Below, piece after piece: positions 1 to 64,000 of a stretch of DNA of 64,000 nt. Location: the NCBI GenBank assembly GCA_017529925.1, contig JAFXMZ010000017.1, positions 1 through 64,000 of the forward strand, read 5' to 3'. The notes under the pieces were generated by a model. That model was not told the DNA's origin. It did not search any database and saw only the letters and a program-made list of their open reading frames with translations. This DNA comes from Clostridiales bacterium. GTDB lineage: Bacteria; Bacillota; Clostridia; Saccharofermentanales; Saccharofermentanaceae. Numbering within the stretch: position 1 is the stretch's first letter; each line of letters opens with the position of its first letter. Made by a program: the position numbers and the translations under genes.

Positions 1-119
1 GAGAGATAGCTGATTACATCGTGTTCTTTAATGAACAGAGACCTGCCTACTCTCTGAACTACCTGACGCCAAAGCAGTACAAAGAGTACTACTTTGGAAA
101 TCAGTTGAATACAAAATAA
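1..119 (+). CDS. IS3-family transposase, C-terminal fragment (partial)
   Basis: The frame starting at base 3 reads through 38 codons to a TAA at 117-119. It ends in a stretch with FFNEQRP and YLTPKQYKEYYFG, the usual C-terminus of the IS3/IS150 OrfB DDE transposase, where the last helix follows the catalytic Glu. Only the tail is in the window, so activity cannot be judged. The right inverted repeat should lie within about 40 bases after the stop (around 121-160), but its exact end cannot be set without the left end of the element. Confidence 0.75.
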   Translation, partial: EIADYIVFFNEQRPAYSLNYLTPKQYKEYYFGNQLNTK

Positions 120-170
120 GAAATGTGTCTACTTTTGCTTGCCAACTTTAAAGCTGATCTGAAATACGCA

Positions 171-206
171 CAAAAAACGGCGGGAAGAGATCATCCTGCC
201 GTTTCC
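171..206 (-). terminator. Rho-independent terminator of the cellulase gene
   Basis: An 11-bp stem (AAACGGCGGGA with TCCTGCCGTTT, one G-T pair) is followed on the minus strand by a T-run (GTTTTTTG). It lies about 25 bases past the cellulase stop. It also separates that gene from the insertion-sequence end. Confidence 0.85.
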
Positions 207-227
207 TTTACTACCGTAAAAACTATA

Positions 228-2279
228 TTACTCCTTCTTTCCTCTGCCGAGCCTGTACATAAAGACTCCTCCCGCAACAAGAACGGCAAGACCGACGACA
301 CAGCCGGCGCCGATAAGCATATATGTCACAGGCGACCCGGAAGAATCCTTGCCCGCAGCAGGAGTTGCACCGTCAGAAGCGCCGGACGGTGCGGAAGATG
401 TCTCCTCAGGCGCCGGACTTCCCGTCGGTGCTGACGAAGGCTGCTTTTCCGGAGAAGCGGACGGAGTCGGGGTCGGCGTTGCCTTTCCGTCCGGCTCGGG
501 ATCGCCGTTGAGCTCAGGTACCGCATCCTTTCCGGAATAATCCTTGAGCGATATACCGTTCTCACCGAGAGGAACCTTATGGTCCAGGCCGACGAACCTT
601 CCGGAATCGTCCTGCCAGAGGACTTCCTTTACAAAGTTATATTTCTCTTCATCCCATGTTGTGAAATCATCCTTAACGAGTCCGCCCGTATCACCGGAGT
701 TCGCGTTAAAGCACCAGAATGTATGGTTCAGATGGTACTCGGCGATGAGCTGTCTCATATAAGTCATCCAGGTCAGATTGGGATCGGTCATGAACCCTCC
801 CCACTCGCCGATGAGAAGAGGTGCGGTCTTCGTGTCGTCGATATAGAGCCACGAGTCATACCAGTAATCATCCATAAGGGACTGATATGTAAATCCTCCC
901 TCAAACCAGGGCTGGGCATATACAGAAGGTCCGTAATCATGAGGAGAATAGACTACCTGCTTATTGCGCGCTTCGGATCCGAAATCTATAGGATAGTCCG
1001 CTACCGCACGCAGGTTTCCTCCCCACCAGGCATTGTAATAATCCCCGTCATCCGTCGAAGTATAATTATTCTTCCGGATATCGATAGGATATATCTGTAT
1101 ACCCTCGATCACGATCAGGGCGTGGGGATTCGCATCGAGTATAACGTTGCCTGCCCTTTCAGCCGCGCGCTTCCAGTTATTCTGATCGTCCGAATCATTC
1201 CATATCGCGTGATCTGTCTCCGATGCCTTTCCGTGGGGTTCGTTCTTTATGTCATAAGCTAATATCGTGTCGTTATTCGCATATCTCTTTGCCAGCCACT
1301 CCAGCGCCTCGATATACTGGTCCTCCGTAAAGTCGGAAGTATACCACATAGGCATCATATGACCCATGGAATCCGTCTTGCATGAGTGGATATCGATCAT
1401 GACCTTGATGCCTTTGTATTCGCAGATATCGAGGACATATTCCCATATCTCGAGACTGTTCATCGACTCGAGTTCGGAATTGTACGCGTGGTTATAGTTC
1501 GCCTCCGGATATTCCCCGTTCTTCCACTGAAGGATCAGCTCGGCGGACATAGGCACGCGCAGGAGATTAAATCCATGATCCGCAATAGATTCGAGCGACG
1601 AGCGGAGATTACATCCCCATACCCCGTCGAAAAGATTCGACCCCGTATTGTATCCAAACCACGATACACCCGTAAGCCAGACTTCAGTACCGTTCTGATC
1701 GACTATCTTATCGCCGTCAGTCGTGAGCCAGTCGTCACCGGCTACCGCGTCGCATTCGGGGATCTCGGCACTTCCGCTTCCTCCGTTGCCGGCGTTGCCG
1801 TTATTTCCGCCGTTGCCGTTATTGCCGTTGTTGCCGCCATTATTGTTATTGTTGTTGCCGCCTCCGTTCGGAGCAGGAGCTGTACCTGATCCTTCGACAG
1901 ATATCAGCGAGGCCGAAGTGATGTCGGAACCTTCCACCTGTATGCCGACATTGGAATCAAAGCCCCATGAGTTGGCACCGTCGGCAGATACCACTGCGGT
2001 AACACGGTTTCCGTCGACAGTATATGAATCAAATCCCCATCCGCTTGCAGACTTTACCGTTCCCGAGAACTCCACGACAACAGTTATCGTCTGATATCCC
2101 GAGCATCCGCTGAGATTAATCGTGATCTGTCCCCCGCTTCCCCAGGGGTTTACGTTGTCGACCTTACCTGATGCCTCGGCAAGTACGACACGGGGCGGGA
2201 TGGCTGCAGTGATCACGGCAGCCGATGAGAAGAATATTGCCGCCGTCAGTATCACGGACGCTATCTTACGCATCTTCAT
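228..2279 (-). CDS. Membrane-anchored GH5 endoglucanase with N-terminal binding-module-like domain
   Basis: This is a secreted beta-1,4-glucanase of glycoside hydrolase family 5. Order in the 683-aa protein: signal peptide (1-34, ends VVLA), a beta-rich domain of about 100 aa resembling a carbohydrate-binding module (two WGFDS motifs), an Asn/Gly linker, the GH5 barrel (about 180-560) with the acid/base Glu in DIKNEPHG and the nucleophile Glu in LIGEWGG, a Pro/Thr/Ser linker, and a C-terminal membrane helix followed by RLGRGKKE. It should therefore stay on the cell surface. No dockerin is visible. The ATG at 2279 was chosen over the start 14 codons upstream because the upstream ATG overlaps a TATAAT box and the signal peptide begins at 2279. 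The N-terminal domain resembles the C-terminal domain of the pilin at 21020-21787. Confidence 0.88.
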
Positions 2280-2319
2280 ATATGGTTCCGACCTTTCGAT
2301 TATCTTGGTGAGTACGGTC

Positions 2320-2325
2320 ATTATA
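2320..2325 (-). promoter_or_regulatory. Probable -10 box of the cellulase promoter
   Basis: TATAAT on the minus strand lies about 40 bases before the chosen ATG. No good -35 box is visible. A purine-rich AAAGGTCGG about 9 bases before the ATG may be the ribosome binding site. Confidence 0.45.
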
Positions 2326-2344
2326 TCACAGCTTCTACATTAAT

Positions 2345-2385
2345 ATATAAACCCCCTGATGCCTTCCGTGAGGCTTCAGGGGGCA
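2345..2385 (-). terminator. Terminator after the PaaK-like gene
   Basis: A 12-bp stem at 2352-2363 and 2372-2383 (CCCCCTGATGCC with GGCTTCAGGGGG, one mismatch) is followed on the minus strand by TTTATATATT. It closes the ddl-to-PaaK run. Confidence 0.85.
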
Positions 2386-2421
2386 AAGCTTTATCAGCAT
2401 TTATTCAGGCCGCGGCTGTCC

Positions 2422-3744
2422 TTATTTCTTGAATCTTGAGTCGACGACCCTTACCATCTTTCCTTCCGATCTCGGAAGTGATCTGGGCTCGACGAGCTGT
2501 ACTTTCGCATGGATACCCGTCATGGATGCGATATCTCCCTCGATCGACTTCGTGAGCTTCTCGAGGCCCTTCATCGTATCGGGGAAGAATCCGGGATTGA
2601 GCTCTATCTTTACGGTGATGACGTCGAGGTTGTTCACGCGGTCTACATAGATCATGTAGTGGGGCAGGACTTCCTTATACTTCATGACGCAGGCCTCGAT
2701 CTGTGTCGGGAATACGTTAACACCCCTTATGATGAGCATATCATCAGCACGTCCGGTGATCTTCTCGATCTTAGGCGTAGTTCTTCCGCATGAGCACTTT
2801 CCGTAATGGATACGCGTAAGGTCGTGCGTATTATAGCGGATCATGGGAACGCCTTCCTTGAGTACGGAAGAGAATACGAGCTCTCCGAGCTCTCCTTCGG
2901 GGAGGGGCTTTCCTGTCTCGGGATCTACGATCTCGGGCCAGAAAAGATCAGACTGGATATGGATCATGTCCTCACATGCGGTGCATGAGCATCCGACACC
3001 CGGGCCGACGATCTCGGTAAGTCCGTAGATATCAAATGCCTTAAGGCCGATCCTTGACTCGATCTGATCCTTCATCTCGCTCGTCCATGCCTCGGCTCCG
3101 AAGAATCCGCTCCTCAGCTTGACGAGGCTCTTGTCGACACCGTTCTTCTCGATGGTATCGATGATGTGGAGCATATATGTGGGGGTGCAGCAGATAACAT
3201 CAGGCTGCCACTCCGTAAGGATCTGGATCTGACGTGCGGTATTGCCGCCCGATACGGGGATCGCGACCGAGCCGAACTTCTGGCATGCATAATGGGGACC
3301 GAGACCTCCGGTGAAGAGTCCGTATCCGTATGCGATGTGGACAAGGTCTCCCTTCTTCATGCCGCCCATAGCGAAAGAGCGGCACAACGCCTCCGACCAC
3401 AGCTCGACATCGTTAGCCGTATATCCTACGACCTTCATCTTACCGGTCGTTCCGGAAGAAGCATGGAACCTTACGAGCTGATCCCTCGGGACGGCCAGCG
3501 TTCCGAACGGGTAATTATCGCGGAAATCGAGCTTATCGGTGAAAGGGAGCTTCTCTATATCATCGATGCCCTTTATATCGTCGGGAGTTACTCCCGCTTG
3601 ATCAAGCTTCTTTTTGTAGTAGGGAACATTGTCATATGTGCGCCTTACCGCACTGACAAGTCTCTTGCCGACGAGATCTCTTCTCTCGTCCTCGCTCATG
3701 CATTCGTGTTTTTCATCCCAGATGAATGTCTCTATCTCGGCCAT
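2422..3744 (-). CDS. Phenylacetate-CoA ligase (PaaK) family acyl-CoA ligase
   Basis: This is an AMP-forming aryl-acid:CoA ligase of the PaaK family, of normal length (440 aa). It shows the ATP loop SSGTTGKMK (about residue 95), the DIYGLTE motif, and the short PaaK-type C-terminal lid. In anaerobes such enzymes act with indolepyruvate-type oxidoreductases during aromatic amino-acid fermentation, but no such oxidoreductase is in the window, so the substrate is open. The start has AAAGGAG at good spacing. It is the last gene of a same-strand run with the dCMP deaminase (39-bp gap). Confidence 0.88.
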   Translation of the reverse strand: MAEIETFIWDEKHECMSEDERRDLVGKRLVSAVRRTYDNVPYYKKKLDQAGVTPDDIKGIDDIEKLPFTDKLDFRDNYPFGTLAVPRDQLVRFHASSGTTGKMKVVGYTANDVELWSEALCRSFAMGGMKKGDLVHIAYGYGLFTGGLGPHYACQKFGSVAIPVSGGNTARQIQILTEWQPDVICCTPTYMLHIIDTIEKNGVDKSLVKLRSGFFGAEAWTSEMKDQIESRIGLKAFDIYGLTEIVGPGVGCSCTACEDMIHIQSDLFWPEIVDPETGKPLPEGELGELVFSSVLKEGVPMIRYNTHDLTRIHYGKCSCGRTTPKIEKITGRADDMLIIRGVNVFPTQIEACVMKYKEVLPHYMIYVDRVNNLDVITVKIELNPGFFPDTMKGLEKLTKSIEGDIASMTGIHAKVQLVEPRSLPRSEGKMVRVVDSRFKK

Positions 3745-3783
3745 AAAGGTCTCCTTTCGCCGCCGGGCGGTTTTATGCTGCGA

Positions 3784-4269
3784 TCAGACGTCGATATTGA
3801 TCGTCCTGTTCGAAGGTGTGTACTGAGTATATCTGACGCCCGCTGCATCCAGCATGCGCCTTGCGGCTTTCGCGCCTTCAGTATCATGATATTTATCGCT
3901 GTCGTAGATTATCTCTTTTATACCCTTCTGGATAAGTGCTTTTGTACATCCCTCGCAGGGAAAGAGCGTAACGTAGACGCGGTTGTCGCGGAGATCAGCC
4001 GTTCCGCAGTTAAGGATCGCATTGAGCTCGGCATGGCACACATATGCATACTTCGTATCGTATGTTCCGCCTTCTCTCTCCCACGGGAATTCGTCATCGG
4101 AACAGCCTTTGGGAAGACCGTTATAGCCGATAGTCATTATCCTGTTCTCGCTGTTTACGATACAGGCTCCAACCTGGGTATTGGGATCCTTGCTCCTCTG
4201 GGAAGCGAGCTTGGCCACTCCCATGAAGTATTCGTCCCACGTGATATAGTCTTCTCTCTTGTTGATCAT
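3784..4269 (-). CDS. dCMP deaminase family protein (ComEB-like)
   Basis: This is a zinc-dependent deaminase that converts dCMP to dUMP for dTTP synthesis. The 161-aa protein has the zinc motifs HAELNAI (His plus catalytic Glu) and PCEGCTKAL (two Cys), spaced as in the deoxycytidylate deaminase family. It starts after a GGAGGG box. The neighbours (flavoprotein, Ddl, CoA ligase) share no pathway with it, so the run is probably a housekeeping operon. Confidence 0.9.
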   Translation of the reverse strand: MINKREDYITWDEYFMGVAKLASQRSKDPNTQVGACIVNSENRIMTIGYNGLPKGCSDDEFPWEREGGTYDTKYAYVCHAELNAILNCGTADLRDNRVYVTLFPCEGCTKALIQKGIKEIIYDSDKYHDTEGAKAARRMLDAAGVRYTQYTPSNRTINIDV

Positions 4270-4322
4270 GACGCCCCCTCCGGTCCTAAAGATCGATACG
4301 GCTTGTAAATCGCGTCGTTATT

Positions 4323-5564
4323 TTAACTCATAATGTCATCAACTGCAATAAAGGCCTCACTTATGCAAGCCTGCAGATTATAGCCTCCTGAAGCGCCGTC
4401 AACATCTATATATTCGCCAATAAGGTAAAGGCCGCCCGCTATCTTCGACTCCATACTCTTTCTTCGCAGCTCACGGAGCGCAACGCCTCCCCTTGTAACA
4501 TATGCCGTCTCGAAAGGCGGGGGCTCTGCGATCTTTAGACCGAGGTGCTTCAACGCCCTGATGAGTTCCTTCCTGGACCTCCTGTCGCATCTTCCGGCAT
4601 AGATGTCCGTAACTCCGGCTCTCTTTCCGAGAGCAGATGCCACAGAAGAGGGAACATACTGAGAGGCAAGTGTCGTCAGTTTGGAATCAGTATGAGCCTT
4701 CATCGATTCGAGAAGTTCCGCGTCGACCTCCTCATCCGTCCTTCCGGGAGTAAAATCGAGTTCTATCCATCCGTCCCTCGAAACTACATCCCTCGGAATC
4801 TCCCTGCTGAGCTCATATATGACCGGACCCGAGAGTCCCTTATGCGTAAACAGGACATCGCCTGTTCCGCCTGCCTTCTTTTTGCTGTCTACATAGAGAG
4901 AAGCCCCCGCATTGACGGACACGCCGCTCAGGGATGAAGTAAGCTCACGGTCCTCCTCGCTGACAGTAACTGATGTCAGTGCGGGAAAGAGCGGTGTTAC
5001 CGTATGTCCCTGCTTCTTTGCCAGCTGATATGAAGATCCGTCGGATCCGGTCCCGGGATAACTCCTGCCCCCTGCCGCTATGATGAGCTTTTTACACCTG
5101 ATGCTCCTGCCCCCGGCGGAGGTAACGGTGAATCCTTCGTCTATGTCAGTGCAGTCAAATCCCGTCAGGATATTCTCTGATCCTATATATGCCACGAGCG
5201 CATCCCTTATCGTCCTGCTGCTGTCTGATACGGGGAACATCCTTCCGTCCTCCTCTTCCTTGAGCGGGACATGAAGCTCGTCTTCGATAAAACGTATAGT
5301 GTCCTCAGGTGTAAATCTGCTGAGTGCGCGGTATATAAAACTGCCGGCTTCGCGGTAGTACCTTCTTGGGTCTTCAGCTGCTTTTCGATTAGTGATATTA
5401 CATCTTCCGTGACCAGTCAGAAGGAGCTTTTTTCCTGCCTCATCGGTGCGTTCCAGGATGACGAACGATGCGCCCGCCTTTTTCAGGAAACATCCCGCAA
5501 AAAGCCCGGCAGCACCGCCGCCTATCACGGCGACGTCAAATACTTCCGTCTCTCTTTTCTCCAT
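4323..5564 (-). CDS. HI0933-family flavoprotein (NAD(P)/FAD-dependent oxidoreductase)
   Basis: This is a 413-aa member of the HI0933/YhiN/BaiN family. The N-terminus carries the FAD dinucleotide motif GGGAAGLFAG, then the family signature LLLTGHGRCNITN. The end has GGYNLQACISEA, where the second FAD-contact motif is found. The physiological substrate of the family is largely unknown. Its start lies three bases after the ddl stop, so the two are almost certainly co-translated. Confidence 0.88.
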   Translation of the reverse strand: MEKRETEVFDVAVIGGGAAGLFAGCFLKKAGASFVILERTDEAGKKLLLTGHGRCNITNRKAAEDPRRYYREAGSFIYRALSRFTPEDTIRFIEDELHVPLKEEEDGRMFPVSDSSRTIRDALVAYIGSENILTGFDCTDIDEGFTVTSAGGRSIRCKKLIIAAGGRSYPGTGSDGSSYQLAKKQGHTVTPLFPALTSVTVSEEDRELTSSLSGVSVNAGASLYVDSKKKAGGTGDVLFTHKGLSGPVIYELSREIPRDVVSRDGWIELDFTPGRTDEEVDAELLESMKAHTDSKLTTLASQYVPSSVASALGKRAGVTDIYAGRCDRRSRKELIRALKHLGLKIAEPPPFETAYVTRGGVALRELRRKSMESKIAGGLYLIGEYIDVDGASGGYNLQACISEAFIAVDDIMS

Positions 5565-5567
5565 CCC

Positions 5568-6608
5568 TTATCGTCTTCCGGCTGCCATGACGATCATCTC
5601 AACAAGATCGTCGTATTCTATACCGGCCTCTCTGGCCGCATCCGGAACAAGACTCGTATTTGTCATACCGGGAAGGTTGTTGGCCTCGATAAAATAGAAT
5701 TCATCCTCATCTTCGCTGTAGATCATGTCGATCCTTCCATAGGAATCCATCCTCAATATCGAAAAGAACCTTTCGGCCAGCTCCTGGGCGCGCTTTGTCT
5801 GCTCCGGCGTCAGCCTTGCGGGGCAGATATGGTCTGTAAGTCCGGCCTGATATTTATTCTTGTAGTCATAGAATCCTTCGTGGGGAACGATCTCGATTAT
5901 CGGAAGAGCCTTTCCGTCGATGACGCCTACAGTGATCTCGCGTCCCTTTATGAACTGCTCGACAAGGAGGAGCTGCTTATATGAAGCAGCCAGGTCGATC
6001 GCCTTCTGGAGTTCCTCCTCCGTCTTTACGACAGATACGCCGCAGCTCGATCCGCATTCGATTGGCTTTACGACACAGGGAAGTCCGATCTTTCTCATTA
6101 TCCTTTCACTGCTTATATCCTCGGCAGGGCCCGTGATCCACGTTGCGGTCTTATATCCTGCGCCCTTGATGAGCGCTTTTGAAAGGTCCTTGTTCATCGC
6201 GATCGCACAACCAAGATAGTTACATCCCGTGTACTTTATTCCGTATGCATCGAGGACGGCCTGTACCTGACCGTTTTCTCCGTGAGATCCGTGAAGCCCG
6301 AGGAATACGGCATCGGATGCCTTGCATATCTCGATGACACGCGGGCCTACCCACTCTTTCCTTCCGCCGTGTGCCGCTATAACGGCATCAAGATCAGGCT
6401 CGTTCTCGGGGATATCGAAAGTAAACTCCTCTGCGGTCCCGGTCCTGAAGACCGAATCCAGGGGCTGATCGTTCTCAATTCCGTCATAAAGGTCGACGAG
6501 CGCGACTGTATGACCCTTGCGCAAGAGAGCGTTGGCGATAAGGCTCGCCGATTTTTTCGATACATCTCTTTCAGGGCTTAATCCTCCGCCCAGAACAGTA
6601 ATCTTCAT
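5568..6608 (-). CDS. ddl: D-alanine--D-alanine ligase
   Basis: This ATP-grasp ligase makes the D-Ala-D-Ala end of the peptidoglycan stem peptide in the cytoplasm. The 346-aa protein has the N-terminal glycine loop (GGGLSPERD), the ATP-grasp core with GLPCVVKP and GREITVGV, and the metal-binding EANNLPGMT. It starts after a strong GGAGGG box and heads the run ddl-flavoprotein-dCMP deaminase-CoA ligase. It is divergent from the membrane protein at 6780. Confidence 0.92.
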   Translation of the reverse strand: MKITVLGGGLSPERDVSKKSASLIANALLRKGHTVALVDLYDGIENDQPLDSVFRTGTAEEFTFDIPENEPDLDAVIAAHGGRKEWVGPRVIEICKASDAVFLGLHGSHGENGQVQAVLDAYGIKYTGCNYLGCAIAMNKDLSKALIKGAGYKTATWITGPAEDISSERIMRKIGLPCVVKPIECGSSCGVSVVKTEEELQKAIDLAASYKQLLLVEQFIKGREITVGVIDGKALPIIEIVPHEGFYDYKNKYQAGLTDHICPARLTPEQTKRAQELAERFFSILRMDSYGRIDMIYSEDEDEFYFIEANNLPGMTNTSLVPDAAREAGIEYDDLVEMIVMAAGRR

Positions 6609-6678
6609 AAGTGATCCCTCCGATCAGCCTTTTTCGATATGTTTGATTGTACTAATCGTTTATTACATGACTGGTCGC

Positions 6679-6754
6679 GTTAAGGTTACAGTTCTGTTAC
6701 CACGCCGAATCGTTACCTGACTGTAAAGTTACAGCCTCTTTATATTGCTATACT
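6679..6754 (+). promoter_or_regulatory. GTTAC repeat cluster and -10 box in a divergent promoter region
   Basis: Four GTTAC motifs in the same direction begin at 6685, 6696, 6712 and 6728 (steps of 11, 16 and 16), preceded by GTTAA at 6679. The last sits in a perfect palindrome CTGTAA-AG-TTACAG (6721-6734). A TATACT box follows at 6749-6754. The 11-bp step and the position over the -35 region are what an OmpR/PhoP-type response regulator would use. No regulator is identified. Confidence 0.4.
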
Positions 6755-6779
6755 TTAGAAAAAAGAATGGAGAAATGTG

Positions 6780-8945
6780 ATGCTCGCGGTGTTTTATCTT
6801 CTTATCTGCCTCCTGTGGGGACTTTCATTTATCAGGCTTACCGTCCCTGACGTAAGGAGGCTCTATGCTGCGATAGCACCTTCCAAGAACGTCGCATCGA
6901 ACATCCCCGATGAGCTCTTCACGGTCCCTGCCGGATTCGTGACGGGTATCCTTTGCGTAGGAATGTTCAACTATTATGTCACTTCGGTATTCGCGAAGCT
7001 TATGACCGGGAACGACTTCTGCAAGAAGTCCGGCATCCTCGTGACGCTCGCTTTCTTTATCGTCATGTCATGCATCAACGCAGGGATCTGTCTTAAGAGA
7101 AAGCCCATCGAAAATTCCCCCATCCCCCGATATGACAGGCGTATCACGAGCATCCTGATCTATTCGGTCACGCTCCTCGTCTCCACATGTCTTGCGACGT
7201 TCGTGATGTTCTATACATACAGGATGAACGGCAGCGTGCTGATGGCGGGGTATTCCACTTTCTCGGATCTTTCACCGCACACCGCGATGATGAGTTCATT
7301 TTCGAAGGGATTTAATTTCCCGACACAGTATATGCACTTCTCGGGAGACGGCATACAGTACCATTTTTTCTTCTATTTCTTCTGCGGTATGCTCAACTAT
7401 CTCGGACTTCCGCTCGACTGGGCGCTCAATCTGCCGAGCATAATCGTTATGGTCAGCACGTTCGCCCTCGCGGGACTTCTCGCTGTCCTGTTTTCGAGAA
7501 GAAGGATATCCTTCATCTTTATCCCTCTGCTCGTCCTGTTCAGGAGTTCGTTTAATTTCGTAGATCAGATAAAGGACCAGACCGCGGCTGGCAAGAGCTT
7601 CCCGGGGGCAGTCAGGGCGATCTTTCAGAATGACGCATGGTACGGGAAGACCCCTTTTGACGACTGGGGAATATGGTCTGTCAATGTCTATGCCAACCAG
7701 CGTCATCTCATGCTCGGGACCGCATGCATACTCCTTCTCGTTATACTGATGACTCCTTTCGTAAGGAGGATGACTATATCGCTTATTAAGAGCGGAGCCG
7801 AAGGTGTCGGCGCATCCTTCAGACAGATGTTCGCATCGCGTGAGGCATGGCTCTGGAGAAAAGAGGATCCCATCAGACCTCTGGGCATCCTTATCCTTTC
7901 ATGCATCATCGCAGTGACGATGCCCTACTTCCACGGTTCGGCACTTATCGCCGTTCTCCTGATCCTCGCTTTCATGGCTCTGCTGTCAGAGAGCAGGCTT
8001 ATCTATCTTGCGATAGCAGTCTGCTCGGTCGTCTCGTCAGTCATCCAGTCACAGCTCTTTTCGGGCGGGGCGGGAAAGATCCTGTCACTCAAGAGGCAGG
8101 AAGGCTTCGTATGCACGGATAAGACTTTTGCCGGAGAGACAGAATACCTCATCAAGGTGACCGGTCTGACACTCATCATCGGTATTGTCTATGCGATCGT
8201 TCTTCTCGTCCGCGACATAATGAAGGACAAGCCGATCTACAGGTCGCTCATATTCATATGTTTCCTGATCCCTCTGTTCTTCGCTTTCAGATATCAGGTA
8301 ACTCTCGAGATGCTCGCGAACCATAAGTTTATCCAGTTCACTCTGATACTTGTAGACATCTTTGTGGCAGGAGCTCTGGCCGAACTCTTCTGTCTTCCCG
8401 TTAAGAACAAGAAGACCTGCCGCAAGGCGCTCTTCATTCCGGCACAGATACTGTCGATACTCGTGGCCGTCTGTATGTTCATACCGCTGTTTACCACCGG
8501 CGTATTTGAATGGTGCACATATATCAATGTCAACCGCAACCGCCTGAATGCCGATACGAAGTCCGAGCTCGTTGAATGGATAGAGGAAAACACATCTCCT
8601 GACGACGTATTCCTTACGCCTGCCTGGTCATATAACAGGTTCTTCCTCGCAGGCCGCCCGGCATACTTCGGTCATCCCTACTATGCAATGTCTGCCGGAC
8701 ACGACACGATAAAGCGAGACGAGATCTACTACTGGCTGCTGTCAGGATGTAACGGCAACATAGATGAGTTCGTCAGGTACTGCAAGGAACGTAATATCAG
8801 ATATCTTGTCGAGGATCCCGAGATCTTCACCCAGGTAAGTGACAGGACCGGAAGAAACTATAATGCAGTATATCTGCGTGAACATCTGACTCCCGTCGCA
8901 TACTTCTACAACGATAACTTTACGACTGTTTATAAGATCTGGTAA
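6780..8945 (+). CDS. Large polytopic membrane protein, possibly a glycosyltransferase
   Basis: The 721-aa protein has about 13 hydrophobic segments and a soluble C-terminal part of about 150 aa. It looks like a membrane glycosyltransferase or sugar-lipid enzyme of the GT-C type: an early loop with charged residues, then a late extracytoplasmic domain with FLTPAWSYNRFFLAGRP and RNIRYLVEDPE. I do not recognise the exact family. The ATG at 6780 is preferred to the GTG at 6777 because GGAGA lies six bases ahead. It is one of only three long plus-strand genes here and stands alone, behind the GTTAC repeat region. Confidence 0.7.
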   Translation: MLAVFYLLICLLWGLSFIRLTVPDVRRLYAAIAPSKNVASNIPDELFTVPAGFVTGILCVGMFNYYVTSVFAKLMTGNDFCKKSGILVTLAFFIVMSCINAGICLKRKPIENSPIPRYDRRITSILIYSVTLLVSTCLATFVMFYTYRMNGSVLMAGYSTFSDLSPHTAMMSSFSKGFNFPTQYMHFSGDGIQYHFFFYFFCGMLNYLGLPLDWALNLPSIIVMVSTFALAGLLAVLFSRRRISFIFIPLLVLFRSSFNFVDQIKDQTAAGKSFPGAVRAIFQNDAWYGKTPFDDWGIWSVNVYANQRHLMLGTACILLLVILMTPFVRRMTISLIKSGAEGVGASFRQMFASREAWLWRKEDPIRPLGILILSCIIAVTMPYFHGSALIAVLLILAFMALLSESRLIYLAIAVCSVVSSVIQSQLFSGGAGKILSLKRQEGFVCTDKTFAGETEYLIKVTGLTLIIGIVYAIVLLVRDIMKDKPIYRSLIFICFLIPLFFAFRYQVTLEMLANHKFIQFTLILVDIFVAGALAELFCLPVKNKKTCRKALFIPAQILSILVAVCMFIPLFTTGVFEWCTYINVNRNRLNADTKSELVEWIEENTSPDDVFLTPAWSYNRFFLAGRPAYFGHPYYAMSAGHDTIKRDEIYYWLLSGCNGNIDEFVRYCKERNIRYLVEDPEIFTQVSDRTGRNYNAVYLREHLTPVAYFYNDNFTTVYKIW

Positions 8946-9009
8946 CGGTCTCACGTTCATTCCGCTGCCGGTCATCTGAAGAGTATCAGAAAGACTGCTC
9001 TCCAAAAAC

Positions 9010-9100
9010 AAGGGGACCGCTCCATATCATCACACTTTTGCCCCCACGAAACTTAGGTCAGCTCCGGGAAACTCTGTGCTCTGAATGAAGCGGTCCCTTC
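9010..9100 (-). other. Structured 3' element after the EF-G-like gene (element A)
   Basis: About 90 bases are bounded by an inverted repeat (GGGGACCGCT at 9012-9021, AGCGGTCCCT at 9089-9098) enclosing a 64-nt interior. It starts about 20 bases past the stop of the EF-G-like gene. It may act as a terminator, but no T-run follows. Element B at 63700-63785 has the same plan and shares CGAAA...TTAGGTC inside. Confidence 0.4.
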
Positions 9101-9119
9101 TAATTCTTGCTCTTAACTT

Positions 9120-11198
9120 TTATTCTTCCTCAGCCTTTGAAGCCTCGATAACCTTCTCGGCAACTTCCGGAGGTGCAGGCTCATACCTGACGTGCTCGAT
9201 CGTGTACCAGCCTCTGCCCTGTGTCATGGACTTGTGGTCAGTAGCATATGTAGCCATCTCGGCCGTAGGAACTTCACAGGAAACGACGGTAGCGCCGTCC
9301 TCATCAGTTCCGTAACCCATGATCCTTCCGCGCCTCTTGCTCATGTCGCCCATGATATCGCCCTGCTTATCCTCGGGGATATGTACGCCTACCGTGCTGT
9401 ACGGCTCGAGGAGCATCGGATTGCCCTGCTCCATACCTGCCTTGAATGCAAGGCTTGCAGCGATCTTAAATGCCATTTCCGAAGAGTCTACATCGTGATA
9501 TGAACCATCGACGAGAGTAGCCTTGAGATTGACAACGGGATAACCTGCAAGAACGCCCTTCTTGATAGCTTCCTGGAGTCCCTTCTCGACTGCGGGGAAG
9601 AAGTTCTTGGGTACTGCTCCACCGAATACCTTCTCTTCGAAAACGAGATCCTCTGATTCCGCATTCGGCTCGAACTCGATCCAGACATCACCATACTGGC
9701 CGTGACCGCCGGACTGCTTCTTGTGCTTACCCTGTACCTTGACCTTCTTACGGATAGCCTCTCTGTAAGGTACCTTCGGTGCGGAAAGCTCGGCATCGAC
9801 ATTATACTTAGCCTTGAGCTTGCTGATGAGGACCTTGATCTCAGACTCGCCGAGTCCGGAGATGACCATCTGCTTCGTCTCGGGATTGTTCTCTACCCTG
9901 AAGCAGGGATCTTCATCCGCGAGCTTCGTGAGACCTGCCATGATCTTATCTTCCTCGCCCTTCTTAAGAGGCTTGATGCTCATCGAAAGACAGGGTGTCG
10001 GGAAGGAGATCTTCGGCATCTCGATAACTCTCGTCTTGTCGCAGAGAGTATCGTTCGTCTGCGTGATGGCGAGCTTGGCCGCGCATCCGATATCGCCTGC
10101 GGAAACGCTGTCCGTCGGGATCTGCTTCTTACCTACCATAAAGAAGAGGTTGCCGATCCTTTCTTCCTTGCCCTTCGTGGCATTGAATACGGTAGAGTTT
10201 GCCTTGATGACGCCGGCATTGACCTTGAAGATGCTGATCCTTCCTACGAAGGGATCGGCGATCGTCTTGAATACGAATGCTGCGAGAGGATCCTCGACCT
10301 TGCAGTCGACTTCGATCGTGGAACCGTCGGGAAGAGTACCCATGAGAACGGGCTTCTTACCTGCCGGCGGCGTATCCTTAGAGATACAGTTGAGGAGGAA
10401 GTCGACTCCCCAGTTCATATATGCGGAACCGCAGTAGATAGGATGGAGCTTTCCTTCGCGGAAACCTGCATGGACTCCGTGCCTGAACTCATCCTCCGTG
10501 AAAGGCTCGCCTGCAAAATACTTCTCCATGAGAGCGTCATCTGATTCTGCAACGACCTCATTGACCGCATCCTGAAGTTCATCTATCCTGCTGTTGAATT
10601 CTTCGGGCAGAGGGATCTCGGATGATGCACCGGTCTTCGCATCAAGTGCAAAAGCCTTGCGGTTCATAACGTCTACGATACCTGTCATCGTTCCGTCTTC
10701 CATTATAGGGAGAGACAGCGGGATAACGCTCTGGCCGTAGCGGTTTCTCATTCTCTCGATAACGCCCTCAAAATCAGCATTAGGTTCATCCATCCTGTTT
10801 ACGAAGAACAGGAAAGGAACGTTTTTCTTATTAAGGAGCCTTACGGCTTTCTCGGAACCTACGGAAGTTCCTCCCTTAGCGGAGATCATTACGATACCGC
10901 TGTCGGCTATCCTTATTCCCGACATCTCCTCACCGAGGAAATCAAAGTCACCGGGAGTGTCGATGATGTTGATCTTGCTGCCCTTGTAATCGCATGTGGC
11001 AACAGTGGCATTTATGGAAATCTGTCTCTTGATCTCTTCGGGATCAAAATCCATCGTAGTATTTCCGTCTGTCGTTCTTCCGATCCTGTCGATCGCCTTC
11101 GTGTAGAACAGGATGGCTTCTGCAAGCGTCGTCTTGCCTGAGCCCTGATGACCAAGCAAGGTGATGTTACGTATCTTGTCTGCGGAATAATTTCCCAT
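9120..11198 (-). CDS. EF-G-like translational GTPase (non-canonical paralogue)
   Basis: This is a five-domain translation factor of 692 aa, matching EF-G length. G1 is GHQGSGKTT, G3 is DTPGDFDF and G4 is NRMDEP. Canonical EF-G has DTPGHVDF and NKMD, so the catalytic His is Asp here. This places the protein among the EF-G-like paralogues rather than the str-operon EF-G, and it may not be the main translocase. Domain IV is present (KKQSGGHGQYGDV). The start at 11198 has AAGGAGG nine bases ahead. A start 22 codons upstream was rejected because it lies upstream of the -10 box. Confidence 0.85.
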   Translation of the reverse strand: MGNYSADKIRNITLLGHQGSGKTTLAEAILFYTKAIDRIGRTTDGNTTMDFDPEEIKRQISINATVATCDYKGSKINIIDTPGDFDFLGEEMSGIRIADSGIVMISAKGGTSVGSEKAVRLLNKKNVPFLFFVNRMDEPNADFEGVIERMRNRYGQSVIPLSLPIMEDGTMTGIVDVMNRKAFALDAKTGASSEIPLPEEFNSRIDELQDAVNEVVAESDDALMEKYFAGEPFTEDEFRHGVHAGFREGKLHPIYCGSAYMNWGVDFLLNCISKDTPPAGKKPVLMGTLPDGSTIEVDCKVEDPLAAFVFKTIADPFVGRISIFKVNAGVIKANSTVFNATKGKEERIGNLFFMVGKKQIPTDSVSAGDIGCAAKLAITQTNDTLCDKTRVIEMPKISFPTPCLSMSIKPLKKGEEDKIMAGLTKLADEDPCFRVENNPETKQMVISGLGESEIKVLISKLKAKYNVDAELSAPKVPYREAIRKKVKVQGKHKKQSGGHGQYGDVWIEFEPNAESEDLVFEEKVFGGAVPKNFFPAVEKGLQEAIKKGVLAGYPVVNLKATLVDGSYHDVDSSEMAFKIAASLAFKAGMEQGNPMLLEPYSTVGVHIPEDKQGDIMGDMSKRRGRIMGYGTDEDGATVVSCEVPTAEMATYATDHKSMTQGRGWYTIEHVRYEPAPPEVAEKVIEASKAEEE

Positions 11199-11234
11199 AA
11201 GTGCTTCCTCCTTCGGATTAAACAATATGTTCCT

Positions 11235-11263
11235 ATTATAAAGCACATTCTGTGCTAATTCCA
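11235..11263 (-). promoter_or_regulatory. Promoter of the EF-G-like gene with internal palindrome
   Basis: TATAAT (11235-11240) is preceded at 17 bp by a weak -35 (TGGAAT, 11258-11263). The spacer holds a perfect inverted repeat, AGCACA-GAA-TGTGCT (11242-11256), placed where a repressor would block the polymerase. Confidence 0.5.
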
Positions 11264-11332
11264 CAAAAAGATTTAATCAATCACCGTCTTTTTTGTGGAT
11301 TGTCTATTATCTCTGTTCCTCCCCCTCATCGA

Positions 11333-11382
11333 AAAGGGATACCTCCCCGCGGGGCTCTGCCCGCATGAGGAAATATCCCTTT
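11333..11382 (-). terminator. Probable terminator after the HExxH lipoprotein gene
   Basis: An outer stem AAAGGGATA / TATCCCTTT encloses a G+C-rich inner hairpin. Only a short T-run (CCTTTTC) follows on the minus strand. Confidence 0.5.
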
Positions 11383-11419
11383 ACCCTTTCGTCCCGTGAC
11401 GTCCCGCAGACGGGTTGAA

Positions 11420-12517
11420 TTACAGACCGAACTGCCTCATATATGAGACATAGTCATTACAGAATGCATCCCAGCCTTTCGGAAGCCACGCGGCAAACCT
11501 CTCAAAAACGTCATCCGATGTTGCCGTCTTTATTATCTCTATGATAGTATCCGCATCATTCTCGCCGAATTCATATCCGCGCGAGACTTCACTGATCTTC
11601 AGGATGACGTCCGGCCCGTATTCCTCCATAAGGAATGTCACGAACCTTATGCCGTACTGATAGTTCCTCTGGGCCGCATTTCTCTCTTCGGTCATCACTT
11701 CGGCGAATACTCCCTCAGGGTCTTCCACTATCTCCGAATGGTCATATGCGGATGTGAATCCGTCCTCCGTATCTATATACTGGATGATGCTCCAGTCGGG
11801 ATAAACAAAGGTCCTGGCAAGCTTATCCTGGGCATACAGAGCGACTCCCTCCTCCATGACCTGACCGAGGCTTTCGCCCTGATGCATCCTCAGTACATGT
11901 GCAAGCTCATGATAGACTGTGTCAAATGTCATTCCTTCACAGTCCAGATCCGTATCGAATAACTTGACCTCATTCTTCCATGCCCACTCTATCGTGCCGT
12001 CACCCGGATCAGGCATGACCAGTATGCTTATCCCGGCGAAGTCAGTATTTATGTCCTTGAACGAACCGCCATAATAGACATCCTTCCAGTCATCCTCATC
12101 GGCATAATCCGTCATATCGAAGCTCATGCCGTAGAGCTTTTCGAGTTCATCCATGACACGCCTTACGTTCACCGCATAATCACCTCTCACAGTGCTGCCC
12201 TTCAGGATGAACAGATAGAATCCGTCACCTTCGACATATGAGTTCTCGTCGACTTTTATGATGTCATCATGATCTCCCGAAAGCTCTAATCTTTTATCGG
12301 GATACTCAATAGCGGATGGTGCCTCATAATGCTTTTCCGTCTCTTCCGCCGCTGCTATGGTCTCCTCAGAAGGCGTGCCGGTGACTGCTTCTGTTGCCGC
12401 AGCATTTTCGCTGACCGGCGCAGTCTCCTTATCATCCTGTGCTATGTTTGAACACGATACCAGTGCTGAAGCCAGACATACCGCGGCGATCACGGCAGTA
12501 ATCTTTCTGCTGTTCAT
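11420..12517 (-). CDS. Lipoprotein with an HExxH zinc-metallopeptidase motif
   Basis: This is a 365-aa exported lipoprotein with a signal peptide and lipobox LVSC, then an acidic Thr/Glu linker. The central domain carries YHELAHVLRMHQG and, after about ten residues, MEEGVALYAQD. This is the gluzincin pattern of HExxH with a downstream Glu, as in thermolysin-like and M1-type peptidase folds. Proteolytic activity is inferred only. It is the third gene of the sigma / anti-sigma-like cassette (gap of 19 bases), so it may sense or act in the same envelope response. A GGAGG lies 14 bases before the ATG, which is rather far. Confidence 0.7.
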   Translation of the reverse strand: MNSRKITAVIAAVCLASALVSCSNIAQDDKETAPVSENAAATEAVTGTPSEETIAAAEETEKHYEAPSAIEYPDKRLELSGDHDDIIKVDENSYVEGDGFYLFILKGSTVRGDYAVNVRRVMDELEKLYGMSFDMTDYADEDDWKDVYYGGSFKDINTDFAGISILVMPDPGDGTIEWAWKNEVKLFDTDLDCEGMTFDTVYHELAHVLRMHQGESLGQVMEEGVALYAQDKLARTFVYPDWSIIQYIDTEDGFTSAYDHSEIVEDPEGVFAEVMTEERNAAQRNYQYGIRFVTFLMEEYGPDVILKISEVSRGYEFGENDADTIIEIIKTATSDDVFERFAAWLPKGWDAFCNDYVSYMRQFGL

Positions 12518-12536
12518 ATCTTTTTATCATGCCTCC

Positions 12537-13310
12537 TTAACGAAGTTCTACGCTGTCAAGCACGGCATGTATCTCATCGTCGCCCATATCCTGGAAAGTA
12601 ATGACGCCTCTTGCGCTGTCATATGCGATCAGGACATAAGTCTTCGTTACACCGTCAGTTGAACCGTCTGCAAGGACAAAAGTCTCTCCGTTGGAGGAAG
12701 TGTATTCGCGTACGTTCGTCTTGTTCGGTATCGGGACTACATATGCGGCATCCTCGGCGATATTGCCTTCCGACTTATCGGAATAAACATTGAAAACTCC
12801 GTTCTCACCGTATCTGAACCATGCATTGAGTGATGTATTCCTGTAGTTATCGGGGCCTGTGGTGACCGACACTCCTACGGTCTCGCACAATTCATAATCC
12901 TGCGAGAATCCGATCCCGAATCCCGTCGCCTCCAGTCCTTCCTCATATGTATCATATGTTTCTCTCGTTGTTTCATATCCGGGACTCACGGGCTCGGTCG
13001 GATCGAGGGTCGCGATCGCTTCATCGTCGACATATTCCGAGTTTCCGACAAATATCGCATGGTCCGTCTCCTGCGGCTTCATGAGCCTTGTGGCGGCATA
13101 TACGCCTGCCGAGCACAGGACGACTGCTCCTATCAGTGCCGCGACCGTACCGGGCCTTAAGGCGAACGCACGCTTCTTTTCCTTTTCGCTCTTCTTACCG
13201 ACGACAGCTGCATACATGACCTTGCGGTTCAGTTCCGCATCTGCTTCAAATACAGGTGCAACAGCACTCTTCACAGCCTTATCGAATTCAGTATCATTAT
13301 AGTCTTTCAT
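12537..13310 (-). CDS. Membrane-anchored anti-sigma-like protein
   Basis: The 257-aa protein has a short charged cytoplasmic N-terminus (about 55 aa), one membrane helix (TVAALIGAVVLCSAGVYAA) and an extracytoplasmic domain of about 170 aa. This is the layout of anti-sigma factors, and the gene overlaps the sigma gene by 14 bases, so it is translationally coupled. No zinc-binding anti-sigma motif (HxxxCxxC) is present. The role rests on position and topology. The start at 13310 has AAAGGCTGG ahead of it. Confidence 0.65.
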   Translation of the reverse strand: MKDYNDTEFDKAVKSAVAPVFEADAELNRKVMYAAVVGKKSEKEKKRAFALRPGTVAALIGAVVLCSAGVYAATRLMKPQETDHAIFVGNSEYVDDEAIATLDPTEPVSPGYETTRETYDTYEEGLEATGFGIGFSQDYELCETVGVSVTTGPDNYRNTSLNAWFRYGENGVFNVYSDKSEGNIAEDAAYVVPIPNKTNVREYTSSNGETFVLADGSTDGVTKTYVLIAYDSARGVITFQDMGDDEIHAVLDSVELR

Positions 13311-13812
13311 AGTGTTCCAGCCTTTCTCTGAGCTTTTTCTTTGCACTGTGGAGCCTGCTCTTCACCGTTCCTTCGGATATGCGGAGGATCTCTGCTATCT
13401 CGGTTATCTTCATATCCTCCGTATAGAACAATATGACGACCTGTCTCATCTTCTCCGGGAGTTCCATTACGGCCCTGCGTATCTCATCGTTGCGTTCCCT
13501 GATAACCGCAAGTTCCTCTCCGTCCGGAGAAGGATCCGCGATGTCAAAGGAATTCTGATCATCCGTAAAAACGTATTCCGTTCTGCTCCTTCTGAAGAAC
13601 AGCCGTCTTCTCATGTTCCTCCAAACGTTGACGGCTACCGACAGAAGAAATGACTTCGGATTTCCGTTTCCGTCTATCTCATCCTTCTCGATGGCAACAA
13701 GAAAAGTCTGCTGATAAAGATCATCGGCAAGATCCCTGCTCCCCGTAAGGTATACGCAGAACGAATAGATGTCCTTCCCGTATTCGGTTATGTACTGTTC
13801 GATATTGTTCAT
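13297..13812 (-). CDS. ECF-type RNA polymerase sigma factor
   Basis: This is an alternative sigma factor of about 171 aa. Region 2 has DLADDLYQQTFLVA, and region 4 has MRQVVILFYTEDMKITEIAEILRIS-type helix-turn-helix sequence followed by GTVKSRLHSAKKKL. The start was placed at 13812 (or 13815) because GGAG lies just ahead and homologues begin near YITEYGKDIY. The open frame further upstream has no family similarity. The next gene overlaps its end and probably encodes its regulator. Confidence 0.85.
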   Translation of the reverse strand: MNNIEQYITEYGKDIYSFCVYLTGSRDLADDLYQQTFLVAIEKDEIDGNGNPKSFLLSVAVNVWRNMRRRLFFRRSRTEYVFTDDQNSFDIADPSPDGEELAVIRERNDEIRRAVMELPEKMRQVVILFYTEDMKITEIAEILRISEGTVKSRLHSAKKKLRERLEHYERL

Positions 13813-13911
13813 CATGTCTCCGGCCTTCCGAATGCCTGCTCCTTCTCGAAAAAATGTCTGTGCACAAACAGCTTTCACACAAATATTGTCTTCAGGACCA
13901 AAAAGGTTCAA

Positions 13912-13950
13912 ACAAAAAGGGACCGTCACCGAAAACGGAGACGATCCCTC
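13912..13950 (-). terminator. Terminator after the coiled-coil gene
   Basis: The hairpin 13918-13949 (AGGGACCGTC...GACGATCCCT with inner CCG/CGG) has an AAAA loop on the plus strand and is followed on the minus strand by CTTTTTGTTT. It separates the coiled-coil gene from the sigma cassette. Confidence 0.85.
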
Positions 13951-13979
13951 ATTTAAGCTATCTTAAGATGCCCGGCTGA

Positions 13980-15719
13980 TCATTTCTTCCTGGGTCTCTC
14001 GAAGATCATGACAACGCGGTCTTCCTTGCTGACATAAGCACCGACCGAGAGGGAGCCGCCTGAAGTATCATTACCCTGCAGCGCGCTCTGGATCTTTCCG
14101 CCGTCGTCATTGATTATCGATACGAGCGTCCATCCGTCGGCAGACTTCTTCTTCAGCACCTGATCGATACCCTCGGCATCGACTTCGCTCGATCCGTTAT
14201 GGTTTACGACCTCAACGGAATATTCCTTGGGTCCGGAAGCACCTCCGCCGAACGCACCGGACTGGGCCTTCTTCTCAAGGGATTCAAGGGAATCCTCGAG
14301 TGCCTTTATCTTCTTATCAAGTTCTGCCTTTTCCATCTCCATCTCCTCGATCTTCTGTTCTTTCTCCTTGATCTGCTTGATGTATTCTCCCTTAGCGCTC
14401 TCTGTAAGAGCCGCTTCCTTAAGGAATACGGATCTCTTCTCGGCATCGAGGATTATCTCCTCGGCGACTGCCTGAGCCTGAACGGTAACATTCTTGGAAT
14501 CCTCGATTATCCTCTGGGCATTCTCATACTCGCCCTTGATCGCCTCGATCTGTCCGTTCCATTCCTCGGCCTGCTTCTCGTAATCCTTGATCTGAGCCTC
14601 ATGCTCGGAGATCTGCGCTTCGAGTTCCTTCTTCTGGGCTATGATCTTGTTGGCCTCTTCCATCTGGGCGGCAACTTCGTCACGGCGCGCCTTGATCTCA
14701 TTCTCGAACTGCTCTTTCTGCTTCGTCATCTCATCGACGAGGGAATCTCTTCTCTCGGCGGCTTCCTCAGCCTCTGCGATGATCTGCTGAGCCTGTTCCC
14801 TTATGCCGTCTATCTCGGCCTGGGCAGCTTCCTGCTGCTTCTGGATATCTGCTATTACGATCTCCTTCTCACTGTTTATCTTCGCAAGATCAGCCTCTGC
14901 AGCCTCTTTCTCCTTGAGAGCATCTGCAGCCTGCTTCTCGACCATCTCGCGGCCTTCCTTGGCAAGACGCTCCTTCTCTATCTCAAAATCACTGTGGAGC
15001 TTCTCGATGGCAGCCTCTGAATCAGCGATCTCCTGCTTCTTGCCGGCGATGATCTTATCCTGCTGCTCACGCTCTGTCTCGAGCTCTTTCCTTATTGCTT
15101 CGCTGTTCTCGATGAAAGCCTGGGCTTCAGTAGCTTCGGCAACGAGCTGGTCCCTCTTCTTGAGGACTTCAGCGTACTCCGCATCGATCTTAGCCGCAGC
15201 CTCGGTGATCTCCTTCTGTGTAGTCTCGATCATCTTCTGCTGCTCTTCTGCAGCGAGTGCGATCATCTTGTCATACTCAGCCTGACCTTCCTCGATCTTC
15301 TGCTGCTTGGCCTTCTCTCCCTCGGATCTTGCTTCCTTGATCTTATTCCTCTCGAGCTCGACCTGATTCCTTGTCTGGTTGAGGTCTTCCTCGAGCTTGA
15401 GCTTCTCGTCGATAGCCTTCTTCTGTAAAGCTGCATATTCACTGTCAAGACGGAGCTTCTCGGACTCGAACTTAGCCGTCAGCGTCTCGATCTCGCGGTT
15501 GATCTTCTCTCTTATCTCGGCAAGGTGCTTCTCTTCCTCAGATCTCTTCGCCTCTGTCCTTGCAAGGTTTTCTTCCTCTTTTGCCTCCAGGACCTTCTTG
15601 GCCTCCGCCACTGCAGCATCGGTCTCTCCGCCGGAAGCCTTCTGGAAATCGTACTTACACATTGAGCAACGGGCAACGTTATCGCCCATCATTACTCCGC
15701 AAACAGGACACTTTTTCAT
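13980..15719 (-). CDS. Zinc-ribbon, long coiled-coil protein with DUF4177-like C-terminus
   Basis: This is a 579-aa soluble protein. The first 22 residues hold two CxxC pairs (CPVC and CSMC), a zinc ribbon. Residues of about 35-495 are an almost unbroken Glu/Lys/Ala-rich coiled coil without Pro. After a Gly-rich break (GAFGGGASG) comes a domain of about 75 aa with YSVEVVNH and SADGWTLVSII, resembling DUF4177. There is no membrane segment or signal. A structural or scaffold role is likely but not shown. It has its own promoter (TATAAT at 15778-15783), its own terminator and a GGGGAG ribosome site. Confidence 0.7.
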   Translation of the reverse strand: MKKCPVCGVMMGDNVARCSMCKYDFQKASGGETDAAVAEAKKVLEAKEEENLARTEAKRSEEEKHLAEIREKINREIETLTAKFESEKLRLDSEYAALQKKAIDEKLKLEEDLNQTRNQVELERNKIKEARSEGEKAKQQKIEEGQAEYDKMIALAAEEQQKMIETTQKEITEAAAKIDAEYAEVLKKRDQLVAEATEAQAFIENSEAIRKELETEREQQDKIIAGKKQEIADSEAAIEKLHSDFEIEKERLAKEGREMVEKQAADALKEKEAAEADLAKINSEKEIVIADIQKQQEAAQAEIDGIREQAQQIIAEAEEAAERRDSLVDEMTKQKEQFENEIKARRDEVAAQMEEANKIIAQKKELEAQISEHEAQIKDYEKQAEEWNGQIEAIKGEYENAQRIIEDSKNVTVQAQAVAEEIILDAEKRSVFLKEAALTESAKGEYIKQIKEKEQKIEEMEMEKAELDKKIKALEDSLESLEKKAQSGAFGGGASGPKEYSVEVVNHNGSSEVDAEGIDQVLKKKSADGWTLVSIINDDGGKIQSALQGNDTSGGSLSVGAYVSKEDRVVMIFERPRKK

Positions 15720-15777
15720 TACGTGCTACTCCCCGATTATCGAAATTGTTCTTGTCCTTTTCCTTCAGGACCTATGT

Positions 15778-15783
15778 ATTATA
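15778..15783 (-). promoter_or_regulatory. -10 box for the coiled-coil gene
   Basis: GGTGTATAAT on the minus strand lies about 60 bases before the ATG. No clear -35 is visible. The leader holds a small hairpin (GTCCT...AGGAC). Confidence 0.45.
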
Positions 15784-15915
15784 CACCAATTGTCATAAAA
15801 ATATTACTGTTATATATCGGAATTTGGTAATTAGACACAAAAAATATTTTTGATGTCGAAAAACACGGCCTTTCCGTCTATATTAGCTATGGAGAAAAAC
15901 AAGGGAGGTATCACC

Positions 15916-17445
15916 ATGAAGAGATCACTTCTTAAGATGATAGCAACAGTTACCATGCTGGCAGTATGCCTCGGAGCCGCTTCCTGTTCAAAAAAGAAGG
16001 ACGCAGCCACAGAGAAACTCGACATTACGGTCGGCATCACGCAGGAACCCACTGTCTTCGACCCTCATACCGTAGTCGCAGCCGGTGATAAGGAGATCCT
16101 TTTCAACATTTTCGAGGGGCTGTACAAGTTCGGACCTGACGGTTCACTCAACCCCTGCCTCGCGACTGACGTTGAGATCAGCGACGATGCGAAGACATAT
16201 ACGTTTACCCTGAGGGAAGGCGTTAAGTTCCATAACGGCAACGCGATGGATGCGGATGACGTCGTCTATTCGCTGAAGCGCGCTTCCGGACTTCTTGAGG
16301 GAAGCGACGGAACTGCACTCGTAAGAGGACTCGAGGGCATCAGTGAGATCACGAAGACAGACGACGGCAAGGTAAAGGTCGTACTTTCTTCCCCCGACAG
16401 CGAAAAGCTCTCTTACTTCACGGTCGGCATCGTCCCGGACGAGGTTGAGGATCCCGGCACTGACATCATCGGTACAGGTCCGTTCAAGTTCTCATCATAT
16501 GAGATCGGCCAGAGCGTAGTTATCGAAAAGAATGCCGACTACTGGGGCACCCAGGCATATGCCGACACTGTAACATTTAAGATCTGCTCCGATATGGACA
16601 GCGGATTTATCGAGCTCGAGAACGGAACTATCGACATCTTCCCCTACCTGACGACAGAGAAGGCCGGAAGACTCGATCCCGAGAAGTTCGATGTCCTCAG
16701 CAAAGGCTCTGACATGGTCCAGATCTTTGCTCTCAATAACGACGTTGAACCTTTCAATGACGCGAACGTCCGCCGTGCTGTCAATCTCGCACTCAACAGG
16801 GATGACATCATCGCACTCACGATGGATGGTGCGGGACTGCCCCTTACAACAGGCATGAGCCCCGTCATCGGAGAAGCATATGACAAGTCCGTCGACGGCG
16901 CTTTCGACCAGGATATAGAGCAGGCAAAGAAGCTCCTCGAAGAGGCCGGTTACAAGGACGGCTTTGATATGACTATCACTGTTCCTTCAAACTACCTCAT
17001 CCATGTCGATACTGCAGTCGCTATAGCAGACCAGCTTTCGAAGATCGGCATCAATGCGCAGATCGAGCAGGTCGACTGGGCTACATGGCTCGAGGATACA
17101 TATCAGGGAAGGAACTTCCAGTCCACCGTCATCGCGCTCACGAGCGATTTTGCTCCCTACGATATCCTTTCGAGATATGACTCGGAGAATGACGGCAACT
17201 TCATCAACTACAGGAATGATGAATACGACAGGATAATCAGGGAGATCCCCTTAAGCTCTGATGAGGATGCCAAGATCGAGATGTATCACGAGCTCTGCCG
17301 CATACTCGTCGAAGATGCAGCCTCCTGCTACATACAGGATCCCTACAATACCGTTGCCGTAAATAAGAGGCTTACGGGCTATGAGGTCTATCCCATGTAC
17401 GTTCAGGATATGGCAAGGGTGAAGCTCGCAGACACGGAAAACTGA
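15916..17445 (+). CDS. ABC transporter substrate-binding lipoprotein (peptide/nickel type)
   Basis: This is a 509-aa solute-binding protein of family 5 (oligopeptide, dipeptide or nickel). The lipobox is GAASC. The N-terminal lobe has the family pattern DPHTVVAAGDKEILFNIFEGL and YTFTLREGVKFHNG. Start at 15916: AAGGGAGG lies seven bases ahead, and the extra upstream codons lack a signal peptide. It converges with the permease/ATPase operon at 20923-17527, which is the obvious partner. The ligand is not evident. Confidence 0.9.
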   Translation: MKRSLLKMIATVTMLAVCLGAASCSKKKDAATEKLDITVGITQEPTVFDPHTVVAAGDKEILFNIFEGLYKFGPDGSLNPCLATDVEISDDAKTYTFTLREGVKFHNGNAMDADDVVYSLKRASGLLEGSDGTALVRGLEGISEITKTDDGKVKVVLSSPDSEKLSYFTVGIVPDEVEDPGTDIIGTGPFKFSSYEIGQSVVIEKNADYWGTQAYADTVTFKICSDMDSGFIELENGTIDIFPYLTTEKAGRLDPEKFDVLSKGSDMVQIFALNNDVEPFNDANVRRAVNLALNRDDIIALTMDGAGLPLTTGMSPVIGEAYDKSVDGAFDQDIEQAKKLLEEAGYKDGFDMTITVPSNYLIHVDTAVAIADQLSKIGINAQIEQVDWATWLEDTYQGRNFQSTVIALTSDFAPYDILSRYDSENDGNFINYRNDEYDRIIREIPLSSDEDAKIEMYHELCRILVEDAASCYIQDPYNTVAVNKRLTGYEVYPMYVQDMARVKLADTEN

Positions 17446-17475
17446 TGATCCCGAAGATCGATCTGGAAACATAAA

Positions 17476-17517
17476 AACAAGAGGCTGTCCCATGGATTAC
17501 GGGACAGCCTCTTTTGT
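17476..17517. terminator. Bidirectional terminator between the importer genes
   Basis: A perfect 13-bp stem (17479-17491 with 17501-17513, AAGAGGCTGTCCC) has an A-run on the left and TTTTGTATTT on the right, so it can stop both converging transcripts. Confidence 0.9.
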
Positions 17518-17526
17518 ATTTATTGC

Positions 17527-19119
17527 TTATGCTCCCGTGGATGACTGCCTTGCGCCGCCGAGCATCTTCTCGGCTTCGATGAGTTCCCTGGTGACATCCG
17601 ATCCGGGATTCTTCATGACTTCTCCCGTAAGGCCTTCCTCTACTATCCTTCCCTTGCTCATTACGATAACGCGCTTACACATGGCACGCACTATCCTCAT
17701 ATTGTGCGAGATAAGGATTATCGCGGTCTTCCGCTCCCTGTTGATCTTTGCGATGAGCTTCAGTATCGATGCTGCAAGAACTGCATCCAGCGACGAGAAC
17801 GGTTCATCCGCTATTATCAGCGACGGCTCGAGAACGAGGCACATCGCGATCGCTACCCTCTGTCTCTGTCCGCCCGAAAGCTGCGACGGATATCTTCCCA
17901 GATGTTTCTGCTCAAGTCCGACATCCTCGAGTACGCGCCTTATGACCTTATCCTGTTCTTCAGGGCTGAGCTTCGAGCCCGAAGCGATAAGCGGCTCCCT
18001 CAGATGCCACCTGACATTATGCGAAGGATTGAGGCATGAACCGGGATCCTGGAAGACCACTCCAAGTCCCATTCCCTCCTTCATCCTGATCTCTCCGTCT
18101 GTCGGCTTCATGAGCCCGCAGATCGTTTTTGCAAGTGTTGTCTTGCCGCATCCGGAGGATCCGATAACACCGATTATCTCGTTAGGATACACATCGAAAG
18201 AGATCTCCTTAAGAGTCTTCGTCCTGGCCTTGCGCGAAAGTATACCGGAAGAATAACCCGCGACAAGATCCTTCACGTTGAGGATAGGACTTCCGGAATA
18301 ATCGACCGAAGGCATGTCCAGGAGCAGCTCGGACGGATCGAGCCTTGACTTGGCGAGCATCTCCGCTATGAAGGCATTATTCGTACCGGTGAGCATCTCC
18401 TCTGTATTGTCCGTCGCGACTATCTTTCCGTCCTTCATTACCATCACGCGGTCACAGAAGTTGCGTACGACATAAAGATCGTGCGATATGAACAGGATGG
18501 TCATATTCAGTTTTTCACGAAGCGACTTCAGGAGCTTCAGTATCGACATGGTCGTAACCGAATCGAGAGATGAAGTCGGTTCGTCGGCAATGAGGAGCCT
18601 GGGATGAAGGAGTGCCGCCCCTGCGATCAGGACACGCTGGCGCTGTCCGCCCGAGATCTGATGGGGATACCTCTTATAGACACCCTCGGGATCGATGAAA
18701 CCGACTGTCTTCAGCATCTCTATGATCCTGTCTTTTCTTTCCCTGACGGGGATATTCCTGATCTGAAGGACTTCATCGAGGTTCCTTCCGATCGTCTGCA
18801 GGGGATCGAGTGCCGTCATCGGATCCTGAAAGATCATTCCTATCTTATCGCCGAGGAGCAGCCTCCTGTCCTTCGGCTTCATCTTTGTTATATCCTCACC
18901 GTCGAAAAGGATCTGTCCGCCTTCGACAGAAGCCGTCTCGGGAAGCAGGTCTGCGACCGACAGTGCGGTCATGCTCTTTCCCGATCCGGAATTGCCGATA
19001 AGCCCGATGATCTCGCCGTCCCTGATATTGAACGAGACATCATCGAGAACCTTTACCGCGGATGATCTTTTCGACGGGAATGAAAGCGACAGTCCTCTGA
19101 CTTCAAGTATATTCTTCAT
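17527..19119 (-). CDS. Fused double ATPase of a peptide/nickel ABC importer (DppD-DppF type)
   Basis: One 530-aa chain contains both nucleotide-binding domains. The first (about 1-260) has Walker A GNSGSGKS, signature ISGGQRQR and Walker B LLIADEP. The second (about 275-525) has GSSGCGKT, LSGGQRQR and LIIADEP. In most importers of this family these are two proteins. The start overlaps the stop of the upstream permease by four bases (ATGA). Confidence 0.93.
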   Translation of the reverse strand: MKNILEVRGLSLSFPSKRSSAVKVLDDVSFNIRDGEIIGLIGNSGSGKSMTALSVADLLPETASVEGGQILFDGEDITKMKPKDRRLLLGDKIGMIFQDPMTALDPLQTIGRNLDEVLQIRNIPVRERKDRIIEMLKTVGFIDPEGVYKRYPHQISGGQRQRVLIAGAALLHPRLLIADEPTSSLDSVTTMSILKLLKSLREKLNMTILFISHDLYVVRNFCDRVMVMKDGKIVATDNTEEMLTGTNNAFIAEMLAKSRLDPSELLLDMPSVDYSGSPILNVKDLVAGYSSGILSRKARTKTLKEISFDVYPNEIIGVIGSSGCGKTTLAKTICGLMKPTDGEIRMKEGMGLGVVFQDPGSCLNPSHNVRWHLREPLIASGSKLSPEEQDKVIRRVLEDVGLEQKHLGRYPSQLSGGQRQRVAIAMCLVLEPSLIIADEPFSSLDAVLAASILKLIAKINRERKTAIILISHNMRIVRAMCKRVIVMSKGRIVEEGLTGEVMKNPGSDVTRELIEAEKMLGGARQSSTGA

Positions 19120-19946
19120 CGCGACTCACCTCCCAGGGAGATCCTTATCCCTTCAGACAGGAAGTAGAGTCCGAGTATATAGCACACCAGCATGAGCGAC
19201 GGAAATATGATCATCCACGGATAGTGCATCATATAGCTCTGCGCATCAGCGAGCATCTTTCCGTAACTGGCGTCAGGCGGCTGAACACCGAGTCCGAGAT
19301 AGCTCATCCCCGACTCGAAAAGTGTCATGTTGGCAAGTCCGATTACAGTCGCGGGAAGGAGCTGCGGCATGAGATTCGGGAAGATATGGACTGCCATGAT
19401 CCTCGAAGGCCTGACCTTGAGGACCTTGGCATGCATGATATATTCCTGCGACAGAAGACCTATGGTCCCTGTCCTTGCGACCCTCGCGAAAGTCGGCGCG
19501 AACACGACTCCGAGTGCAATGACGACATTAAAGAGCGACGGACCGAAAACGGCCACGGCTACGAGTGCAAGAAGGATACCCGGGAAGCACATGATGCTGT
19601 TTGAAAACAGCATTATGATACGGTCGCAGAATCCTCCGAAGTAGCCTGCAAGAAGGCCCGTGATCACGCCTGCGGTAAATGCGATGAGCACGCCCGTTAC
19701 TGAGATCAGCAGTGTATATTTCGACGCGGCAAGACATCTTGCAAAGACATCTCTTCCCATGTTGTCGGTTCCCATGAGATGCGCTGCAGAGGGGCCCTGC
19801 AGTTTCTCTGCCGCAGATGTCGCATTAGGAGACGGCGCTATCCCGGTAAGCGACAGGATAAATGCCAGTATCACGATCCCGAGAAGGACCGCACCTGTTA
19901 CATAGTATGCTCTCGAGGGAGATCTGTATGTCTTTGATGCCGTCAT
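19116..19946 (-). CDS. Peptide/nickel-type ABC permease (DppC-like)
   Basis: This is a 276-aa inner permease with an N-terminal helix, the family motif GTDNMGRDVFARCL, and a five-helix transmembrane core with the EAA-type loop (GLANMTLFESGMSYLGLG). It overlaps both neighbours by four bases and pairs with the DppB-like permease. Confidence 0.93.
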   Translation of the reverse strand: MTASKTYRSPSRAYYVTGAVLLGIVILAFILSLTGIAPSPNATSAAEKLQGPSAAHLMGTDNMGRDVFARCLAASKYTLLISVTGVLIAFTAGVITGLLAGYFGGFCDRIIMLFSNSIMCFPGILLALVAVAVFGPSLFNVVIALGVVFAPTFARVARTGTIGLLSQEYIMHAKVLKVRPSRIMAVHIFPNLMPQLLPATVIGLANMTLFESGMSYLGLGVQPPDASYGKMLADAQSYMMHYPWMIIFPSLMLVCYILGLYFLSEGIRISLGGESR

Positions 19947-20923
19947 GGTCTTGCCCTCTCTGAAAGCCTTTGTCTCGGATCTATCATCGCAGCAGCGATA
20001 TCAGCGATAAAGTAGAGAACTACCGTGATCACCGCCAGATAGAGGACCATTCCCGAAAGAAGCGGGAAATCCCTGACGGAGATCGCGCGCAGAAGAAGCC
20101 TTCCGAGTCCCGGAAGATTAAAGACCTGCTCGACTATAAGGCTTCCTCCGAGTATGTCGGACAATACGAGCGATATAACGGTTATCGTTGATACGGATGA
20201 GTTCGGAAGCACGTGTCTTACCATGATCCTGACATCGGACAGACCGTGGCTCTTGGCCGTTTTTACATAGCCTGATGCCCTCTCCTCGATCATGGATGCA
20301 CGAAGGAACTTGAATGTCATCGCTATCTTCGGAAGTGCGATACACAGTGAAGGCAGCAGCATGCATGAAAGGAACTGTGCGAAGTCTTCGGACGGAGCAG
20401 CATATCTGCCTATCGAGATAAATCCGAAGAGATTGGCAAACAGTACGATCATGAGCAGCGATAAAACGAAAGGCGGTATCGCGAATATGACATGCCCGAA
20501 TACGGACAATATATGATCGAGAGCATGTCCCGGGCGCCTGGAACTGAGCATCGCCGCGGGATAAGAGATAACTATGACCATTATGAGAGCTATTGCGCTC
20601 ATTCCGAGAGTCACGGGAAGCCTTGATGATATAAGCTCGGAGACGGGCTTCCTGAAGGACACCGATTCGCCGAGATCGCCCGTAACGGCGCCCCTTATCC
20701 AGTCCCCGTATCTCTCGGCGACAGGCTTGTCGAGCCCTGTCTGTTTTCTGTAATTTTCCACCTGGGCTTCGGTGGCATTCGGCCCGAGGACGACCCTCGC
20801 GGTATCACCGGGGATTATCGAAAAAGCGGCAAAGGTAAAAAAAGAAACGACAAACAGAGTAAGGATCAGTTCAACGATCCTTACTCCGAAATAACCCGCC
20901 TTTCCGTTGATCAAACCTTCCAT
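19943..20923 (-). CDS. Peptide/nickel-type ABC permease (DppB-like)
   Basis: This is a 326-aa permease with an N-terminal helix, the DppB-type segment SIIPGDTARVVLGPNAT, and the EAA loop (LIVEQVFNLPGLGRLL). It is the first gene of the permease-permease-ATPase operon. The ATG at 20923 is chosen. A longer frame to 20998 would run through the pilin terminator. No Shine-Dalgarno precedes the ATG. An extended -10 box ends nine bases ahead, so the mRNA may be leaderless. Confidence 0.9.
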   Translation of the reverse strand: MEGLINGKAGYFGVRIVELILTLFVVSFFTFAAFSIIPGDTARVVLGPNATEAQVENYRKQTGLDKPVAERYGDWIRGAVTGDLGESVSFRKPVSELISSRLPVTLGMSAIALIMVIVISYPAAMLSSRRPGHALDHILSVFGHVIFAIPPFVLSLLMIVLFANLFGFISIGRYAAPSEDFAQFLSCMLLPSLCIALPKIAMTFKFLRASMIEERASGYVKTAKSHGLSDVRIMVRHVLPNSSVSTITVISLVLSDILGGSLIVEQVFNLPGLGRLLLRAISVRDFPLLSGMVLYLAVITVVLYFIADIAAAMIDPRQRLSERARP

Positions 20924-20932
20924 AGTTAATTG

Positions 20933-20941
20933 ATTATAACA
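20933..20941 (-). promoter_or_regulatory. Extended -10 promoter immediately before the DppB-like ATG
   Basis: TGTTATAAT on the minus strand is separated from the ATG by nine bases. Transcription should begin at or just before the start codon. It lies within 40 bases of the preceding terminator, so it is the only room for a promoter. Confidence 0.6.
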
Positions 20942-20967
20942 CGAGAGTCCAAGATTATCGCACGGAT

Positions 20968-20995
20968 ACAAAAGAGCCGCCCGGAGGCGACCCTT
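20968..20995 (-). terminator. Terminator after the pilin-like gene
   Basis: A nine-pair stem with G-T wobbles (20973-20981 with 20986-20994, CGGA loop) is followed on the minus strand by CTTTTGTATC. Confidence 0.75.
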
Positions 20996-21019
20996 CATAT
21001 ATCTTTAAGATGTGATATG

Positions 21020-21787
21020 TCAGCTTACCGTAACACCTGTCAGCTGGACATTGCTCAGTCCTGATCCGGAGAACTGCAGATATACTTCCGAGTTTCCGCT
21101 GAATCTCCATGAATCCGAATTCTTGTTGAGCGTTACCTTGAGCACGCCGTCACTTGCGGTAAAGGAATCTCCGCTTCCGTAGTTTCCGAAGTTGCCGGAG
21201 ACACTGGTTACTGATCCTGTATAAGTGTATGTCAGCGTAACCTTATCTCCGCCGGAAAGAGAGGATGCATCAAACTTGACCCAGTCCTGATGATTGTCGC
21301 TCCATCCATTTGTCCTTCTCGAGGATACCGAAGCAGTAGAACCGCCGCCTCCGCCGCCGTTGCTTCCGCCGCCGCCTCCGCCGCTGCTCGTGGGAGCCGT
21401 AGTCGGTGCCGTGGTTGTCGTCACGGTAGTCGGAGCAGTAGTCGGTGTTGTCGTTGTCGTTGTCGTGGGCGTTGTAGTCGTAGTAGTCGTGGGCGTCTCT
21501 GTGGGAGTCTCGGTAGGTGTGTCGGAAGGCGAACCTGTTACGTTATCAACGACTGCGCCGGTAGGCTCAAGGCCCTCGATCTGGGAATTCTTATCGATGA
21601 TAGCCCTGATGTCCTGCTGTGCCTGCATCTCAAAATCATGCTTGGCATATTTGTTTTTCACCTCTTTGGTGTCGTTGATCGATTCACTGATGCCTACGAT
21701 CGCAACAGCCGACAGGATGACGATCACGGCAACAACAAGAACGATCTCAACCAGAGTGAAACCCTTTTTGCTTTCGATCTTCTTCAT
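21020..21787 (-). CDS. Type IV pilin-like protein with a binding-module-like C-terminal domain
   Basis: The 255-aa protein opens with a class III prepilin leader: KKG|FTLVEIVLVVAVIVI, with Glu at position +5 and a hydrophobic assembly helix. Next come about 45 mixed residues, a Thr/Pro-rich stretch, two Gly runs, and a final beta-rich domain of about 95 aa (SWRFSG, VYLQFSG). That domain resembles the N-terminal domain of the GH5 cellulase at 228-2279. The layout suggests a pilus-displayed binding domain, perhaps for plant polysaccharide; this is inference. The ATG at 21787 has AGGAG eight bases ahead. No other pilus gene is in the window. It has its own promoter and terminator. Confidence 0.82.
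   Translation of the reverse strand: MKKIESKKGFTLVEIVLVVAVIVILSAVAIVGISESINDTKEVKNKYAKHDFEMQAQQDIRAIIDKNSQIEGLEPTGAVVDNVTGSPSDTPTETPTETPTTTTTTTPTTTTTTTPTTAPTTVTTTTAPTTAPTSSGGGGGGSNGGGGGGSTASVSSRRTNGWSDNHQDWVKFDASSLSGGDKVTLTYTYTGSVTSVSGNFGNYGSGDSFTASDGVLKVTLNKNSDSWRFSGNSEVYLQFSGSGLSNVQLTGVTVS
21400..21530 (-). repeat. Low-complexity Thr/Pro codon repeat in the pilin-like gene
   Basis: Short ACN-ACN-ACN...CCN units encode runs such as PTTTTTTTPTT. The near-repetitive DNA could expand or contract in frame. Confidence 0.7.
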
Positions 21788-21838
21788 ATTCACATCTCCT
21801 TATTCAAAAATCCTGCGGACCTGTAAAAAACTATCTTG

Positions 21839-21844
21839 ATTATA
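21839..21844 (-). promoter_or_regulatory. -10 box of the pilin-like gene
   Basis: TATAAT lies about 52 bases before the ATG. The -35 region (ATGAAT at 17 bp) is weak. Confidence 0.45.
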
Positions 21845-21920
21845 ATTCTTAGCCCGCGCCGATTCATTCACTTATGGCCCGTTTTTGTTTATATATTATT
21901 AAATTTCTATGAACTTGTGA

Positions 21921-23102
21921 TCAGACATCCGCTCCAAGACATCTCAGCACGTTGGAAAGATCCTGGACCGACGCCTTCTCAAGGCCATAGACAGCCGCTT
22001 CCTTCTTAACGTCTGACGCGATCTTCTCAATAGTCTGATCGTCGACTGATGGACAGACGGAATCGGGTGAATGCCTCCTGACGGTCATGCGCAGATAATT
22101 GACAAAGACATCTCCCGCCTGCTCATTCGATGTTCCGTTCGTACACAGATGGGCTTTGTGGGACAGTTCCGCCGCGCACTCTCCGTACAGCTTCGGCATC
22201 GTCTCTATCATAGCGGCGATGATCATCAGGTACAGTCCCCCGTCAGCCGTATGATACTTCTCGAAAAGGGCATTCATCAGCAGTTTCCCGTAGCCGAATC
22301 CTGTCATCCTCGATGCGAGCCCCGCATAGAATCCCCCGATGGAGTTCATCCTTCGAAGATAAGTATCTCCGGGATTGTTCCTCATCTTATCTATATTGGA
22401 TATTATGCCCAGACACGAATCGAGGGCGTTGGCTTTGTATTCCGGCGAAAAGGACGAATACGGTGATGCATAAGATTCGAATGCCAGGCCGAGCGACAGC
22501 ATGGAACTTGAAGCAGATTCCTTCATGTCCGTCCTCATGGAAACATCCATATCGATAACGGCTATCTGAGGTATCAGGTACGAACTGAAGGCTGTATGCC
22601 ATTTCCTTTCGGTGTCGTCATAGTATTCTGCAAATGCCGACGAAGCTGCATATGAATTGTCGGTCATGACGCAGCAAAGGACGGTCATGTCCCTCCTGAT
22701 GTTGTTGATACCGTCAAAATCTTCGGCGCTCCTGCCGTAATTGGCTGCAAGCGCGGCGATATACTTGCCGCAGTCGATCTCACTGCAGCCGCCTATCGCA
22801 ACGACCGTATCACAGTTGAATTCATTGAATACCCTTATCCCTCCACGGATATCCGTAAGGGTGAGGTGCTTTTCGCGGCGTGTATATGAGAAGAGCCTGA
22901 AGCCCTCCTCCTCATATTTCTTCTTAAACTCAGAGATTATCCTGTAGTTCTGGTATTTGGCATCACAAAGAAAGAGTATCCTCTTCGTTCCGAGGCTTCG
23001 AAGTTCCTCCGCGGTCATCGTTGCCGAGCCGTTGTCGAGGTACAGGCTCTGCGTCTCATAAGATGCTTCCGAGACGTATTTGTAGAAGCCGACCGATGCC
23101 AT
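21921..23102 (-). CDS. Iron-type alcohol dehydrogenase fold protein lacking metal ligands
   Basis: The 393-aa protein follows the group III (iron-dependent) alcohol dehydrogenase plan. The N-terminal half has the nucleotide-binding loop AIGGCSEIDCGKYIAA. The C-terminal half is helical. The metal site is not recognisable: the region normally GmDAltHxiE reads SLGLAFES, and the later paired His segments read GFGYGKLLMNAL and HTADGG. It is probably inactive as a normal dehydrogenase, or uses another cofactor. It starts one base after the thrH stop, so the two are coupled. Function unknown. Confidence 0.7.
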   Translation of the reverse strand: MASVGFYKYVSEASYETQSLYLDNGSATMTAEELRSLGTKRILFLCDAKYQNYRIISEFKKKYEEEGFRLFSYTRREKHLTLTDIRGGIRVFNEFNCDTVVAIGGCSEIDCGKYIAALAANYGRSAEDFDGINNIRRDMTVLCCVMTDNSYAASSAFAEYYDDTERKWHTAFSSYLIPQIAVIDMDVSMRTDMKESASSSMLSLGLAFESYASPYSSFSPEYKANALDSCLGIISNIDKMRNNPGDTYLRRMNSIGGFYAGLASRMTGFGYGKLLMNALFEKYHTADGGLYLMIIAAMIETMPKLYGECAAELSHKAHLCTNGTSNEQAGDVFVNYLRMTVRRHSPDSVCPSVDDQTIEKIASDVKKEAAVYGLEKASVQDLSNVLRCLGADV

Positions 23103-23103
23103 C

Positions 23104-23709
23104 TTAAGAATTAAGTTCGCTCTTTATCGCGGCAAGGAAATCATCGAACTCCTCGAAAGCCTGCAGATCGGGATTATCCTTCTTGATCTGCTCGGTGCTC
23201 CTGAAGAGGAATCCCGCGCGGCTTGCCCTGATCATGGCAAGATCATTATAACTGTCGCCTGCAGCAATGGTATCAAAACCTATCGACTGAAGTGCCTTTA
23301 CAGTGGACAGCTTGGAGTTCTCTATCCTCATCTTAAAGCCCGTGATCTCACCGTCGGGTGCGACTTCGAGCGTATTGCAGAAGAGGGACGGATAACCAAG
23401 TTTCTCCATGAGAGGCATCGCAAACTGCGTAAATGTATCGCTGATGATTATCACCTGTGTCTCACGGCGGAGCTCGTCAAGGAATTCCTTCGCTCCGGGA
23501 AGCGGATCGATCTTCGCGATCGTCGCCTGTATCTCCTTCAGGCCTAATCCGTGCTCCTTGAGGATCCCGAGCCTCCATCTCATGAGCTTGTCATAATCGG
23601 GCTCGTCTCTTGTCGTCCTCTTAAGTTCGGGTATCCCCGACTCTTCAGCAAACGCGATCCATATCTCGGGCACCAGTACCCCTTCCATATCAAGACAGAC
23701 TATATCCAT
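23104..23709 (-). CDS. thrH: ThrH-type HAD phosphatase / homoserine phosphotransferase
   Basis: This is a 201-aa HAD-superfamily enzyme matching Pseudomonas ThrH closely: CLDMEGVLVPEIWIAFAEE at the start, then TTRDEPDYDKLM, ISDTFTQF and AAGDSYNDLAM. ThrH dephosphorylates phosphoserine and can move the phosphate to homoserine. The second acidic residue of the usual DxD is Glu, as in ThrH. The ATG at 23709 follows GGAGG; the 17 codons further upstream are not in the family. It is coupled to the Fe-ADH-fold gene. Confidence 0.88.
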   Translation of the reverse strand: MDIVCLDMEGVLVPEIWIAFAEESGIPELKRTTRDEPDYDKLMRWRLGILKEHGLGLKEIQATIAKIDPLPGAKEFLDELRRETQVIIISDTFTQFAMPLMEKLGYPSLFCNTLEVAPDGEITGFKMRIENSKLSTVKALQSIGFDTIAAGDSYNDLAMIRASRAGFLFRSTEQIKKDNPDLQAFEEFDDFLAAIKSELNS

Positions 23710-23746
23710 TTTCGATACCTCCGAGTAAATAGAATAACATATGACA

Positions 23747-23771
23747 GCCCCGATGAACATATCCCCGGGGC
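23747..23771 (-). terminator. Hairpin between the serine hydrolase and thrH
   Basis: A GCCCCG / CGGGGC stem has a 13-nt loop and no strong T-run. It may be a weak terminator for the serine hydrolase. An extended -10 (TGTTATTCT, 23731-23739) for thrH follows. Confidence 0.4.
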
Positions 23772-23820
23772 ATCACTGCCCGTGGCGGTCCGCTTTCAGC
23801 GTTCCTGCCGGACTTTCGTC

Positions 23821-25833
23821 TCAGCCGAACTTCTCCTTCGCATCCGTGAGCGCCTTATATGCCCTCATCCTCGGATGATCCGGGTCGGTGATACCTTCCT
23901 CATCTATAACCCTTTCCGCATCGGCGATCATGTCAGAAAGAAGGCTTACGTAGAGATCGTGATCCGGGGCATCATTTATACCCATCTCGATGATCTCAGT
24001 GACGAAGCCGAGCGTAGCCGTAGTGTAAAAACCGCCCTTATACTTATTGAGGGTCTCATCCCCTTCAAGTATCCTGCTGTGAATCTTATTCGTCAGGAGA
24101 ACGATAACAAGATCCTCATCAGGATCTATGACAGTGAGCGTTCCCGTGAAGCCCTGGTGACCGAAGATATCCGTGCTGCTGACCGACCCGAAATACCAGT
24201 CACGTCCGTGATATGCCTCCCTCCACCAGCCGAGTCCGTAATCCGGATCATCCGCGCTCTTGGGCGATGTGAAAAGATCTATTACGTCTCTCGAGAAATA
24301 CATGTTTTCCCCGTAGCCGCCCGTAAGCATAACGGAAGCGAGGATGGCAAGATCCGTTGCGTTGGAGAAAAGGCCTGCGTGTCCGGAGACGCCCGCCATA
24401 CAGTAATATGCATTCGGATCATGGACCTCTCCTCTTACGACATCATCCCTGATCCCCGTATAGCGGACATGGCCGTCTCTCGAATTGCCCATCAGTTCCG
24501 TCGCCGCACACTGGTCCGGGGTGAAACCGTTTTCGAGAGGAGCATAGGTTATATGCGTAAGTCCCATCGGCTTCCAGAATACCTCCGAAAGGAATTCATC
24601 CATCCTCATTCCGGTTATCTCCTCGACACAGTAACAGAGGATCATATAATCAAGATCGGAATACATGGTCGCAGTTCCGGGTTCGTACATCAGCGGAGTC
24701 CGGAAGATCTGCGCGAGAGTCTCCTCTCTTGTCTTCTCGTCTGCGCCCGTTCCGGCATAAAGGACATTTCCGTTATCGGAATCAAAATCAAATGTCGCGT
24801 TGTCCCAGCGGTCGTTAAAATACTGCGGGCCTGAGGGAAAACCTGCCTGATGGCAGAGAAGATCCCTTACCGTAAGCGAAGCCTTCCACTCCCTGTTTGT
24901 CTCAAGAGATACCCCCTCGTAACCCTCATAATCTATCTCTATTGTATCGTCGGCAAACTGCTGCCCGAGGATATCCACGATCCTGTCATCAGGAGATATC
25001 ATCCCTCTGGTCATGAGATACTGTACTGCATAGTTGACGCTGTACATCTTGGTATTCGATGCAAGATCATATAACGTGTCTGTCGTAACGGCAGGCGCAT
25101 CGACAGCTTCGCCGTTCCTGTCATATGTCATCACATTTCCCCACGCGCCCTCGTAGATCAGTTTGCCGTCCTTTACCACAGCCAGCTGCGCGCTCGAAAA
25201 TCCGTTCTCGATATCCGATGAGATGATGCAGTCGATGAGCTTTATTGCCTCCTCCGAAAGACCGGCATCGGACAGCGTTCCGGGAATGACCGTGGGGTAT
25301 GCGATCCTTATGCCTACGGTTCCTTCCGTAATGTCACTTATCTGGAGGGAATTCAGACCGTTCACCGTAACAGAGGATATATCCGCCCTGTACTCCCCGC
25401 CTGCTTTCATTTCCGATGTATCTATCCTGTATCCGTTGATATACATCGAAAAACTTCCGCACGATCCGTCAGGCTTCACATATATCTCACCCTGACCGGA
25501 ATATGAATAGAAACCTATCCTGTTATTGACTGCATAAGAGGAACTGCGGCTGCCTTTCCAGTCGGGAAAACTGACATCGATCTGCCATTCGATATCGTCC
25601 CCGGACGAAGCCTCGGTAACAGTGACCGCGGGGGCATCCGCGGGTTCAACTGTCTCCTTCGTATCCTCAGTCTGTGAACTTTCTGTCAGTACGGTCTCCG
25701 AAACACTTCCGGTCTGTTCCTCTTCACTATTCACAGTATCTGAAGCCTTCTTCTCCGCAGAACATCCTGCATAAGACAGCATCATCACAGAAGCCGTCAG
25801 CAGTGCAGTCATCCTGATCAGTGTCTTTTTCAC
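23821..25833 (-). CDS. Serine hydrolase lipoprotein (class C beta-lactamase / esterase fold)
   Basis: This is a 670-aa exported lipoprotein. The lipobox is SYAGC, then an acidic linker and a beta-rich region of about 110 aa. The serine beta-lactamase/transpeptidase-like domain (about 200-590) has SxxK as SNTK, a Tyr motif YSDLDY and HQGFTGT in place of KTG. This pattern fits class C-like esterases and D-amino-acid peptidases; beta-lactam hydrolysis cannot be claimed. The GTG at 25833 was chosen because GGGAGG lies ahead and the signal peptide starts there. The open frame extends 17 codons further into the alpha/beta hydrolase gene. Confidence 0.8.
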   Translation of the reverse strand: MKKTLIRMTALLTASVMMLSYAGCSAEKKASDTVNSEEEQTGSVSETVLTESSQTEDTKETVEPADAPAVTVTEASSGDDIEWQIDVSFPDWKGSRSSSYAVNNRIGFYSYSGQGEIYVKPDGSCGSFSMYINGYRIDTSEMKAGGEYRADISSVTVNGLNSLQISDITEGTVGIRIAYPTVIPGTLSDAGLSEEAIKLIDCIISSDIENGFSSAQLAVVKDGKLIYEGAWGNVMTYDRNGEAVDAPAVTTDTLYDLASNTKMYSVNYAVQYLMTRGMISPDDRIVDILGQQFADDTIEIDYEGYEGVSLETNREWKASLTVRDLLCHQAGFPSGPQYFNDRWDNATFDFDSDNGNVLYAGTGADEKTREETLAQIFRTPLMYEPGTATMYSDLDYMILCYCVEEITGMRMDEFLSEVFWKPMGLTHITYAPLENGFTPDQCAATELMGNSRDGHVRYTGIRDDVVRGEVHDPNAYYCMAGVSGHAGLFSNATDLAILASVMLTGGYGENMYFSRDVIDLFTSPKSADDPDYGLGWWREAYHGRDWYFGSVSSTDIFGHQGFTGTLTVIDPDEDLVIVLLTNKIHSRILEGDETLNKYKGGFYTTATLGFVTEIIEMGINDAPDHDLYVSLLSDMIADAERVIDEEGITDPDHPRMRAYKALTDAKEKFG

Positions 25834-25861
25834 GTACTGTTCCTCCCTGCCCTTTGTTCCT

Positions 25862-26665
25862 TCACGATAATGATCTTCCGTCATTATAAAAGAACTCCTT
25901 TATCATATCCTTGAACTCGGGGATCTCGTCATATACCGCATGACCGTATCCCTCATATATCCTGAGCAGCGCCCCCGTGCTTTCGGCAGTCAGACTGAAG
26001 GGATTCCCGAGCACCTTATCGCAGGATCCTCCCGTCACAAGTACAGGGCACTTTATCTCTGACAGCTCCCCTGATATATCGAATCCCTCTATAGCATGTG
26101 CAAGGACGGTAAAGCGCCTGATCTCATCCTCAGACGGATCCTTCATCCCGTCCAGTATGATCATCCTGTAGAGCCTTACCGTCTGCTCCGAATAGACATT
26201 CTCGAGGAACATCTCTCCCAGTTCGTCAAGCCGTCCTTCTGAAGCGGCACTGACCCACTTCCCTATCCCCGCATCATTTTCAGCGGTCATCCTTGAAGTC
26301 GTCGACGCCAGGATCATGCACTTTACAAGATCAGGCCTGATCACAGCGAGGCACTGGGCGATCATTCCGCCCGTAGAAGCCGAGAAGACATATGCCTCTC
26401 TTATCCCCTCCGAGTCCATCGCATCTGCGGTCTTAAAGGCGATATCGCGGACCGTATCGCCCTCTTTCATATCATCGGGCCTTTCGAAAAGATAAACGGT
26501 ATACTCCTCGCCGAACATATTATATGCGGCAGCTACCGCAGGCCCCGCACTCATAAGATCCTTAAGTGAAAGTCCCGGCAGTATCACCATCTTTTTCGAG
26601 CCGTTTCCGAACCTGAAGAACCTGACGCCTGATGAGCTGCCGTATGTTATCTCATATTCCTTCAT
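25862..26665 (-). CDS. Alpha/beta hydrolase
   Basis: This 267-aa alpha/beta-hydrolase has the nucleophile elbow FSASTGGM (Ser-x-Ser-x-Gly, first Gly replaced by Ser), an acid region near GGSCDKVLG, and a late His in GYGHAVYDE. No signal peptide, so cytoplasmic. Substrate unknown. The ATG at 26665 lies in the last 14 bases of rlmD, and homology-like sequence starts there. The longer frame begins with TTG and lacks a ribosome site. Confidence 0.78.
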   Translation of the reverse strand: MKEYEITYGSSSGVRFFRFGNGSKKMVILPGLSLKDLMSAGPAVAAAYNMFGEEYTVYLFERPDDMKEGDTVRDIAFKTADAMDSEGIREAYVFSASTGGMIAQCLAVIRPDLVKCMILASTTSRMTAENDAGIGKWVSAASEGRLDELGEMFLENVYSEQTVRLYRMIILDGMKDPSEDEIRRFTVLAHAIEGFDISGELSEIKCPVLVTGGSCDKVLGNPFSLTAESTGALLRIYEGYGHAVYDEIPEFKDMIKEFFYNDGRSLS

Positions 26666-27836
26666 CTTCTTTTCCGTCCTTCCGTTCAAGTCTTACTATG
26701 CACTCTGTCGAATCAGTCCACGGAAACATATCGAAAGGTATCGCCCTTACGGCTTCAAAACCTTCCTTTGCGAACAGCTCCAGATCCCTCGCAAGTGTCT
26801 TCGGTTCGCAGGAAATGTATACTACTCCCGATGCGCCCGTCTTCGCGCACGCCCTGATGAACGCAGGCGTTGTCCCGGCTCGCGGCGGGTCGAGGACGAT
26901 GACGTTAAAATCCTTATCCTTACCGTCCCCTGTCATATACTCAGTAGCATCCCCGAGAACAAATCTTATATTGTCCCTTTTATTTCCCCGGGCATTCGCC
27001 TTCGCATCTTCAAAAGCACTCTTATTGATCTCAACGCCCGTTACCGACTTTGCATAACGCGAGAGAGTGATACCGATCGTGCCGGTTCCGCAGTATGCAT
27101 CAAGGACATTATCATCCTTGCCGATCCCCGACATTGCAGCAGCAGTGGAATAGAGTTTCTCTGCCTGTGCCGTATTGATCTGAAGAAAAGACGATGCTGA
27201 CACCTTGAACTTCATCCCGCAGATGATCTCATATATAAAGCCGGGCCCGTATTCCACCGTAGGAGTGCCGTCGAGTATCATGGAGTCCGTTCTCCTGTTC
27301 ACATCGAAAAGAACAGTAGTTATATCCGGAACATTCCTGACGAGTTCCTTAATGAAATTCTTCTTCCCGGGAAACATCCTGTCCGTCACGACGACAACGA
27401 CCATCATCTCGCCCGTATTCTTTCCGACACGGACGAGTACTCCGCGCAAAAGTCCCCTTGAGGTGCGCGCATCATATACGGGTATCCTGTATCTGCGGAT
27501 AAGCTTCTTGACCTCTTCCTTGACGGCATCTGCACGCCCGTCTTCAAGAAGACATCCGTCCGTATTTACGATCCTTTTCGAGCCTCTGAAAAAAGTCCCC
27601 GCGCTGATCCTTCCGTCGCGCGTTGACGAGAATGCGATATATATCTTGTTTCTGTAGTGGAATATCTCATCGCAGGGAACGATATTCTCGAGCGATGAAA
27701 CCCTGTCTTTCAGGAGCCTTCTTACCTGCTCCTGCTTTACCGCGAGCGTACCCGCATATGTCGAATCCGCAAATGCGCAGCTCCCGCAGCTCCCCTTCTT
27801 ACTGCATATGAGCCTGTCAGACAGATCTTGCGGCAT
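26652..27836 (-). CDS. 23S rRNA (uracil-C5)-methyltransferase, RlmD/RumA family
   Basis: This is a 394-aa SAM-dependent enzyme that makes 5-methyluridine in 23S rRNA (or tRNA for close relatives). The N-terminus has the cluster CSKKGSCGSCAFAD, a probable Fe-S site. The SAM motif is LDAYCGTGTIG, the catalytic region is LDPPRAG, and the catalytic Cys lies in ISCEPKTLARDL. It overlaps folD by 20 bases and the hydrolase by 14, so the three are coupled. Confidence 0.88.
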   Translation of the reverse strand: MPQDLSDRLICSKKGSCGSCAFADSTYAGTLAVKQEQVRRLLKDRVSSLENIVPCDEIFHYRNKIYIAFSSTRDGRISAGTFFRGSKRIVNTDGCLLEDGRADAVKEEVKKLIRRYRIPVYDARTSRGLLRGVLVRVGKNTGEMMVVVVVTDRMFPGKKNFIKELVRNVPDITTVLFDVNRRTDSMILDGTPTVEYGPGFIYEIICGMKFKVSASSFLQINTAQAEKLYSTAAAMSGIGKDDNVLDAYCGTGTIGITLSRYAKSVTGVEINKSAFEDAKANARGNKRDNIRFVLGDATEYMTGDGKDKDFNVIVLDPPRAGTTPAFIRACAKTGASGVVYISCEPKTLARDLELFAKEGFEAVRAIPFDMFPWTDSTECIVRLERKDGKEDEGI

Positions 27837-28662
27837 TTTGGACCACGTGCTTTAAGAGGACCGATGTCGTTACGGATCCGACTCCTCTCGGAACCGGTGT
27901 GCCTGCCTCGATGATGTCCTTTATCGAATCAAGGTCGACGTCTCCGCAGAGCTTTCCTTCCTCATCGACATTCATTCCTACATCGATAACGATCTGGCCT
28001 TCCCTGACATGATCCTTTCCGATCATCTTCGCACTTCCTGCAGCCGCGACGATGATATCCGCATTCCTGCATTCCGATGCCAGATCCTTAGTCTTTGTAT
28101 GGCATACCGTAACGGTTGCATTTTCCTTTATGAGCATCAGTGCGACAGGCTTGCCGATAACGAGGCTCCTGCCGACGACTGTCACTTTCTTACCCTTGAG
28201 GTCGATACCGTAATATTTGATGAGCTCTATTACAGCCTGGGCTGTACAGGGTGCAAATCCCTCTTCATCCCCGGCGAAAAGGCGCGCCATATTCTCCATT
28301 CCCATGGCGTCGGAGTCCTTGCCTGCCTTTATCGATCTGACGATATTCTTATCTGTAAGTCCCCTGGGAAGCGGACGGAACATCAGGATACCGTGTATGG
28401 AATCATCCTCGCCGAGGGCCTTCGCAACATTGTCGAGCGTCTCCTGGGTCACATCCTCAGGGAGCTCCTTTATGACGACATTGCATTCATTTGCTTCGAA
28501 CTTCTTCTTGAGCCCTCTCTCATATGCAAGGTCATCCTCGCGCTCGCCGACCCTTATGACCGCAAGTGTAGGAATGACCCCTTTCGCCTTGAGAGCAGAT
28601 ACTGTCTCCTTAAGTTCTTCACATATCCTGTCCGATACCGGCTTGCCTGTAAGTTCTGTCAT
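27817..28662 (-). CDS. folD: Methylene-THF dehydrogenase / methenyl-THF cyclohydrolase
   Basis: This is a bifunctional one-carbon enzyme of normal length (281 aa). It shows the substrate-site Lys in the YERGLKKKF segment, PCTAQAVIELIKYYGID, the NADP loop VVGRSLVIGKPVA, and TPVPRGVGSVTTSVL (usual form TPVPGGVGPMT, so two small changes). It follows fchA by 18 bases, which groups two THF-interconverting enzymes. Confidence 0.92.
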   Translation of the reverse strand: MTELTGKPVSDRICEELKETVSALKAKGVIPTLAVIRVGEREDDLAYERGLKKKFEANECNVVIKELPEDVTQETLDNVAKALGEDDSIHGILMFRPLPRGLTDKNIVRSIKAGKDSDAMGMENMARLFAGDEEGFAPCTAQAVIELIKYYGIDLKGKKVTVVGRSLVIGKPVALMLIKENATVTVCHTKTKDLASECRNADIIVAAAGSAKMIGKDHVREGQIVIDVGMNVDEEGKLCGDVDLDSIKDIIEAGTPVPRGVGSVTTSVLLKHVVQNAARSV

Positions 28663-28680
28663 TGTCTTTCTCCGTGTCTC

Positions 28681-29295
28681 TTATTTCCTGAGCCCCTCAA
28701 GGACCTTCTCATATGCATCTTCGCAGATCTTAGTTACATCAAGGACTGCTTTGTCTGTCCTGCTGTTCATCTCATCTGCATATGCCCTGTCCTTCATGAG
28801 GCCTGTATTGATGTAGACATTCATCGATGCGCCCTTCGCAGCTGCGATGCAGGCGGAAGCAGCAACGCCGACGTCACTGATCGCGAGCCTCGATCCCTTT
28901 ACGGACAGCTCCTCTATAAGAGATGCGATCTCATGCGTCTTAACTATCATCTCATAGGGCGCATCACTGGCAGTCCTCAGGGCTGCCTCGAGTATCTCAT
29001 CTCTTCCCTCCTGATCCTTCGGGATCGAATATGCTTTCGACAGCGGCTCGAAAACCTCCGCGTCCTTCTTTATAAGATCCTCACACTCGCGCGTAAGACG
29101 GTTCGCATCCGCGATGATCCTCTCAATATCTTCCTGATACTCTGCATATTTCTTCTTGCCGGAAGTGAGATTTCCCACCATCGAGCAAAGAGATGCGGCA
29201 AGGGAAGCCATAAGAGCCGAAGCTCCTCCGCCTCCGGGTATCGGTGCTGCCGAGGACAGTTCATTGTTAAATCTTTCTATCGAATAATCTCTCAT
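28681..29295 (-). CDS. fchA: Formimino-THF cyclodeaminase-family cyclohydrolase (FchA-like)
   Basis: This is a 204-aa, all-helical protein of the cyclodeaminase/cyclohydrolase family. The signature is APIPGGGGASALMASLAASL. In anaerobes the stand-alone form opens methenyl-THF or releases ammonia from formimino-THF. The GTG nine bases upstream was rejected: GGAG lies too close to it but at nine bases from the ATG at 29295. It is next to folD, consistent with the role. Confidence 0.85.
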   Translation of the reverse strand: MRDYSIERFNNELSSAAPIPGGGGASALMASLAASLCSMVGNLTSGKKKYAEYQEDIERIIADANRLTRECEDLIKKDAEVFEPLSKAYSIPKDQEGRDEILEAALRTASDAPYEMIVKTHEIASLIEELSVKGSRLAISDVGVAASACIAAAKGASMNVYINTGLMKDRAYADEMNSRTDKAVLDVTKICEDAYEKVLEGLRK

Positions 29296-29314
29296 ATTTT
29301 TCACTCTCCGAATA

Positions 29315-30607
29315 TCAGCTTATCATCCTTCTGATGGTCAGTACCGACATCATGTCGATACCCGCATAACGTACGTTGCCTCTTGAGTTGGAAGCGTGGA
29401 TGACCTGTCCGCCTCCGACATAGATACCTACATGTCCGCAGTATCCGCCGCCGTAATCATAACAGACAACATCTCCGGGTCTTATGTCCGCTCTGGAAAC
29501 TTCCTCTCCGCATGACGCGATCGAATCCGCAAAGTGCGGAAGTCCGACGCCGAGTTGTCTGTATGTATATACTACGAGTCCTGAACAGTCGACACCGTCA
29601 GCCGATTCGCCGTTCCAGACATAAGGGACTCCGAGCATGCTCTCGCAGATGCTGACGACAGACTCGGGATTTACGCCCGAGATGACGGGAGTTCCGCCTC
29701 TGCGGCCTCCGCCGCCTCCGCCTCCGCCGGACGAACCTCCTCCGCCGCCCGAGGATCTTCTCGGTACGGGAGTGGGTGTGGGAGTCGGCGGCGGTGTCTG
29801 TGTCGTAAAGGAGATATAAACATATCCTTCCTGACCGTCCATCGTAAATACATGGAACCACTTATCCGATATCTCTACACAATGGAGTTTCTGTTCATCA
29901 TACAGGGTCTTTACTATCTCGCTCTCGGTGGAGGGTTCGGCCCTCAGCATCAGGCTTCCCGTGTCTACCCATACGTACCTGTCGATAGCGATCCATACCA
30001 TCTCATACGAAAGTGTATTGGACAGGACATATCCTTCCTGACCGTCCTCGGTCCTGATCTTGGACCACTGATCGCCCACACCGATCCTCGTTACCATATC
30101 GCTCGTAACGAGCTGTGCGACTGTACTCGAATCCATATCCGGAAGTTCCTTGAGGATAGACTGGTCTGCCTTGATATACAGATCCTCTTCACATGGTGCA
30201 AAATACTGCGGATCGATAAGCTCCTTGGGAAGTCCCGCGGAATCATACTGCTGATATACGGTAAATGCGGGAACATCATCAAATTCATGCGATTCATATG
30301 ATGAAGGTCCCTGACCGTCAAGATATGTCGCCTGTACGGTACCGCCGTTGCTCAGGTCGATAAGTCCGTCCGGGATCTCCTGGCTGCCGCCCTGTTCTCC
30401 GCCTTCGGAACCTACCAGAGCCCAGTCCTCGACAAGTATCTCGTCAGCTTTCTTCTCAGAAGGGAATGCCTTGTCATATGCCTTTCTTACCTTGGATGAG
30501 GCACTGACTATCTGACTCGTGCCTATGGGAAGGCACAGCAAAGGGATCGCCACTGATGCGGCAACTGCTATCGCGGTTATAGTCTTTACGGGCATTCTTC
30601 TTGACAT
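29315..30607 (-). CDS. Secreted SH3b-NlpC/P60 cell-wall hydrolase
   Basis: This is a 430-aa exported endopeptidase that probably cuts peptidoglycan stem peptides. It has a signal peptide (about 1-40), two SH3b-like segments (ending DGQEGYVLS and DGQEGYVYIS), a Pro/Thr then Gly-rich linker, and a C-terminal NlpC/P60 domain with catalytic Cys in DGVDCSGLV and His in GHVGIYVGG. The ATG at 30607 has no Shine-Dalgarno. A TATAAT ends nine bases ahead, so the message may be leaderless. It is followed after 19 bases by fchA, an odd partner. Confidence 0.87.
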   Translation of the reverse strand: MSRRMPVKTITAIAVAASVAIPLLCLPIGTSQIVSASSKVRKAYDKAFPSEKKADEILVEDWALVGSEGGEQGGSQEIPDGLIDLSNGGTVQATYLDGQGPSSYESHEFDDVPAFTVYQQYDSAGLPKELIDPQYFAPCEEDLYIKADQSILKELPDMDSSTVAQLVTSDMVTRIGVGDQWSKIRTEDGQEGYVLSNTLSYEMVWIAIDRYVWVDTGSLMLRAEPSTESEIVKTLYDEQKLHCVEISDKWFHVFTMDGQEGYVYISFTTQTPPPTPTPTPVPRRSSGGGGGSSGGGGGGGGRRGGTPVISGVNPESVVSICESMLGVPYVWNGESADGVDCSGLVVYTYRQLGVGLPHFADSIASCGEEVSRADIRPGDVVCYDYGGGYCGHVGIYVGGGQVIHASNSRGNVRYAGIDMMSVLTIRRMIS

Positions 30608-30616
30608 AGCACGTAA

Positions 30617-30625
30617 ATTATACAC
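30617..30625 (-). promoter_or_regulatory. -10 promoter immediately before the NlpC/P60 ATG
   Basis: GTGTATAAT on the minus strand, nine bases before the start codon. It has the same geometry as the box before the DppB-like gene. Confidence 0.6.
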
Positions 30626-30743
30626 CCGTCAGTGTAAAAAATGTAGGTGAGAGCTGTGGCATATGGCCTGCGCGGCCGCATGCTTTTCTATGAGGTAAGA
30701 TGTAATAAAAAAACTCTCAGGGCATCTTCTTTGATGTCTTCCG

Positions 30744-30959
30744 TCATATTAATACTATGGTAATATCGGGTCTGCTCTCACATAGACGCGTTGCAAACTC
30801 TTCTTCCCAATCAAACATCACTATATATTCAAGAGTCGGAATAGAATCGATCATATTGATCACCGTGTCTATGCTTGTATTTCGAGGATCTATAAATACA
30901 GCTTCGAGATTATAACAATCATAACAAACTGAATAATCCGTATTGTCAGGATTGCTGTT
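30744..30959 (-). pseudogene. Truncated remnant of an unidentified gene (C-terminal part)
   Basis: A 71-codon open frame without a start codon ends at TGA 30744-30746. It reads like real protein: NLEAVFIDPRNTSIDTVIN and PTLEYIVMFDWEEEFATRL, a pattern seen in repeats with alternating hydrophobic strands. Its base composition is more A+T-rich than the neighbours. An in-frame TGA bounds it upstream, just before the rpoC terminator. The rest of 30608-30743 shows nothing clear beyond the NlpC/P60 promoter. Confidence 0.4.
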
Positions 30960-30984
30960 TCAAAAACCCGGCTCGAGATATAAA

Positions 30985-31017
30985 CAAAGGAGCCGTCCCC
31001 GAAGGAACGGCTCCTTT
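30985..31017 (-). terminator. rpoC terminator
   Basis: A perfect 11-bp stem (30987-30997 with 31006-31016, AAAGGAGCCGT) is followed on the minus strand by TTTGTTTATA. Confidence 0.88.
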
Positions 31018-31045
31018 ACTGCTAAGTCTTTTGTTTTACCTGATA

Positions 31046-34777
<3,732 letters not shown>

Positions 34778-34823
34778 ATTATTGAAGTCTCCTTCCTTAG
34801 ACGTGTGCTTGTTTTTCTACTGA

Positions 34824-37800
34824 TCAGATCTCGTCGTCGCCCCAGTCGTCGCCTTCGAAATCGTCTTCCGCGATCGTTCCGTCTTCATTTGCCTCAACAA
34901 ATCCTGCATTGAGGATATCCTGAGGATCGACGGGAGTCTCGTCAAACGCACGTCTTATATCGTCATCCATTTCTGCATAAGGTTCTTCGTTGGAAGTATC
35001 GACAGCCCTGTACTCCTTGTTGTCGTCCGTGTGGAGCGATACATCGAGCGCAAGTGCCTTGAGCTCGCTCGTAAGAACGTTGAAGGATTCGGGGATACCG
35101 GAAGCGGGAACATTCTTACCCCTGATGATCGCATCATAAGTCTTGGAACGTCCTTCGATATCGTCGGACTTGACTGTGAGGATCTCCTGGAGCGTATGAG
35201 CCGCACCGTATGCCTCGAGGGCCCAAACTTCCATCTCACCGAATCTCTGGCCTCCGAACTGTGCCTTACCGCCGAGAGGCTGCTGCGTGACAATGGAATA
35301 AGGTCCGATGGATCTTGCATGCATCTTGTCATCGACAAGGTGATGGAGCTTCAGGTAGTACATGACGCCTACCGTTACCCTGTTCTCAAAAGGCTCACCG
35401 GTACGTCCGTCATAGAGGACTGTCTTACCGTCTGAGTCGATGCCTGCGAGCTGGAATGCTTCTGCGATATCAGCCTCGTTCGCACCGTCGAAAACAGGTG
35501 TTGCGACCTTCCAGTCGAGAGCTCTTGCAGCTCTTCCGAGGTGAACCTCGAGGAGCTGACCGATGTTCATTCGGGAAGGAACGCCCAGAGGGTTGAGTAC
35601 GATATCGAGTGTAGTACCGTCAGGGAGGAAAGGCATATCCTCTTCAGGGAGGATCCTGGAGACGACACCCTTGTTACCGTGACGTCCTGCCATCTTATCA
35701 CCGACAGAGAGCTTTCTCTTCTGTGCTACATAAACACGTACCATCTGGTTAACGGAATTCTTGAGGTTCGGGTTAGTCTCCTTCGTGAAGATATCGACAT
35801 CAACGACTACACCGTACTCACCGTGAGGAACATGGAGGGAAGTATCCCTAACTTCACGTGCACGGTCACCGAAGATAGCTCTGTAGAGCCTCTCCTCTGC
35901 CGTAGGATCCGTCTCACCCTTAGGAGATACCTTACCTACGAGGATATCGCCCGCACGTACCTCTGCACCGATCCTGATGATACCGTTCTCATCAAGGTTC
36001 TGGATAGCATCCTCGGATACGTTAGGAACCTCTCTCGTGATCTCCTCTGCACCGAGCTTTGTATCACGTGCCTCGCACTCATACTCCTCGATATGGATGG
36101 ATGTATAAAGGTCGTCTCTTACGATCCTCTCGTTTACGAGAACGGCGTCCTCGTAGTTGTAACCTTCCCATGTGGTAAATCCGATGAGAACGTTTCTTCC
36201 GAGAGCAAGCTCACCGTTATCAGTAGCAGGACCGTCAGCGATGATATCGCCTGCCTTGATCTCCTCGCCGAGCGAGACGATAGGCCTCTGGTTGATACAT
36301 GTGCTCTGGTTGGAGCGCTGATACTTGGAAAGCTTATATGTGTCGACACCGCCGTCCTTCCTTGTGATCTTGATGAGATCAGCTGCTACGGAAGAAACGA
36401 CACCGTCGTTCTTTGCTACCTGGCATACACCGGAGTCCTTAGCTGCACGGTACTCCATACCGGTACCGATGATAGGTGCTTCCGGCTTGATGAGAGGTAC
36501 AGCCTGACGCTGCATGTTCGAGCCCATGAGAGCACGATTAGCATCGTCGTTTCCGAGGAAGGGGATAAGGCTCGTCGAAACGGATACGAGCTGCTTAGGC
36601 GAAACGTCCATATAATCGACGTCGGAAGGGTCGAGCTGCAGGAACTCATCGAGGTGTCTGCAGACGATTCTCTTGCCAATGAACTTACCGTTCTTGTCAA
36701 GAGCTTCGTTAGCCTGTGCTATGTTGTAGAGATCCTCCTCGTCCGCAGTCATATACTTGACTTCGTCCGTAACGATACCCTTCTCCTTGTCATACTTTCT
36801 GTAAGGAGTCTCGATGAATCCGTACTTGTTGACCCTTGCAAATGTTGCAAGCGAAGTGATAAGACCGATGTTAGGTCCTTCAGGTGTCTCGATGGGGCAC
36901 ATTCTTCCGTAGTGGGAAGCATTGATGTCTCGAACCTCAAAGGAAGCACGGTCTCTCGAAAGTCCGCCGGGACCGAGAGCGGAGAGCCTTCTCTTATGAG
37001 TGAGCTCAGCAAGAGGATTCTGCTGGTCACCGAACTGTGACAGCTGTGAAGATCCGAAGAACTCACGGAAAGCTGCGAGCAGGGGTCTCGTATTAACAAG
37101 GGATGCTGCTGTTACCTTATCGGATTCCTTATCGTCGATGCTGGCCATCCTCTCACGGATGTTCTTCTCGACACGTGCCATACCCTGGCGCATCTGATTC
37201 TGGAGGAGCTCACCTACGGAACGGATCCTTCTGTTGCCGAGATGGTCGATATCATCCAGGGAACCAACGCCGTGACGGAGACCCAGGAAGTAAGAAACCA
37301 TCGCATATACATCGTCTACGACAAGGCTCTTAGGCATGAGCTCAGACTTCCTGTCAGCGAGCTGAACCTTGAGCTCTGTAGCATATTCGCTCTTCTTGTA
37401 GTTAGCCCTGACCTCTTCGATGATCTCACGGAGTACGCTTACGCGGACACGCTCGTCGATCGTCGTCTCGGACATATCAAAGCCCTTGAGGTCCTTAGCT
37501 GAAAAGCTGTTCCTGATATACTTCTCGCAGTCTACACGTCCGTTACCAACTACCTTGTGAGGAACCTCAGAGATGTCGATACGGTCACCGATCTTCTTGA
37601 TCGGGAAGATAAGGCATGATGTGATGCCGGCATCCTCGATCTCGCGAGCCAGATCCTTGCTGACGATCGTGTCCTTCTTAGCGAGGACTTCACCGTCTTC
37701 CGTTACTACATCCTCGGCAAGCTTATGGCCCGCGATACGTGCGGAAAGGCCGAGCTTCTTATTTACTTTATAGATACCTACTCTAGCAAGGTCATATCTC

Positions 37801-38588
37801 CTTGCATCGAAGAAGAGGTTGTTCAGATGATTGCTTGCAACTTCTGCAGATGCAGGATCGCCGGGACGTACCTTCGCATAGAAATTGATGAGAGCCTCTT
37901 CCTTGGAACGGCATGAATCCTTCTCGAGCGTGATCCTGAGGGACTCCTCATCACCGAATGTATCGATGATGTCCTCGTTCGTTGCAAGTCCGAGGGAACG
38001 CAGGAGGATCGTAAGAGGGAACTTACGGGCGCGGTCAACACGTACGCTGACTACACCGTTGTCATCCTCTTCGAGCTCGAGCCATGCTCCTCTGTTAGGA
38101 ATGATCTGTGAAGTATAGACTGTATCGCCTCTCTTGTCCTTCTCAGTACCGAAGTAAGCTCCCGGGGAACGTACGATCTGGGAGATGATGACTCTCTCAG
38201 CTCCGTTTATAACAAATGTGCCGTGTTCCGTCATGATGGGGAATTCACCGACATAAGCGTCCTGTTCCTTGCTCTCGCCTGTCTCCGTGTTGCGGAGGAG
38301 GAGCTTTATCTTCAGGGGAGCAGCATAGTTGCTGTCCTTCTCCCTGCACTCATCGAGATCACATACGGGATTCTGGGGATCGAATTCCTTATCAAGGAAA
38401 TAGATCTCCCAGACATTCTGTGAATCTGTTACCGGGGAAATCTCTTGGAAAATCTGTCCGATTCCCTCATCGAGAAACCAATTATATGAATTTTTCTGGA
38501 TTTCGATGAGATTCGGTACTTCGATGACCTCGTTGATACGAGAGTAGGACATACGCTCGGTCTTGCCCTGTTTGACGGAATGCACCAT
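34824..38588 (-). CDS. rpoB: DNA-directed RNA polymerase subunit beta
   Basis: This is the 1254-aa beta subunit. The rifampicin-pocket region is [18 protein letters not shown]: the residue at E. coli Met515 is Gly and the one at Asn518 is Gln, while Leu511, Ser512, Gln513, Asp516, His526 and the usual Ser/Leu531 position fit sensitive forms. The C-terminus is acidic. The ATG at 38588 has GAGGTGA ahead of it; a TTG two codons earlier was not used. It is preceded by its own strong promoter and not by rplJ-rplL. Confidence 0.97.
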
Positions 38589-38725
38589 TATCAAATCACC
38601 TCTTAAAAATGCTTCAGAACCGTTGTCCTGAGCGGTTTTATGCCTAAAGCGGCTTTATGACATACCACAAAAGTCCGCTTTCGTCAAGCGAAGAGGGCAT
38701 AGTACCCCCACCCACTGCGACGCAT
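38589..38725 (-). promoter_or_regulatory. rpoB leader with two hairpins
   Basis: The expected 5' leader is about 135 nt. It can form AAAGCGG...CCGCTTT and ACCG...CGGT hairpins and has no coding sequence. Such leaders often carry feedback control in polymerase operons; no known motif is recognised here. Confidence 0.35.
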
Positions 38726-38731
38726 TAAAAG

Positions 38732-38760
38732 ATTATACTCACGAGGTCAATTCTTGTCAA
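38732..38760 (-). promoter_or_regulatory. Consensus sigma-A promoter of rpoBC
   Basis: TTGACA (38755-38760), 17-bp spacer, TATAAT (38732-38737): a perfect match to the housekeeping consensus on the minus strand. Confidence 0.9.
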
Positions 38761-38807
38761 CAAGTTTTTTATTCCGGCATCCTTTCGGGAGGCCGCCGCG
38801 AAGATAT

Positions 38808-38857
38808 AAAAAAGGGATGCTCTCTTTCCCTGCCCGGGTCGAATAGCATCCCTTTTT
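38808..38857 (-). terminator. Terminator after the SurA-like gene
   Basis: A perfect 13-bp stem, AAAAAGGGATGCT at 38809-38821 with AGCATCCCTTTTT at 38845-38857, is T-rich on both sides. It insulates the rpoBC promoter. Confidence 0.88.
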
Positions 38858-38875
38858 GCTCACTTATTATAGATA

Positions 38876-40510
38876 TTAAGTAAGATAATACTTCATAAGC
38901 TTGTAATCTACTTCATAACCTGCATCAGCGGGGATGACCGTATCTCTCCATGTGTAGGAGGCTGTGGTGATCTTTGCGATCATGTTGTTGTAGATCCATG
39001 CGGGCATTACGCTCTCAACGTAGTAGACCGTTACCGAGGAACCGTCGGCAGACTTCATGACTACGACATCTCCGGCCTTCCTTCCGTCAGCGAAGAGCCA
39101 CTCGCCGAGAGCGGCATTGTCGATGTTGGAATAGTCCGTAGCTGTTGCCTCGTAGTTGGGATCTGCATCGATGGAAGCCTTGGAAGCCTTCGCATCATCA
39201 TAGACAGTACCGAAGTCTGTCTCATTCGTTACGCCGTTATAGTAGAAGCTCGAAGAACCTGTGCCCTTGAAACCTCCGCTGATGATCTCAGCGGGAAGAT
39301 CGGAATTCTTCTTAACGAGATCGGAGAACTCGAGTGCGGACATTCCGCTCTTCGCAAGTCCGTTAGCCTTGTTCTCGAGCTCGGAGAGAGCCTTATCAAC
39401 GTCAGCCTGTGTATGGTCATCGTCTACGACAACATCATTCTCGAGAGTAAGGGATCTGTAAACGACCGTAGGAGTCTCGTCAAGATATCTGTCAACGATA
39501 AAGAAAGCATAAGCGCCGTTCTCTGTCTCGATGACCTTTGCCTCGCCGATCTGTCCGTCCTTGAGGAGGAAGTCTGCAACGCCTTCGCCGTACATCTCTG
39601 CTCTTTCCTTATAGACGCCCTTGATGAACGTGATATCTGTCTCGCCTTCGAGGGATTCAGCCGTAGCAGCATCCTCTGATACCTGCTCGATGACAGCATT
39701 CTTAAAGGACTCGGAATCGACAGCCTTGGCTGCAACAGCCTCAGCCTTTGCCTTGCATGCAGCAATGGCCGCTGCATCGTCTGCAGCATCAGTCTCGAGA
39801 GACTTATCGAAGAAATACATGTTGATATCAGCTCTTAAGAAGTTCGTAGGATCTGAATCATAGTCTGCCTTAACCTCATCCTCTGTGGGACGGAGCTCGA
39901 ACTGCTGGGCATATGCCTGATACTCTTCCGTAACGGCAGCCTTCTTGAGGATATTCCTGTATACGTTAACGGACATTCCGGAACCGTAATTCATCTTGAG
40001 CCATTTGTCGAGAGTCTTGACGTTATATGTCTTGGAGTAGACATTCTCGACCATATCTCTCTGATTGTCGATAAGGAGCTCTGCATATCTCTCGGATCCC
40101 GAATGCTCCATGAAGCCGTTTTCCTTGGCAGCCTTGTTCATAAGGCGGCTGTTCATTGCCTCCTGAGCCGCAACATCAAGGATCATGTCCCTGTATGTCT
40201 TTCCGTTCTCCTCATCGTAAACAGTATCGAGAGTATCGGGATCTATTCCGTAACCCATGGAATTGATGACCTGGTAGTAATAGTACGAAAGCTCAGCAAC
40301 GCTGACCTTATCAACGGTCTCCCTTACTGTTCCGTCCTCATTCTTGAGTACGATCTTCTCACCCGTAAGGAGCTTCTGGGGAAGTCCCGAGATAACGACA
40401 AAGAAGCCCGCGACTATAAGGAGCACTACGGCTGTGATCACACCGACGATGATCTTTCCCTTTCCGGAAGCCTTCATGCTCTGGTTCGATTTTCCTTTTG
40501 TATTAGCCAT
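38876..40510 (-). CDS. Membrane-anchored SurA/PpiC-like foldase
   Basis: The 544-aa protein has a short basic N-terminus, one membrane helix (IIVGVITAVVLLIVAGFFVVI) and a large outside part. The helical region (about 65-220) resembles SurA/PrsA N-domains. Later stretches (about 225-340 and 360-510) carry alternating beta and helix as in parvulin-type domains, but the canonical active-site residues are not obvious. It probably helps fold exported proteins. It is flanked upstream by the 36-nt inverted-repeat array. Confidence 0.65.
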   Translation of the reverse strand: MANTKGKSNQSMKASGKGKIIVGVITAVVLLIVAGFFVVISGLPQKLLTGEKIVLKNEDGTVRETVDKVSVAELSYYYYQVINSMGYGIDPDTLDTVYDEENGKTYRDMILDVAAQEAMNSRLMNKAAKENGFMEHSGSERYAELLIDNQRDMVENVYSKTYNVKTLDKWLKMNYGSGMSVNVYRNILKKAAVTEEYQAYAQQFELRPTEDEVKADYDSDPTNFLRADINMYFFDKSLETDAADDAAAIAACKAKAEAVAAKAVDSESFKNAVIEQVSEDAATAESLEGETDITFIKGVYKERAEMYGEGVADFLLKDGQIGEAKVIETENGAYAFFIVDRYLDETPTVVYRSLTLENDVVVDDDHTQADVDKALSELENKANGLAKSGMSALEFSDLVKKNSDLPAEIISGGFKGTGSSSFYYNGVTNETDFGTVYDDAKASKASIDADPNYEATATDYSNIDNAALGEWLFADGRKAGDVVVMKSADGSSVTVYYVESVMPAWIYNNMIAKITTASYTWRDTVIPADAGYEVDYKLMKYYLT

Positions 40511-40555
40511 TTTGTGATGTCCTGCCCTCTTATTCTTTCTTAAAAAGCATTGTAT

Positions 40556-40584
40556 ATTATAATTCGCAACCCGAGATTATGCAA
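40556..40584 (-). promoter_or_regulatory. Promoter of the SurA-like gene
   Basis: TTGCAT (40579-40584), 17-bp spacer, TATAAT (40556-40561). The 36-nt repeat array starts 85 bases upstream of it. Confidence 0.6.
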
Positions 40585-40668
40585 GAAACGGACGATAACA
40601 GTTAATAGGCATTTCCCACGTGGAGGATATAACCTGTTCTACGTCTGCATTTGAAATATTATCGTTCT

Positions 40669-40932
40669 TTCTACTAAATCCTCAGATTATTTGATTTAGT
40701 AGAAGATCTGCCTTCACTTCTTCTACTAGATCATTAAAACCACCTGTTTAGTAGAAGATTTCCCTGTGATACCGCCCTTTCGCAGGTCAAAATCACCTCT
40801 TATTTCTACTAAATCCAAATAAGCCGTTGTTTAGTAGAAAAACATTCTACCAAATCAAAGATAGTCGGCATTTAGTAGAAGAAAACTAAGATTTCATTCT
40901 ACTAAATTTGATAATAACAGGTTTTAGTAGAA
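40669..40932. repeat. Array of five 36-nt inverted-repeat units
   Basis: Five units each span exactly 36 bases: 40669-40704, 40721-40756, 40804-40839, 40845-40880, 40897-40932. Each has the form TTCTACTAAAT, 14 variable bases, ATTTAGTAGAA. Arm changes are few (unit 2 TTCTACTAGAT, unit 4 TTCTACCAAAT; right arms begin A, G, G, A, T). The 14-base centres share no sequence. Gaps between units are 16, 47, 5 and 16 bases. The region is A+T-rich and non-coding, between the HAD gene and the SurA-like promoter. Function unknown. It is not a CRISPR array, because repeat and spacer roles do not fit. Confidence 0.9.
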
Positions 40933-40979
40933 ACAGCAGAACAGAGCCGAACATAAAACCATCGAATGGCCTTGCTCGA

Positions 40980-41621
40980 TCAATGGACTATATCCCTTAT
41001 CCTGCCGACCACCGTTGTCCCCGGATCGTTTCTCATTTCCTCCGACGGCATCTTCGTCCAGTCGACGAGCACGAACTTCACACCGGCATTTTTGGCGCAG
41101 AGCATATCGGGAAGGGCGTCGCCCACATAGACGACTTTCGATGGGTCTTCTAAGCCGAGTCGCTCCATCGCACATAAGATCGGCTCTCCGTCGGGCTTGT
41201 GCCTGTCTGTATCCTCCCTGAATATCATCACATCGAAAAGATCCGCTATCCCTTTAAGCTCGACTGTCGTCATGCAGGATGTCTTTCTCTTTGAAGTGAT
41301 TATCCCCTGCTTTATGCCGAGGCTGCGAAGGTAACTGATGTCGTCTATAACCCCGTCAAAGAGGTCGATCTCGTCGTTCCGGAGCATCTTTTCGTTGATA
41401 TCGAGATATGTTTTTGTGAGGAGATCCTGGAGCTTTTCGCCGTGCATCTCGAAAGTGTCCTCCAGGGGCCTTCCGATATACTGGATGAAGTCTTCGTCCG
41501 TTCTGTCGCACCTGCCGAAGACTCTTTCGTATGCAAGCCTGAAACACATCAGGATAACGGGGACCGAATCGGCGATAGTGCCGTCAAAATCATAGAAGAC
41601 GGCTTCGTACCGCTTACTCAT
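40980..41621 (-). CDS. HAD-family phosphatase (phosphoglycolate/pyrophosphatase-like)
   Basis: This is a 213-aa HAD hydrolase with motif I DFDGTIADS, motif II ITSKRK, a Lys in HKPDGEP and motif IV VGDALPDM. It resembles Gph/PpaX-type enzymes; the substrate is not set. The ATG at 41621 has AAGGA ahead of it and overlaps the CNNM gene stop by eight bases. It is the last gene of the gat operon run. Confidence 0.85.
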   Translation of the reverse strand: MSKRYEAVFYDFDGTIADSVPVILMCFRLAYERVFGRCDRTDEDFIQYIGRPLEDTFEMHGEKLQDLLTKTYLDINEKMLRNDEIDLFDGVIDDISYLRSLGIKQGIITSKRKTSCMTTVELKGIADLFDVMIFREDTDRHKPDGEPILCAMERLGLEDPSKVVYVGDALPDMLCAKNAGVKFVLVDWTKMPSEEMRNDPGTTVVGRIRDIVH

Positions 41622-42942
41622 CTTTTTCCTTCTCACCCGAAGCCTCGTTCTCTTCCTTGGGAAGGACGTGGATGAGCACCCTTGATATCCATCTCTCCTG
41701 AACATGCAGGACCTTGATACTGAGATTCTTATAAGTGACTACCGGCTTCTCGCGCTCTTCGGGGACCCTGTCAAGAAGCTGTATGACTAGTCCCGCGATC
41801 GTATCATATTCCTCGTCGTCGAGTTCCATATCGAGCACTCCCTCAAGATCCGAGAGGGTCATGTCTCCGGCAACGATATAGTCGCCGTTGGAAAGCCTGA
41901 TGACTTCCTGCTCCTCTTCGTCGAACTCATCGGTTATATTTCCGACCAGTTCCTCGAGCATATCCTCGATAGTGCATATACCCATTGTTCCGCCGTATTC
42001 ATCGAGAACGACGGCCATCTGCATTCCGCATGTCTTCATCTCATTGAAGAGCGACGATATCTTCTTCGTCTCATGGACAACGAGCGGAGTCCTCATGAGC
42101 GATGAGAGACTGAACTTCTCCTCTGATACGCCCAGAAGGTCTTTGATGTGGAGTATTCCCTCTATGTCATCGATAGTATCCCTGTAGATCGGGATCCTCG
42201 TGAACTTCTCATTCTTCGCGACGCGCATTACCTCTTCGTAGGAAGCGTCTATAGGGAGCGAGACGATCTTCTTGCGGTGGGTCATGATCTCCGAGACTTC
42301 CTTGTCGTTGAACTCGAAGACCTTCTCGATCATCTCCTTCTCGCCCTCTTCAATGTTTCCGCTCTCCGAGCCGACGTCGACCATCATCCTGATCTCCTCC
42401 TCGGTGACTTCCTTGTCATTGTCATCAGGATCGATCCTGAACAGGCGGAGGACAGCATTCGTGGAGAATGTCAGGAACCTGACAAAGGGCTTTGCGATGA
42501 TGCCGAATCCGCGGACGAGCCCCGAGGCGGCAAAAGCCCACTTCTCGGGATATTTCTGAGCCACGCGCTTGGGAACGAGTTCACCGAGTATGAGCGAAAA
42601 ATATGAAAGCACCAGCGTGATGAGCACTGTACAGAGAGGTACCGCCCACGACTTCGTTCCGGAAGGATCGATGAGCGATGCAGCCTTTCCCGCAAAGTTG
42701 CTCGCGGCAAAAGCCGATGACAGGAATCCGGCGAAAGTAACGCCGACCTGGATCGTGGCAAGGAACGTTCCGGGGTTGTCGAGGAACTTCAGAACCTTGC
42801 GCGACTTCTTGTCGCCCTCCTCGGCCTGCTTCCTTATCTTGGCATCGTTGAGCGTGATGACAGCCATCTCGGTGCCCGAGAAAAAGGCATTAACGAGTAT
42901 GAAGAATAAAACGACAAGAAGATCTGCAACCGTCTTTCCCAT
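41614..42942 (-). CDS. CNNM/CBS-domain membrane protein (hemolysin C / CorC family)
   Basis: The 442-aa protein has a DUF21/CNNM membrane domain (about 1-200, starts with a helix then FFSGTEMAVITLN), a CBS pair (about 210-335) and a CorC-type C-terminal domain. Family members act in magnesium or other cation transport. It follows gatB by 12 bases. Confidence 0.88.
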   Translation of the reverse strand: MGKTVADLLVVLFFILVNAFFSGTEMAVITLNDAKIRKQAEEGDKKSRKVLKFLDNPGTFLATIQVGVTFAGFLSSAFAASNFAGKAASLIDPSGTKSWAVPLCTVLITLVLSYFSLILGELVPKRVAQKYPEKWAFAASGLVRGFGIIAKPFVRFLTFSTNAVLRLFRIDPDDNDKEVTEEEIRMMVDVGSESGNIEEGEKEMIEKVFEFNDKEVSEIMTHRKKIVSLPIDASYEEVMRVAKNEKFTRIPIYRDTIDDIEGILHIKDLLGVSEEKFSLSSLMRTPLVVHETKKISSLFNEMKTCGMQMAVVLDEYGGTMGICTIEDMLEELVGNITDEFDEEEQEVIRLSNGDYIVAGDMTLSDLEGVLDMELDDEEYDTIAGLVIQLLDRVPEEREKPVVTYKNLSIKVLHVQERWISRVLIHVLPKEENEASGEKEKDE

Positions 42943-42954
42943 ATATGCCGCTTC

Positions 42955-44394
42955 TTACCTCATCTCATCCAGGAGTTTCTGCAGGGTCGCCCTGACAGCC
43001 TGGGGATCAGCCTTACCCTTGAGGCTCCTCATCGACTGGCCGATAAGGAACTGGAAATTCTTCTCATTGCCTGCAAGATACTCTCCGACGGCCTTGCCGT
43101 TCGCATCGAGGACTTCCCTGATGACAGGCTCGATCGCCGAAAGATCGGATACCTGTGCAAGACCGTTCTTTTCGACATATTCGGAAGGAATGACATTCTC
43201 CTCAACGACTTTCGCAAGGACCTGCTTACCCGTCTTCCTGTTGATCTTTCCGTCCGAAACGAGCTTTATCGTCTCGCCCACTGACTCAGTCCTGAAGTCG
43301 AGCTCGTCTATGGGCTTTCCTGAATCGTTTACTATCTTCAGAAGATCAGTAAGTATCCAGTTGGATGCCTCCTTCGGATTGCCGCATATCTCTGCAGTCT
43401 TCTCGAAAATGCGCACGAGTGTGGTCGATCCCGTGATGATGTCGGCATCATACTCGGGAAGACCCAGCTCGTTCATGTATCTTTCCTTCTTCTGATCGGC
43501 GAGCTCGGGCATGTTCCTGCGGACTTCCTCGAGATATTCCTCGCTTATGGTTATCGGCATAAGATCGGGCTCCGGGAAATATTTATAGTCCTGGGCATTC
43601 TCCTTTGATCTCATGGTATATGTCATCTCGCGCTCGTCATCCCAGCGTCTCGTCTCCTGAGTGATCGTGCCGCCCGCTTCGATGACGTCGACCTGACGCT
43701 CGTACTCATATTCGATAGCGCGTGCGATGGCCTTCAGGGAAGCGATATTCTTCATCTCGGTCCTCGTACCGAACTTCTCGGTACCGACGGGCCTTACCGA
43801 AAGGTTGACATCGGCTCTCATGGAACCCTCCTGCATCTTGCAGTCGGATACTCCGAGGTAGCGGAGAGTGTCCTGAAGCTTCTCGAGATAAGCAGTTACT
43901 TCCTCGGCAGACCTGAAGTCAGGCTCCGAAACGATCTCGATAAGGGGAACGCCGCATCTGTTATAGTCGACGAGCGTCTTCTCCGTGAAAGGATCGTGAA
44001 CGAGCTTTCCGGCATCCTCCTCCATGTGGATCTCGTGGATGCCGATAAACTTCGTTCCCTTCGATGTCCTGATCTCGACCTTTCCGTTCCTGCAGATCGG
44101 GAAATAGAGCTGCGATACCTGATATGCCTTCGGAAGATCAGGATAGAAATAGTTCTTTCTGTCGAACTTGTTGTTTCTCGTGATCTCACAGTTAAGTGCG
44201 GTACCTGCCTTTATCGCATACTCCACAACTCTCTTGTTGAGCGTAGGAAGTGTACCCGGCATACCCGAGCATATCTCGCAGACATGCGTATTGACGTCTC
44301 CTCCGAATTTTGTTGAACATCCGCAGAAGATCTTTGACTTTGTTGACAGTTCGGCATGGACTTCAAGTCCGATGACCATCTCGTAATCAGCCAT
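42955..44394 (-). CDS. gatB: Asp/Glu-tRNA amidotransferase subunit B
   Basis: This is a 479-aa subunit that phosphorylates the mischarged tRNA ester for amidation. It starts with YEMVIGLEVHAELSTKSKIFCGC and has the zinc-type CSTKF...CEIC. The C-terminal GatB/YqeY helix domain is present. The start has AAGGAGG, two bases after gatA. Confidence 0.95.
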   Translation of the reverse strand: MADYEMVIGLEVHAELSTKSKIFCGCSTKFGGDVNTHVCEICSGMPGTLPTLNKRVVEYAIKAGTALNCEITRNNKFDRKNYFYPDLPKAYQVSQLYFPICRNGKVEIRTSKGTKFIGIHEIHMEEDAGKLVHDPFTEKTLVDYNRCGVPLIEIVSEPDFRSAEEVTAYLEKLQDTLRYLGVSDCKMQEGSMRADVNLSVRPVGTEKFGTRTEMKNIASLKAIARAIEYEYERQVDVIEAGGTITQETRRWDDEREMTYTMRSKENAQDYKYFPEPDLMPITISEEYLEEVRRNMPELADQKKERYMNELGLPEYDADIITGSTTLVRIFEKTAEICGNPKEASNWILTDLLKIVNDSGKPIDELDFRTESVGETIKLVSDGKINRKTGKQVLAKVVEENVIPSEYVEKNGLAQVSDLSAIEPVIREVLDANGKAVGEYLAGNEKNFQFLIGQSMRSLKGKADPQAVRATLQKLLDEMR

Positions 44395-44395
44395 A

Positions 44396-45862
44396 TCAGA
44401 CTTTCCTCCTTGTATGATGATCGGTCATCCTCTGGAATGCCGATGCGACTCCGAGGATCGTCTCCTCGGAATAATGCTTTCCGATTATCTGCATGCCGAC
44501 AGGAAGCCCCTGTGCATCGAATCCGCAGGGAACTGATACAGCGGGAAGTCCTATGATGTTGATGAGGACCGTGCAGATATCGCCCAGGTACATCTTAAGA
44601 GGATCGCTCAGGCTCTCGCCTGCCTTGAGCGCAGTCGTGGGAGCGACCGGTCCGATGAGGACATCATATCTCTCGAATGCCTTATCGAAAGCATCCTTGA
44701 TGAGCGCCTTGGCCTGGAGTGCTTTGTTGTAGTATGCATCGTAATATCCCGACGACAGAACGAAGTTTCCGAGCATTATCCTTCTCTTGACCTCCATTCC
44801 GAATCCCTCGGATCTGGACTTGATGAACAGCTCCAGAAGATCCTCGGCATCGGGAGATGAATAACCGTATTTGATTCCGTCATATCTCGAAAGGTTCGAG
44901 CACGCCTCGGCACATGCGATTATGTAGTATGTGGGGATCGCATAATCCACGATGCCCATGGGGAATGTCTTGACTTCGGCGCCCTTGCTCTCGAGCATCT
45001 TGACGGCTTCGATTACCTGCTTCTTAACATCGGTATCGGCACCTTCTCCGAAATACTGCTCGGGAAGTCCGATCTTAAGTCCGCTTACGTTAAAATCCCT
45101 GATCTTATCCAGGTCGACAGGAGTCACCTTCTCGGCCGATGTCTGATCCTTGGGATCCGTTCCCGATATTATGTTGAACAGTGCGGCAACATCCATTATG
45201 TCTCTTCCGATCGGTCCGATCTGGTCGAGCGAAGATGCAAATGCAACGAGTCCGTATCTGGAAACCGTACCATACGTAGGCTTAAGTCCTGATACACCGC
45301 AGAATGAAGCAGGCTGTCTTATCGATCCGCCCGTATCGGAACCGAGTGCGATATAGGACTGGTCAAAGGATACTGCAGCAGCAGAACCGCCGGACGATCC
45401 TCCGGGGACCCTGTCCTCGCCCCAGGGATTGCCTGTGGGGCCGAAGAAGCTCGTCTCGGTCGTCGATCCCATCGCGAACTCATCCATATTCGTCTTGCCG
45501 AGGATGACCATCCCCTGCTCTCTGATCTTCTTTATGACCGTAGCATCGTAAGGGGGAACGAAATTATAGAGCATCTTCGATGCGCATGTCGTCTTTATCC
45601 CCTTCGTGCAGATATTATCCTTTATCGCTATAGGAACTCCGGCGAAAGGTCCCGTCAGCTCTCCGCTCTTTATCTTCTTATCGATCTCGCGCGCCAGCTC
45701 GACGGCATCCTCGCAAACTGTTATGTAGCAGTTGTACTTCGGATTCTCAGCCTTTATCTTCTCAAGGAAGATCCTTGTGATCCCTTCGGATGTAAGGATA
45801 CCCTCTTTGATCTTCTTTCCTGCTTCGAGGGCGCTCATCTCAAGAACTTCTTCTTTTGTCAT
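44396..45862 (-). CDS. gatA: Asp/Glu-tRNA amidotransferase subunit A
   Basis: This is a 488-aa amidase that releases ammonia from glutamine for tRNA transamidation. The Ser-Ser-Lys triad is visible: Lys in AIKDNICTKG, then SSGGSAAAVS. The ATG at 45862 follows AAGGAGGG. A 26-codon longer frame has no ribosome site and runs into gatC. Confidence 0.95.
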   Translation of the reverse strand: MTKEEVLEMSALEAGKKIKEGILTSEGITRIFLEKIKAENPKYNCYITVCEDAVELAREIDKKIKSGELTGPFAGVPIAIKDNICTKGIKTTCASKMLYNFVPPYDATVIKKIREQGMVILGKTNMDEFAMGSTTETSFFGPTGNPWGEDRVPGGSSGGSAAAVSFDQSYIALGSDTGGSIRQPASFCGVSGLKPTYGTVSRYGLVAFASSLDQIGPIGRDIMDVAALFNIISGTDPKDQTSAEKVTPVDLDKIRDFNVSGLKIGLPEQYFGEGADTDVKKQVIEAVKMLESKGAEVKTFPMGIVDYAIPTYYIIACAEACSNLSRYDGIKYGYSSPDAEDLLELFIKSRSEGFGMEVKRRIMLGNFVLSSGYYDAYYNKALQAKALIKDAFDKAFERYDVLIGPVAPTTALKAGESLSDPLKMYLGDICTVLINIIGLPAVSVPCGFDAQGLPVGMQIIGKHYSEETILGVASAFQRMTDHHTRRKV

Positions 45863-45872
45863 ACTGCCCTCC

Positions 45873-46160
45873 TTACTCGACCGTCTTCGGAACAAGGAAA
45901 GCTCCGTCCTTGCTCTCGGGTGCGTTCTGAAGGATATCATCCCTCATGTCGCCGTTCGTGACTTCGTCTTCCCTGAATACGTTCGTCCTCGGGAAAGCAT
46001 GGCTCATGGGCACCACGCCTTCCGTGTCGAGTTCGTTGAGCTTGTCTATATAACCGAGTATCGAACCCAGGTCCTTCATCGTCTTCTGCTTCTCATCCTC
46101 GGTCAGTCTGATCCTGCCGAGCTGCTGCAGATAATCTATCAATTCGGATGTGATCTCCAT
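45873..46160 (-). CDS. gatC: Asp/Glu-tRNA amidotransferase subunit C
   Basis: This is a 95-aa tether subunit that holds GatA and GatB together. It has the family helix LAR-like QLGRIRLTEDEKQK and the C-terminal LRDD-type segment NGDMRDDILQNAP. It is the first gene of gatC-gatA-gatB and starts after AAGGAGAGG. Confidence 0.9.
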   Translation of the reverse strand: MEITSELIDYLQQLGRIRLTEDEKQKTMKDLGSILGYIDKLNELDTEGVVPMSHAFPRTNVFREDEVTNGDMRDDILQNAPESKDGAFLVPKTVE

Positions 46161-46234
46161 AGTATCCTCTCCTTATTTCTTAACTAATCGATTTTATCAT
46201 GTGCGCAAAAGATAGTAAATAAGAACGGCTTCAG

Positions 46235-46243
46235 TGGTATAAT
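46235..46243 (+). promoter_or_regulatory. Extended -10 promoter immediately before the VanY-like ATG
   Basis: TGGTATAAT is followed by six bases (CCCCCT) and then ATG. No ribosome binding site fits in between, so the transcript would begin at or within a base or two of the start codon. Confidence 0.6.
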
Positions 46244-46249
46244 CCCCCT

Positions 46250-47092
46250 ATGGAAAAGACAAAAGGGAAAAAGACCTCAGTTGCGGTCCTGATACCGCTG
46301 CTCCTCCTCATCATGCTCGCGGGAACGGTGATGGTGATCCTCAAGCACGAAGGCATCCTCGACAGATGGTTCAGGTCAAAGAGCCCCGCTCTGGAGGATG
46401 CCGTTTTCGATGAGGTCGTTCCATATGAGCCTGAGGCCCTGAGCGAAAATCTCCTGCTCGTCAACAAGGACCACCCTCTTTCCGAAGACTACACCCCGGA
46501 CATAACAGAGTACCGTGACAGCGGTGTCCTCATGAACAGCTGCATCACCGAAGACTACGGAAAGCTCTCGGATCACATACGCTATGACATGAACGACAGG
46601 CTCTATGTCATGAGCAGCTACAGGAGCTTTGAAGAGCAGCGGAGAGTCCTCGAGGAGGAAGGCTCGGAGGTTGCCGCAAGACCCGGCGAGAGCGAGCATA
46701 TGACAGGTCTCGCGCTCGATGTATATGCGATGTATTATGCAGGCTCCGCATTCCCGCAGTCGCCCGTCGGACAGTATGTCCTGTCGCATTGTCAGGACTA
46801 CGGTTTCATCATCAGATATCCCGAAGGAAAAGAAGACATTACAGGGTTCGAATATGAGCCCTGGCACATCAGATATGTCGGGCTCCCGCACTCGAAGCTG
46901 ATCATGGAAAACGATCTGACGCTCGAGGAATATATCGATTCAATTGAGCCCGGGAAATGGTATGACAGCGGCGACTACCTTATCGGAAGATTCCCCGAAG
47001 GCGAAACTGTCGTCCCTTTGCAGTATTCCTCATCGGAGATCACTGCCGGACCGGATAACACCGGCTGCATTATCATCACCGTGAAAAAATAA
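46250..47092 (+). CDS. VanY-type D,D-carboxypeptidase (peptidase M15)
   Basis: This is a 280-aa membrane-anchored zinc peptidase with one N-terminal helix and an outside M15 domain. Active-site motifs are SSYRSFEEQ, SEHMTGLALDVY (His and Asp zinc ligands) and EPWHIRYVG (Glu base, His ligand). It should trim D-Ala from stem peptides. It faces away from gatC across 89 bases. There is no Shine-Dalgarno; an extended -10 lies six bases before the ATG. Confidence 0.88.
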   Translation: MEKTKGKKTSVAVLIPLLLLIMLAGTVMVILKHEGILDRWFRSKSPALEDAVFDEVVPYEPEALSENLLLVNKDHPLSEDYTPDITEYRDSGVLMNSCITEDYGKLSDHIRYDMNDRLYVMSSYRSFEEQRRVLEEEGSEVAARPGESEHMTGLALDVYAMYYAGSAFPQSPVGQYVLSHCQDYGFIIRYPEGKEDITGFEYEPWHIRYVGLPHSKLIMENDLTLEEYIDSIEPGKWYDSGDYLIGRFPEGETVVPLQYSSSEITAGPDNTGCIIITVKK

Positions 47093-47152
47093 CTCTAACT
47101 ATCTGTTTCTGTCCGCTGAGTCCGGAACATTCAGAATGTCACTATTATCAAG

Positions 47153-47269
47153 ATGTGGGTAAAATGTGGGTATTTAACCCCTGTTTTCCCACACTTTTAT
47201 CCACATTACCGCAAATGTGGGTAAATGTGTGGGTAAATGACACTCGAAAACCCACACTTTTATCCACAT
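47153..47269. repeat. Two tandem palindromes with DnaA-box-like ends
   Basis: Two hairpin-forming units (47153-47206, 47215-47269) share the 19-base right arm CCCACACTTTTATCCACAT exactly. Left arms read ATGTGGGTAAA...TGTGGG. Each right arm includes TTATCCACA (47197-47205 and 47260-47268), a perfect DnaA-box consensus, and the left arms add near-boxes (TGTGGGTAA). A partial third TCCCACACTT lies at 47300-47309. The stretch between the VanY-like gene (ends 47092) and the terminator at 47337 has no gene. Confidence 0.75.
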
Positions 47270-47336
47270 CTAAAAGAAATTTGATCCGTGCGGCCGCATT
47301 TCCCACACTTCGAAAAGAGCACGCCGGCGCGGCATA

Positions 47337-47368
47337 CAAAAACGCCGGCGATCTTACATCACCGGCGC
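47337..47368 (-). terminator. Terminator of the polysaccharide / PrsA-like run
   Basis: A ten-pair stem (47343-47352 with 47358-47367, one G-T pair) is followed on the minus strand by TTTTTG. A second G+C-rich repeat lies next to it (47321-47331). Confidence 0.85.
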
Positions 47369-47392
47369 TGTTGAACACTCATTAGATTACCT

Positions 47393-48517
47393 TCAGTCCG
47401 GAAGCGTTACGGGATAGGAATCCGTCGTACCGAAGCTGTACTTTCCGCTCTCCTCATCAGCTGAGATGCTGTTCATGAGAGCCTTGGTGGCGATATCCTG
47501 CTTGGTCGTCTCATCAACCTCGCCGAGACCTGCATATGCAACTACAAAATATCCGTACTCGGGAGCATAGATAACATCAAAGTCTCCCTCTTTCCTGGCG
47601 GAATCATTTGCCCATATCTGGAAATTCTGGACCGTGTTTCCGGCCTCGATTATCTCACCGTACTGATGGACTTCTCCGTTTGTCTGGGCAGCTGATCCCA
47701 GTACTTCGAACGAGTCGAGATTGCCGTTGCACTCCTCCATGAGAGCCTGTGCCTTGGCCTTCTGCGCATCAAGTGTCTCCTGGTCTGTTCCCTGAGGTGC
47801 GGAATAGAGCGCATATCTGATCTTGGGTCTCATTATCTCATCTTCGGTGAACTGATAGTTCTGAATGTAGATCGAAGTATAGTACTCGGCAAGTGCCTGC
47901 GTCTTCATGAGTTCGCGGATCTCATCGACTGTCGTCCCCTCGCCGTACATGATGCTGAGGAACTGCTCCATGGTGACGCCTTCCTTGTCGAGCTGCTCCT
48001 GAAGCTGCTTGATGTCATCCTCGATCATGTCGAGCTGCTCCTGGGGAAGCGTGATGCCCGCATCGTTTGCCATCTTTACCATAATGCACTGGCTCTCGAG
48101 CATGTTCTGCGCAAAATCGACTACGAACGCACCGTATGTCTCGAATTCCTCGCCTTCATAATTCGCATACATATCAAGGAAGCCTTCCGATGTCACGGGG
48201 GCATATCCCTGTACCGCATAGCTCGTTATCTCGGAGAACTCATTGAGGATAGCATAATCGGAAAGTATCCTCGGTATCTCCTTGCCGTCGAAAGTATACT
48301 TCCTGCCGAGGAAGTCGCCGATCTGTGTTCCGTAGAGCGACTCGAATGTCATATCCTTAAGTCCGACGGTCTCTGCCGCAGATGAGGATGCGGATGCGCT
48401 CGTGTCGCTCGTCTTGCTCTCATTTGTATCTGTTGCCTTCCTCGATGTGCATCCCGCTGACGCAAGGATGAGCACCGATGCCGTGATCAAAGCTATTGTC
48501 TTCTTAAATGATCTCAT
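47393..48517 (-). CDS. PrsA/SurA-like lipoprotein foldase
   Basis: The 374-aa lipoprotein has lipobox ASAGC, then a Ser/Thr linker. The helical SurA-type domain (about 70-230) ends in a parvulin-like region. Canonical parvulin active-site residues are not clear, so it may be a chaperone without isomerase activity. The ATG at 48517 follows CAGGAG. A 43-base gap with a weak hairpin separates it from the membrane protein upstream. Confidence 0.68.
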   Translation of the reverse strand: MRSFKKTIALITASVLILASAGCTSRKATDTNESKTSDTSASASSSAAETVGLKDMTFESLYGTQIGDFLGRKYTFDGKEIPRILSDYAILNEFSEITSYAVQGYAPVTSEGFLDMYANYEGEEFETYGAFVVDFAQNMLESQCIMVKMANDAGITLPQEQLDMIEDDIKQLQEQLDKEGVTMEQFLSIMYGEGTTVDEIRELMKTQALAEYYTSIYIQNYQFTEDEIMRPKIRYALYSAPQGTDQETLDAQKAKAQALMEECNGNLDSFEVLGSAAQTNGEVHQYGEIIEAGNTVQNFQIWANDSARKEGDFDVIYAPEYGYFVVAYAGLGEVDETTKQDIATKALMNSISADEESGKYSFGTTDSYPVTLPD

Positions 48518-48560
48518 AATGATCTCCTGTCTTTTGTTGTCAAAACCGATAAACATTGTA

Positions 48561-50339
48561 TCACGGTTTTGCCGATACATCTATGCCGCCGTTGACCGCA
48601 GTTTCGTCTTTAAGTTCCACAACGGATTCCCTCTTTCCGGAAGTATCCAGGCTGACCGTTGTCTTATTCCCGGTCAGATCCGTAACAGTCACTTCGATCC
48701 CGCCTCCGTGAGCGCTGTATATGATGATCCTCCCGCTCGAAAAGAGCCTCCCCTCATCATCCTTCCGGGTGACGGGTATCAGCAGTCCCGTATCGGAATC
48801 CGCATCATACCTGAAGATGTAAGGATACGCATAACCGTCGACAAGTCCTGCGAACTCAGACTCAGATGTCGTCAGAAGAGGAGTCTTTCCGTATCCGGTC
48901 ATATTTTCCATGAGCATCCTGTTATAACCGACATCGCCATGCACTCCGCTGTAGCCGTCAAGATACATGAGCTCGCACCCGGATGACGGAAGCTCACTGC
49001 CGTCACAGAGTTCATAGAAAGCCTGCGCGCGCAGCGAGACCATCGGGCTCGACGGACCTATGTCATTCTTCATTATCGTCTGGTTGATAAGCCCCGTCAG
49101 GATCGTCATGAAAAAGAAGAGGACACACGAAACAGAAACGGCCGTGATCCTGACAGACTTCTTCTTTCCGGACAGAATGTTCATCAGTATGCACAGAAAA
49201 CAGGCGGCCGCGACAGTCCATCCGAAATAGCATATGACCGTGGGCACATAACCCGGCTGTTTCCCGATCAGGACCCAATCCTGATATCTCTTCGTCGCGG
49301 CATGCATCACCGGAAAAAAGACCGCAGTGATCACCCCGGAGATACCGATCGAAAAGAGCTTCGCATTATACTTCTTCGCATCCTTATCCCTGAATATCAG
49401 AAGGCATGTAACCAGAACTGCAGCGGCCGCGGTAAATGCGGCAACGGCGAGCAGCGGCGTTACCGACGCTCCCTTTATCCCTTCCCTTACCGATGACGAG
49501 AGCAAAGGAATTCCGGGGAGCATCCCTCCCGAGAAAGATGCGAGCGTTACCGCAAATCCTCCGGCAGTCCCTATGGTCGTTATATCGTTCGTTGCCATGT
49601 CAGTAACGGGATGCGCACTGATCCAGAGAAAGATGCCTATGTAGCAGACAGCTGCCGCAAGATGGGGCACGACATCTATAAAGCGGTGAAGGATGCCGTC
49701 CTCCTTTTCTTTTCGATGTGAAAGAGATATCCACAGATACACGATACCCGTAAATAGAAATGCTTCGTAGACCTGCATCGACTCATAGTAGAGAAAGATA
49801 CTGAGGATGAGAAATACAAAACGCTTCCTTCCCGATGAAGATGTGAGCGAGATGTCATAGAACCACATCGAAAGTACCGATATGAACAGACCGTACATGA
49901 AGTCGAGCGGATAGCAGATGATGAGGCTGTGCCAGCCCGTGACCTGCAGCAGCGAAAGGAAGAGCGACGCAAAGAATATGCCGTAAACGGGCTTTGTCCT
50001 TCGCGCGATCAGGAATGATATCAGTGCGATGTTCATCACGACCGGAACATACTGGAGAAGCCACATGGCCGTAAAACTTCCGGAGCGGAATACCGATAAT
50101 CTGAATGCCGTTACGAGCGGAAAGATGAATCCGATCCTGCCTCTCGCGAGACAGAATTCAAGACCTCTTACGTATGCACGGCTGCTTTCCGAAGTCCTTG
50201 CGAAAATGAACTCCGCCAGTGAGTCCGAACAGGACATCATGACATTTCTCAAGGGATAGAGAACGTTTATCAGCAGGACGGCCGCGCAGAGGGCCGATAT
50301 CAGGAGAAGTATCCGTTCCTTTTTTCCGCCGGATCTCAT
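48561..50339 (-). CDS. Polytopic membrane protein of the polysaccharide operon
   Basis: The 592-aa protein has about 11 membrane segments and a C-terminal outside domain of about 130 aa ending in a beta-sheet-like stretch. It could be a membrane glycosyltransferase of the type that adds sugars from a lipid carrier. No exact family recognised. The start overlaps the previous stop by four bases (ATGA). Confidence 0.65.
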   Translation of the reverse strand: MRSGGKKERILLLISALCAAVLLINVLYPLRNVMMSCSDSLAEFIFARTSESSRAYVRGLEFCLARGRIGFIFPLVTAFRLSVFRSGSFTAMWLLQYVPVVMNIALISFLIARRTKPVYGIFFASLFLSLLQVTGWHSLIICYPLDFMYGLFISVLSMWFYDISLTSSSGRKRFVFLILSIFLYYESMQVYEAFLFTGIVYLWISLSHRKEKEDGILHRFIDVVPHLAAAVCYIGIFLWISAHPVTDMATNDITTIGTAGGFAVTLASFSGGMLPGIPLLSSSVREGIKGASVTPLLAVAAFTAAAAVLVTCLLIFRDKDAKKYNAKLFSIGISGVITAVFFPVMHAATKRYQDWVLIGKQPGYVPTVICYFGWTVAAACFLCILMNILSGKKKSVRITAVSVSCVLFFFMTILTGLINQTIMKNDIGPSSPMVSLRAQAFYELCDGSELPSSGCELMYLDGYSGVHGDVGYNRMLMENMTGYGKTPLLTTSESEFAGLVDGYAYPYIFRYDADSDTGLLIPVTRKDDEGRLFSSGRIIIYSAHGGGIEVTVTDLTGNKTTVSLDTSGKRESVVELKDETAVNGGIDVSAKP

Positions 50340-51640
50340 GCCTTCACGGAGATCTTCCTGATACTCCTGTATTCGGATATCTTCTGATAGAAATAGTATC
50401 CGAACAATGCCATATAGAGCAGCGCATCGAGTGCGACGGCTATGTTCGTCATCCTGTAATACGTAGGCGAATTGCCGGGTATGTCGGGTATATACTTATA
50501 TGCCTTCGGAACGAGAAGGAGCGCGCAGATGATGAGATAGGGAATATCCATCTTTGAGAGCTTCTCTCTTTCCATGAGCATAAGGAATATCGGTGCGAAC
50601 ATGTATGTGGAATTGTAAAGGTACGAGTTCGGCGACAGGAATACCATGAGAGCCGTTATGACCATTATCCTCTTCCACAGTGTCTCTTCCTTTCTCGTAA
50701 ACCAGAATCCGAGAGGTGTAAGGACGACTCCTGACAGGAGCCATACAGCCTTGGTGATCCTCGTTATCGGGAAGATGCCAAGGACCCTGAAGAAGAACTG
50801 GCACAATCCGGTTATACCGACCGTGAAGTATGATGCATAGAATCCCGATCCTCCGAATCCGAGGACACCCTTCACAAAATGATCGATATTATCGGTCAGG
50901 GATCCTCTCCACATCAGCATTGCCCACAGCGACGTAAATGCTACCGTGAACAGTGCGGTAAATGTCTTCTTCCACTCCTTCCTAAAAGCATAGATGAGCA
51001 GGACATAAACAGGATATATCTTTGTCGCGACACATAGTGCGAGCAAAACCGGAGCAGACATTCCGTCCGGATGTTCCTGTTCGACTACCGCCCACGCGAG
51101 GAACAGGACGACCGTTACCGCAAGATAGTTTCCTCTGTCCATCATGAAGACGGACGGAGCGGACATTATGAGCATGCAGCCTATGCAGAATGCAATGATG
51201 TCTGCTGTAATCCTCTCGCCCTTGAACTTCCTAACGGCAAAGATCACGCAGATGACGAGTGTCAGGATGACGTAAAGCGTAAGGAATGTATAGAGCGATG
51301 TCTTTATCTCCTTATTCTGTATCGCAGTCTGGAGATTCATCGGGTTATAGCCCAGATAGTCCTCGTCCATGAGCTTCGAGAACAGGTATGCGAATGAAAG
51401 GATGAGCGGGGGATAATTGCTCAGGTCGCTGATGTACGGATTCCTGTCCTTTACGGCAAAATTGATCGTAAAGAAATCCTTGAACCTGTCGCCCGGATCG
51501 AACCTGAAATCGCCGATAGGATATGCAAGTCCCATGATTTTGACCTTTATCAGGTGGAACACCACGAAAAGTGCATACATCCCGACGAAAACGGAAAAGA
51601 ATATGATCAGTTTTCTTCTGTAGTCCTTATCCTTCAGCAT
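50336..51640 (-). CDS. GT87-like membrane glycosyltransferase
   Basis: The 434-aa protein has about 10 membrane helices and an early outside loop with DPGDRFKDFF, then NPYISDLSNYPPL. Together with MDRGNYLAV this is the GT87/DUF2029 pattern. It resembles the gene at 58397-59671, which has the matching ERGN motif. It would use a polyprenyl-phosphate sugar outside the membrane. Confidence 0.75.
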   Translation of the reverse strand: MLKDKDYRRKLIIFFSVFVGMYALFVVFHLIKVKIMGLAYPIGDFRFDPGDRFKDFFTINFAVKDRNPYISDLSNYPPLILSFAYLFSKLMDEDYLGYNPMNLQTAIQNKEIKTSLYTFLTLYVILTLVICVIFAVRKFKGERITADIIAFCIGCMLIMSAPSVFMMDRGNYLAVTVVLFLAWAVVEQEHPDGMSAPVLLALCVATKIYPVYVLLIYAFRKEWKKTFTALFTVAFTSLWAMLMWRGSLTDNIDHFVKGVLGFGGSGFYASYFTVGITGLCQFFFRVLGIFPITRITKAVWLLSGVVLTPLGFWFTRKEETLWKRIMVITALMVFLSPNSYLYNSTYMFAPIFLMLMEREKLSKMDIPYLIICALLLVPKAYKYIPDIPGNSPTYYRMTNIAVALDALLYMALFGYYFYQKISEYRSIRKISVKA

Positions 51641-51645
51641 ATCTG

Positions 51646-52626
51646 TCAGTCGTCTTTTTCCTTCTTCTCTTCTTCATCGAAATTGAGTCTTTCCGCTTCG
51701 ATGACGAGCGGTCTTCTCATTATCCTGTCGTTGATATTCAGTATGTATTCGCCGAGCAGTCCGATAAAAAATAACTGTATCGAACCTATGACGAAGATAC
51801 CGATCGTAACGGGAGCCATACCTGCAGGGAACTGATCCCACATGCACAGCTTCAGTATGAAATATACGAGCGCGATCAGGAGTGATATGAATGAGAAGAT
51901 CGCTCCTCCGATAGTCGCGATACGCAGTCCGATCTTCGTATAGGAAGTGATGGACAGCATAGCGGCATCATAGAGCCTGTAGAAGTTGTTGCTCGTCTTT
52001 CCTGCTCTTCTCTTGGGCTGCTCGTAAGGGATCTCCTTGCGCTCGAATCCGAGTTCTCCGACGATGCCGCGGAGGAACGGCTTGGGGTCGTTCAGATCGC
52101 GCAGGACCTGCACAAAGCTCTTGTCATAAAGACCCGAACCGGTAAAGTGCTCGATCTGCTCAACATCCGAGAATTTCTTTATCATCTTGTAGTAAACGCT
52201 TCGAAGGAAATACATTATCTTGCTCTCCTTGCTCGACGTCTTTATGCCTATTACTATCTTATATCCGTTCTCCCATTCCTTGACGTACTTCGGGATCATC
52301 TCGACGGGATCTTGGAAGTCACAGACCATGGAGATAGTGCAGTCTCCCGTCGTCTGGAGCATGCCGTAGTAGGGAGAGTTGAACTGACCGAAGTTCTTGG
52401 CATTGAAGATAGCCTTTATCCTTTTGTCGTTCTCGCAGATCTTGCGAAGCTTCGGCCTCGTCATGTCTTGGGAATCGTTGTCGATAAAGACGATCTCGTA
52501 GTCGTACTCCGGAAGGTCTTTCGCAAACATCTCCGTTAATGCTTCAGCCATGGGCTCGACATTGAGCTCCTCGTTGTAGCAGGGTATGAGGACGCTGATC
52601 TTTTTCTTCTTAGGATCCGTATTCAT
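51646..52626 (-). CDS. GT2 glycosyltransferase with two C-terminal membrane helices (GtrB-like)
   Basis: The 326-aa protein has an N-terminal GT-A domain (VLIPCYNEELNV, then the CDFQDP metal site) and two C-terminal helices, as in GtrB/PglI-type polyprenyl-phosphate glucosyltransferases. It probably loads a sugar onto undecaprenyl phosphate for the adjacent GT87-like enzyme. It overlaps the SDR gene by 17 bases. Confidence 0.85.
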   Translation of the reverse strand: MNTDPKKKKISVLIPCYNEELNVEPMAEALTEMFAKDLPEYDYEIVFIDNDSQDMTRPKLRKICENDKRIKAIFNAKNFGQFNSPYYGMLQTTGDCTISMVCDFQDPVEMIPKYVKEWENGYKIVIGIKTSSKESKIMYFLRSVYYKMIKKFSDVEQIEHFTGSGLYDKSFVQVLRDLNDPKPFLRGIVGELGFERKEIPYEQPKRRAGKTSNNFYRLYDAAMLSITSYTKIGLRIATIGGAIFSFISLLIALVYFILKLCMWDQFPAGMAPVTIGIFVIGSIQLFFIGLLGEYILNINDRIMRRPLVIEAERLNFDEEEKKEKDD

Positions 52627-53551
52627 TTTTGTACCACTCCACTGTTTCTTTTATTCCTGTTTCAAAATCATATTCGGGAACAAAACCCGTATCTTCCGTA
52701 AGCGCACTTATATCCGCGCACAGGTACATCACCTGACCCGGATAATAATCCACTTCTCCGAAGCCTATGTCAAGGGAAGGATCTATCGCATCCCTTATGG
52801 CTCTTATGTAATCGGCAAGGGGCCTTACCTTTCCCGATCCTACCATATAGACGGATGAAGGCCTGCCTTTTGTTGCAGCGAGATAGAAAGCTCTTGCCGC
52901 ATCCTTGCAGTAGAGATAATCCCACATCTGCTCGCCCTTCGTATAGGATGCCTTCTGACCCTTGAGCATCGTTCCAATGCCGCTCATTACCATCGTATGA
53001 GCACCGTCGAAAGGACCGTATGTGCTGAGGATCCTCACCCATATATGCTTTATGCCGAGTTTCCGGGCCTCGATCCTTGTCATGTCACATGCGCACAGCT
53101 TGCCTATCCCGTATCCGTTCTCGGGCCTGCACGGAAGATCTGCCGAGAGCTTAACTCCGTCCTTTACCCTTCCGAACTCCGCCTGCGAACCAGCTCCGAG
53201 GAATACTTCACATCCGAGCTTTGAAGCTGCCCTTACGGCCTCCAGGGAAGACCTTATGTTGTCTATCTGGACATCCATATTGTTGCGCGAATCACCATGT
53301 GTTCCGTCCCATGCAAAATGGAAGAAAAGATCTGCCTTATCGATGCCTTTCGATGAGAGTATCGAAGGAAGATCCGATATGGACTTAACATCACATTCGG
53401 CAACGGTTATCCTGTCATCCGAAGGAAGGTTTCCTATGCGCGCGGAACCGGGTCTGGCGACGGCAATAACCTCATATCCTTCAGCAAGAAGGACATTGAT
53501 CAGGGATATACCGAGCATTCCTGTAGAACCTGTTATTACCGCGCGCTTCAT
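52610..53551 (-). CDS. NAD(P)-dependent sugar epimerase/reductase (extended SDR)
   Basis: This is a 313-aa extended SDR. The nucleotide loop is TGSTGMLG; the catalytic Tyr and Lys are in YGIGK. In the CDP-dideoxysugar context it could be the final 4-keto reductase or epimerase, like RfbJ/abequose synthase or a yersiniose-pathway reductase, but this is position-based. It follows the TPP enzyme by 23 bases, with GGAGG before its ATG. Confidence 0.8.
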   Translation of the reverse strand: MKRAVITGSTGMLGISLINVLLAEGYEVIAVARPGSARIGNLPSDDRITVAECDVKSISDLPSILSSKGIDKADLFFHFAWDGTHGDSRNNMDVQIDNIRSSLEAVRAASKLGCEVFLGAGSQAEFGRVKDGVKLSADLPCRPENGYGIGKLCACDMTRIEARKLGIKHIWVRILSTYGPFDGAHTMVMSGIGTMLKGQKASYTKGEQMWDYLYCKDAARAFYLAATKGRPSSVYMVGSGKVRPLADYIRAIRDAIDPSLDIGFGEVDYYPGQVMYLCADISALTEDTGFVPEYDFETGIKETVEWYKNEYGS

Positions 53552-53574
53552 ACCGTTTTACCTCCGCTCACCTG

Positions 53575-55395
53575 TCAGTTCTTCCCCGGGACCGATGCCT
53601 TGACTGCATCGAATTCATCACGGTCGAGGAAAGGGAACATATCGTCGATCGGCGGAGATACGATCTTTCCGTCGGGAAGGACTTTGGATGAGAGCTTGGG
53701 TGAGAAATTCTGTTTGTCCGAAACAACGACTTCGCAAAGTACGGGATCGTTTCCTTCCAGCACTTCCTTTACCTTCGCTTCGATGTCGTCCGCAGAGTCG
53801 ATCTTAACGTATCTCATACCGTATGCCCATGACAGCTTCTCAAGGTCAGGGAAGCTCAGTCCGTTGCCGTCGCATACACCTACGAGAGGAGGCGTAAAGA
53901 GGTTCGTCTGTGTCTGCCTGATCGAATGATAGCCGTTATTGTTGATGATGAATGTCTTGAGGTTCATCTTGTTGTAGATGACCGTCTGCATCTCCTGGAT
54001 ATTCATCTGGAAAGAACCGTCACCGTCGATGCAGATGACTCTCTTTCCGCCTTCCGCCACGGCACATCCAACGGCCGCGGGGAATCCGTATCCCATTGCC
54101 GCACATCCGGAGTTCGTGAAGAGCCTCGTGCCGTTCTTGATGTGCATTCCCTGGAACGTGATAACGCATGCGGAACCGTTGCCGCAGATGACCTTATCGT
54201 CATCATCGAGTACCTTCGAGAACCTGTCTATGAACTCATATGGATTGAGCGGCGACTGACCTCTGTATGAATCAAGGCATGCGGGATATCTTGCATCGAT
54301 ATCGCGTCCCCACTTTACCCATTCTGCATGAGCGGGATTTACCTCATAAGGAGTCTCGAGTATGGAAGCGATCACATCCTTAAGGTCCGCATGAACCTTC
54401 ATGTCGACATTTACGGTGGGCTTGTTGAGCTCTGCCGCATCTATCTCGACGACGATCTTATATGCATCCTTCGCCCACTCTTTGTAGTTATAGCTGATCT
54501 GCCTGATGTTCATCCTGCATCCGAGGACGAAGAGGACATCGGCTTCCTGGACTACGAAATTACCGCCTCTCGTTCCGACCGTACCGGGTCTTCCGCAGTA
54601 ATAAGGATTCTCGTCGGGCATGAGATCGTGCGCATTCCATGCTGTTACGACCGGGATCTGAAGCTTTTCGACGAGCTTTTTGAAGTCCTCAAATGCACCT
54701 GCGAGCCTTATTCCCGTACCTGCCAGGATAACGGGACGCTTCGCATCATGTATCTTCCTGAGGATCTCCTCAGTCAGGCTCGTGTCATATTCAGGATTCT
54801 CTTTCGCGATGAGCCTTGCCTCCTCAGCGCTTCCCTCAAAATGAACAAGAGAATCCTCTTCGACCTTTGCAGCCTGCACATCGAGAGGTATATCGAGCCA
54901 TACGGGTCCCTTACGTCCGTTATTTGCAAGATACCATGCCTTCTCGAGATAGTACATTATCTTCTCGGGATCAGTTACCATGACGGCGAACTTTGTCATG
55001 CAGGAGACCGCATTTACGATCGGGAATTCCTGATCGCCGAGCTGTCTTAAGGGAAGATCGGGAACTGACCATATCGTCGTCTCCCTCTTGACCTGACCTG
55101 ATATAACGAACATGGGGATGGAATCAAGATATCCGCCCATTACTCCCGTGATCGCATTCGTTCCGCCGGGGCCGGAAGTTACGCACAGAGCCGCGATCTT
55201 TCCCGTCAGTCTCGCATATCCTTCAGCCGCGATCGAGCATGCCTGCTCATGGTGGTTGTAGATGCTCCTAAGTCCCGGGTGATGGCCGAGCGCATCATTA
55301 AGGTGCATCGCTCCGCCGCCTGTTACGGTGAATACATCCGTAACTCCTTTTGATACCAGAAAATCCGCGACAACCGCTGCTACTTTCTTTGTCAT
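53575..55395 (-). CDS. Thiamine-diphosphate enzyme (acetolactate-synthase fold; YerE-like candidate)
   Basis: This 606-aa ThDP enzyme has all three domains of the acetohydroxyacid synthase family. The activating Glu is in HHEQACS; the ThDP/Mg motif is GDGSFQMNIQE...INNNGY. Length and order match biosynthetic-type ThDP enzymes. Its place among rfbF-rfbG-rfbH products, an aldolase and an SDR suggests a sugar role. YerE of Yersinia attaches a two-carbon unit to CDP-4-keto-3,6-dideoxyglucose, and this enzyme may do the same. A plain acetolactate synthase cannot be excluded, but no ilvN or ilvC is nearby. Confidence 0.8.
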   Translation of the reverse strand: MTKKVAAVVADFLVSKGVTDVFTVTGGGAMHLNDALGHHPGLRSIYNHHEQACSIAAEGYARLTGKIAALCVTSGPGGTNAITGVMGGYLDSIPMFVISGQVKRETTIWSVPDLPLRQLGDQEFPIVNAVSCMTKFAVMVTDPEKIMYYLEKAWYLANNGRKGPVWLDIPLDVQAAKVEEDSLVHFEGSAEEARLIAKENPEYDTSLTEEILRKIHDAKRPVILAGTGIRLAGAFEDFKKLVEKLQIPVVTAWNAHDLMPDENPYYCGRPGTVGTRGGNFVVQEADVLFVLGCRMNIRQISYNYKEWAKDAYKIVVEIDAAELNKPTVNVDMKVHADLKDVIASILETPYEVNPAHAEWVKWGRDIDARYPACLDSYRGQSPLNPYEFIDRFSKVLDDDDKVICGNGSACVITFQGMHIKNGTRLFTNSGCAAMGYGFPAAVGCAVAEGGKRVICIDGDGSFQMNIQEMQTVIYNKMNLKTFIINNNGYHSIRQTQTNLFTPPLVGVCDGNGLSFPDLEKLSWAYGMRYVKIDSADDIEAKVKEVLEGNDPVLCEVVVSDKQNFSPKLSSKVLPDGKIVSPPIDDMFPFLDRDEFDAVKASVPGKN

Positions 55396-55397
55396 CT

Positions 55398-56063
55398 TTA
55401 CTCTTCCTCCTCGAAAAGCACCGCCAGTTCAAGCGGCGTATCTGCATATATTACGTGGGCATAATCATTGATGTCCTCTCCTCCGAATTCACCGAATCCG
55501 AATCCGAACGAGACGCCCGCAAAATCAGTTCCTATACGTGCCGCACCTTCGGCATCGTGTCTTGAATCGCCGACCATCAGGACCTTCGAATTATCGGATG
55601 CCCCGAGATCCCTTATGCACAGGTCGATTATGTCGGCCTTCGTAAGCTTGTTCTCATAATCGGATCCGTAGATGACATCTGCATACTTATCGAATCCGTA
55701 ATGCTTAAGGAGCTTCTCCGCATAATCCTGTTTCTTGTAGGTGGCAACACCTATCTTTATCCCTTTCTCCTTCAGGAGCGACAGCAGATCGAAAATGCCG
55801 TCATACGGTCTTGCGAGAAGGAGATTATGATTGCTGTACCTGTCGCGGAAACATGCACAGACCTCCCTGAGCTCCTCGCCGTGGATATCATAAGCACCCT
55901 CGTATGACCATTCGATCGGCGGACCTATGAACTTCAGGAGCCGCTCGTCGGGAAGCATCTCGAGACCGAACTTCCTTATCGCATCCTTTACTGACAGGAG
56001 TATTCCCTCGGATGTATCGAGGAGCGTTCCGTCAACGTCAAATAAAACAGCTTCGTATCTCAT
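55398..56063 (-). CDS. HAD-family phosphatase
   Basis: This is a 221-aa HAD hydrolase with FDVDGTLLDTS, ATYKKQDY and MVGDSRHDAEGA. It is Gph-like, with a helical cap. It ends three bases before the ThDP gene. In this operon it may act on a phosphorylated sugar or acid, but no substrate is shown. ATG at 56063 preferred over the one eight codons upstream, which overlaps the aldolase gene. Confidence 0.8.
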   Translation of the reverse strand: MRYEAVLFDVDGTLLDTSEGILLSVKDAIRKFGLEMLPDERLLKFIGPPIEWSYEGAYDIHGEELREVCACFRDRYSNHNLLLARPYDGIFDLLSLLKEKGIKIGVATYKKQDYAEKLLKHYGFDKYADVIYGSDYENKLTKADIIDLCIRDLGASDNSKVLMVGDSRHDAEGAARIGTDFAGVSFGFGFGEFGGEDINDYAHVIYADTPLELAVLFEEEE

Positions 56064-56079
56064 CTTTACGCTTCTTCCC

Positions 56080-57678
56080 TCACACATTGTAGTAGGAGTC
56101 GGTCACGTAATCGACAGTGAATCCGTCGGAGAGTTCCTTCAGCTGTCCGATGACATAATCATTAAGCTCGGCAGCTTCATTCGACGTGAATGAGTATTCC
56201 ATATCGGGATCAAAATAATTAGGTCTCCTGTCCGTCGCATATCCGTCAAATCCCGCACAGGATACTTCCTTTATGCCGAGCTTCTTAAGGAGCTTGAGGA
56301 GCATCAGGAAGGAGTTGTCGATTATCTGTGCATTGAAGTCGAGAAGGTTCGAATATCTGATCGTATAATCAAAATCCGAAGTCGACTTCGTAACGTTCGA
56401 TGTTGCGATGACCTTGAAAGTGCCGGCATTCTTTGACAGTGCCGAGGAAAGGCGCACGAACCTTTTCGCGTTGGTAACGAAACAGTATTCGGGCTTTATC
56501 GTCTCGGGGATAAAGTTGATGCTGATGATGACGGGATTTTCCTTCATGATGAAATCCGTCACCTTTTCGCTCTGATCCCTTACGCTCGTTCCGGGGCCGA
56601 TAAGGAGTATCTTCTTACCCGTAAGCTCTGCGCCGAGTCTTGCGAGATCCTCGCTGTCGTTGACCTCGATCTCCTGATAATCAGAATAGAGCTTCTCTAT
56701 GAGCTTCTCATCGTAAAGGAGTTTCTTGTCGCCTTCGAGCTTTTTGAGGATCTTATTGATCGACTTGATCGAAAGCGTCCTCTTGTTCATAAGGTAGCTT
56801 ACATAGCTCGGATGGCAGTCATTGGATGCTGCAATGTAGTAGAAGAGCGAATAACCCCAGGGCGACTCGCGGTAGAAGTTCATTACGTTCGCATCGGCTG
56901 CCTCAAGGATCTGATAGATATCGTATTCCTTTCCGCATCTGCCGTTTAAATACATTGCGACGAGCTCGAGGGGACAGTTGCCCGCGCTCTTTCCCATTCC
57001 GAAAACGGTACCGTCAACGAGAACGTTCCTTTCCGTCTTATATGAGAGCATCTCGATGCAGTTTGCATATCCGAGCTGGAAGTTGTTATGCGCATGATAT
57101 CCGAGCTCTATCTCAGGCAGAAGGTTCTTGTCGAGTATCTCGCAGTAATGCATCAGAGTATCGCTGTGGCACAGTCCGTATGTATCGACCATCGATACCG
57201 CAAAAGGCTTTACTTCATTGGCGAGCCTTATGAGATCGAGGAGTTCCTCGTCACTGTAGGATGTGATCGATACGAGCTGGGCAAACGCCTTATATCCGAG
57301 TGCCTTGATCTGGGCTACGAACTCAAGAGCCTCTTTACGCAGATGCTTTTTGAAGATGACCCTTATCGCATCAACGGGGCTCTCGGACTTGGGGCAGATC
57401 TTATCTATAGAAGCATGACCGTAATCGATCATGGCTACCATCTGGGAATTCCCCTTATCGAGATTCCCCATCGTCTTTGAGATCGATGCGCAGTCGGGAT
57501 ATATCGCCCTGTCAGGATCATAAGGCCTTGCCTGATCGATGAATCCGATCTCTATATAATCGACTCCCGAAGCGACGAGACGCTCGAAGATGCTTATGAT
57601 ATTATTCCTTCCGAACTTCCAGTCGTTGACATATCCGCCGTCTCTTAAAGTACAGTCAAGTAAGCTGATATTTCTCAT
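56080..57678 (-). CDS. HMGL-like aldolase fused to a Rossmann-like domain
   Basis: The 532-aa protein has an N-terminal (about 1-280) DRE-TIM/HMGL-type aldolase domain: LDCTLRDGG at the start and the metal-binding GYHAHNNFQLG. The family joins or splits 2-oxo acids. The C-terminal part (about 345-532) begins with KKILLIGPGTS and is Rossmann-like. Such fused aldolases recur in surface-polysaccharide loci. It may supply or use a two-carbon or three-carbon unit for the ThDP enzyme; this is inference. It has a GAGGTGA ribosome site. Confidence 0.78.
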   Translation of the reverse strand: MRNISLLDCTLRDGGYVNDWKFGRNNIISIFERLVASGVDYIEIGFIDQARPYDPDRAIYPDCASISKTMGNLDKGNSQMVAMIDYGHASIDKICPKSESPVDAIRVIFKKHLRKEALEFVAQIKALGYKAFAQLVSITSYSDEELLDLIRLANEVKPFAVSMVDTYGLCHSDTLMHYCEILDKNLLPEIELGYHAHNNFQLGYANCIEMLSYKTERNVLVDGTVFGMGKSAGNCPLELVAMYLNGRCGKEYDIYQILEAADANVMNFYRESPWGYSLFYYIAASNDCHPSYVSYLMNKRTLSIKSINKILKKLEGDKKLLYDEKLIEKLYSDYQEIEVNDSEDLARLGAELTGKKILLIGPGTSVRDQSEKVTDFIMKENPVIISINFIPETIKPEYCFVTNAKRFVRLSSALSKNAGTFKVIATSNVTKSTSDFDYTIRYSNLLDFNAQIIDNSFLMLLKLLKKLGIKEVSCAGFDGYATDRRPNYFDPDMEYSFTSNEAAELNDYVIGQLKELSDGFTVDYVTDSYYNV

Positions 57679-57698
57679 TCTCTTTCACCTCTTCGTCT

Positions 57699-58400
57699 TT
57701 ATTTTCCTCTTATCCTCATGGCTGTCAGCCTGAACAGTGTCTTTATGTAGCTTATGATGAACGGGATGAGCCTTCTTTTCGACTCGCCGTATATCCTCTT
57801 CGTAAATGATATCGGGACTTCGGATATCTTAAAATCCTTCTTGCCGATCTTTATCTTCATCGCGAGGAGTATCTCCTCGAGAACATCGTAATTGACGCAT
57901 TTAAGGTCGATCTGCTTCAGCACGTCCGCGCGGTACATCCTGAAGTTCGTCGACAGATCCTTGGCCTTGATGCCGATGAAGAGCCTGAACACCCCGTTCA
58001 GTATTGATGACATTATCTGCGAGCTCTTCGCGTCTGATGTCGTTCCGCCCTTCGTATATCTCGATCCGATGACGATATCGTATCCTTCGGTAAATCTCTT
58101 GTAGATCGACGGGATGTATTTGGGATCATGCGATCCGTCACTGTCGAGAGCGAGCATCTTGTCGCCCTTTATGACGGAGATCCCTTTTCGATATGCTCCT
58201 CCGAAACCGGGCTCCTCCTGGTTGTAATATGATGCGCCGAGTTCCTCGCAGGCGCCCTTTGTATTGTCCGTAGGTTCCTTTGTATCGATAACTACGATCT
58301 CATATTCCTCGCCGAGGGAATCGAGCTGTTCTTTGATCTTCGGGATAAGGACCCTGAGATTTTCCTCTTCCTTATATGCCAGGAGCATTGTGCTGATCAT
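57699..58400 (-). CDS. GT2 family polyprenyl-phosphate glycosyltransferase (DPM1-like)
   Basis: The 233-aa protein is one GT-A domain without the membrane tail. Motifs are MLLAYKEEENL, LALDSDGSHDP and GSRYTKGG. It resembles soluble dolichol-phosphate-mannose synthases. Its start overlaps the GT87-like gene by four bases, and it probably makes the lipid-linked donor for that enzyme. Confidence 0.85.
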   Translation of the reverse strand: MISTMLLAYKEEENLRVLIPKIKEQLDSLGEEYEIVVIDTKEPTDNTKGACEELGASYYNQEEPGFGGAYRKGISVIKGDKMLALDSDGSHDPKYIPSIYKRFTEGYDIVIGSRYTKGGTTSDAKSSQIMSSILNGVFRLFIGIKAKDLSTNFRMYRADVLKQIDLKCVNYDVLEEILLAMKIKIGKKDFKISEVPISFTKRIYGESKRRLIPFIISYIKTLFRLTAMRIRGK

Positions 58401-59671
58401 GAAACCTTAACCTTCCCTTTCTTCTTCGAGGACATACTGATTATACCAGTAATACCCGAATAGATTGAGTATGCGCATACCCCGCCGAAGAGCAGGAGGA
58501 GCGCCGTATTGGACATAAATACCGAATTCTGCGCCTTGTAATAGATCTTGGGCGAAGGGATCCTCCAGAGCATCAGGACGACCGCCAGGAGAGCAAGGCT
58601 CACCGTGATCCATATCCCGTTATCCTCATCGTTAAGGAGCACGACTGCCGCCGGTATCGCATACATCAGCGAATAATATGCATTATTGTCAGGGATCATC
58701 ATCATGAGCGTCACGATGAGAAGGACCCTGATCCATTCCTTTTTGATGAAATACGCTCCGCACATCGAAAGGACAGCCACCGCATAGATGACCGCACGTG
58801 ATGCCTTTATGACCTTCAGATATTCCCCGGTGGAACGCTTGGTGATATTGAGTATAAAGAACTTATATCCTGCAGTGTCTCCACCCCTGAGGATGTAATA
58901 ATCAGTATTCTCTTTCATATTCGACAGCCACTGGGGGATCGACGAGAATCCTCCCTTGAGGAAAAGGAAGGGAACGAATGCAAAGAGGATTCCGTAGATA
59001 ACGAGCCTTAGTGCTTCCTTCCATCTCTTCTCATAAACGAGGAGTATGCCGAGCATCGCAGGGAATCCCTTAAAGGCAGCTGCCACTGCGAGCATGATAT
59101 AACCGAACTCGCGGAGTTTCCTGTCCTCCGACCTGTATGTCAAAAGGAATATCATCGAGCCGATCACCGAGAAGAATATGAGGTTTCCCCTCTCGATCGT
59201 ATAGATACACGGTCCCGTCGACAGAAGGAGTATGACGGCGATGACCTTCCTCGATACCTTTCCCTTGATACCTGCATAGATGCAGACTGCAAGAGCTGCC
59301 ATCATGAACGACATGAAAATCACGCCTCCGAGTATCTCGAAGGTTCCGAGCGATCTCACGCTGCCGTTATATCCGTTAAAGAGCATGAACCTCGACAGGA
59401 TTCCGCAGAAGACATATGAGATAGGGAAATAGGCCTTCTCGAGGAGTCCGTTCTCAGTCAGGTGATAAGGATCGAATCCTTCGGAATAGAAGCAGACATT
59501 ATAAAGATCTGCCATAAAGTCCCTTCCGTCCCTGAAAAAGAGCCTGAACTGGTTCTCAAAACCACTCAGGCGGAACATTACCGGTATGATGAACAGGAGC
59601 GTGAACAGCGCACTCAATCCGAAAAAGATATAAACCTTGAGGTCTTTTTTCAGAAGGAGCTTATCTTTCAC
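58397..59671 (-). CDS. GT87-like membrane glycosyltransferase
   Basis: The 424-aa protein has about 10 helices, an early outside loop with FRDGRDFMADL and GFDPYHL, and IERGNLIFF, the GT87/DUF2029 pattern. It is a likely paralogue of 50336-51640. The GTG start overlaps the gtrA-like stop by four bases. Confidence 0.75.
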   Translation of the reverse strand: MKDKLLLKKDLKVYIFFGLSALFTLLFIIPVMFRLSGFENQFRLFFRDGRDFMADLYNVCFYSEGFDPYHLTENGLLEKAYFPISYVFCGILSRFMLFNGYNGSVRSLGTFEILGGVIFMSFMMAALAVCIYAGIKGKVSRKVIAVILLLSTGPCIYTIERGNLIFFSVIGSMIFLLTYRSEDRKLREFGYIMLAVAAAFKGFPAMLGILLVYEKRWKEALRLVIYGILFAFVPFLFLKGGFSSIPQWLSNMKENTDYYILRGGDTAGYKFFILNITKRSTGEYLKVIKASRAVIYAVAVLSMCGAYFIKKEWIRVLLIVTLMMMIPDNNAYYSLMYAIPAAVVLLNDEDNGIWITVSLALLAVVLMLWRIPSPKIYYKAQNSVFMSNTALLLLFGGVCAYSIYSGITGIISMSSKKKGKVKVS

Positions 59672-60225
59672 GCCGGGACTTCCTCCTCCGTTACAGTATT
59701 CTTCTGTCCGTATGCCCAGAACTTATTGAGCACATAGTTTATCGGTACGCTGATAACGAGATTGATTATCGGAGCGATATATTTGTTGATACCCAGGACC
59801 TTAACACAGAGATATGAGATGACATTGCTCAGGACAAGTCCGGTGAATGCATATGCAAGATATGTCCTGATCAGGGTCTTCCACCATACTCTCTTCTCCT
59901 TGTCATCAGATTCCTTGAATACATATCTGTTGTTCCAGAAGAATGACCAGAGTACCGACAGGAAGAATGCGACACAGTTGGCGACATAGATATCTATCCC
60001 CTGAAGGATACCCAGTCTCTCGAGTATCATCAGTGTAACAATGTTAAGAAGGTAGGAAACAAGCGTGTTCGAGACTCCTACGAGCGCGAACTTGAAGAAC
60101 TGGAGAAGCGACTTTTCCTGCTCTTCATCGAGCTTTTTCCCGAAGGGCTTCAATATAAGATCAAAGCACCATATTATGATCCTGCTCAGGATATGCCATA
60201 CTTTTCTTCCGATATTCTCTATCAT
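59668..60225 (-). CDS. GtrA-family flippase-like membrane protein
   Basis: The 185-aa protein has four membrane helices of the GtrA family: FFKFALVGVSNTL, then FWNNRYVFK and a final helix before VLNKFWAYG. GtrA members are thought to move polyprenyl-phosphate sugars across the membrane and usually sit next to a GtrB-type transferase, as here (GT2 two genes on). Confidence 0.88.
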   Translation of the reverse strand: MIENIGRKVWHILSRIIIWCFDLILKPFGKKLDEEQEKSLLQFFKFALVGVSNTLVSYLLNIVTLMILERLGILQGIDIYVANCVAFFLSVLWSFFWNNRYVFKESDDKEKRVWWKTLIRTYLAYAFTGLVLSNVISYLCVKVLGINKYIAPIINLVISVPINYVLNKFWAYGQKNTVTEEEVPA

Positions 60226-60231
60226 TTGAAC

Positions 60232-61569
60232 TTATGCTTCCAGAGCTTCCTTTATCGTCTTTGCCATATAGTCGATCATGGCATCTGTCATTCCGGGATA
60301 TACTCCGACCCAGAATGTATCGTTCATGATGCGGTCTGTATTCTTAAGATCTCCGACTACGCGGTATCCCTCACCCGTTTCCCTCATCTCGTCGAAACAT
60401 GGGTGCTTTGTGAGATTACCTGCGAAGAGCATCCTCGTCTGTACTCCGTGAGTCTCGATATACTCAACGACCTTCTTACGGTCAACGCCTTCCTTACATG
60501 TGATAAGGAAACCGAACCATGAAGGCTTCGAGTTCTCGCATGCCTCGGGAAGGATGAGCTTATCCTCTGTTCCCTTAAGTCCTTCCCTGAGCCTGTCGAA
60601 ATTATGTCTCCTCCTCTCAACGAAAGAAGGGAACTTGACGATCTGTGCGCATCCTACTGCAGCCTGAAGATCTGTTGCCTTCAGATTGTAGCCGAAGTGG
60701 GAATATACATACTTGTGATCATATCCGAGGGGCAGAAGTCCGTACTGCTTATCAAACCTGTGTCCGCAGAAGTTATCCTTTCCGGAGGGGCAGATGCAGT
60801 CTCTTCCCCAGTCGCGCATAGACCTTATAGCCTTGTGGAGGATGGGGTTGTTCGTATAGATAGCACCGCCCTCACCCATTGTCATGTGATGGGGAGGATA
60901 GAATGAGGATGTTCCGATATCGCCGATCGTACCGGTGAACTTCTCTTCACCGTCGATCGTATACTTCGAACCGAGAGCATCGCAGTTATCCTCTACGAGC
61001 CAGAGGTTATGCTTCTCGCAGAAAGCCTTGACAGCCTTGAGATCGAAAGGATTTCCGAGTGTATGTGCGATCATGACAGCCTTCGTCTTATCGGAAAGAG
61101 CTGCCTCGAGCTGATCGACATCAATGTTGTACTGGGGGATCGTTACATCAACGAATACGGGTACAGCACCATACTGGATGACAGGAGCGACCGTAGTAGG
61201 GAATCCTGCAGCAACGGTGATGACCTCGTCTCCCCTCTTTATGGCCCTCTCCTTGAGAAGGGGGCTCGTAAGCGCCATGAATGCACCGAGGTTGGCAGAG
61301 GAACCGGAATTTACGAGAGAGCAGAACCTTACTCCCAGATACTCGGCGAAAGCCTTCTCAAACTGATCCGTATAGCGTCCAGCCGTAAGCCAGAACTCGA
61401 GGGAGCTGTCAACGAGGTTTACCATCTCCTCATGTCCGTAAACTCTTCTCGCGTAAGGGATCCTGTCGCCCTCTTCATACTCCTTGACCCTGTGATAGGT
61501 ATCGCAGTATTCGGATACCATTCCGAGGATCTTCTCTCTTGCTTCCTGCTCATTCATGTTCTCAAACAT
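60232..61569 (-). CDS. rfbH: CDP-4-keto-6-deoxyglucose 3-dehydrase (RfbH/DdhC)
   Basis: This is a 445-aa PMP- and [2Fe-2S]-dependent enzyme that removes the C3 hydroxyl of CDP-4-keto-6-deoxyglucose, with reducing partner DdhD/RfbI. The catalytic Lys of aminotransferases is His here (PPHHMTMGEGG, about 227-228). Fe-S cysteines are at 196 (EDNCDALG), 258 and 260 (RDCIC) and 268. No partner reductase is in the window. It follows rfbG by 31 bases. Confidence 0.93.
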   Translation of the reverse strand: MFENMNEQEAREKILGMVSEYCDTYHRVKEYEEGDRIPYARRVYGHEEMVNLVDSSLEFWLTAGRYTDQFEKAFAEYLGVRFCSLVNSGSSANLGAFMALTSPLLKERAIKRGDEVITVAAGFPTTVAPVIQYGAVPVFVDVTIPQYNIDVDQLEAALSDKTKAVMIAHTLGNPFDLKAVKAFCEKHNLWLVEDNCDALGSKYTIDGEEKFTGTIGDIGTSSFYPPHHMTMGEGGAIYTNNPILHKAIRSMRDWGRDCICPSGKDNFCGHRFDKQYGLLPLGYDHKYVYSHFGYNLKATDLQAAVGCAQIVKFPSFVERRRHNFDRLREGLKGTEDKLILPEACENSKPSWFGFLITCKEGVDRKKVVEYIETHGVQTRMLFAGNLTKHPCFDEMRETGEGYRVVGDLKNTDRIMNDTFWVGVYPGMTDAMIDYMAKTIKEALEA

Positions 61570-61600
61570 CTTTCATTCTTCCTTTCATATCAGAAACGGC

Positions 61601-62668
61601 TCAGTTGCCGCTCATAAAATCACTTATCTGCTTATCCATCACGGCAGGGATATCGCCATTGTCCCTGTAGACCCTTGTCCACTCGACGACACGTCGTACC
61701 GCTTCGTCCGTATGCCATGTCGCCTTCCATCCGAAAGTCCTCTTGATCTTGGACGAATCGAGCTTGAGGAAGTTGGCCTCATGAGGTGCATTTGCTTCGC
61801 TCCTGTCGACCCTCTTTAAACCTTCGCCCCATTCCCTGACGAACATATCGACGATGTCTCCCGTGCTGTGGCAGTCAACATCATCAGGTCCGACATTATA
61901 CCACGACGCAAGAGTCTTGTCCTCATACTGCGCCTTGGCGATCATGAGATATGTCATGACCGGCTCGAGGACATGCTGATAAGGCCTCGTGGAATAGGGA
62001 TTCCTGACCGTTATGTCTTCGCCCTTCAGAGCTGCCCTTACGCAGTCGGGGATGATCCTGTCATTTGCAAAATCACCGCCGCCTATAACATTTCCTGCTC
62101 TTGCAGTGGATATGGCCGGTGAATCCTCCTTATCGAAAAAGGAATTCCTGTAGCTGTGGGTAACGAGCTCGCTGCACGACTTTGAATTGGAATAGGGATC
62201 GAATCCGTCGAGGGGCTCATTCTCCCTGTAGCCCCATTCCCACTCGTTGTTCTTATAGACCTTGTCCGTCGTAACATTCAGGAATGACTTTACACAGCTG
62301 CTCTTCCTTACGCACTCGAGGATATTGACCGTTCCCATTACGTTCGTCTCGTAAGTATAGGCGGGATCCTTATATGAATCACGGACTATCGGCTGCGCAG
62401 CCATATGGATGACGATCTCGGGAGCTGCCTTCTCGAAAGCCTCCCGGAGCTTATCCATATCCCTTATATCTCCGATGACAGAAGTCATCTTTCCGTCAAG
62501 GCCTGCCATCCCGAAAAGGTTCGGCTCTGTCGGTGCCTCGAGAGAATATCCCGTGAGTACGGCTCCCGCTCCGACTAATATCCTGCTCATCCATGAGCCC
62601 TTAAAACCGGTATGTCCGGTAAGAAAGACTCTCTTTCCTTCGTAAAACTTAAGCTCTTCCTCTGTCAT
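61601..62668 (-). CDS. rfbG: CDP-glucose 4,6-dehydratase
   Basis: This is a 355-aa extended SDR that makes CDP-4-keto-6-deoxyglucose. It has the nucleotide loop TGHTGFKGSW, the VTTDKVY region with catalytic Thr/Asp, and YSNSK with Tyr and Lys. The ATG at 62668 (GAGG ahead) is preferred; a GTG four codons upstream overlaps the rfbF stop by four bases and is also possible. Confidence 0.93.
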   Translation of the reverse strand: MTEEELKFYEGKRVFLTGHTGFKGSWMSRILVGAGAVLTGYSLEAPTEPNLFGMAGLDGKMTSVIGDIRDMDKLREAFEKAAPEIVIHMAAQPIVRDSYKDPAYTYETNVMGTVNILECVRKSSCVKSFLNVTTDKVYKNNEWEWGYRENEPLDGFDPYSNSKSCSELVTHSYRNSFFDKEDSPAISTARAGNVIGGGDFANDRIIPDCVRAALKGEDITVRNPYSTRPYQHVLEPVMTYLMIAKAQYEDKTLASWYNVGPDDVDCHSTGDIVDMFVREWGEGLKRVDRSEANAPHEANFLKLDSSKIKRTFGWKATWHTDEAVRRVVEWTRVYRDNGDIPAVMDKQISDFMSGN

Positions 62669-62676
62669 AGAATGCC

Positions 62677-63456
62677 TCACTCTTCCCAGACGATCCAGGG
62701 AGCCTCACCCGAATCGATCATGGACTCGAGCCTCTCCTTATCTCTCTTGGTATCCATGCACTTCCAAAATCCCCTGTGGACATATGCCTTGAGCTGTCCG
62801 TCCTTGGCGAGGTTCTCGAGAGGCTCTCTCTCGAAGACTGTCGTATCGTCCTTGAGATAATCGAATACTTCGGGATTCATGACCATAAAGCCTGCATTGA
62901 TCATGGCGCCGTCGCGGTCGCTCTTCTCCCTGAAGCGGTTTACCGTACCGTCCTTATCCATATCGAGGCAGCCGAACTGCTGGCCGACGTTTACGGAAGT
63001 GATCGTGCCGATCTTTCCGTGCGACTTGTGGAAATCGAGGAGCGCCTTGAGATCGATATCGGAAACACCGTCTCCGTATGTGAGCATAAAGGGCTCATCG
63101 CCGATATACTTCCTGATCCTCTTGATCCTTCCGCCCGTCATAGTATTGAGGCCCGTATCGACAAGGGTGACCTTCCACGGCTCGGTATGTGTGCTGTGAA
63201 CGATCATCCTGTTCTCTTTCGTAAAATCAAAGGTGACATCCGAAGTGTGGAGATAATAATCCGCGAACCACTCCTTGATGACATACTGCTTATATCCGCA
63301 GCATATGACAAAATCATTGAATCCGAATGATGAATAATATTTCATGATGTGCCAGAGTATCGGCTTGCCCCCGATCTCGACCATCGGCTTCGGCTTAAGA
63401 ACGCTCTCTTCGCTGATCCTCGTACCGAATCCGCCTGCAAGAAGAACTACTTTCAT
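62677..63456 (-). CDS. rfbF: Glucose-1-phosphate cytidylyltransferase
   Basis: This is a 259-aa enzyme making CDP-glucose from CTP and glucose-1-phosphate, the first step of the CDP-dideoxyhexose route. It has LLAGGFGTRISEESVLKPKPM at the start and LTYGDGVSD at the metal site. It heads the operon, with GGCAGGAG before the ATG at 63456. The eight codons upstream are not in the family. Confidence 0.94.
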   Translation of the reverse strand: MKVVLLAGGFGTRISEESVLKPKPMVEIGGKPILWHIMKYYSSFGFNDFVICCGYKQYVIKEWFADYYLHTSDVTFDFTKENRMIVHSTHTEPWKVTLVDTGLNTMTGGRIKRIRKYIGDEPFMLTYGDGVSDIDLKALLDFHKSHGKIGTITSVNVGQQFGCLDMDKDGTVNRFREKSDRDGAMINAGFMVMNPEVFDYLKDDTTVFEREPLENLAKDGQLKAYVHRGFWKCMDTKRDKERLESMIDSGEAPWIVWEE

Positions 63457-63490
63457 GATGCTCCTGCCTTTCATACGCATAGTTACATAG

Positions 63491-63496
63491 ATTATA
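63491..63496 (-). promoter_or_regulatory. -10 box of the polysaccharide operon
   Basis: TTGTATAAT on the minus strand lies about 35 bases before the rfbF ATG, leaving a short leader with a good ribosome site. No convincing -35 is seen. Confidence 0.5.
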
Positions 63497-63631
63497 CAAC
63501 ATTTTTGTCCGGATATATATATTAATAATGTAGGCGTTTAGGTTCTTTCAACAAAAATGATTCTCACTTTTCTACATAGTGCGTCATTACAGCTGCATAA
63601 AGAATTGAATAAACAAAACACTGAATTCTAA

Positions 63632-63667
63632 GGGGCTGTCTCAAGCAACACACTTTGAGACTGCCCC
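63632..63667 (-). terminator. Hairpin upstream of the polysaccharide operon
   Basis: A 13-pair stem with one mismatch (63632-63644 with 63655-63667). The T-run is poor on both strands, so it is a weak terminator candidate for the L,D-transpeptidase transcript. Confidence 0.4.
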
Positions 63668-63699
63668 CATGAATCCAACTTGTATAAGAAGATAGGCTT

Positions 63700-63785
63700 A
63701 TAACCACTCCTAACTTAATGGTTGCTTTCTCCGAAATGTGCATTAGGTCTTTATCTTAATGACATTGCCCGGAGTGGTCCCCTTA
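63700..63785 (-). other. Structured 3' element after the L,D-transpeptidase gene (element B)
   Basis: An inverted repeat ACCACTCC (63703-63710) / GGAGTGGT (63771-63778) encloses 60 bases. The flank CCCCTT and interior CGAAA...TTAGGTC match element A at 9010-9100. It begins about 18 bases after the gene stop, again as in A. Confidence 0.4.
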
Positions 63786-63800
63786 TTTGATCATGTCTTA

Positions 63801-64000
63801 TCAGAGCGAAGGATCTCTCGGATCGTATCCCCTGTCGCCGTGTATCGATACTGCCGGATATGCTGCAGGCTTGTCGAAAGGCGCCTCTTCACCCGAAGTG
63901 AATACATGTACGGGACAGCCATGGCAGTTGTCGTAGATCCACTTTGCATCCGAGACCGTGAGCCTTACGCATCCGTGCGATGCATTCTGGCCAAGCTTGT
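63801..64000 (-). CDS. L,D-transpeptidase (YkuD family), C-terminal part (partial)
   Basis: The last 65 codons of a gene that starts beyond the window. The catalytic motif SHGCVRLT is visible, with the nucleophile Cys, followed by WIYDNCHGCPVHVF. This enzyme cross-links peptidoglycan through 3-3 links. Stop TGA at 63801-63803. Confidence 0.88.
   Translation of the reverse strand, partial: KLGQNASHGCVRLTVSDAKWIYDNCHGCPVHVFTSGEEAPFDKPAAYPAVSIHGDRGYDPRDPSL

Follow-up and report, generated by a model that had tools for sequence, protein, structure and literature searches.

The gene described here probably encodes a modular type IV pilin, a reading to which we assign a probability of about 0.6. 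In this protein a CBM2-like carbohydrate-binding module, of the family to which the accessory module of a GH5 cellulase also belongs, would be carried on a helix anchor by a flexible linker and would grip plant-wall polysaccharide. Both the pilin gene and the cellulase gene lie in a 64,000-nucleotide stretch of contig JAFXMZ010000017.1, referred to below as the window. We propose that the prepilin peptidase PilD would cleave the prepilin before Phe10 and that the helix would then pack into, or cap, pili that the PilB/PilT/PilC/PilM machine builds. With the Thr/Pro-Gly linker keeping it away from the filament, the module would grip cellulose or a related beta-glycan of the plant wall, and the pili would carry the cell to the substrate of the GH5 enzyme. 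In this scheme we infer the processing, filament incorporation, tip position, ligand and expression of the pilin.

Reading of the open reading frames placed the start codon (ATG) of the pilin gene at position 21787 and its stop codon at 21020-21022 on the minus strand, in agreement with the frame, strand and coordinates given by an earlier, sequence-only reading of this DNA. That reading had also claimed a prepilin leader, and this was borne out by matches above the curated cut-offs of both NCBIfam TIGR02532 (24.7 bits, cut-off 16.3) and Pfam N_methyl PF07963 (21.9, cut-off 21.2). The leader ends in a G/F site (MKKIESKKG/FTLVE), the sequence continues as FTLVEIV with Glu at mature position 5, and cleavage is expected before Phe10 to give a mature protein starting with FTLVE. 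The N-terminal helix is kept among the pilins of the conserved locus described below. About 28 residues separate its end (residue 57) from the start of the linker (residue 86), and the pilin anchor is apparently small and helix-only. As the sequence-only reading had described, Thr/Pro and Gly linkers (residues 86-150) precede the C-terminal beta domain (residues 151-255). A search of 115 genomes of the family with the pilin domain identified an orthologous pilin in genome G013 (C3:256893-257171, E 5.5e-19).

Table. Position, strand and basis of assignment of the features of the pilin locus and of the GH5 gene, numbered from the first letter of the window.
Feature	Position	Strand	Basis or remark
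Modular prepilin, coding sequence	21020..21787	-	255 aa plus stop
AAGGAG, likely ribosome-binding site	21796..21801	-	8 nt 5' of the ATG; sequence reading
Class III leader MKKIESKKG	21761..21787	-	Matches to TIGR02532 and PF07963
Hydrophobic/amphipathic N-terminal helix, aa 10-57, about 50 residues	21617..21760	-	Limits by inspection
Linker, Thr/Pro-rich then Gly-rich, aa 86-150	21338..21532	-	Sequence
C-terminal CBM2-like beta domain, aa 151-255, about 105 aa	21023..21337	-	Profiles, predicted fold
5' neighbour, iron-containing alcohol dehydrogenase family	21921..23102	-	PF00465, 81.8 bits
3' neighbour, first permease of peptide-type ABC transporter operon	19943..20998	-	PF00528, 110.2 bits
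GH5 enzyme with the shared domain	228..2279	-	Pfam Cellulase PF00150, E 5.5e-49, aa 193-528
N-terminal CBM2-like domain of the GH5 enzyme	1884..2177	-	Family matches, model, CBM2 top rows

The sequence-only reading had lined up the pilin domain by eye with the N-terminal domain of the GH5 enzyme, which precedes the cellulase domain and has no Pfam match. Direct comparison of the two domains by BLASTP was not significant (E 2.4), and homology from the two window sequences alone was dropped for this reason. Reciprocal profile searches of whole genomes, however, supported the alignment: a pilin-only profile (six pilin domains, no GH5) matched the window's GH5 domain at E 4.2e-8, and a GH5-type profile (55 domains, no pilin) matched the window's pilin at E 1.0e-7. 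When the 115 family genomes were searched with the pilin domain alone, 28 matches were listed at E <= 0.1, comprising two pilins (its own gene and that of G013), 18 GH5 N-terminal domains and eight partial, chance-like matches. The 18 GH5 matches spanned nearly the whole domain, five of them at E < 0.003 (best 2.5e-5). The pilin-only profile gave 32 matches at E <= 0.001 among the 85 same-genus genomes, namely 7 pilins and 25 GH5 N-terminal domains (two of the latter on open reading frames cut by a contig end), and matched no other protein at this threshold. Profile-profile comparison by hhalign gave a probability of 94 (E 1e-7) for 2 pilins versus 12 GH5 domains, and of 97.2 (score 62.3) for 7 pilin versus 55 GH5-type domains; 15 column shuffles of the latter comparison gave a mean score of 10.3 and a maximum of 16.1. 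These reciprocal searches and shuffle controls ruled out chance or composition behind the similarity and confirmed, at the level of sequence profiles, that the pilin domain and the GH5 N-terminal domain are homologous. Of the seven pilins in this module class (class A, below), the window's pilin has the SW-x-F motif that had been noted as shared, the pilin of G013 has it as TW-x-F, and the remaining five lack it. The GH5 domain itself was matched in 84 of the 115 family genomes at E <= 0.1, most of these matches being strong and within the genus. In a sample of 391 genomes of the class, matches to the pilin profile occurred in 4 genomes and matches to the GH5-type profile in 11; every one of these genomes belongs to the window's genus.

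The shared domain looks CBM2-like by predicted fold and by profile. Analysis of the model of the GH5 domain (pLDDT 96.6, pTM 0.88) with Foldseek against the PDB returned as top rows 2czn (E 1.5e-4), 6qfs (E 2.7e-4) and 2cwr, all of which we take to be CBM2-type domains: 2czn a P. furiosus chitin-binding domain, 6qfs a C. fimi cellulose-binding domain of CBM2a, and 2cwr the ChBD of a P. furiosus chitinase. Comparison by VIA aligned the same model with 2cwr (Z 8.9, rmsd 2.9, 92 aligned) and with 1e5b, a C. fimi xylan-binding domain (Z 8.2, rmsd 2.6, 87 aligned). The fold predicted for the GH5 domain is that of the CBM2 beta-sandwich. The model of the pilin domain was of moderate quality (pLDDT 81.6, pTM 0.77), and the comparison of structures that the sequence-only reading had proposed as a check gave a divided answer for it. 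Its six best Foldseek rows were CBM2-type, with cohesins also among the rows, but by VIA sortase-pilin Ig-like rows took the lead (8w5b, Z 9.9, rmsd 2.5, 95 aligned), above 2cwr (Z 7.7). The fold of the pilin model is not independent evidence because its alignment included GH5-type domains; a CBM2 fold for the pilin domain is a weaker prediction, tied to that for the GH5 domain.

A reference of CBM2 sequences was prepared from genomes of the class, with 14 of 21 matches entering the profile and the seven others left out as weak or close to a contig end. Against this reference hhalign gave a score of 38.9 for the GH5-type family (maximum 19.2 in 200 column shuffles, 13.3 reversed) and of 32.5 for the pilins (maximum 13.7 in 15 shuffles). 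Pfam CBM_2 (PF00553), on the other hand, matched neither of the window proteins at E <= 1. Its cut-off was reached by 0 of the 56 members of the domain family, two of which matched weakly (best E 0.0041), and we therefore name the domain CBM2-like and not a CBM2 member. The profile search against CBM families that had been suggested as a check was in this respect positive by profile-profile comparison and negative by the Pfam threshold, and the binding-module-like domain of the sequence-only reading stands in the qualified form of a CBM2-like domain. When the PDB was searched by sequence, neither the single domains nor profiles A1 and A4 yielded a convincing match or any CBM2, so that CBM2 is suggested solely by fold and profile-profile comparison. 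The binding face of CBM2 carries a row of surface Trp. Joint alignment with CBM2 revealed two common Trp columns, one in an N-x-W close to the start and one at the -sxWng- turn. At the second of these the window's pilin has Phe/Tyr, and the six remaining class A pilins have Trp. Compared with CBM2 (PF00553; 2cwr, 6qfs and 3ndy, the last being EngD of C. cellulovorans), the domain is alike in predicted fold, length (about 100 aa), the two aligned Trp columns and profile similarity; it differs in falling below the Pfam cut-off and in missing the CBM2 Trp of -eWtv-.

The same domain was also seen in a second protein encoded near the GH5 gene in several relatives, which starts with a signal sequence and the CBM2-like domain and continues through a Pro/Thr linker and a single membrane helix into a long tail (L083:11937-13364, L087:11911-13488, L140:7188-9635, L115:12952-17061 and others). 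The tail is Lys/Ala-rich, with -PVKRP- or -PIKRP- repeats in several cases. None of nine such candidates, eight near the GH5 gene and one (L192) of another genus, had a Pfam catalytic domain. The window coincides with the start of its contig (G000 C13), and genes past the GH5 gene are consequently absent from the contig; the position of the membrane protein, if it occurs in the window's genome, would be past the contig end. A further protein of the same genus, secreted-looking and 250 aa long (L261:1348-2097, G072 C5), consists of two tandem true CBM_2 matches.

The pilin locus beside the gene for the CCA-adding enzyme is conserved throughout the genus. The region 6-26 kb upstream of the GH5 domain was taken from most genomes having the domain, giving 58 loci, many of them shortened by contig ends and one of them (L254, G063 C18) not a GH5-upstream stretch. 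A leader pattern, which may miss some genes, identified a pilin open reading frame of more than 150 aa in 21 of the 58 loci and short ones only (66-85 aa) in 6 more. Within the 32 full 20 kb stretches, 19 had a long pilin, 5 a short one only and 8 none. In the combined set of these upstream loci and earlier ones, most share one gene order, in which the CCA-adding tRNA nucleotidyltransferase (f0) is followed by the pilin and then by genes of the peptide-type ABC transporter (f3, f5, f6) and f4. The permease gene 3' of the window's pilin belongs to family f6, and the iron-containing alcohol dehydrogenase neighbour was present in 32 of the 85 genus genomes. At window positions 20998-23102 the CCA-adding enzyme gene is missing, and the ABC transporter genes run in the opposite orientation to those of most relatives. 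Scanning for promoter-like sites revealed none, and terminator-like sites were no more frequent than chance; synteny was accordingly dropped as evidence for an operon.

The pilin half is kept at this locus, and the C-terminal module is replaced repeatedly between species; neither this pattern nor the conserved locus had been noted in the sequence-only reading. The first 80 mature residues were up to 69% identical between loci with non-aligning C-terminal modules (L183 versus L225). Grouping of 29 pilin C-termini with the GH5 domain at E < 1e-5 gave classes A (7, plus the GH5 domain), B (7), C (6), D (4, among them the pilin of locus L084) and E (2) and three singles, of which one later joined B, one joined E and one was kept as F. 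Comparison between classes by hhalign related C to D (probability 79-84) and, weakly, D to E (54-60), and a C/D profile (A8) matched the window's GH5 domain at E 5.4e-4; the idea that all module classes are mutually unrelated was dropped on these grounds. Class B stood apart (probability 0.4 versus the GH5 domain, 1.1 versus CBM2 and 0.1 to 5.2 versus the other classes). When labels A, B, C-E and F were placed on a tree of the CCA enzyme from 25 loci, 11 changes were needed (minimum possible 3), compared with a mean of 12.2 for shuffled labels, 58 of 200 shuffles being as low as 11. Well-supported branches forced at least 3 (A), 6 (B) and 6 (C-E) changes; the exact counts are soft, the tree having been built quickly and including three long rows (L180, L203, L247). 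Class A pilins were found in 7 of the 85 genus genomes, class B profile matches in 35 and class C/D profile matches in 18. Counted in the last figure are G000, whose match lies in the GH5 domain itself, and G065, one of whose two matches does so too.

Together with the likeness of the pilin's module to that of the cellulase, the occurrence of this pilus gene with other modules in related species suggests a possible exchangeable adhesive tip for plant fibre. At slightly under even odds, we consider that the locus acts as a socket, in which a helix-only anchor fixed beside the CCA-adding enzyme would receive swapped C-terminal modules (A, B, C-E) and in which class A, the cellulase module family, would give pili and enzyme a common polymer target. 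Separate observations concern the number and size of leader-bearing frames. One locus (L201, G045 C4, 5181-7526) has three leader-bearing open reading frames in a row (78, 264 and 251 aa), two of them with different C-terminal modules. Giant leader-bearing frames of about 2400-3800 aa were seen at L303:8077-16935 (G083), L304:519-11861 (G066), L305:7403-14701 (G043) and elsewhere. The tails examined contain repeats ending in -GYTFxGWYxD- style units, the G043 frame has a class B module at its end, and each of the L303, L304 and L305 stretches has a further leader-bearing open reading frame of about 150 aa.

Pfam matches, supplemented by inspection, show that genes for both a type IV pilus machine and the prepilin peptidase are present in the genome. 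Genome cluster C3 holds two T2SSE ATPases, T2SSF and PilM_2, two open reading frames resembling PilN and PilO by inspection, and four prepilin-leader open reading frames, two of them very short (76 and 78 aa frames) and two of about 220 aa. The prepilin peptidase is represented by a Peptidase_A24 match at C34 (46.1 bits, cut-off 26.5). The pilin gene lies outside the main pilus cluster. Leader matches above cut-off were identified in all 85 genus genomes.

We weighed the carbohydrate-binding reading of the module against other explanations. We regard as unlikely the alternative in which, in enzyme and pilin alike, the module serves as an Ig-like spacer or for protein docking (cohesin-like) and not for glycan binding. 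The VIA ranking of the pilin domain, in which cohesins stand below the leading sortase-pilin Ig-like domains, and the cohesins among its Foldseek rows point that way, as does the membrane protein of several relatives, encoded close to the GH5 gene, that bears the same domain and no Pfam enzyme domain. The better of the two models, that of the GH5 domain, nevertheless puts CBM2-type domains first, and the GH5-type sequence profile reaches CBM2 well above shuffles. Less probable again is an explanation of module turnover as evasion of pilus-using phages or predators, or as strain competition, in which difference would matter more than ligand. The near-random distribution of module changes on the tree of the flanking gene and the high identity of the N-terminal part agree with evasion, but the sharing of one module class with a cellulase points to substrate. 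Class B is uninformative here, because its carriers are pilin-sized open reading frames plus one leader-bearing frame of 2433 aa.

We consider it quite improbable that the protein is a secretion-system pseudopilin or belongs to a competence pilus, and that its domain serves to export enzymes or take up DNA. Such a role would agree with weak matches, below cut-off, of the leader region to GspH, ComGD and other pseudopilins, although any prepilin leader may give these; apart from the generic leader no pseudopilin family was matched above cut-off, and the genome has a cluster with PilM_2 and two T2SSE ATPases. An adhesive modular pilin remains the reading that we prefer.

In the available text of PMC8179133, modular pilins number more than 1,200 and fall into 264 architectures, and carbohydrate-binding modules occur in some of them. 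The window's protein is a modular pilin in that sense because its pilin part is fused to a homologue of the GH5 N-terminal domain. The modular type IV pilins of Streptococcus sanguinis described there, PilB (vWA) and PilC (lectin), are thought to lie at the tip and to act in adhesion. The window's pilin resembles them in joining an N-terminal pilin part to a C-terminal module known from other proteins. It differs in that the module is CBM2-like and common to a GH5 cellulase, the Thr/Pro-Gly linker is long, the pilin part is apparently helix-only, and orthologous pilins at a single locus bear different modules. The same text describes PilC/PilY1 tip adhesins, with variable N-termini on a constant carrier. 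These likewise combine a constant carrier with interchangeable effector modules at the pilus, but PilY1 is not a pilin, whereas here the variation is C-terminal and the carrier is a pilin at a single syntenic locus in one genus.

The sequence-only reading had compared the protein with cellulose-adhesion pilins of Ruminococcus. As far as our results go, the host is a gut bacterium of the Saccharofermentans-like Clostridia and not Ruminococcus. Cellulose-associated pilins include CbpC/GP25/PilA1 of Ruminococcus albus and Pil3 (14 kDa) of R. flavefaciens, and the available text of PMC6916266 and PMC3672088 reports them without an appended module. The likeness lies in their being pilins of rumen Clostridia with a link to cellulose adhesion; the differences are the appended module and the organism. 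Our survey of the open-licence literature found no report of a pilin with CBM2 or another CBM in rumen bacteria, nor of a pilin that has its module in common with a cellulase or of a pilin locus at which modules are exchanged. Carbohydrate-binding modules on modular pilins are known already from the text of PMC8179133 available to us; the module common to a cellulase and the module-swapping locus appear to be new. Its repeated module replacement would make the locus a natural source of pilus adhesins that share an anchor and differ in ligand. In R. albus, direct cellulose binding by GP25 itself is described as unclear in the available text of PMC6916266, and the recognisable CBM2-like module of the window's pilin makes this question, of whether a pilin itself binds cellulose, directly testable.

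Follow-up and report, generated by a model that had tools for sequence, protein, structure and literature searches.

The locus raises the question of what recognizes an array of inverted repeats lying between two protein-coding genes, and of how that array came to be there. Five units of 36 nt occupy positions 40669-40932 of the window, by which we mean the whole 64,000-nt stretch of a Clostridiales genome that was analyzed; re-examination of the sequence confirmed both these coordinates and the inter-unit gaps of 16, 47, 5 and 16 nt given in an earlier sequence-only reading. Unit 1 (40669..40704) has perfect arms (TTCTACTAAAT and ATTTAGTAGAA) and matches TTCTACTAAAT-N14-ATTTAGTAGAA with 0 mismatches. 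Unit 2 (40721..40756; 2 mismatches) starts 52 bp after unit 1, unit 3 (40804..40839; 1 mismatch) starts 83 bp (8 helical turns) after unit 2, unit 4 (40845..40880; 1 mismatch) follows 41 bp (4 helical turns) after unit 3, and unit 5 (40897..40932; 1 mismatch) 52 bp after unit 4. A search that tolerated up to 3 mismatches found the motif five times in the window and not at all in 100 dinucleotide-preserving shuffles.

The motif does not occur only here, whereas restriction to this place had been named in the sequence-only reading among the signs of a probable chance local duplication. Apart from one lone weak match at contig C10, it is confined in the whole 2.2-Mb assembly to five arrays on four contigs (hereafter the TTCTACT class), all of them intergenic. 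The window array (contig C13) and that at C2:30967-31207 (between mreB and rho) lie between co-directional genes, the arrays at C5:37201-37526 and C25:76637-76972 between convergent genes, and the fifth, C25:13933-14217, in a divergent intergenic setting just upstream of a gene for a nuclease-like protein. Together they comprise 27 units, including two of 37 nt (C5:37305 and C25:14119) that were found by reading the sequence; the length of "exactly 36" nt thus holds for 25 of the 27. The arms, described as constant over 11 nt, are constant over 10 (TTCTACTAAA), since no more than 13 of the 25 units aligned genome-wide have a T at position 11. The 14-nt centre is variable, as had been stated, but not fully free, being AT-rich with almost no G or C at positions 18-19. 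Comparison of the flanks of the five arrays revealed nothing in common except the half-sites, and no TTCTACT array was found in the 23 other species of the genus that were searched. The 47 bp that separate unit 2 from unit 3 of the window array (40757-40803) contain an imperfect inverted repeat (GTGATACCGCCC..GGTCAAAATCAC), and mid-array gaps of similar size are present in the C5 and C25:76637 arrays.

The distances between units are not arbitrary. Start-to-start spacings of the 27 TTCTACT units are 41, 50-52, 61-63, 83 and 94 bp, i.e., near 4, 5, 6, 8 and 9 turns of B-DNA, and the eight that do not belong to the 5-turn group all deviate from a multiple of 10.4 by no more than 1.4 bp (P ~5e-5 against a uniform distribution, an optimistic value, as a single array supplies four of them). 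A wider set of gene-associated arrays (see below), which allows a robust test, gave 172 same-strand spacings, at 43, 51-54, 61-64, 73-75, 85, 94 and 102-106 bp with a few longer ones, and none at 55-60, 65-72 or 76-84 bp. When each array contributed a single value for each of its spacing groups (54 values), none of 20,000 random draws was as well phased; after omission of the 5-turn group (25 values), none of 50,000 was as good. As many of these arrays have half-sites of unrelated sequence, it is the phasing itself that is conserved, and periods of whole turns point to a protein bound on one face of double-stranded DNA, not to RNA hairpins. This spacing, together with the retention of half-sites and replacement of spacers between orthologous loci (see below), supports the earlier suggestion of half-sites for a dimeric protein.

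The competing suggestion, a family of transcribed hairpins whose RNA stem is kept by G-T pairs, fared differently. Its arm mismatches are A-C about as often as G-T: 7 G-T, 4 A-C and 6 other in the TTCTACT class, and 24 G-T, 22 A-C and 100 other in a second class, GTATAC. In the latter, inner arm positions 9-10 are mismatched in 42-44 of 56 units (a set that includes a few off-register matches). Mixed half-sites that break the stem also exist (e.g., L029:7904). The array stretch does fold far better than its shuffles (z -9.6 on the plus strand and -5.3 on the minus strand), as would be expected of a small RNA array or guide-like RNA; such a low folding energy is, however, what any inverted repeat gives, and no Rfam match was obtained in the window. 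Mismatch types and helical phasing led us to reject the hairpin reading, and a transcribed array of either kind is considered very improbable.

The window array lies between two genes that flank the system without belonging to it, both on the minus strand: a gene for a PrsA/SurA-like peptidyl-prolyl isomerase (38876..40510; weak Rotamase_2 match, below the cut-off) and a gene for a HAD-family hydrolase (40980..41627 by the start adopted here; ORF open to 41705). In ~27 related species the order corC-HAD-prsA is preserved; HAD and prsA are ~70-100 bp apart in the closer relatives that were read in detail, as against ~470 bp in the window. The conserved promoter of the prsA-like gene (40556..40584, minus strand; -35 box TTGCAT at 40579-40584 and -10 box TATAAT at 40556-40561), whose boxes are the same in the related species examined, is situated just outside the additional DNA, on its far side. 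Because the gap is short in the relatives and the promoter is conserved, the array is taken to have entered as a segment of roughly 390 bp (approximately 40590..40985), which is missing at the syntenic site of the ~27 species; its ends are approximate and not base-exact because the relatives are too diverged (HAD 46-70% identical). Elsewhere in the window (47154-47310), a second site cluster combines paired copies of TGTGGGTAAA, separated by 11-12 bp, with inverted TTTATCCACA/TTTTCCCACA; its blocks are spaced by 62-63 and 51 bp. It includes TTATCCACA, which equals the DnaA-box consensus, and the cluster may be either a group of DnaA boxes or another array class.

That no protein partner is evident nearby holds true for the window, but the likely partner is encoded on another contig, at C25:14367-15185, adjoining the sister array C25:13933-14217. 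This gene (264 aa) starts ~150 bp past the end of that array. A scan of genome contigs with TTCTACTAA-N18-TTAGTAGAA revealed arrays in two Clostridiales MAGs from ruminants: RGIG8162 (water buffalo rumen), which belongs to the same genus as the window's genome, and RGIG10087 (yak). The other matches were single sites, apparently due to chance, with the exception of one repeated Nomurabacteria palindrome (a perfect 36-bp TTCTACTAACTGGAACAGCTGTTCCAGTTAGTAGAA on three contigs of one genome; L027:5212, L031:7503 and L033:4826), which is probably an unrelated repeat family. Comparison of the ORFs around 22 array loci showed that a single family of ~265-aa proteins recurs beside arrays in three genomes (loci L006, of the window's genome, L038, L051 and L054). 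In RGIG8162, the half-site of the C25 array is also located upstream of the homologous nuclease-like gene. One locus of RGIG10087 (L048:888-1285) carries four GTGTAC-type units followed by four of TTCTAT type, like two flavours fused.

The proteins of this family are predicted to be nuclease-like on the basis of motifs and remote profile matches. The pattern S-K-x-E ... D-F ... E-H is invariant in all 60 aligned members (residues E170, D201, E216 and H217, with P200 nearly so), and the core acidic residues of the PD-(D/E)XK superfamily (E, PD, E) are present. The lysine of that superfamily is missing at its usual place (EH, not ExK), and the invariant K168 might substitute for it. Among PADLOC profiles, the C-terminal domain matched PDC-S68 (E 4e-28) and a PD-DEXK model (2e-8), while no Pfam or NCBIfam family and no PDB relative was found by sequence, and it is for this reason that we use the label "nuclease-like." A structure model of a 226-aa part of L026 (with three remote relatives) reached a pLDDT of 64 without a significant fold match and was too poor to interpret. 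To our knowledge, annotations of gut Firmicutes give its members no other name than "hypothetical protein."

The gene was found in 30 of 39 genomes of the same genus (1-8 copies each); a wider search at the level of the class found it in 10 of 196 genomes. Its five copies in the window's genome are well diverged, and some family genes occupy the same locus in several species. Apparent internal stops were considered as signs of gene decay, which was rejected, as all nine that were examined precede the true start codon. In the well-resolved orthologous pair L113/L108, a dN of 0.04 and a dS of 0.39 (dN/dS ~0.1) demonstrate purifying selection. The collections of phages, plasmids and viral contigs yielded only partial, remote relatives, full-length ones being nearly absent; plasmid matches H4-H12, on plasmids of Proteobacteria, Bacteroidota and other groups, are relatives of the C-terminal domain that form part of genes for helicases or AAA ATPases. 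Such plasmid relatives, and the resemblance of the C-terminal domain to the candidate defence families PDC-S68/S69, could be expected of a system in which the nuclease attacks foreign DNA and the arrays serve as sites of self-recognition, storage or assembly. We regard such a counter-invader role as improbable, since PDC-S68 is itself only a candidate, full-length relatives are so rare in phages and plasmids, and viral contigs contained no exact match of the motif.

Each of the five gene copies in the window's genome is preceded by an alternating array, and their half-sites are all different: TTCTACTAAA (C25), GTATACTATT (C8), TTTGGGATGA (C21), CTGTACTAAA (C35) and CGGATAACAA (C22). With an array defined as at least two forward and at least two reverse copies of one 10-mer (up to 1 mismatch) within 450 bp, arrays were detected upstream of 40 of 68 genes, compared with 8 of 69 downstream regions, 1 of 204 shuffled upstream regions and 1 of 113 unrelated genomic controls. 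Counted on either side of the gene, they accompany 36 of the 50 genes that come from the genus, 7 of the 11 from family f29, 3 of the 4 from family f18 and none of the 3 from family f5; by the same method, no array was detected at 24 of 70 genes. The gene arrays are composed of 4-13 alternating half-sites of one gene-specific sequence, and at L117, L096, L116 and L064 they end 11-30 bp from the HMM-defined gene start. Between the orthologues L113 and L108, the half-sites and a 74-bp phase have been kept, while spacers were replaced and units duplicated. In both, the gene-proximal 74-bp units are near-identical tandem copies and the distal ones have diverged, suggesting array growth at the gene-proximal end. 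Within the syntenic set L075, L076, L080, L084 and L122, the half-site differs between species. Half-site similarity correlates weakly with protein similarity, best for residues 1-60 (rho 0.13, p 0.002), which gives only a hint that this region may be linked to half-site specificity.

These data also bear on the simplest explanation of the window array, a functionless product of chance or of local duplication. Tandem duplication does occur inside arrays, as seen in two similar linkers of the C5 array and in the tandem copies of L113. However, shuffled sequences yield no units, half-sites are kept while spacers diverge, and the idea is refuted by the presence of the same array design beside dozens of homologous genes; we consider it the least probable of all the explanations discussed here.

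Arrays are copied within the genome, which the genes of the family are not. The GTATACTATT class, with its gene at C8, is represented in the window's genome by 57 matching units, which are distributed over more than a dozen arrays (contigs C3, C6, C8, C11, C17, C18, C21, C22, C27, C30 and C37; loci L160-L173), with partly conserved linkers (CCGAAGACGTC..TTCGG), and no solo array of the TTTGGGATGA class was found in the same genome. Two arrays of the GTATACTATT class, located in the interior of different large contigs (C22 and C30), share 98.7% identity over 231 bp and end abruptly; another pair (C3/C11) is 98% identical over 320 bp, again with abrupt ends, the C11 copy being near a contig end. 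Sites for a recombinase, also suggested in the sequence-only reading, are at most a conjecture, but these sharp duplications of sister arrays do show that copying can bring arrays of this type to new positions. By eye, the left junction of the C22/C30 pair is in both places a T-run after a terminator-like hairpin, and neither of the two duplicated pairs has an obvious target-site duplication. For the duplicated L161 array, relatives offer no informative empty site, because its left neighbour lacks synteny in them. Terminal sequences common to solo arrays, such as MITE ends, were sought among the five TTCTACT arrays and rejected, none being shared.

Multi-site, helically phased intergenic arrays, several per genome, are also what parS-like segregation sites or arrays for a nucleoid protein shaping chromosome architecture could look like. 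Nevertheless, the array sequences are species-specific, class sizes within one genome range from no solo copies to 57 units, and the partner gene is nuclease-like and not of the ParB/SMC type, which makes such a role highly improbable. A more serious contender, though in our judgment still unlikely, is a set of phased operators without any mobility, bound by an autoregulated DNA-binding factor whose nuclease domain may or may not be active; the solo arrays would then serve as regulon sites controlling the genes next to them, or as sponge sites titrating the protein. The approach of several gene arrays to within 11-30 bp of the gene start, the position of the window array just upstream of the conserved prsA promoter, and the intact, conserved state of the genes all agree with this. 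It is less easily reconciled with the C5 and C25:76637 arrays, whose position between convergent genes gives no reason to expect a promoter, with the window array being an inserted segment, and with the copying of sister arrays along with flanking bases.

We therefore favor, with a probability of roughly 0.6, the reading in which the window holds a solo copy of the binding array for the nuclease-like protein encoded at C25:14367-15185. Weighing against it are the lack of shared ends and of obvious target-site duplications, the remote nature of the nuclease matches with EH in place of ExK, the TTTGGGATGA class without solo copies, the 24 genes at which no array was detected and the weak correlation of protein with half-site similarity. 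A broader proposal is put forward more tentatively, at somewhat below even odds: that gene and array form an undescribed two-part element of Clostridia, in which each gene co-evolves with its own phased palindromic array, specificity switches rapidly, and solo arrays are spread by nuclease-driven copying, so that it would parallel REPIN-RAYT independently, with a non-HUH enzyme and with double-stranded DNA as its target. On either reading, repeats at whole helical turns would align protein dimers on one face of the DNA, and the encoded protein would bind cooperatively to the half-sites of its own array and probably control its own promoter if that array extends to the gene start. The protein may also be able to nick or cut DNA, and cutting followed by DNA repair could spread copies of the array to other intergenic sites. 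Each gene would remain a distinctive single copy while its solo arrays multiply, as in REPIN-RAYT pairs. If this is true, bacterial genomes have a second, unrelated way of hosting dispersed palindromes with a dedicated protein, and the multi-copy nuclease-like family acquires a role. There would also be dozens of natural gene-array pairs in which DNA-binding specificity shifts between close relatives under a constant array design, and in which the co-evolution of protein and site becomes directly testable.

Several known systems share individual features with the one described here. Clustered repeats of ~36 nt at regular distances, with variable sequence, recall CRISPR arrays, from which the present arrays differ by their inverted, alternating half-sites, by a constant part that flanks the variable centre, and by their helical-turn periods; no cas genes were noted among the ORFs neighbouring the window array. 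Neisserial dRS3/NIME arrays are likewise intergenic and combine constant arms with a variable centre, although their sequence differs. We know of no cognate nuclease gene beside each neisserial array and of no helical phasing in them. Like MITEs and other non-autonomous transposons, the solo arrays are non-coding intergenic copies whose protein is encoded elsewhere; unlike MITEs and insertion sequences, they have neither shared ends nor an obvious target-site duplication, and the gene of the presumed mobilizer does not multiply. The PADLOC candidates PDC-S68 and PDC-S69 possess a related C-terminal nuclease-like domain, but the match covers the C-terminal part only (in PDC-S68, the end of a ~1200-aa protein), and neither the N-terminal half nor the arrays have a match in these candidates.

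The closest parallel is the REPIN-RAYT system (REPtron), in which each repeat flavour has a distinctive single-copy gene with a same-flavour cluster beside it and dispersed extragenic copies, and in which several flavours coexist in one genome (PMC3116915). A distinctive gene, an adjoining array of its own flavour and dispersed copies are found here as well, except for the TTTGGGATGA class. However, the REPIN-RAYT protein TnpA-REP is an HUH (Y1) tyrosine transposase, whereas the protein described here is PD-(D/E)XK-like, and Pfam searches with the 60 family members gave no match to an HUH/Y1 transposase. REPINs are foldable single-strand hairpins with a GTAG tag, whereas the arrays are double-stranded and helix-phased, with 4-13 half-sites and variable spacers. 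They do not qualify as REP hairpins with a GTAG/CGTC tag, as their mismatch pattern is free of any pairing constraint, and GTAG occurs by chance in the arms of the TTCTACT class and not in other classes. The system would appear to work like REPIN-RAYT in outline, but fails the tests of that family in its transposase and its hairpin. A literature search on inverted-repeat arrays, nuclease-linked REPIN-like systems and the PADLOC family found no description in the open literature (mostly without subscription journals, and without preprints), which is weak evidence. We judge the gene-array system to be new because its protein family, its array design and their pairing each have no known counterpart that passes these tests; if "dispersed repeats with a dedicated enzyme" is counted as one kind, it would be a variant of that kind.
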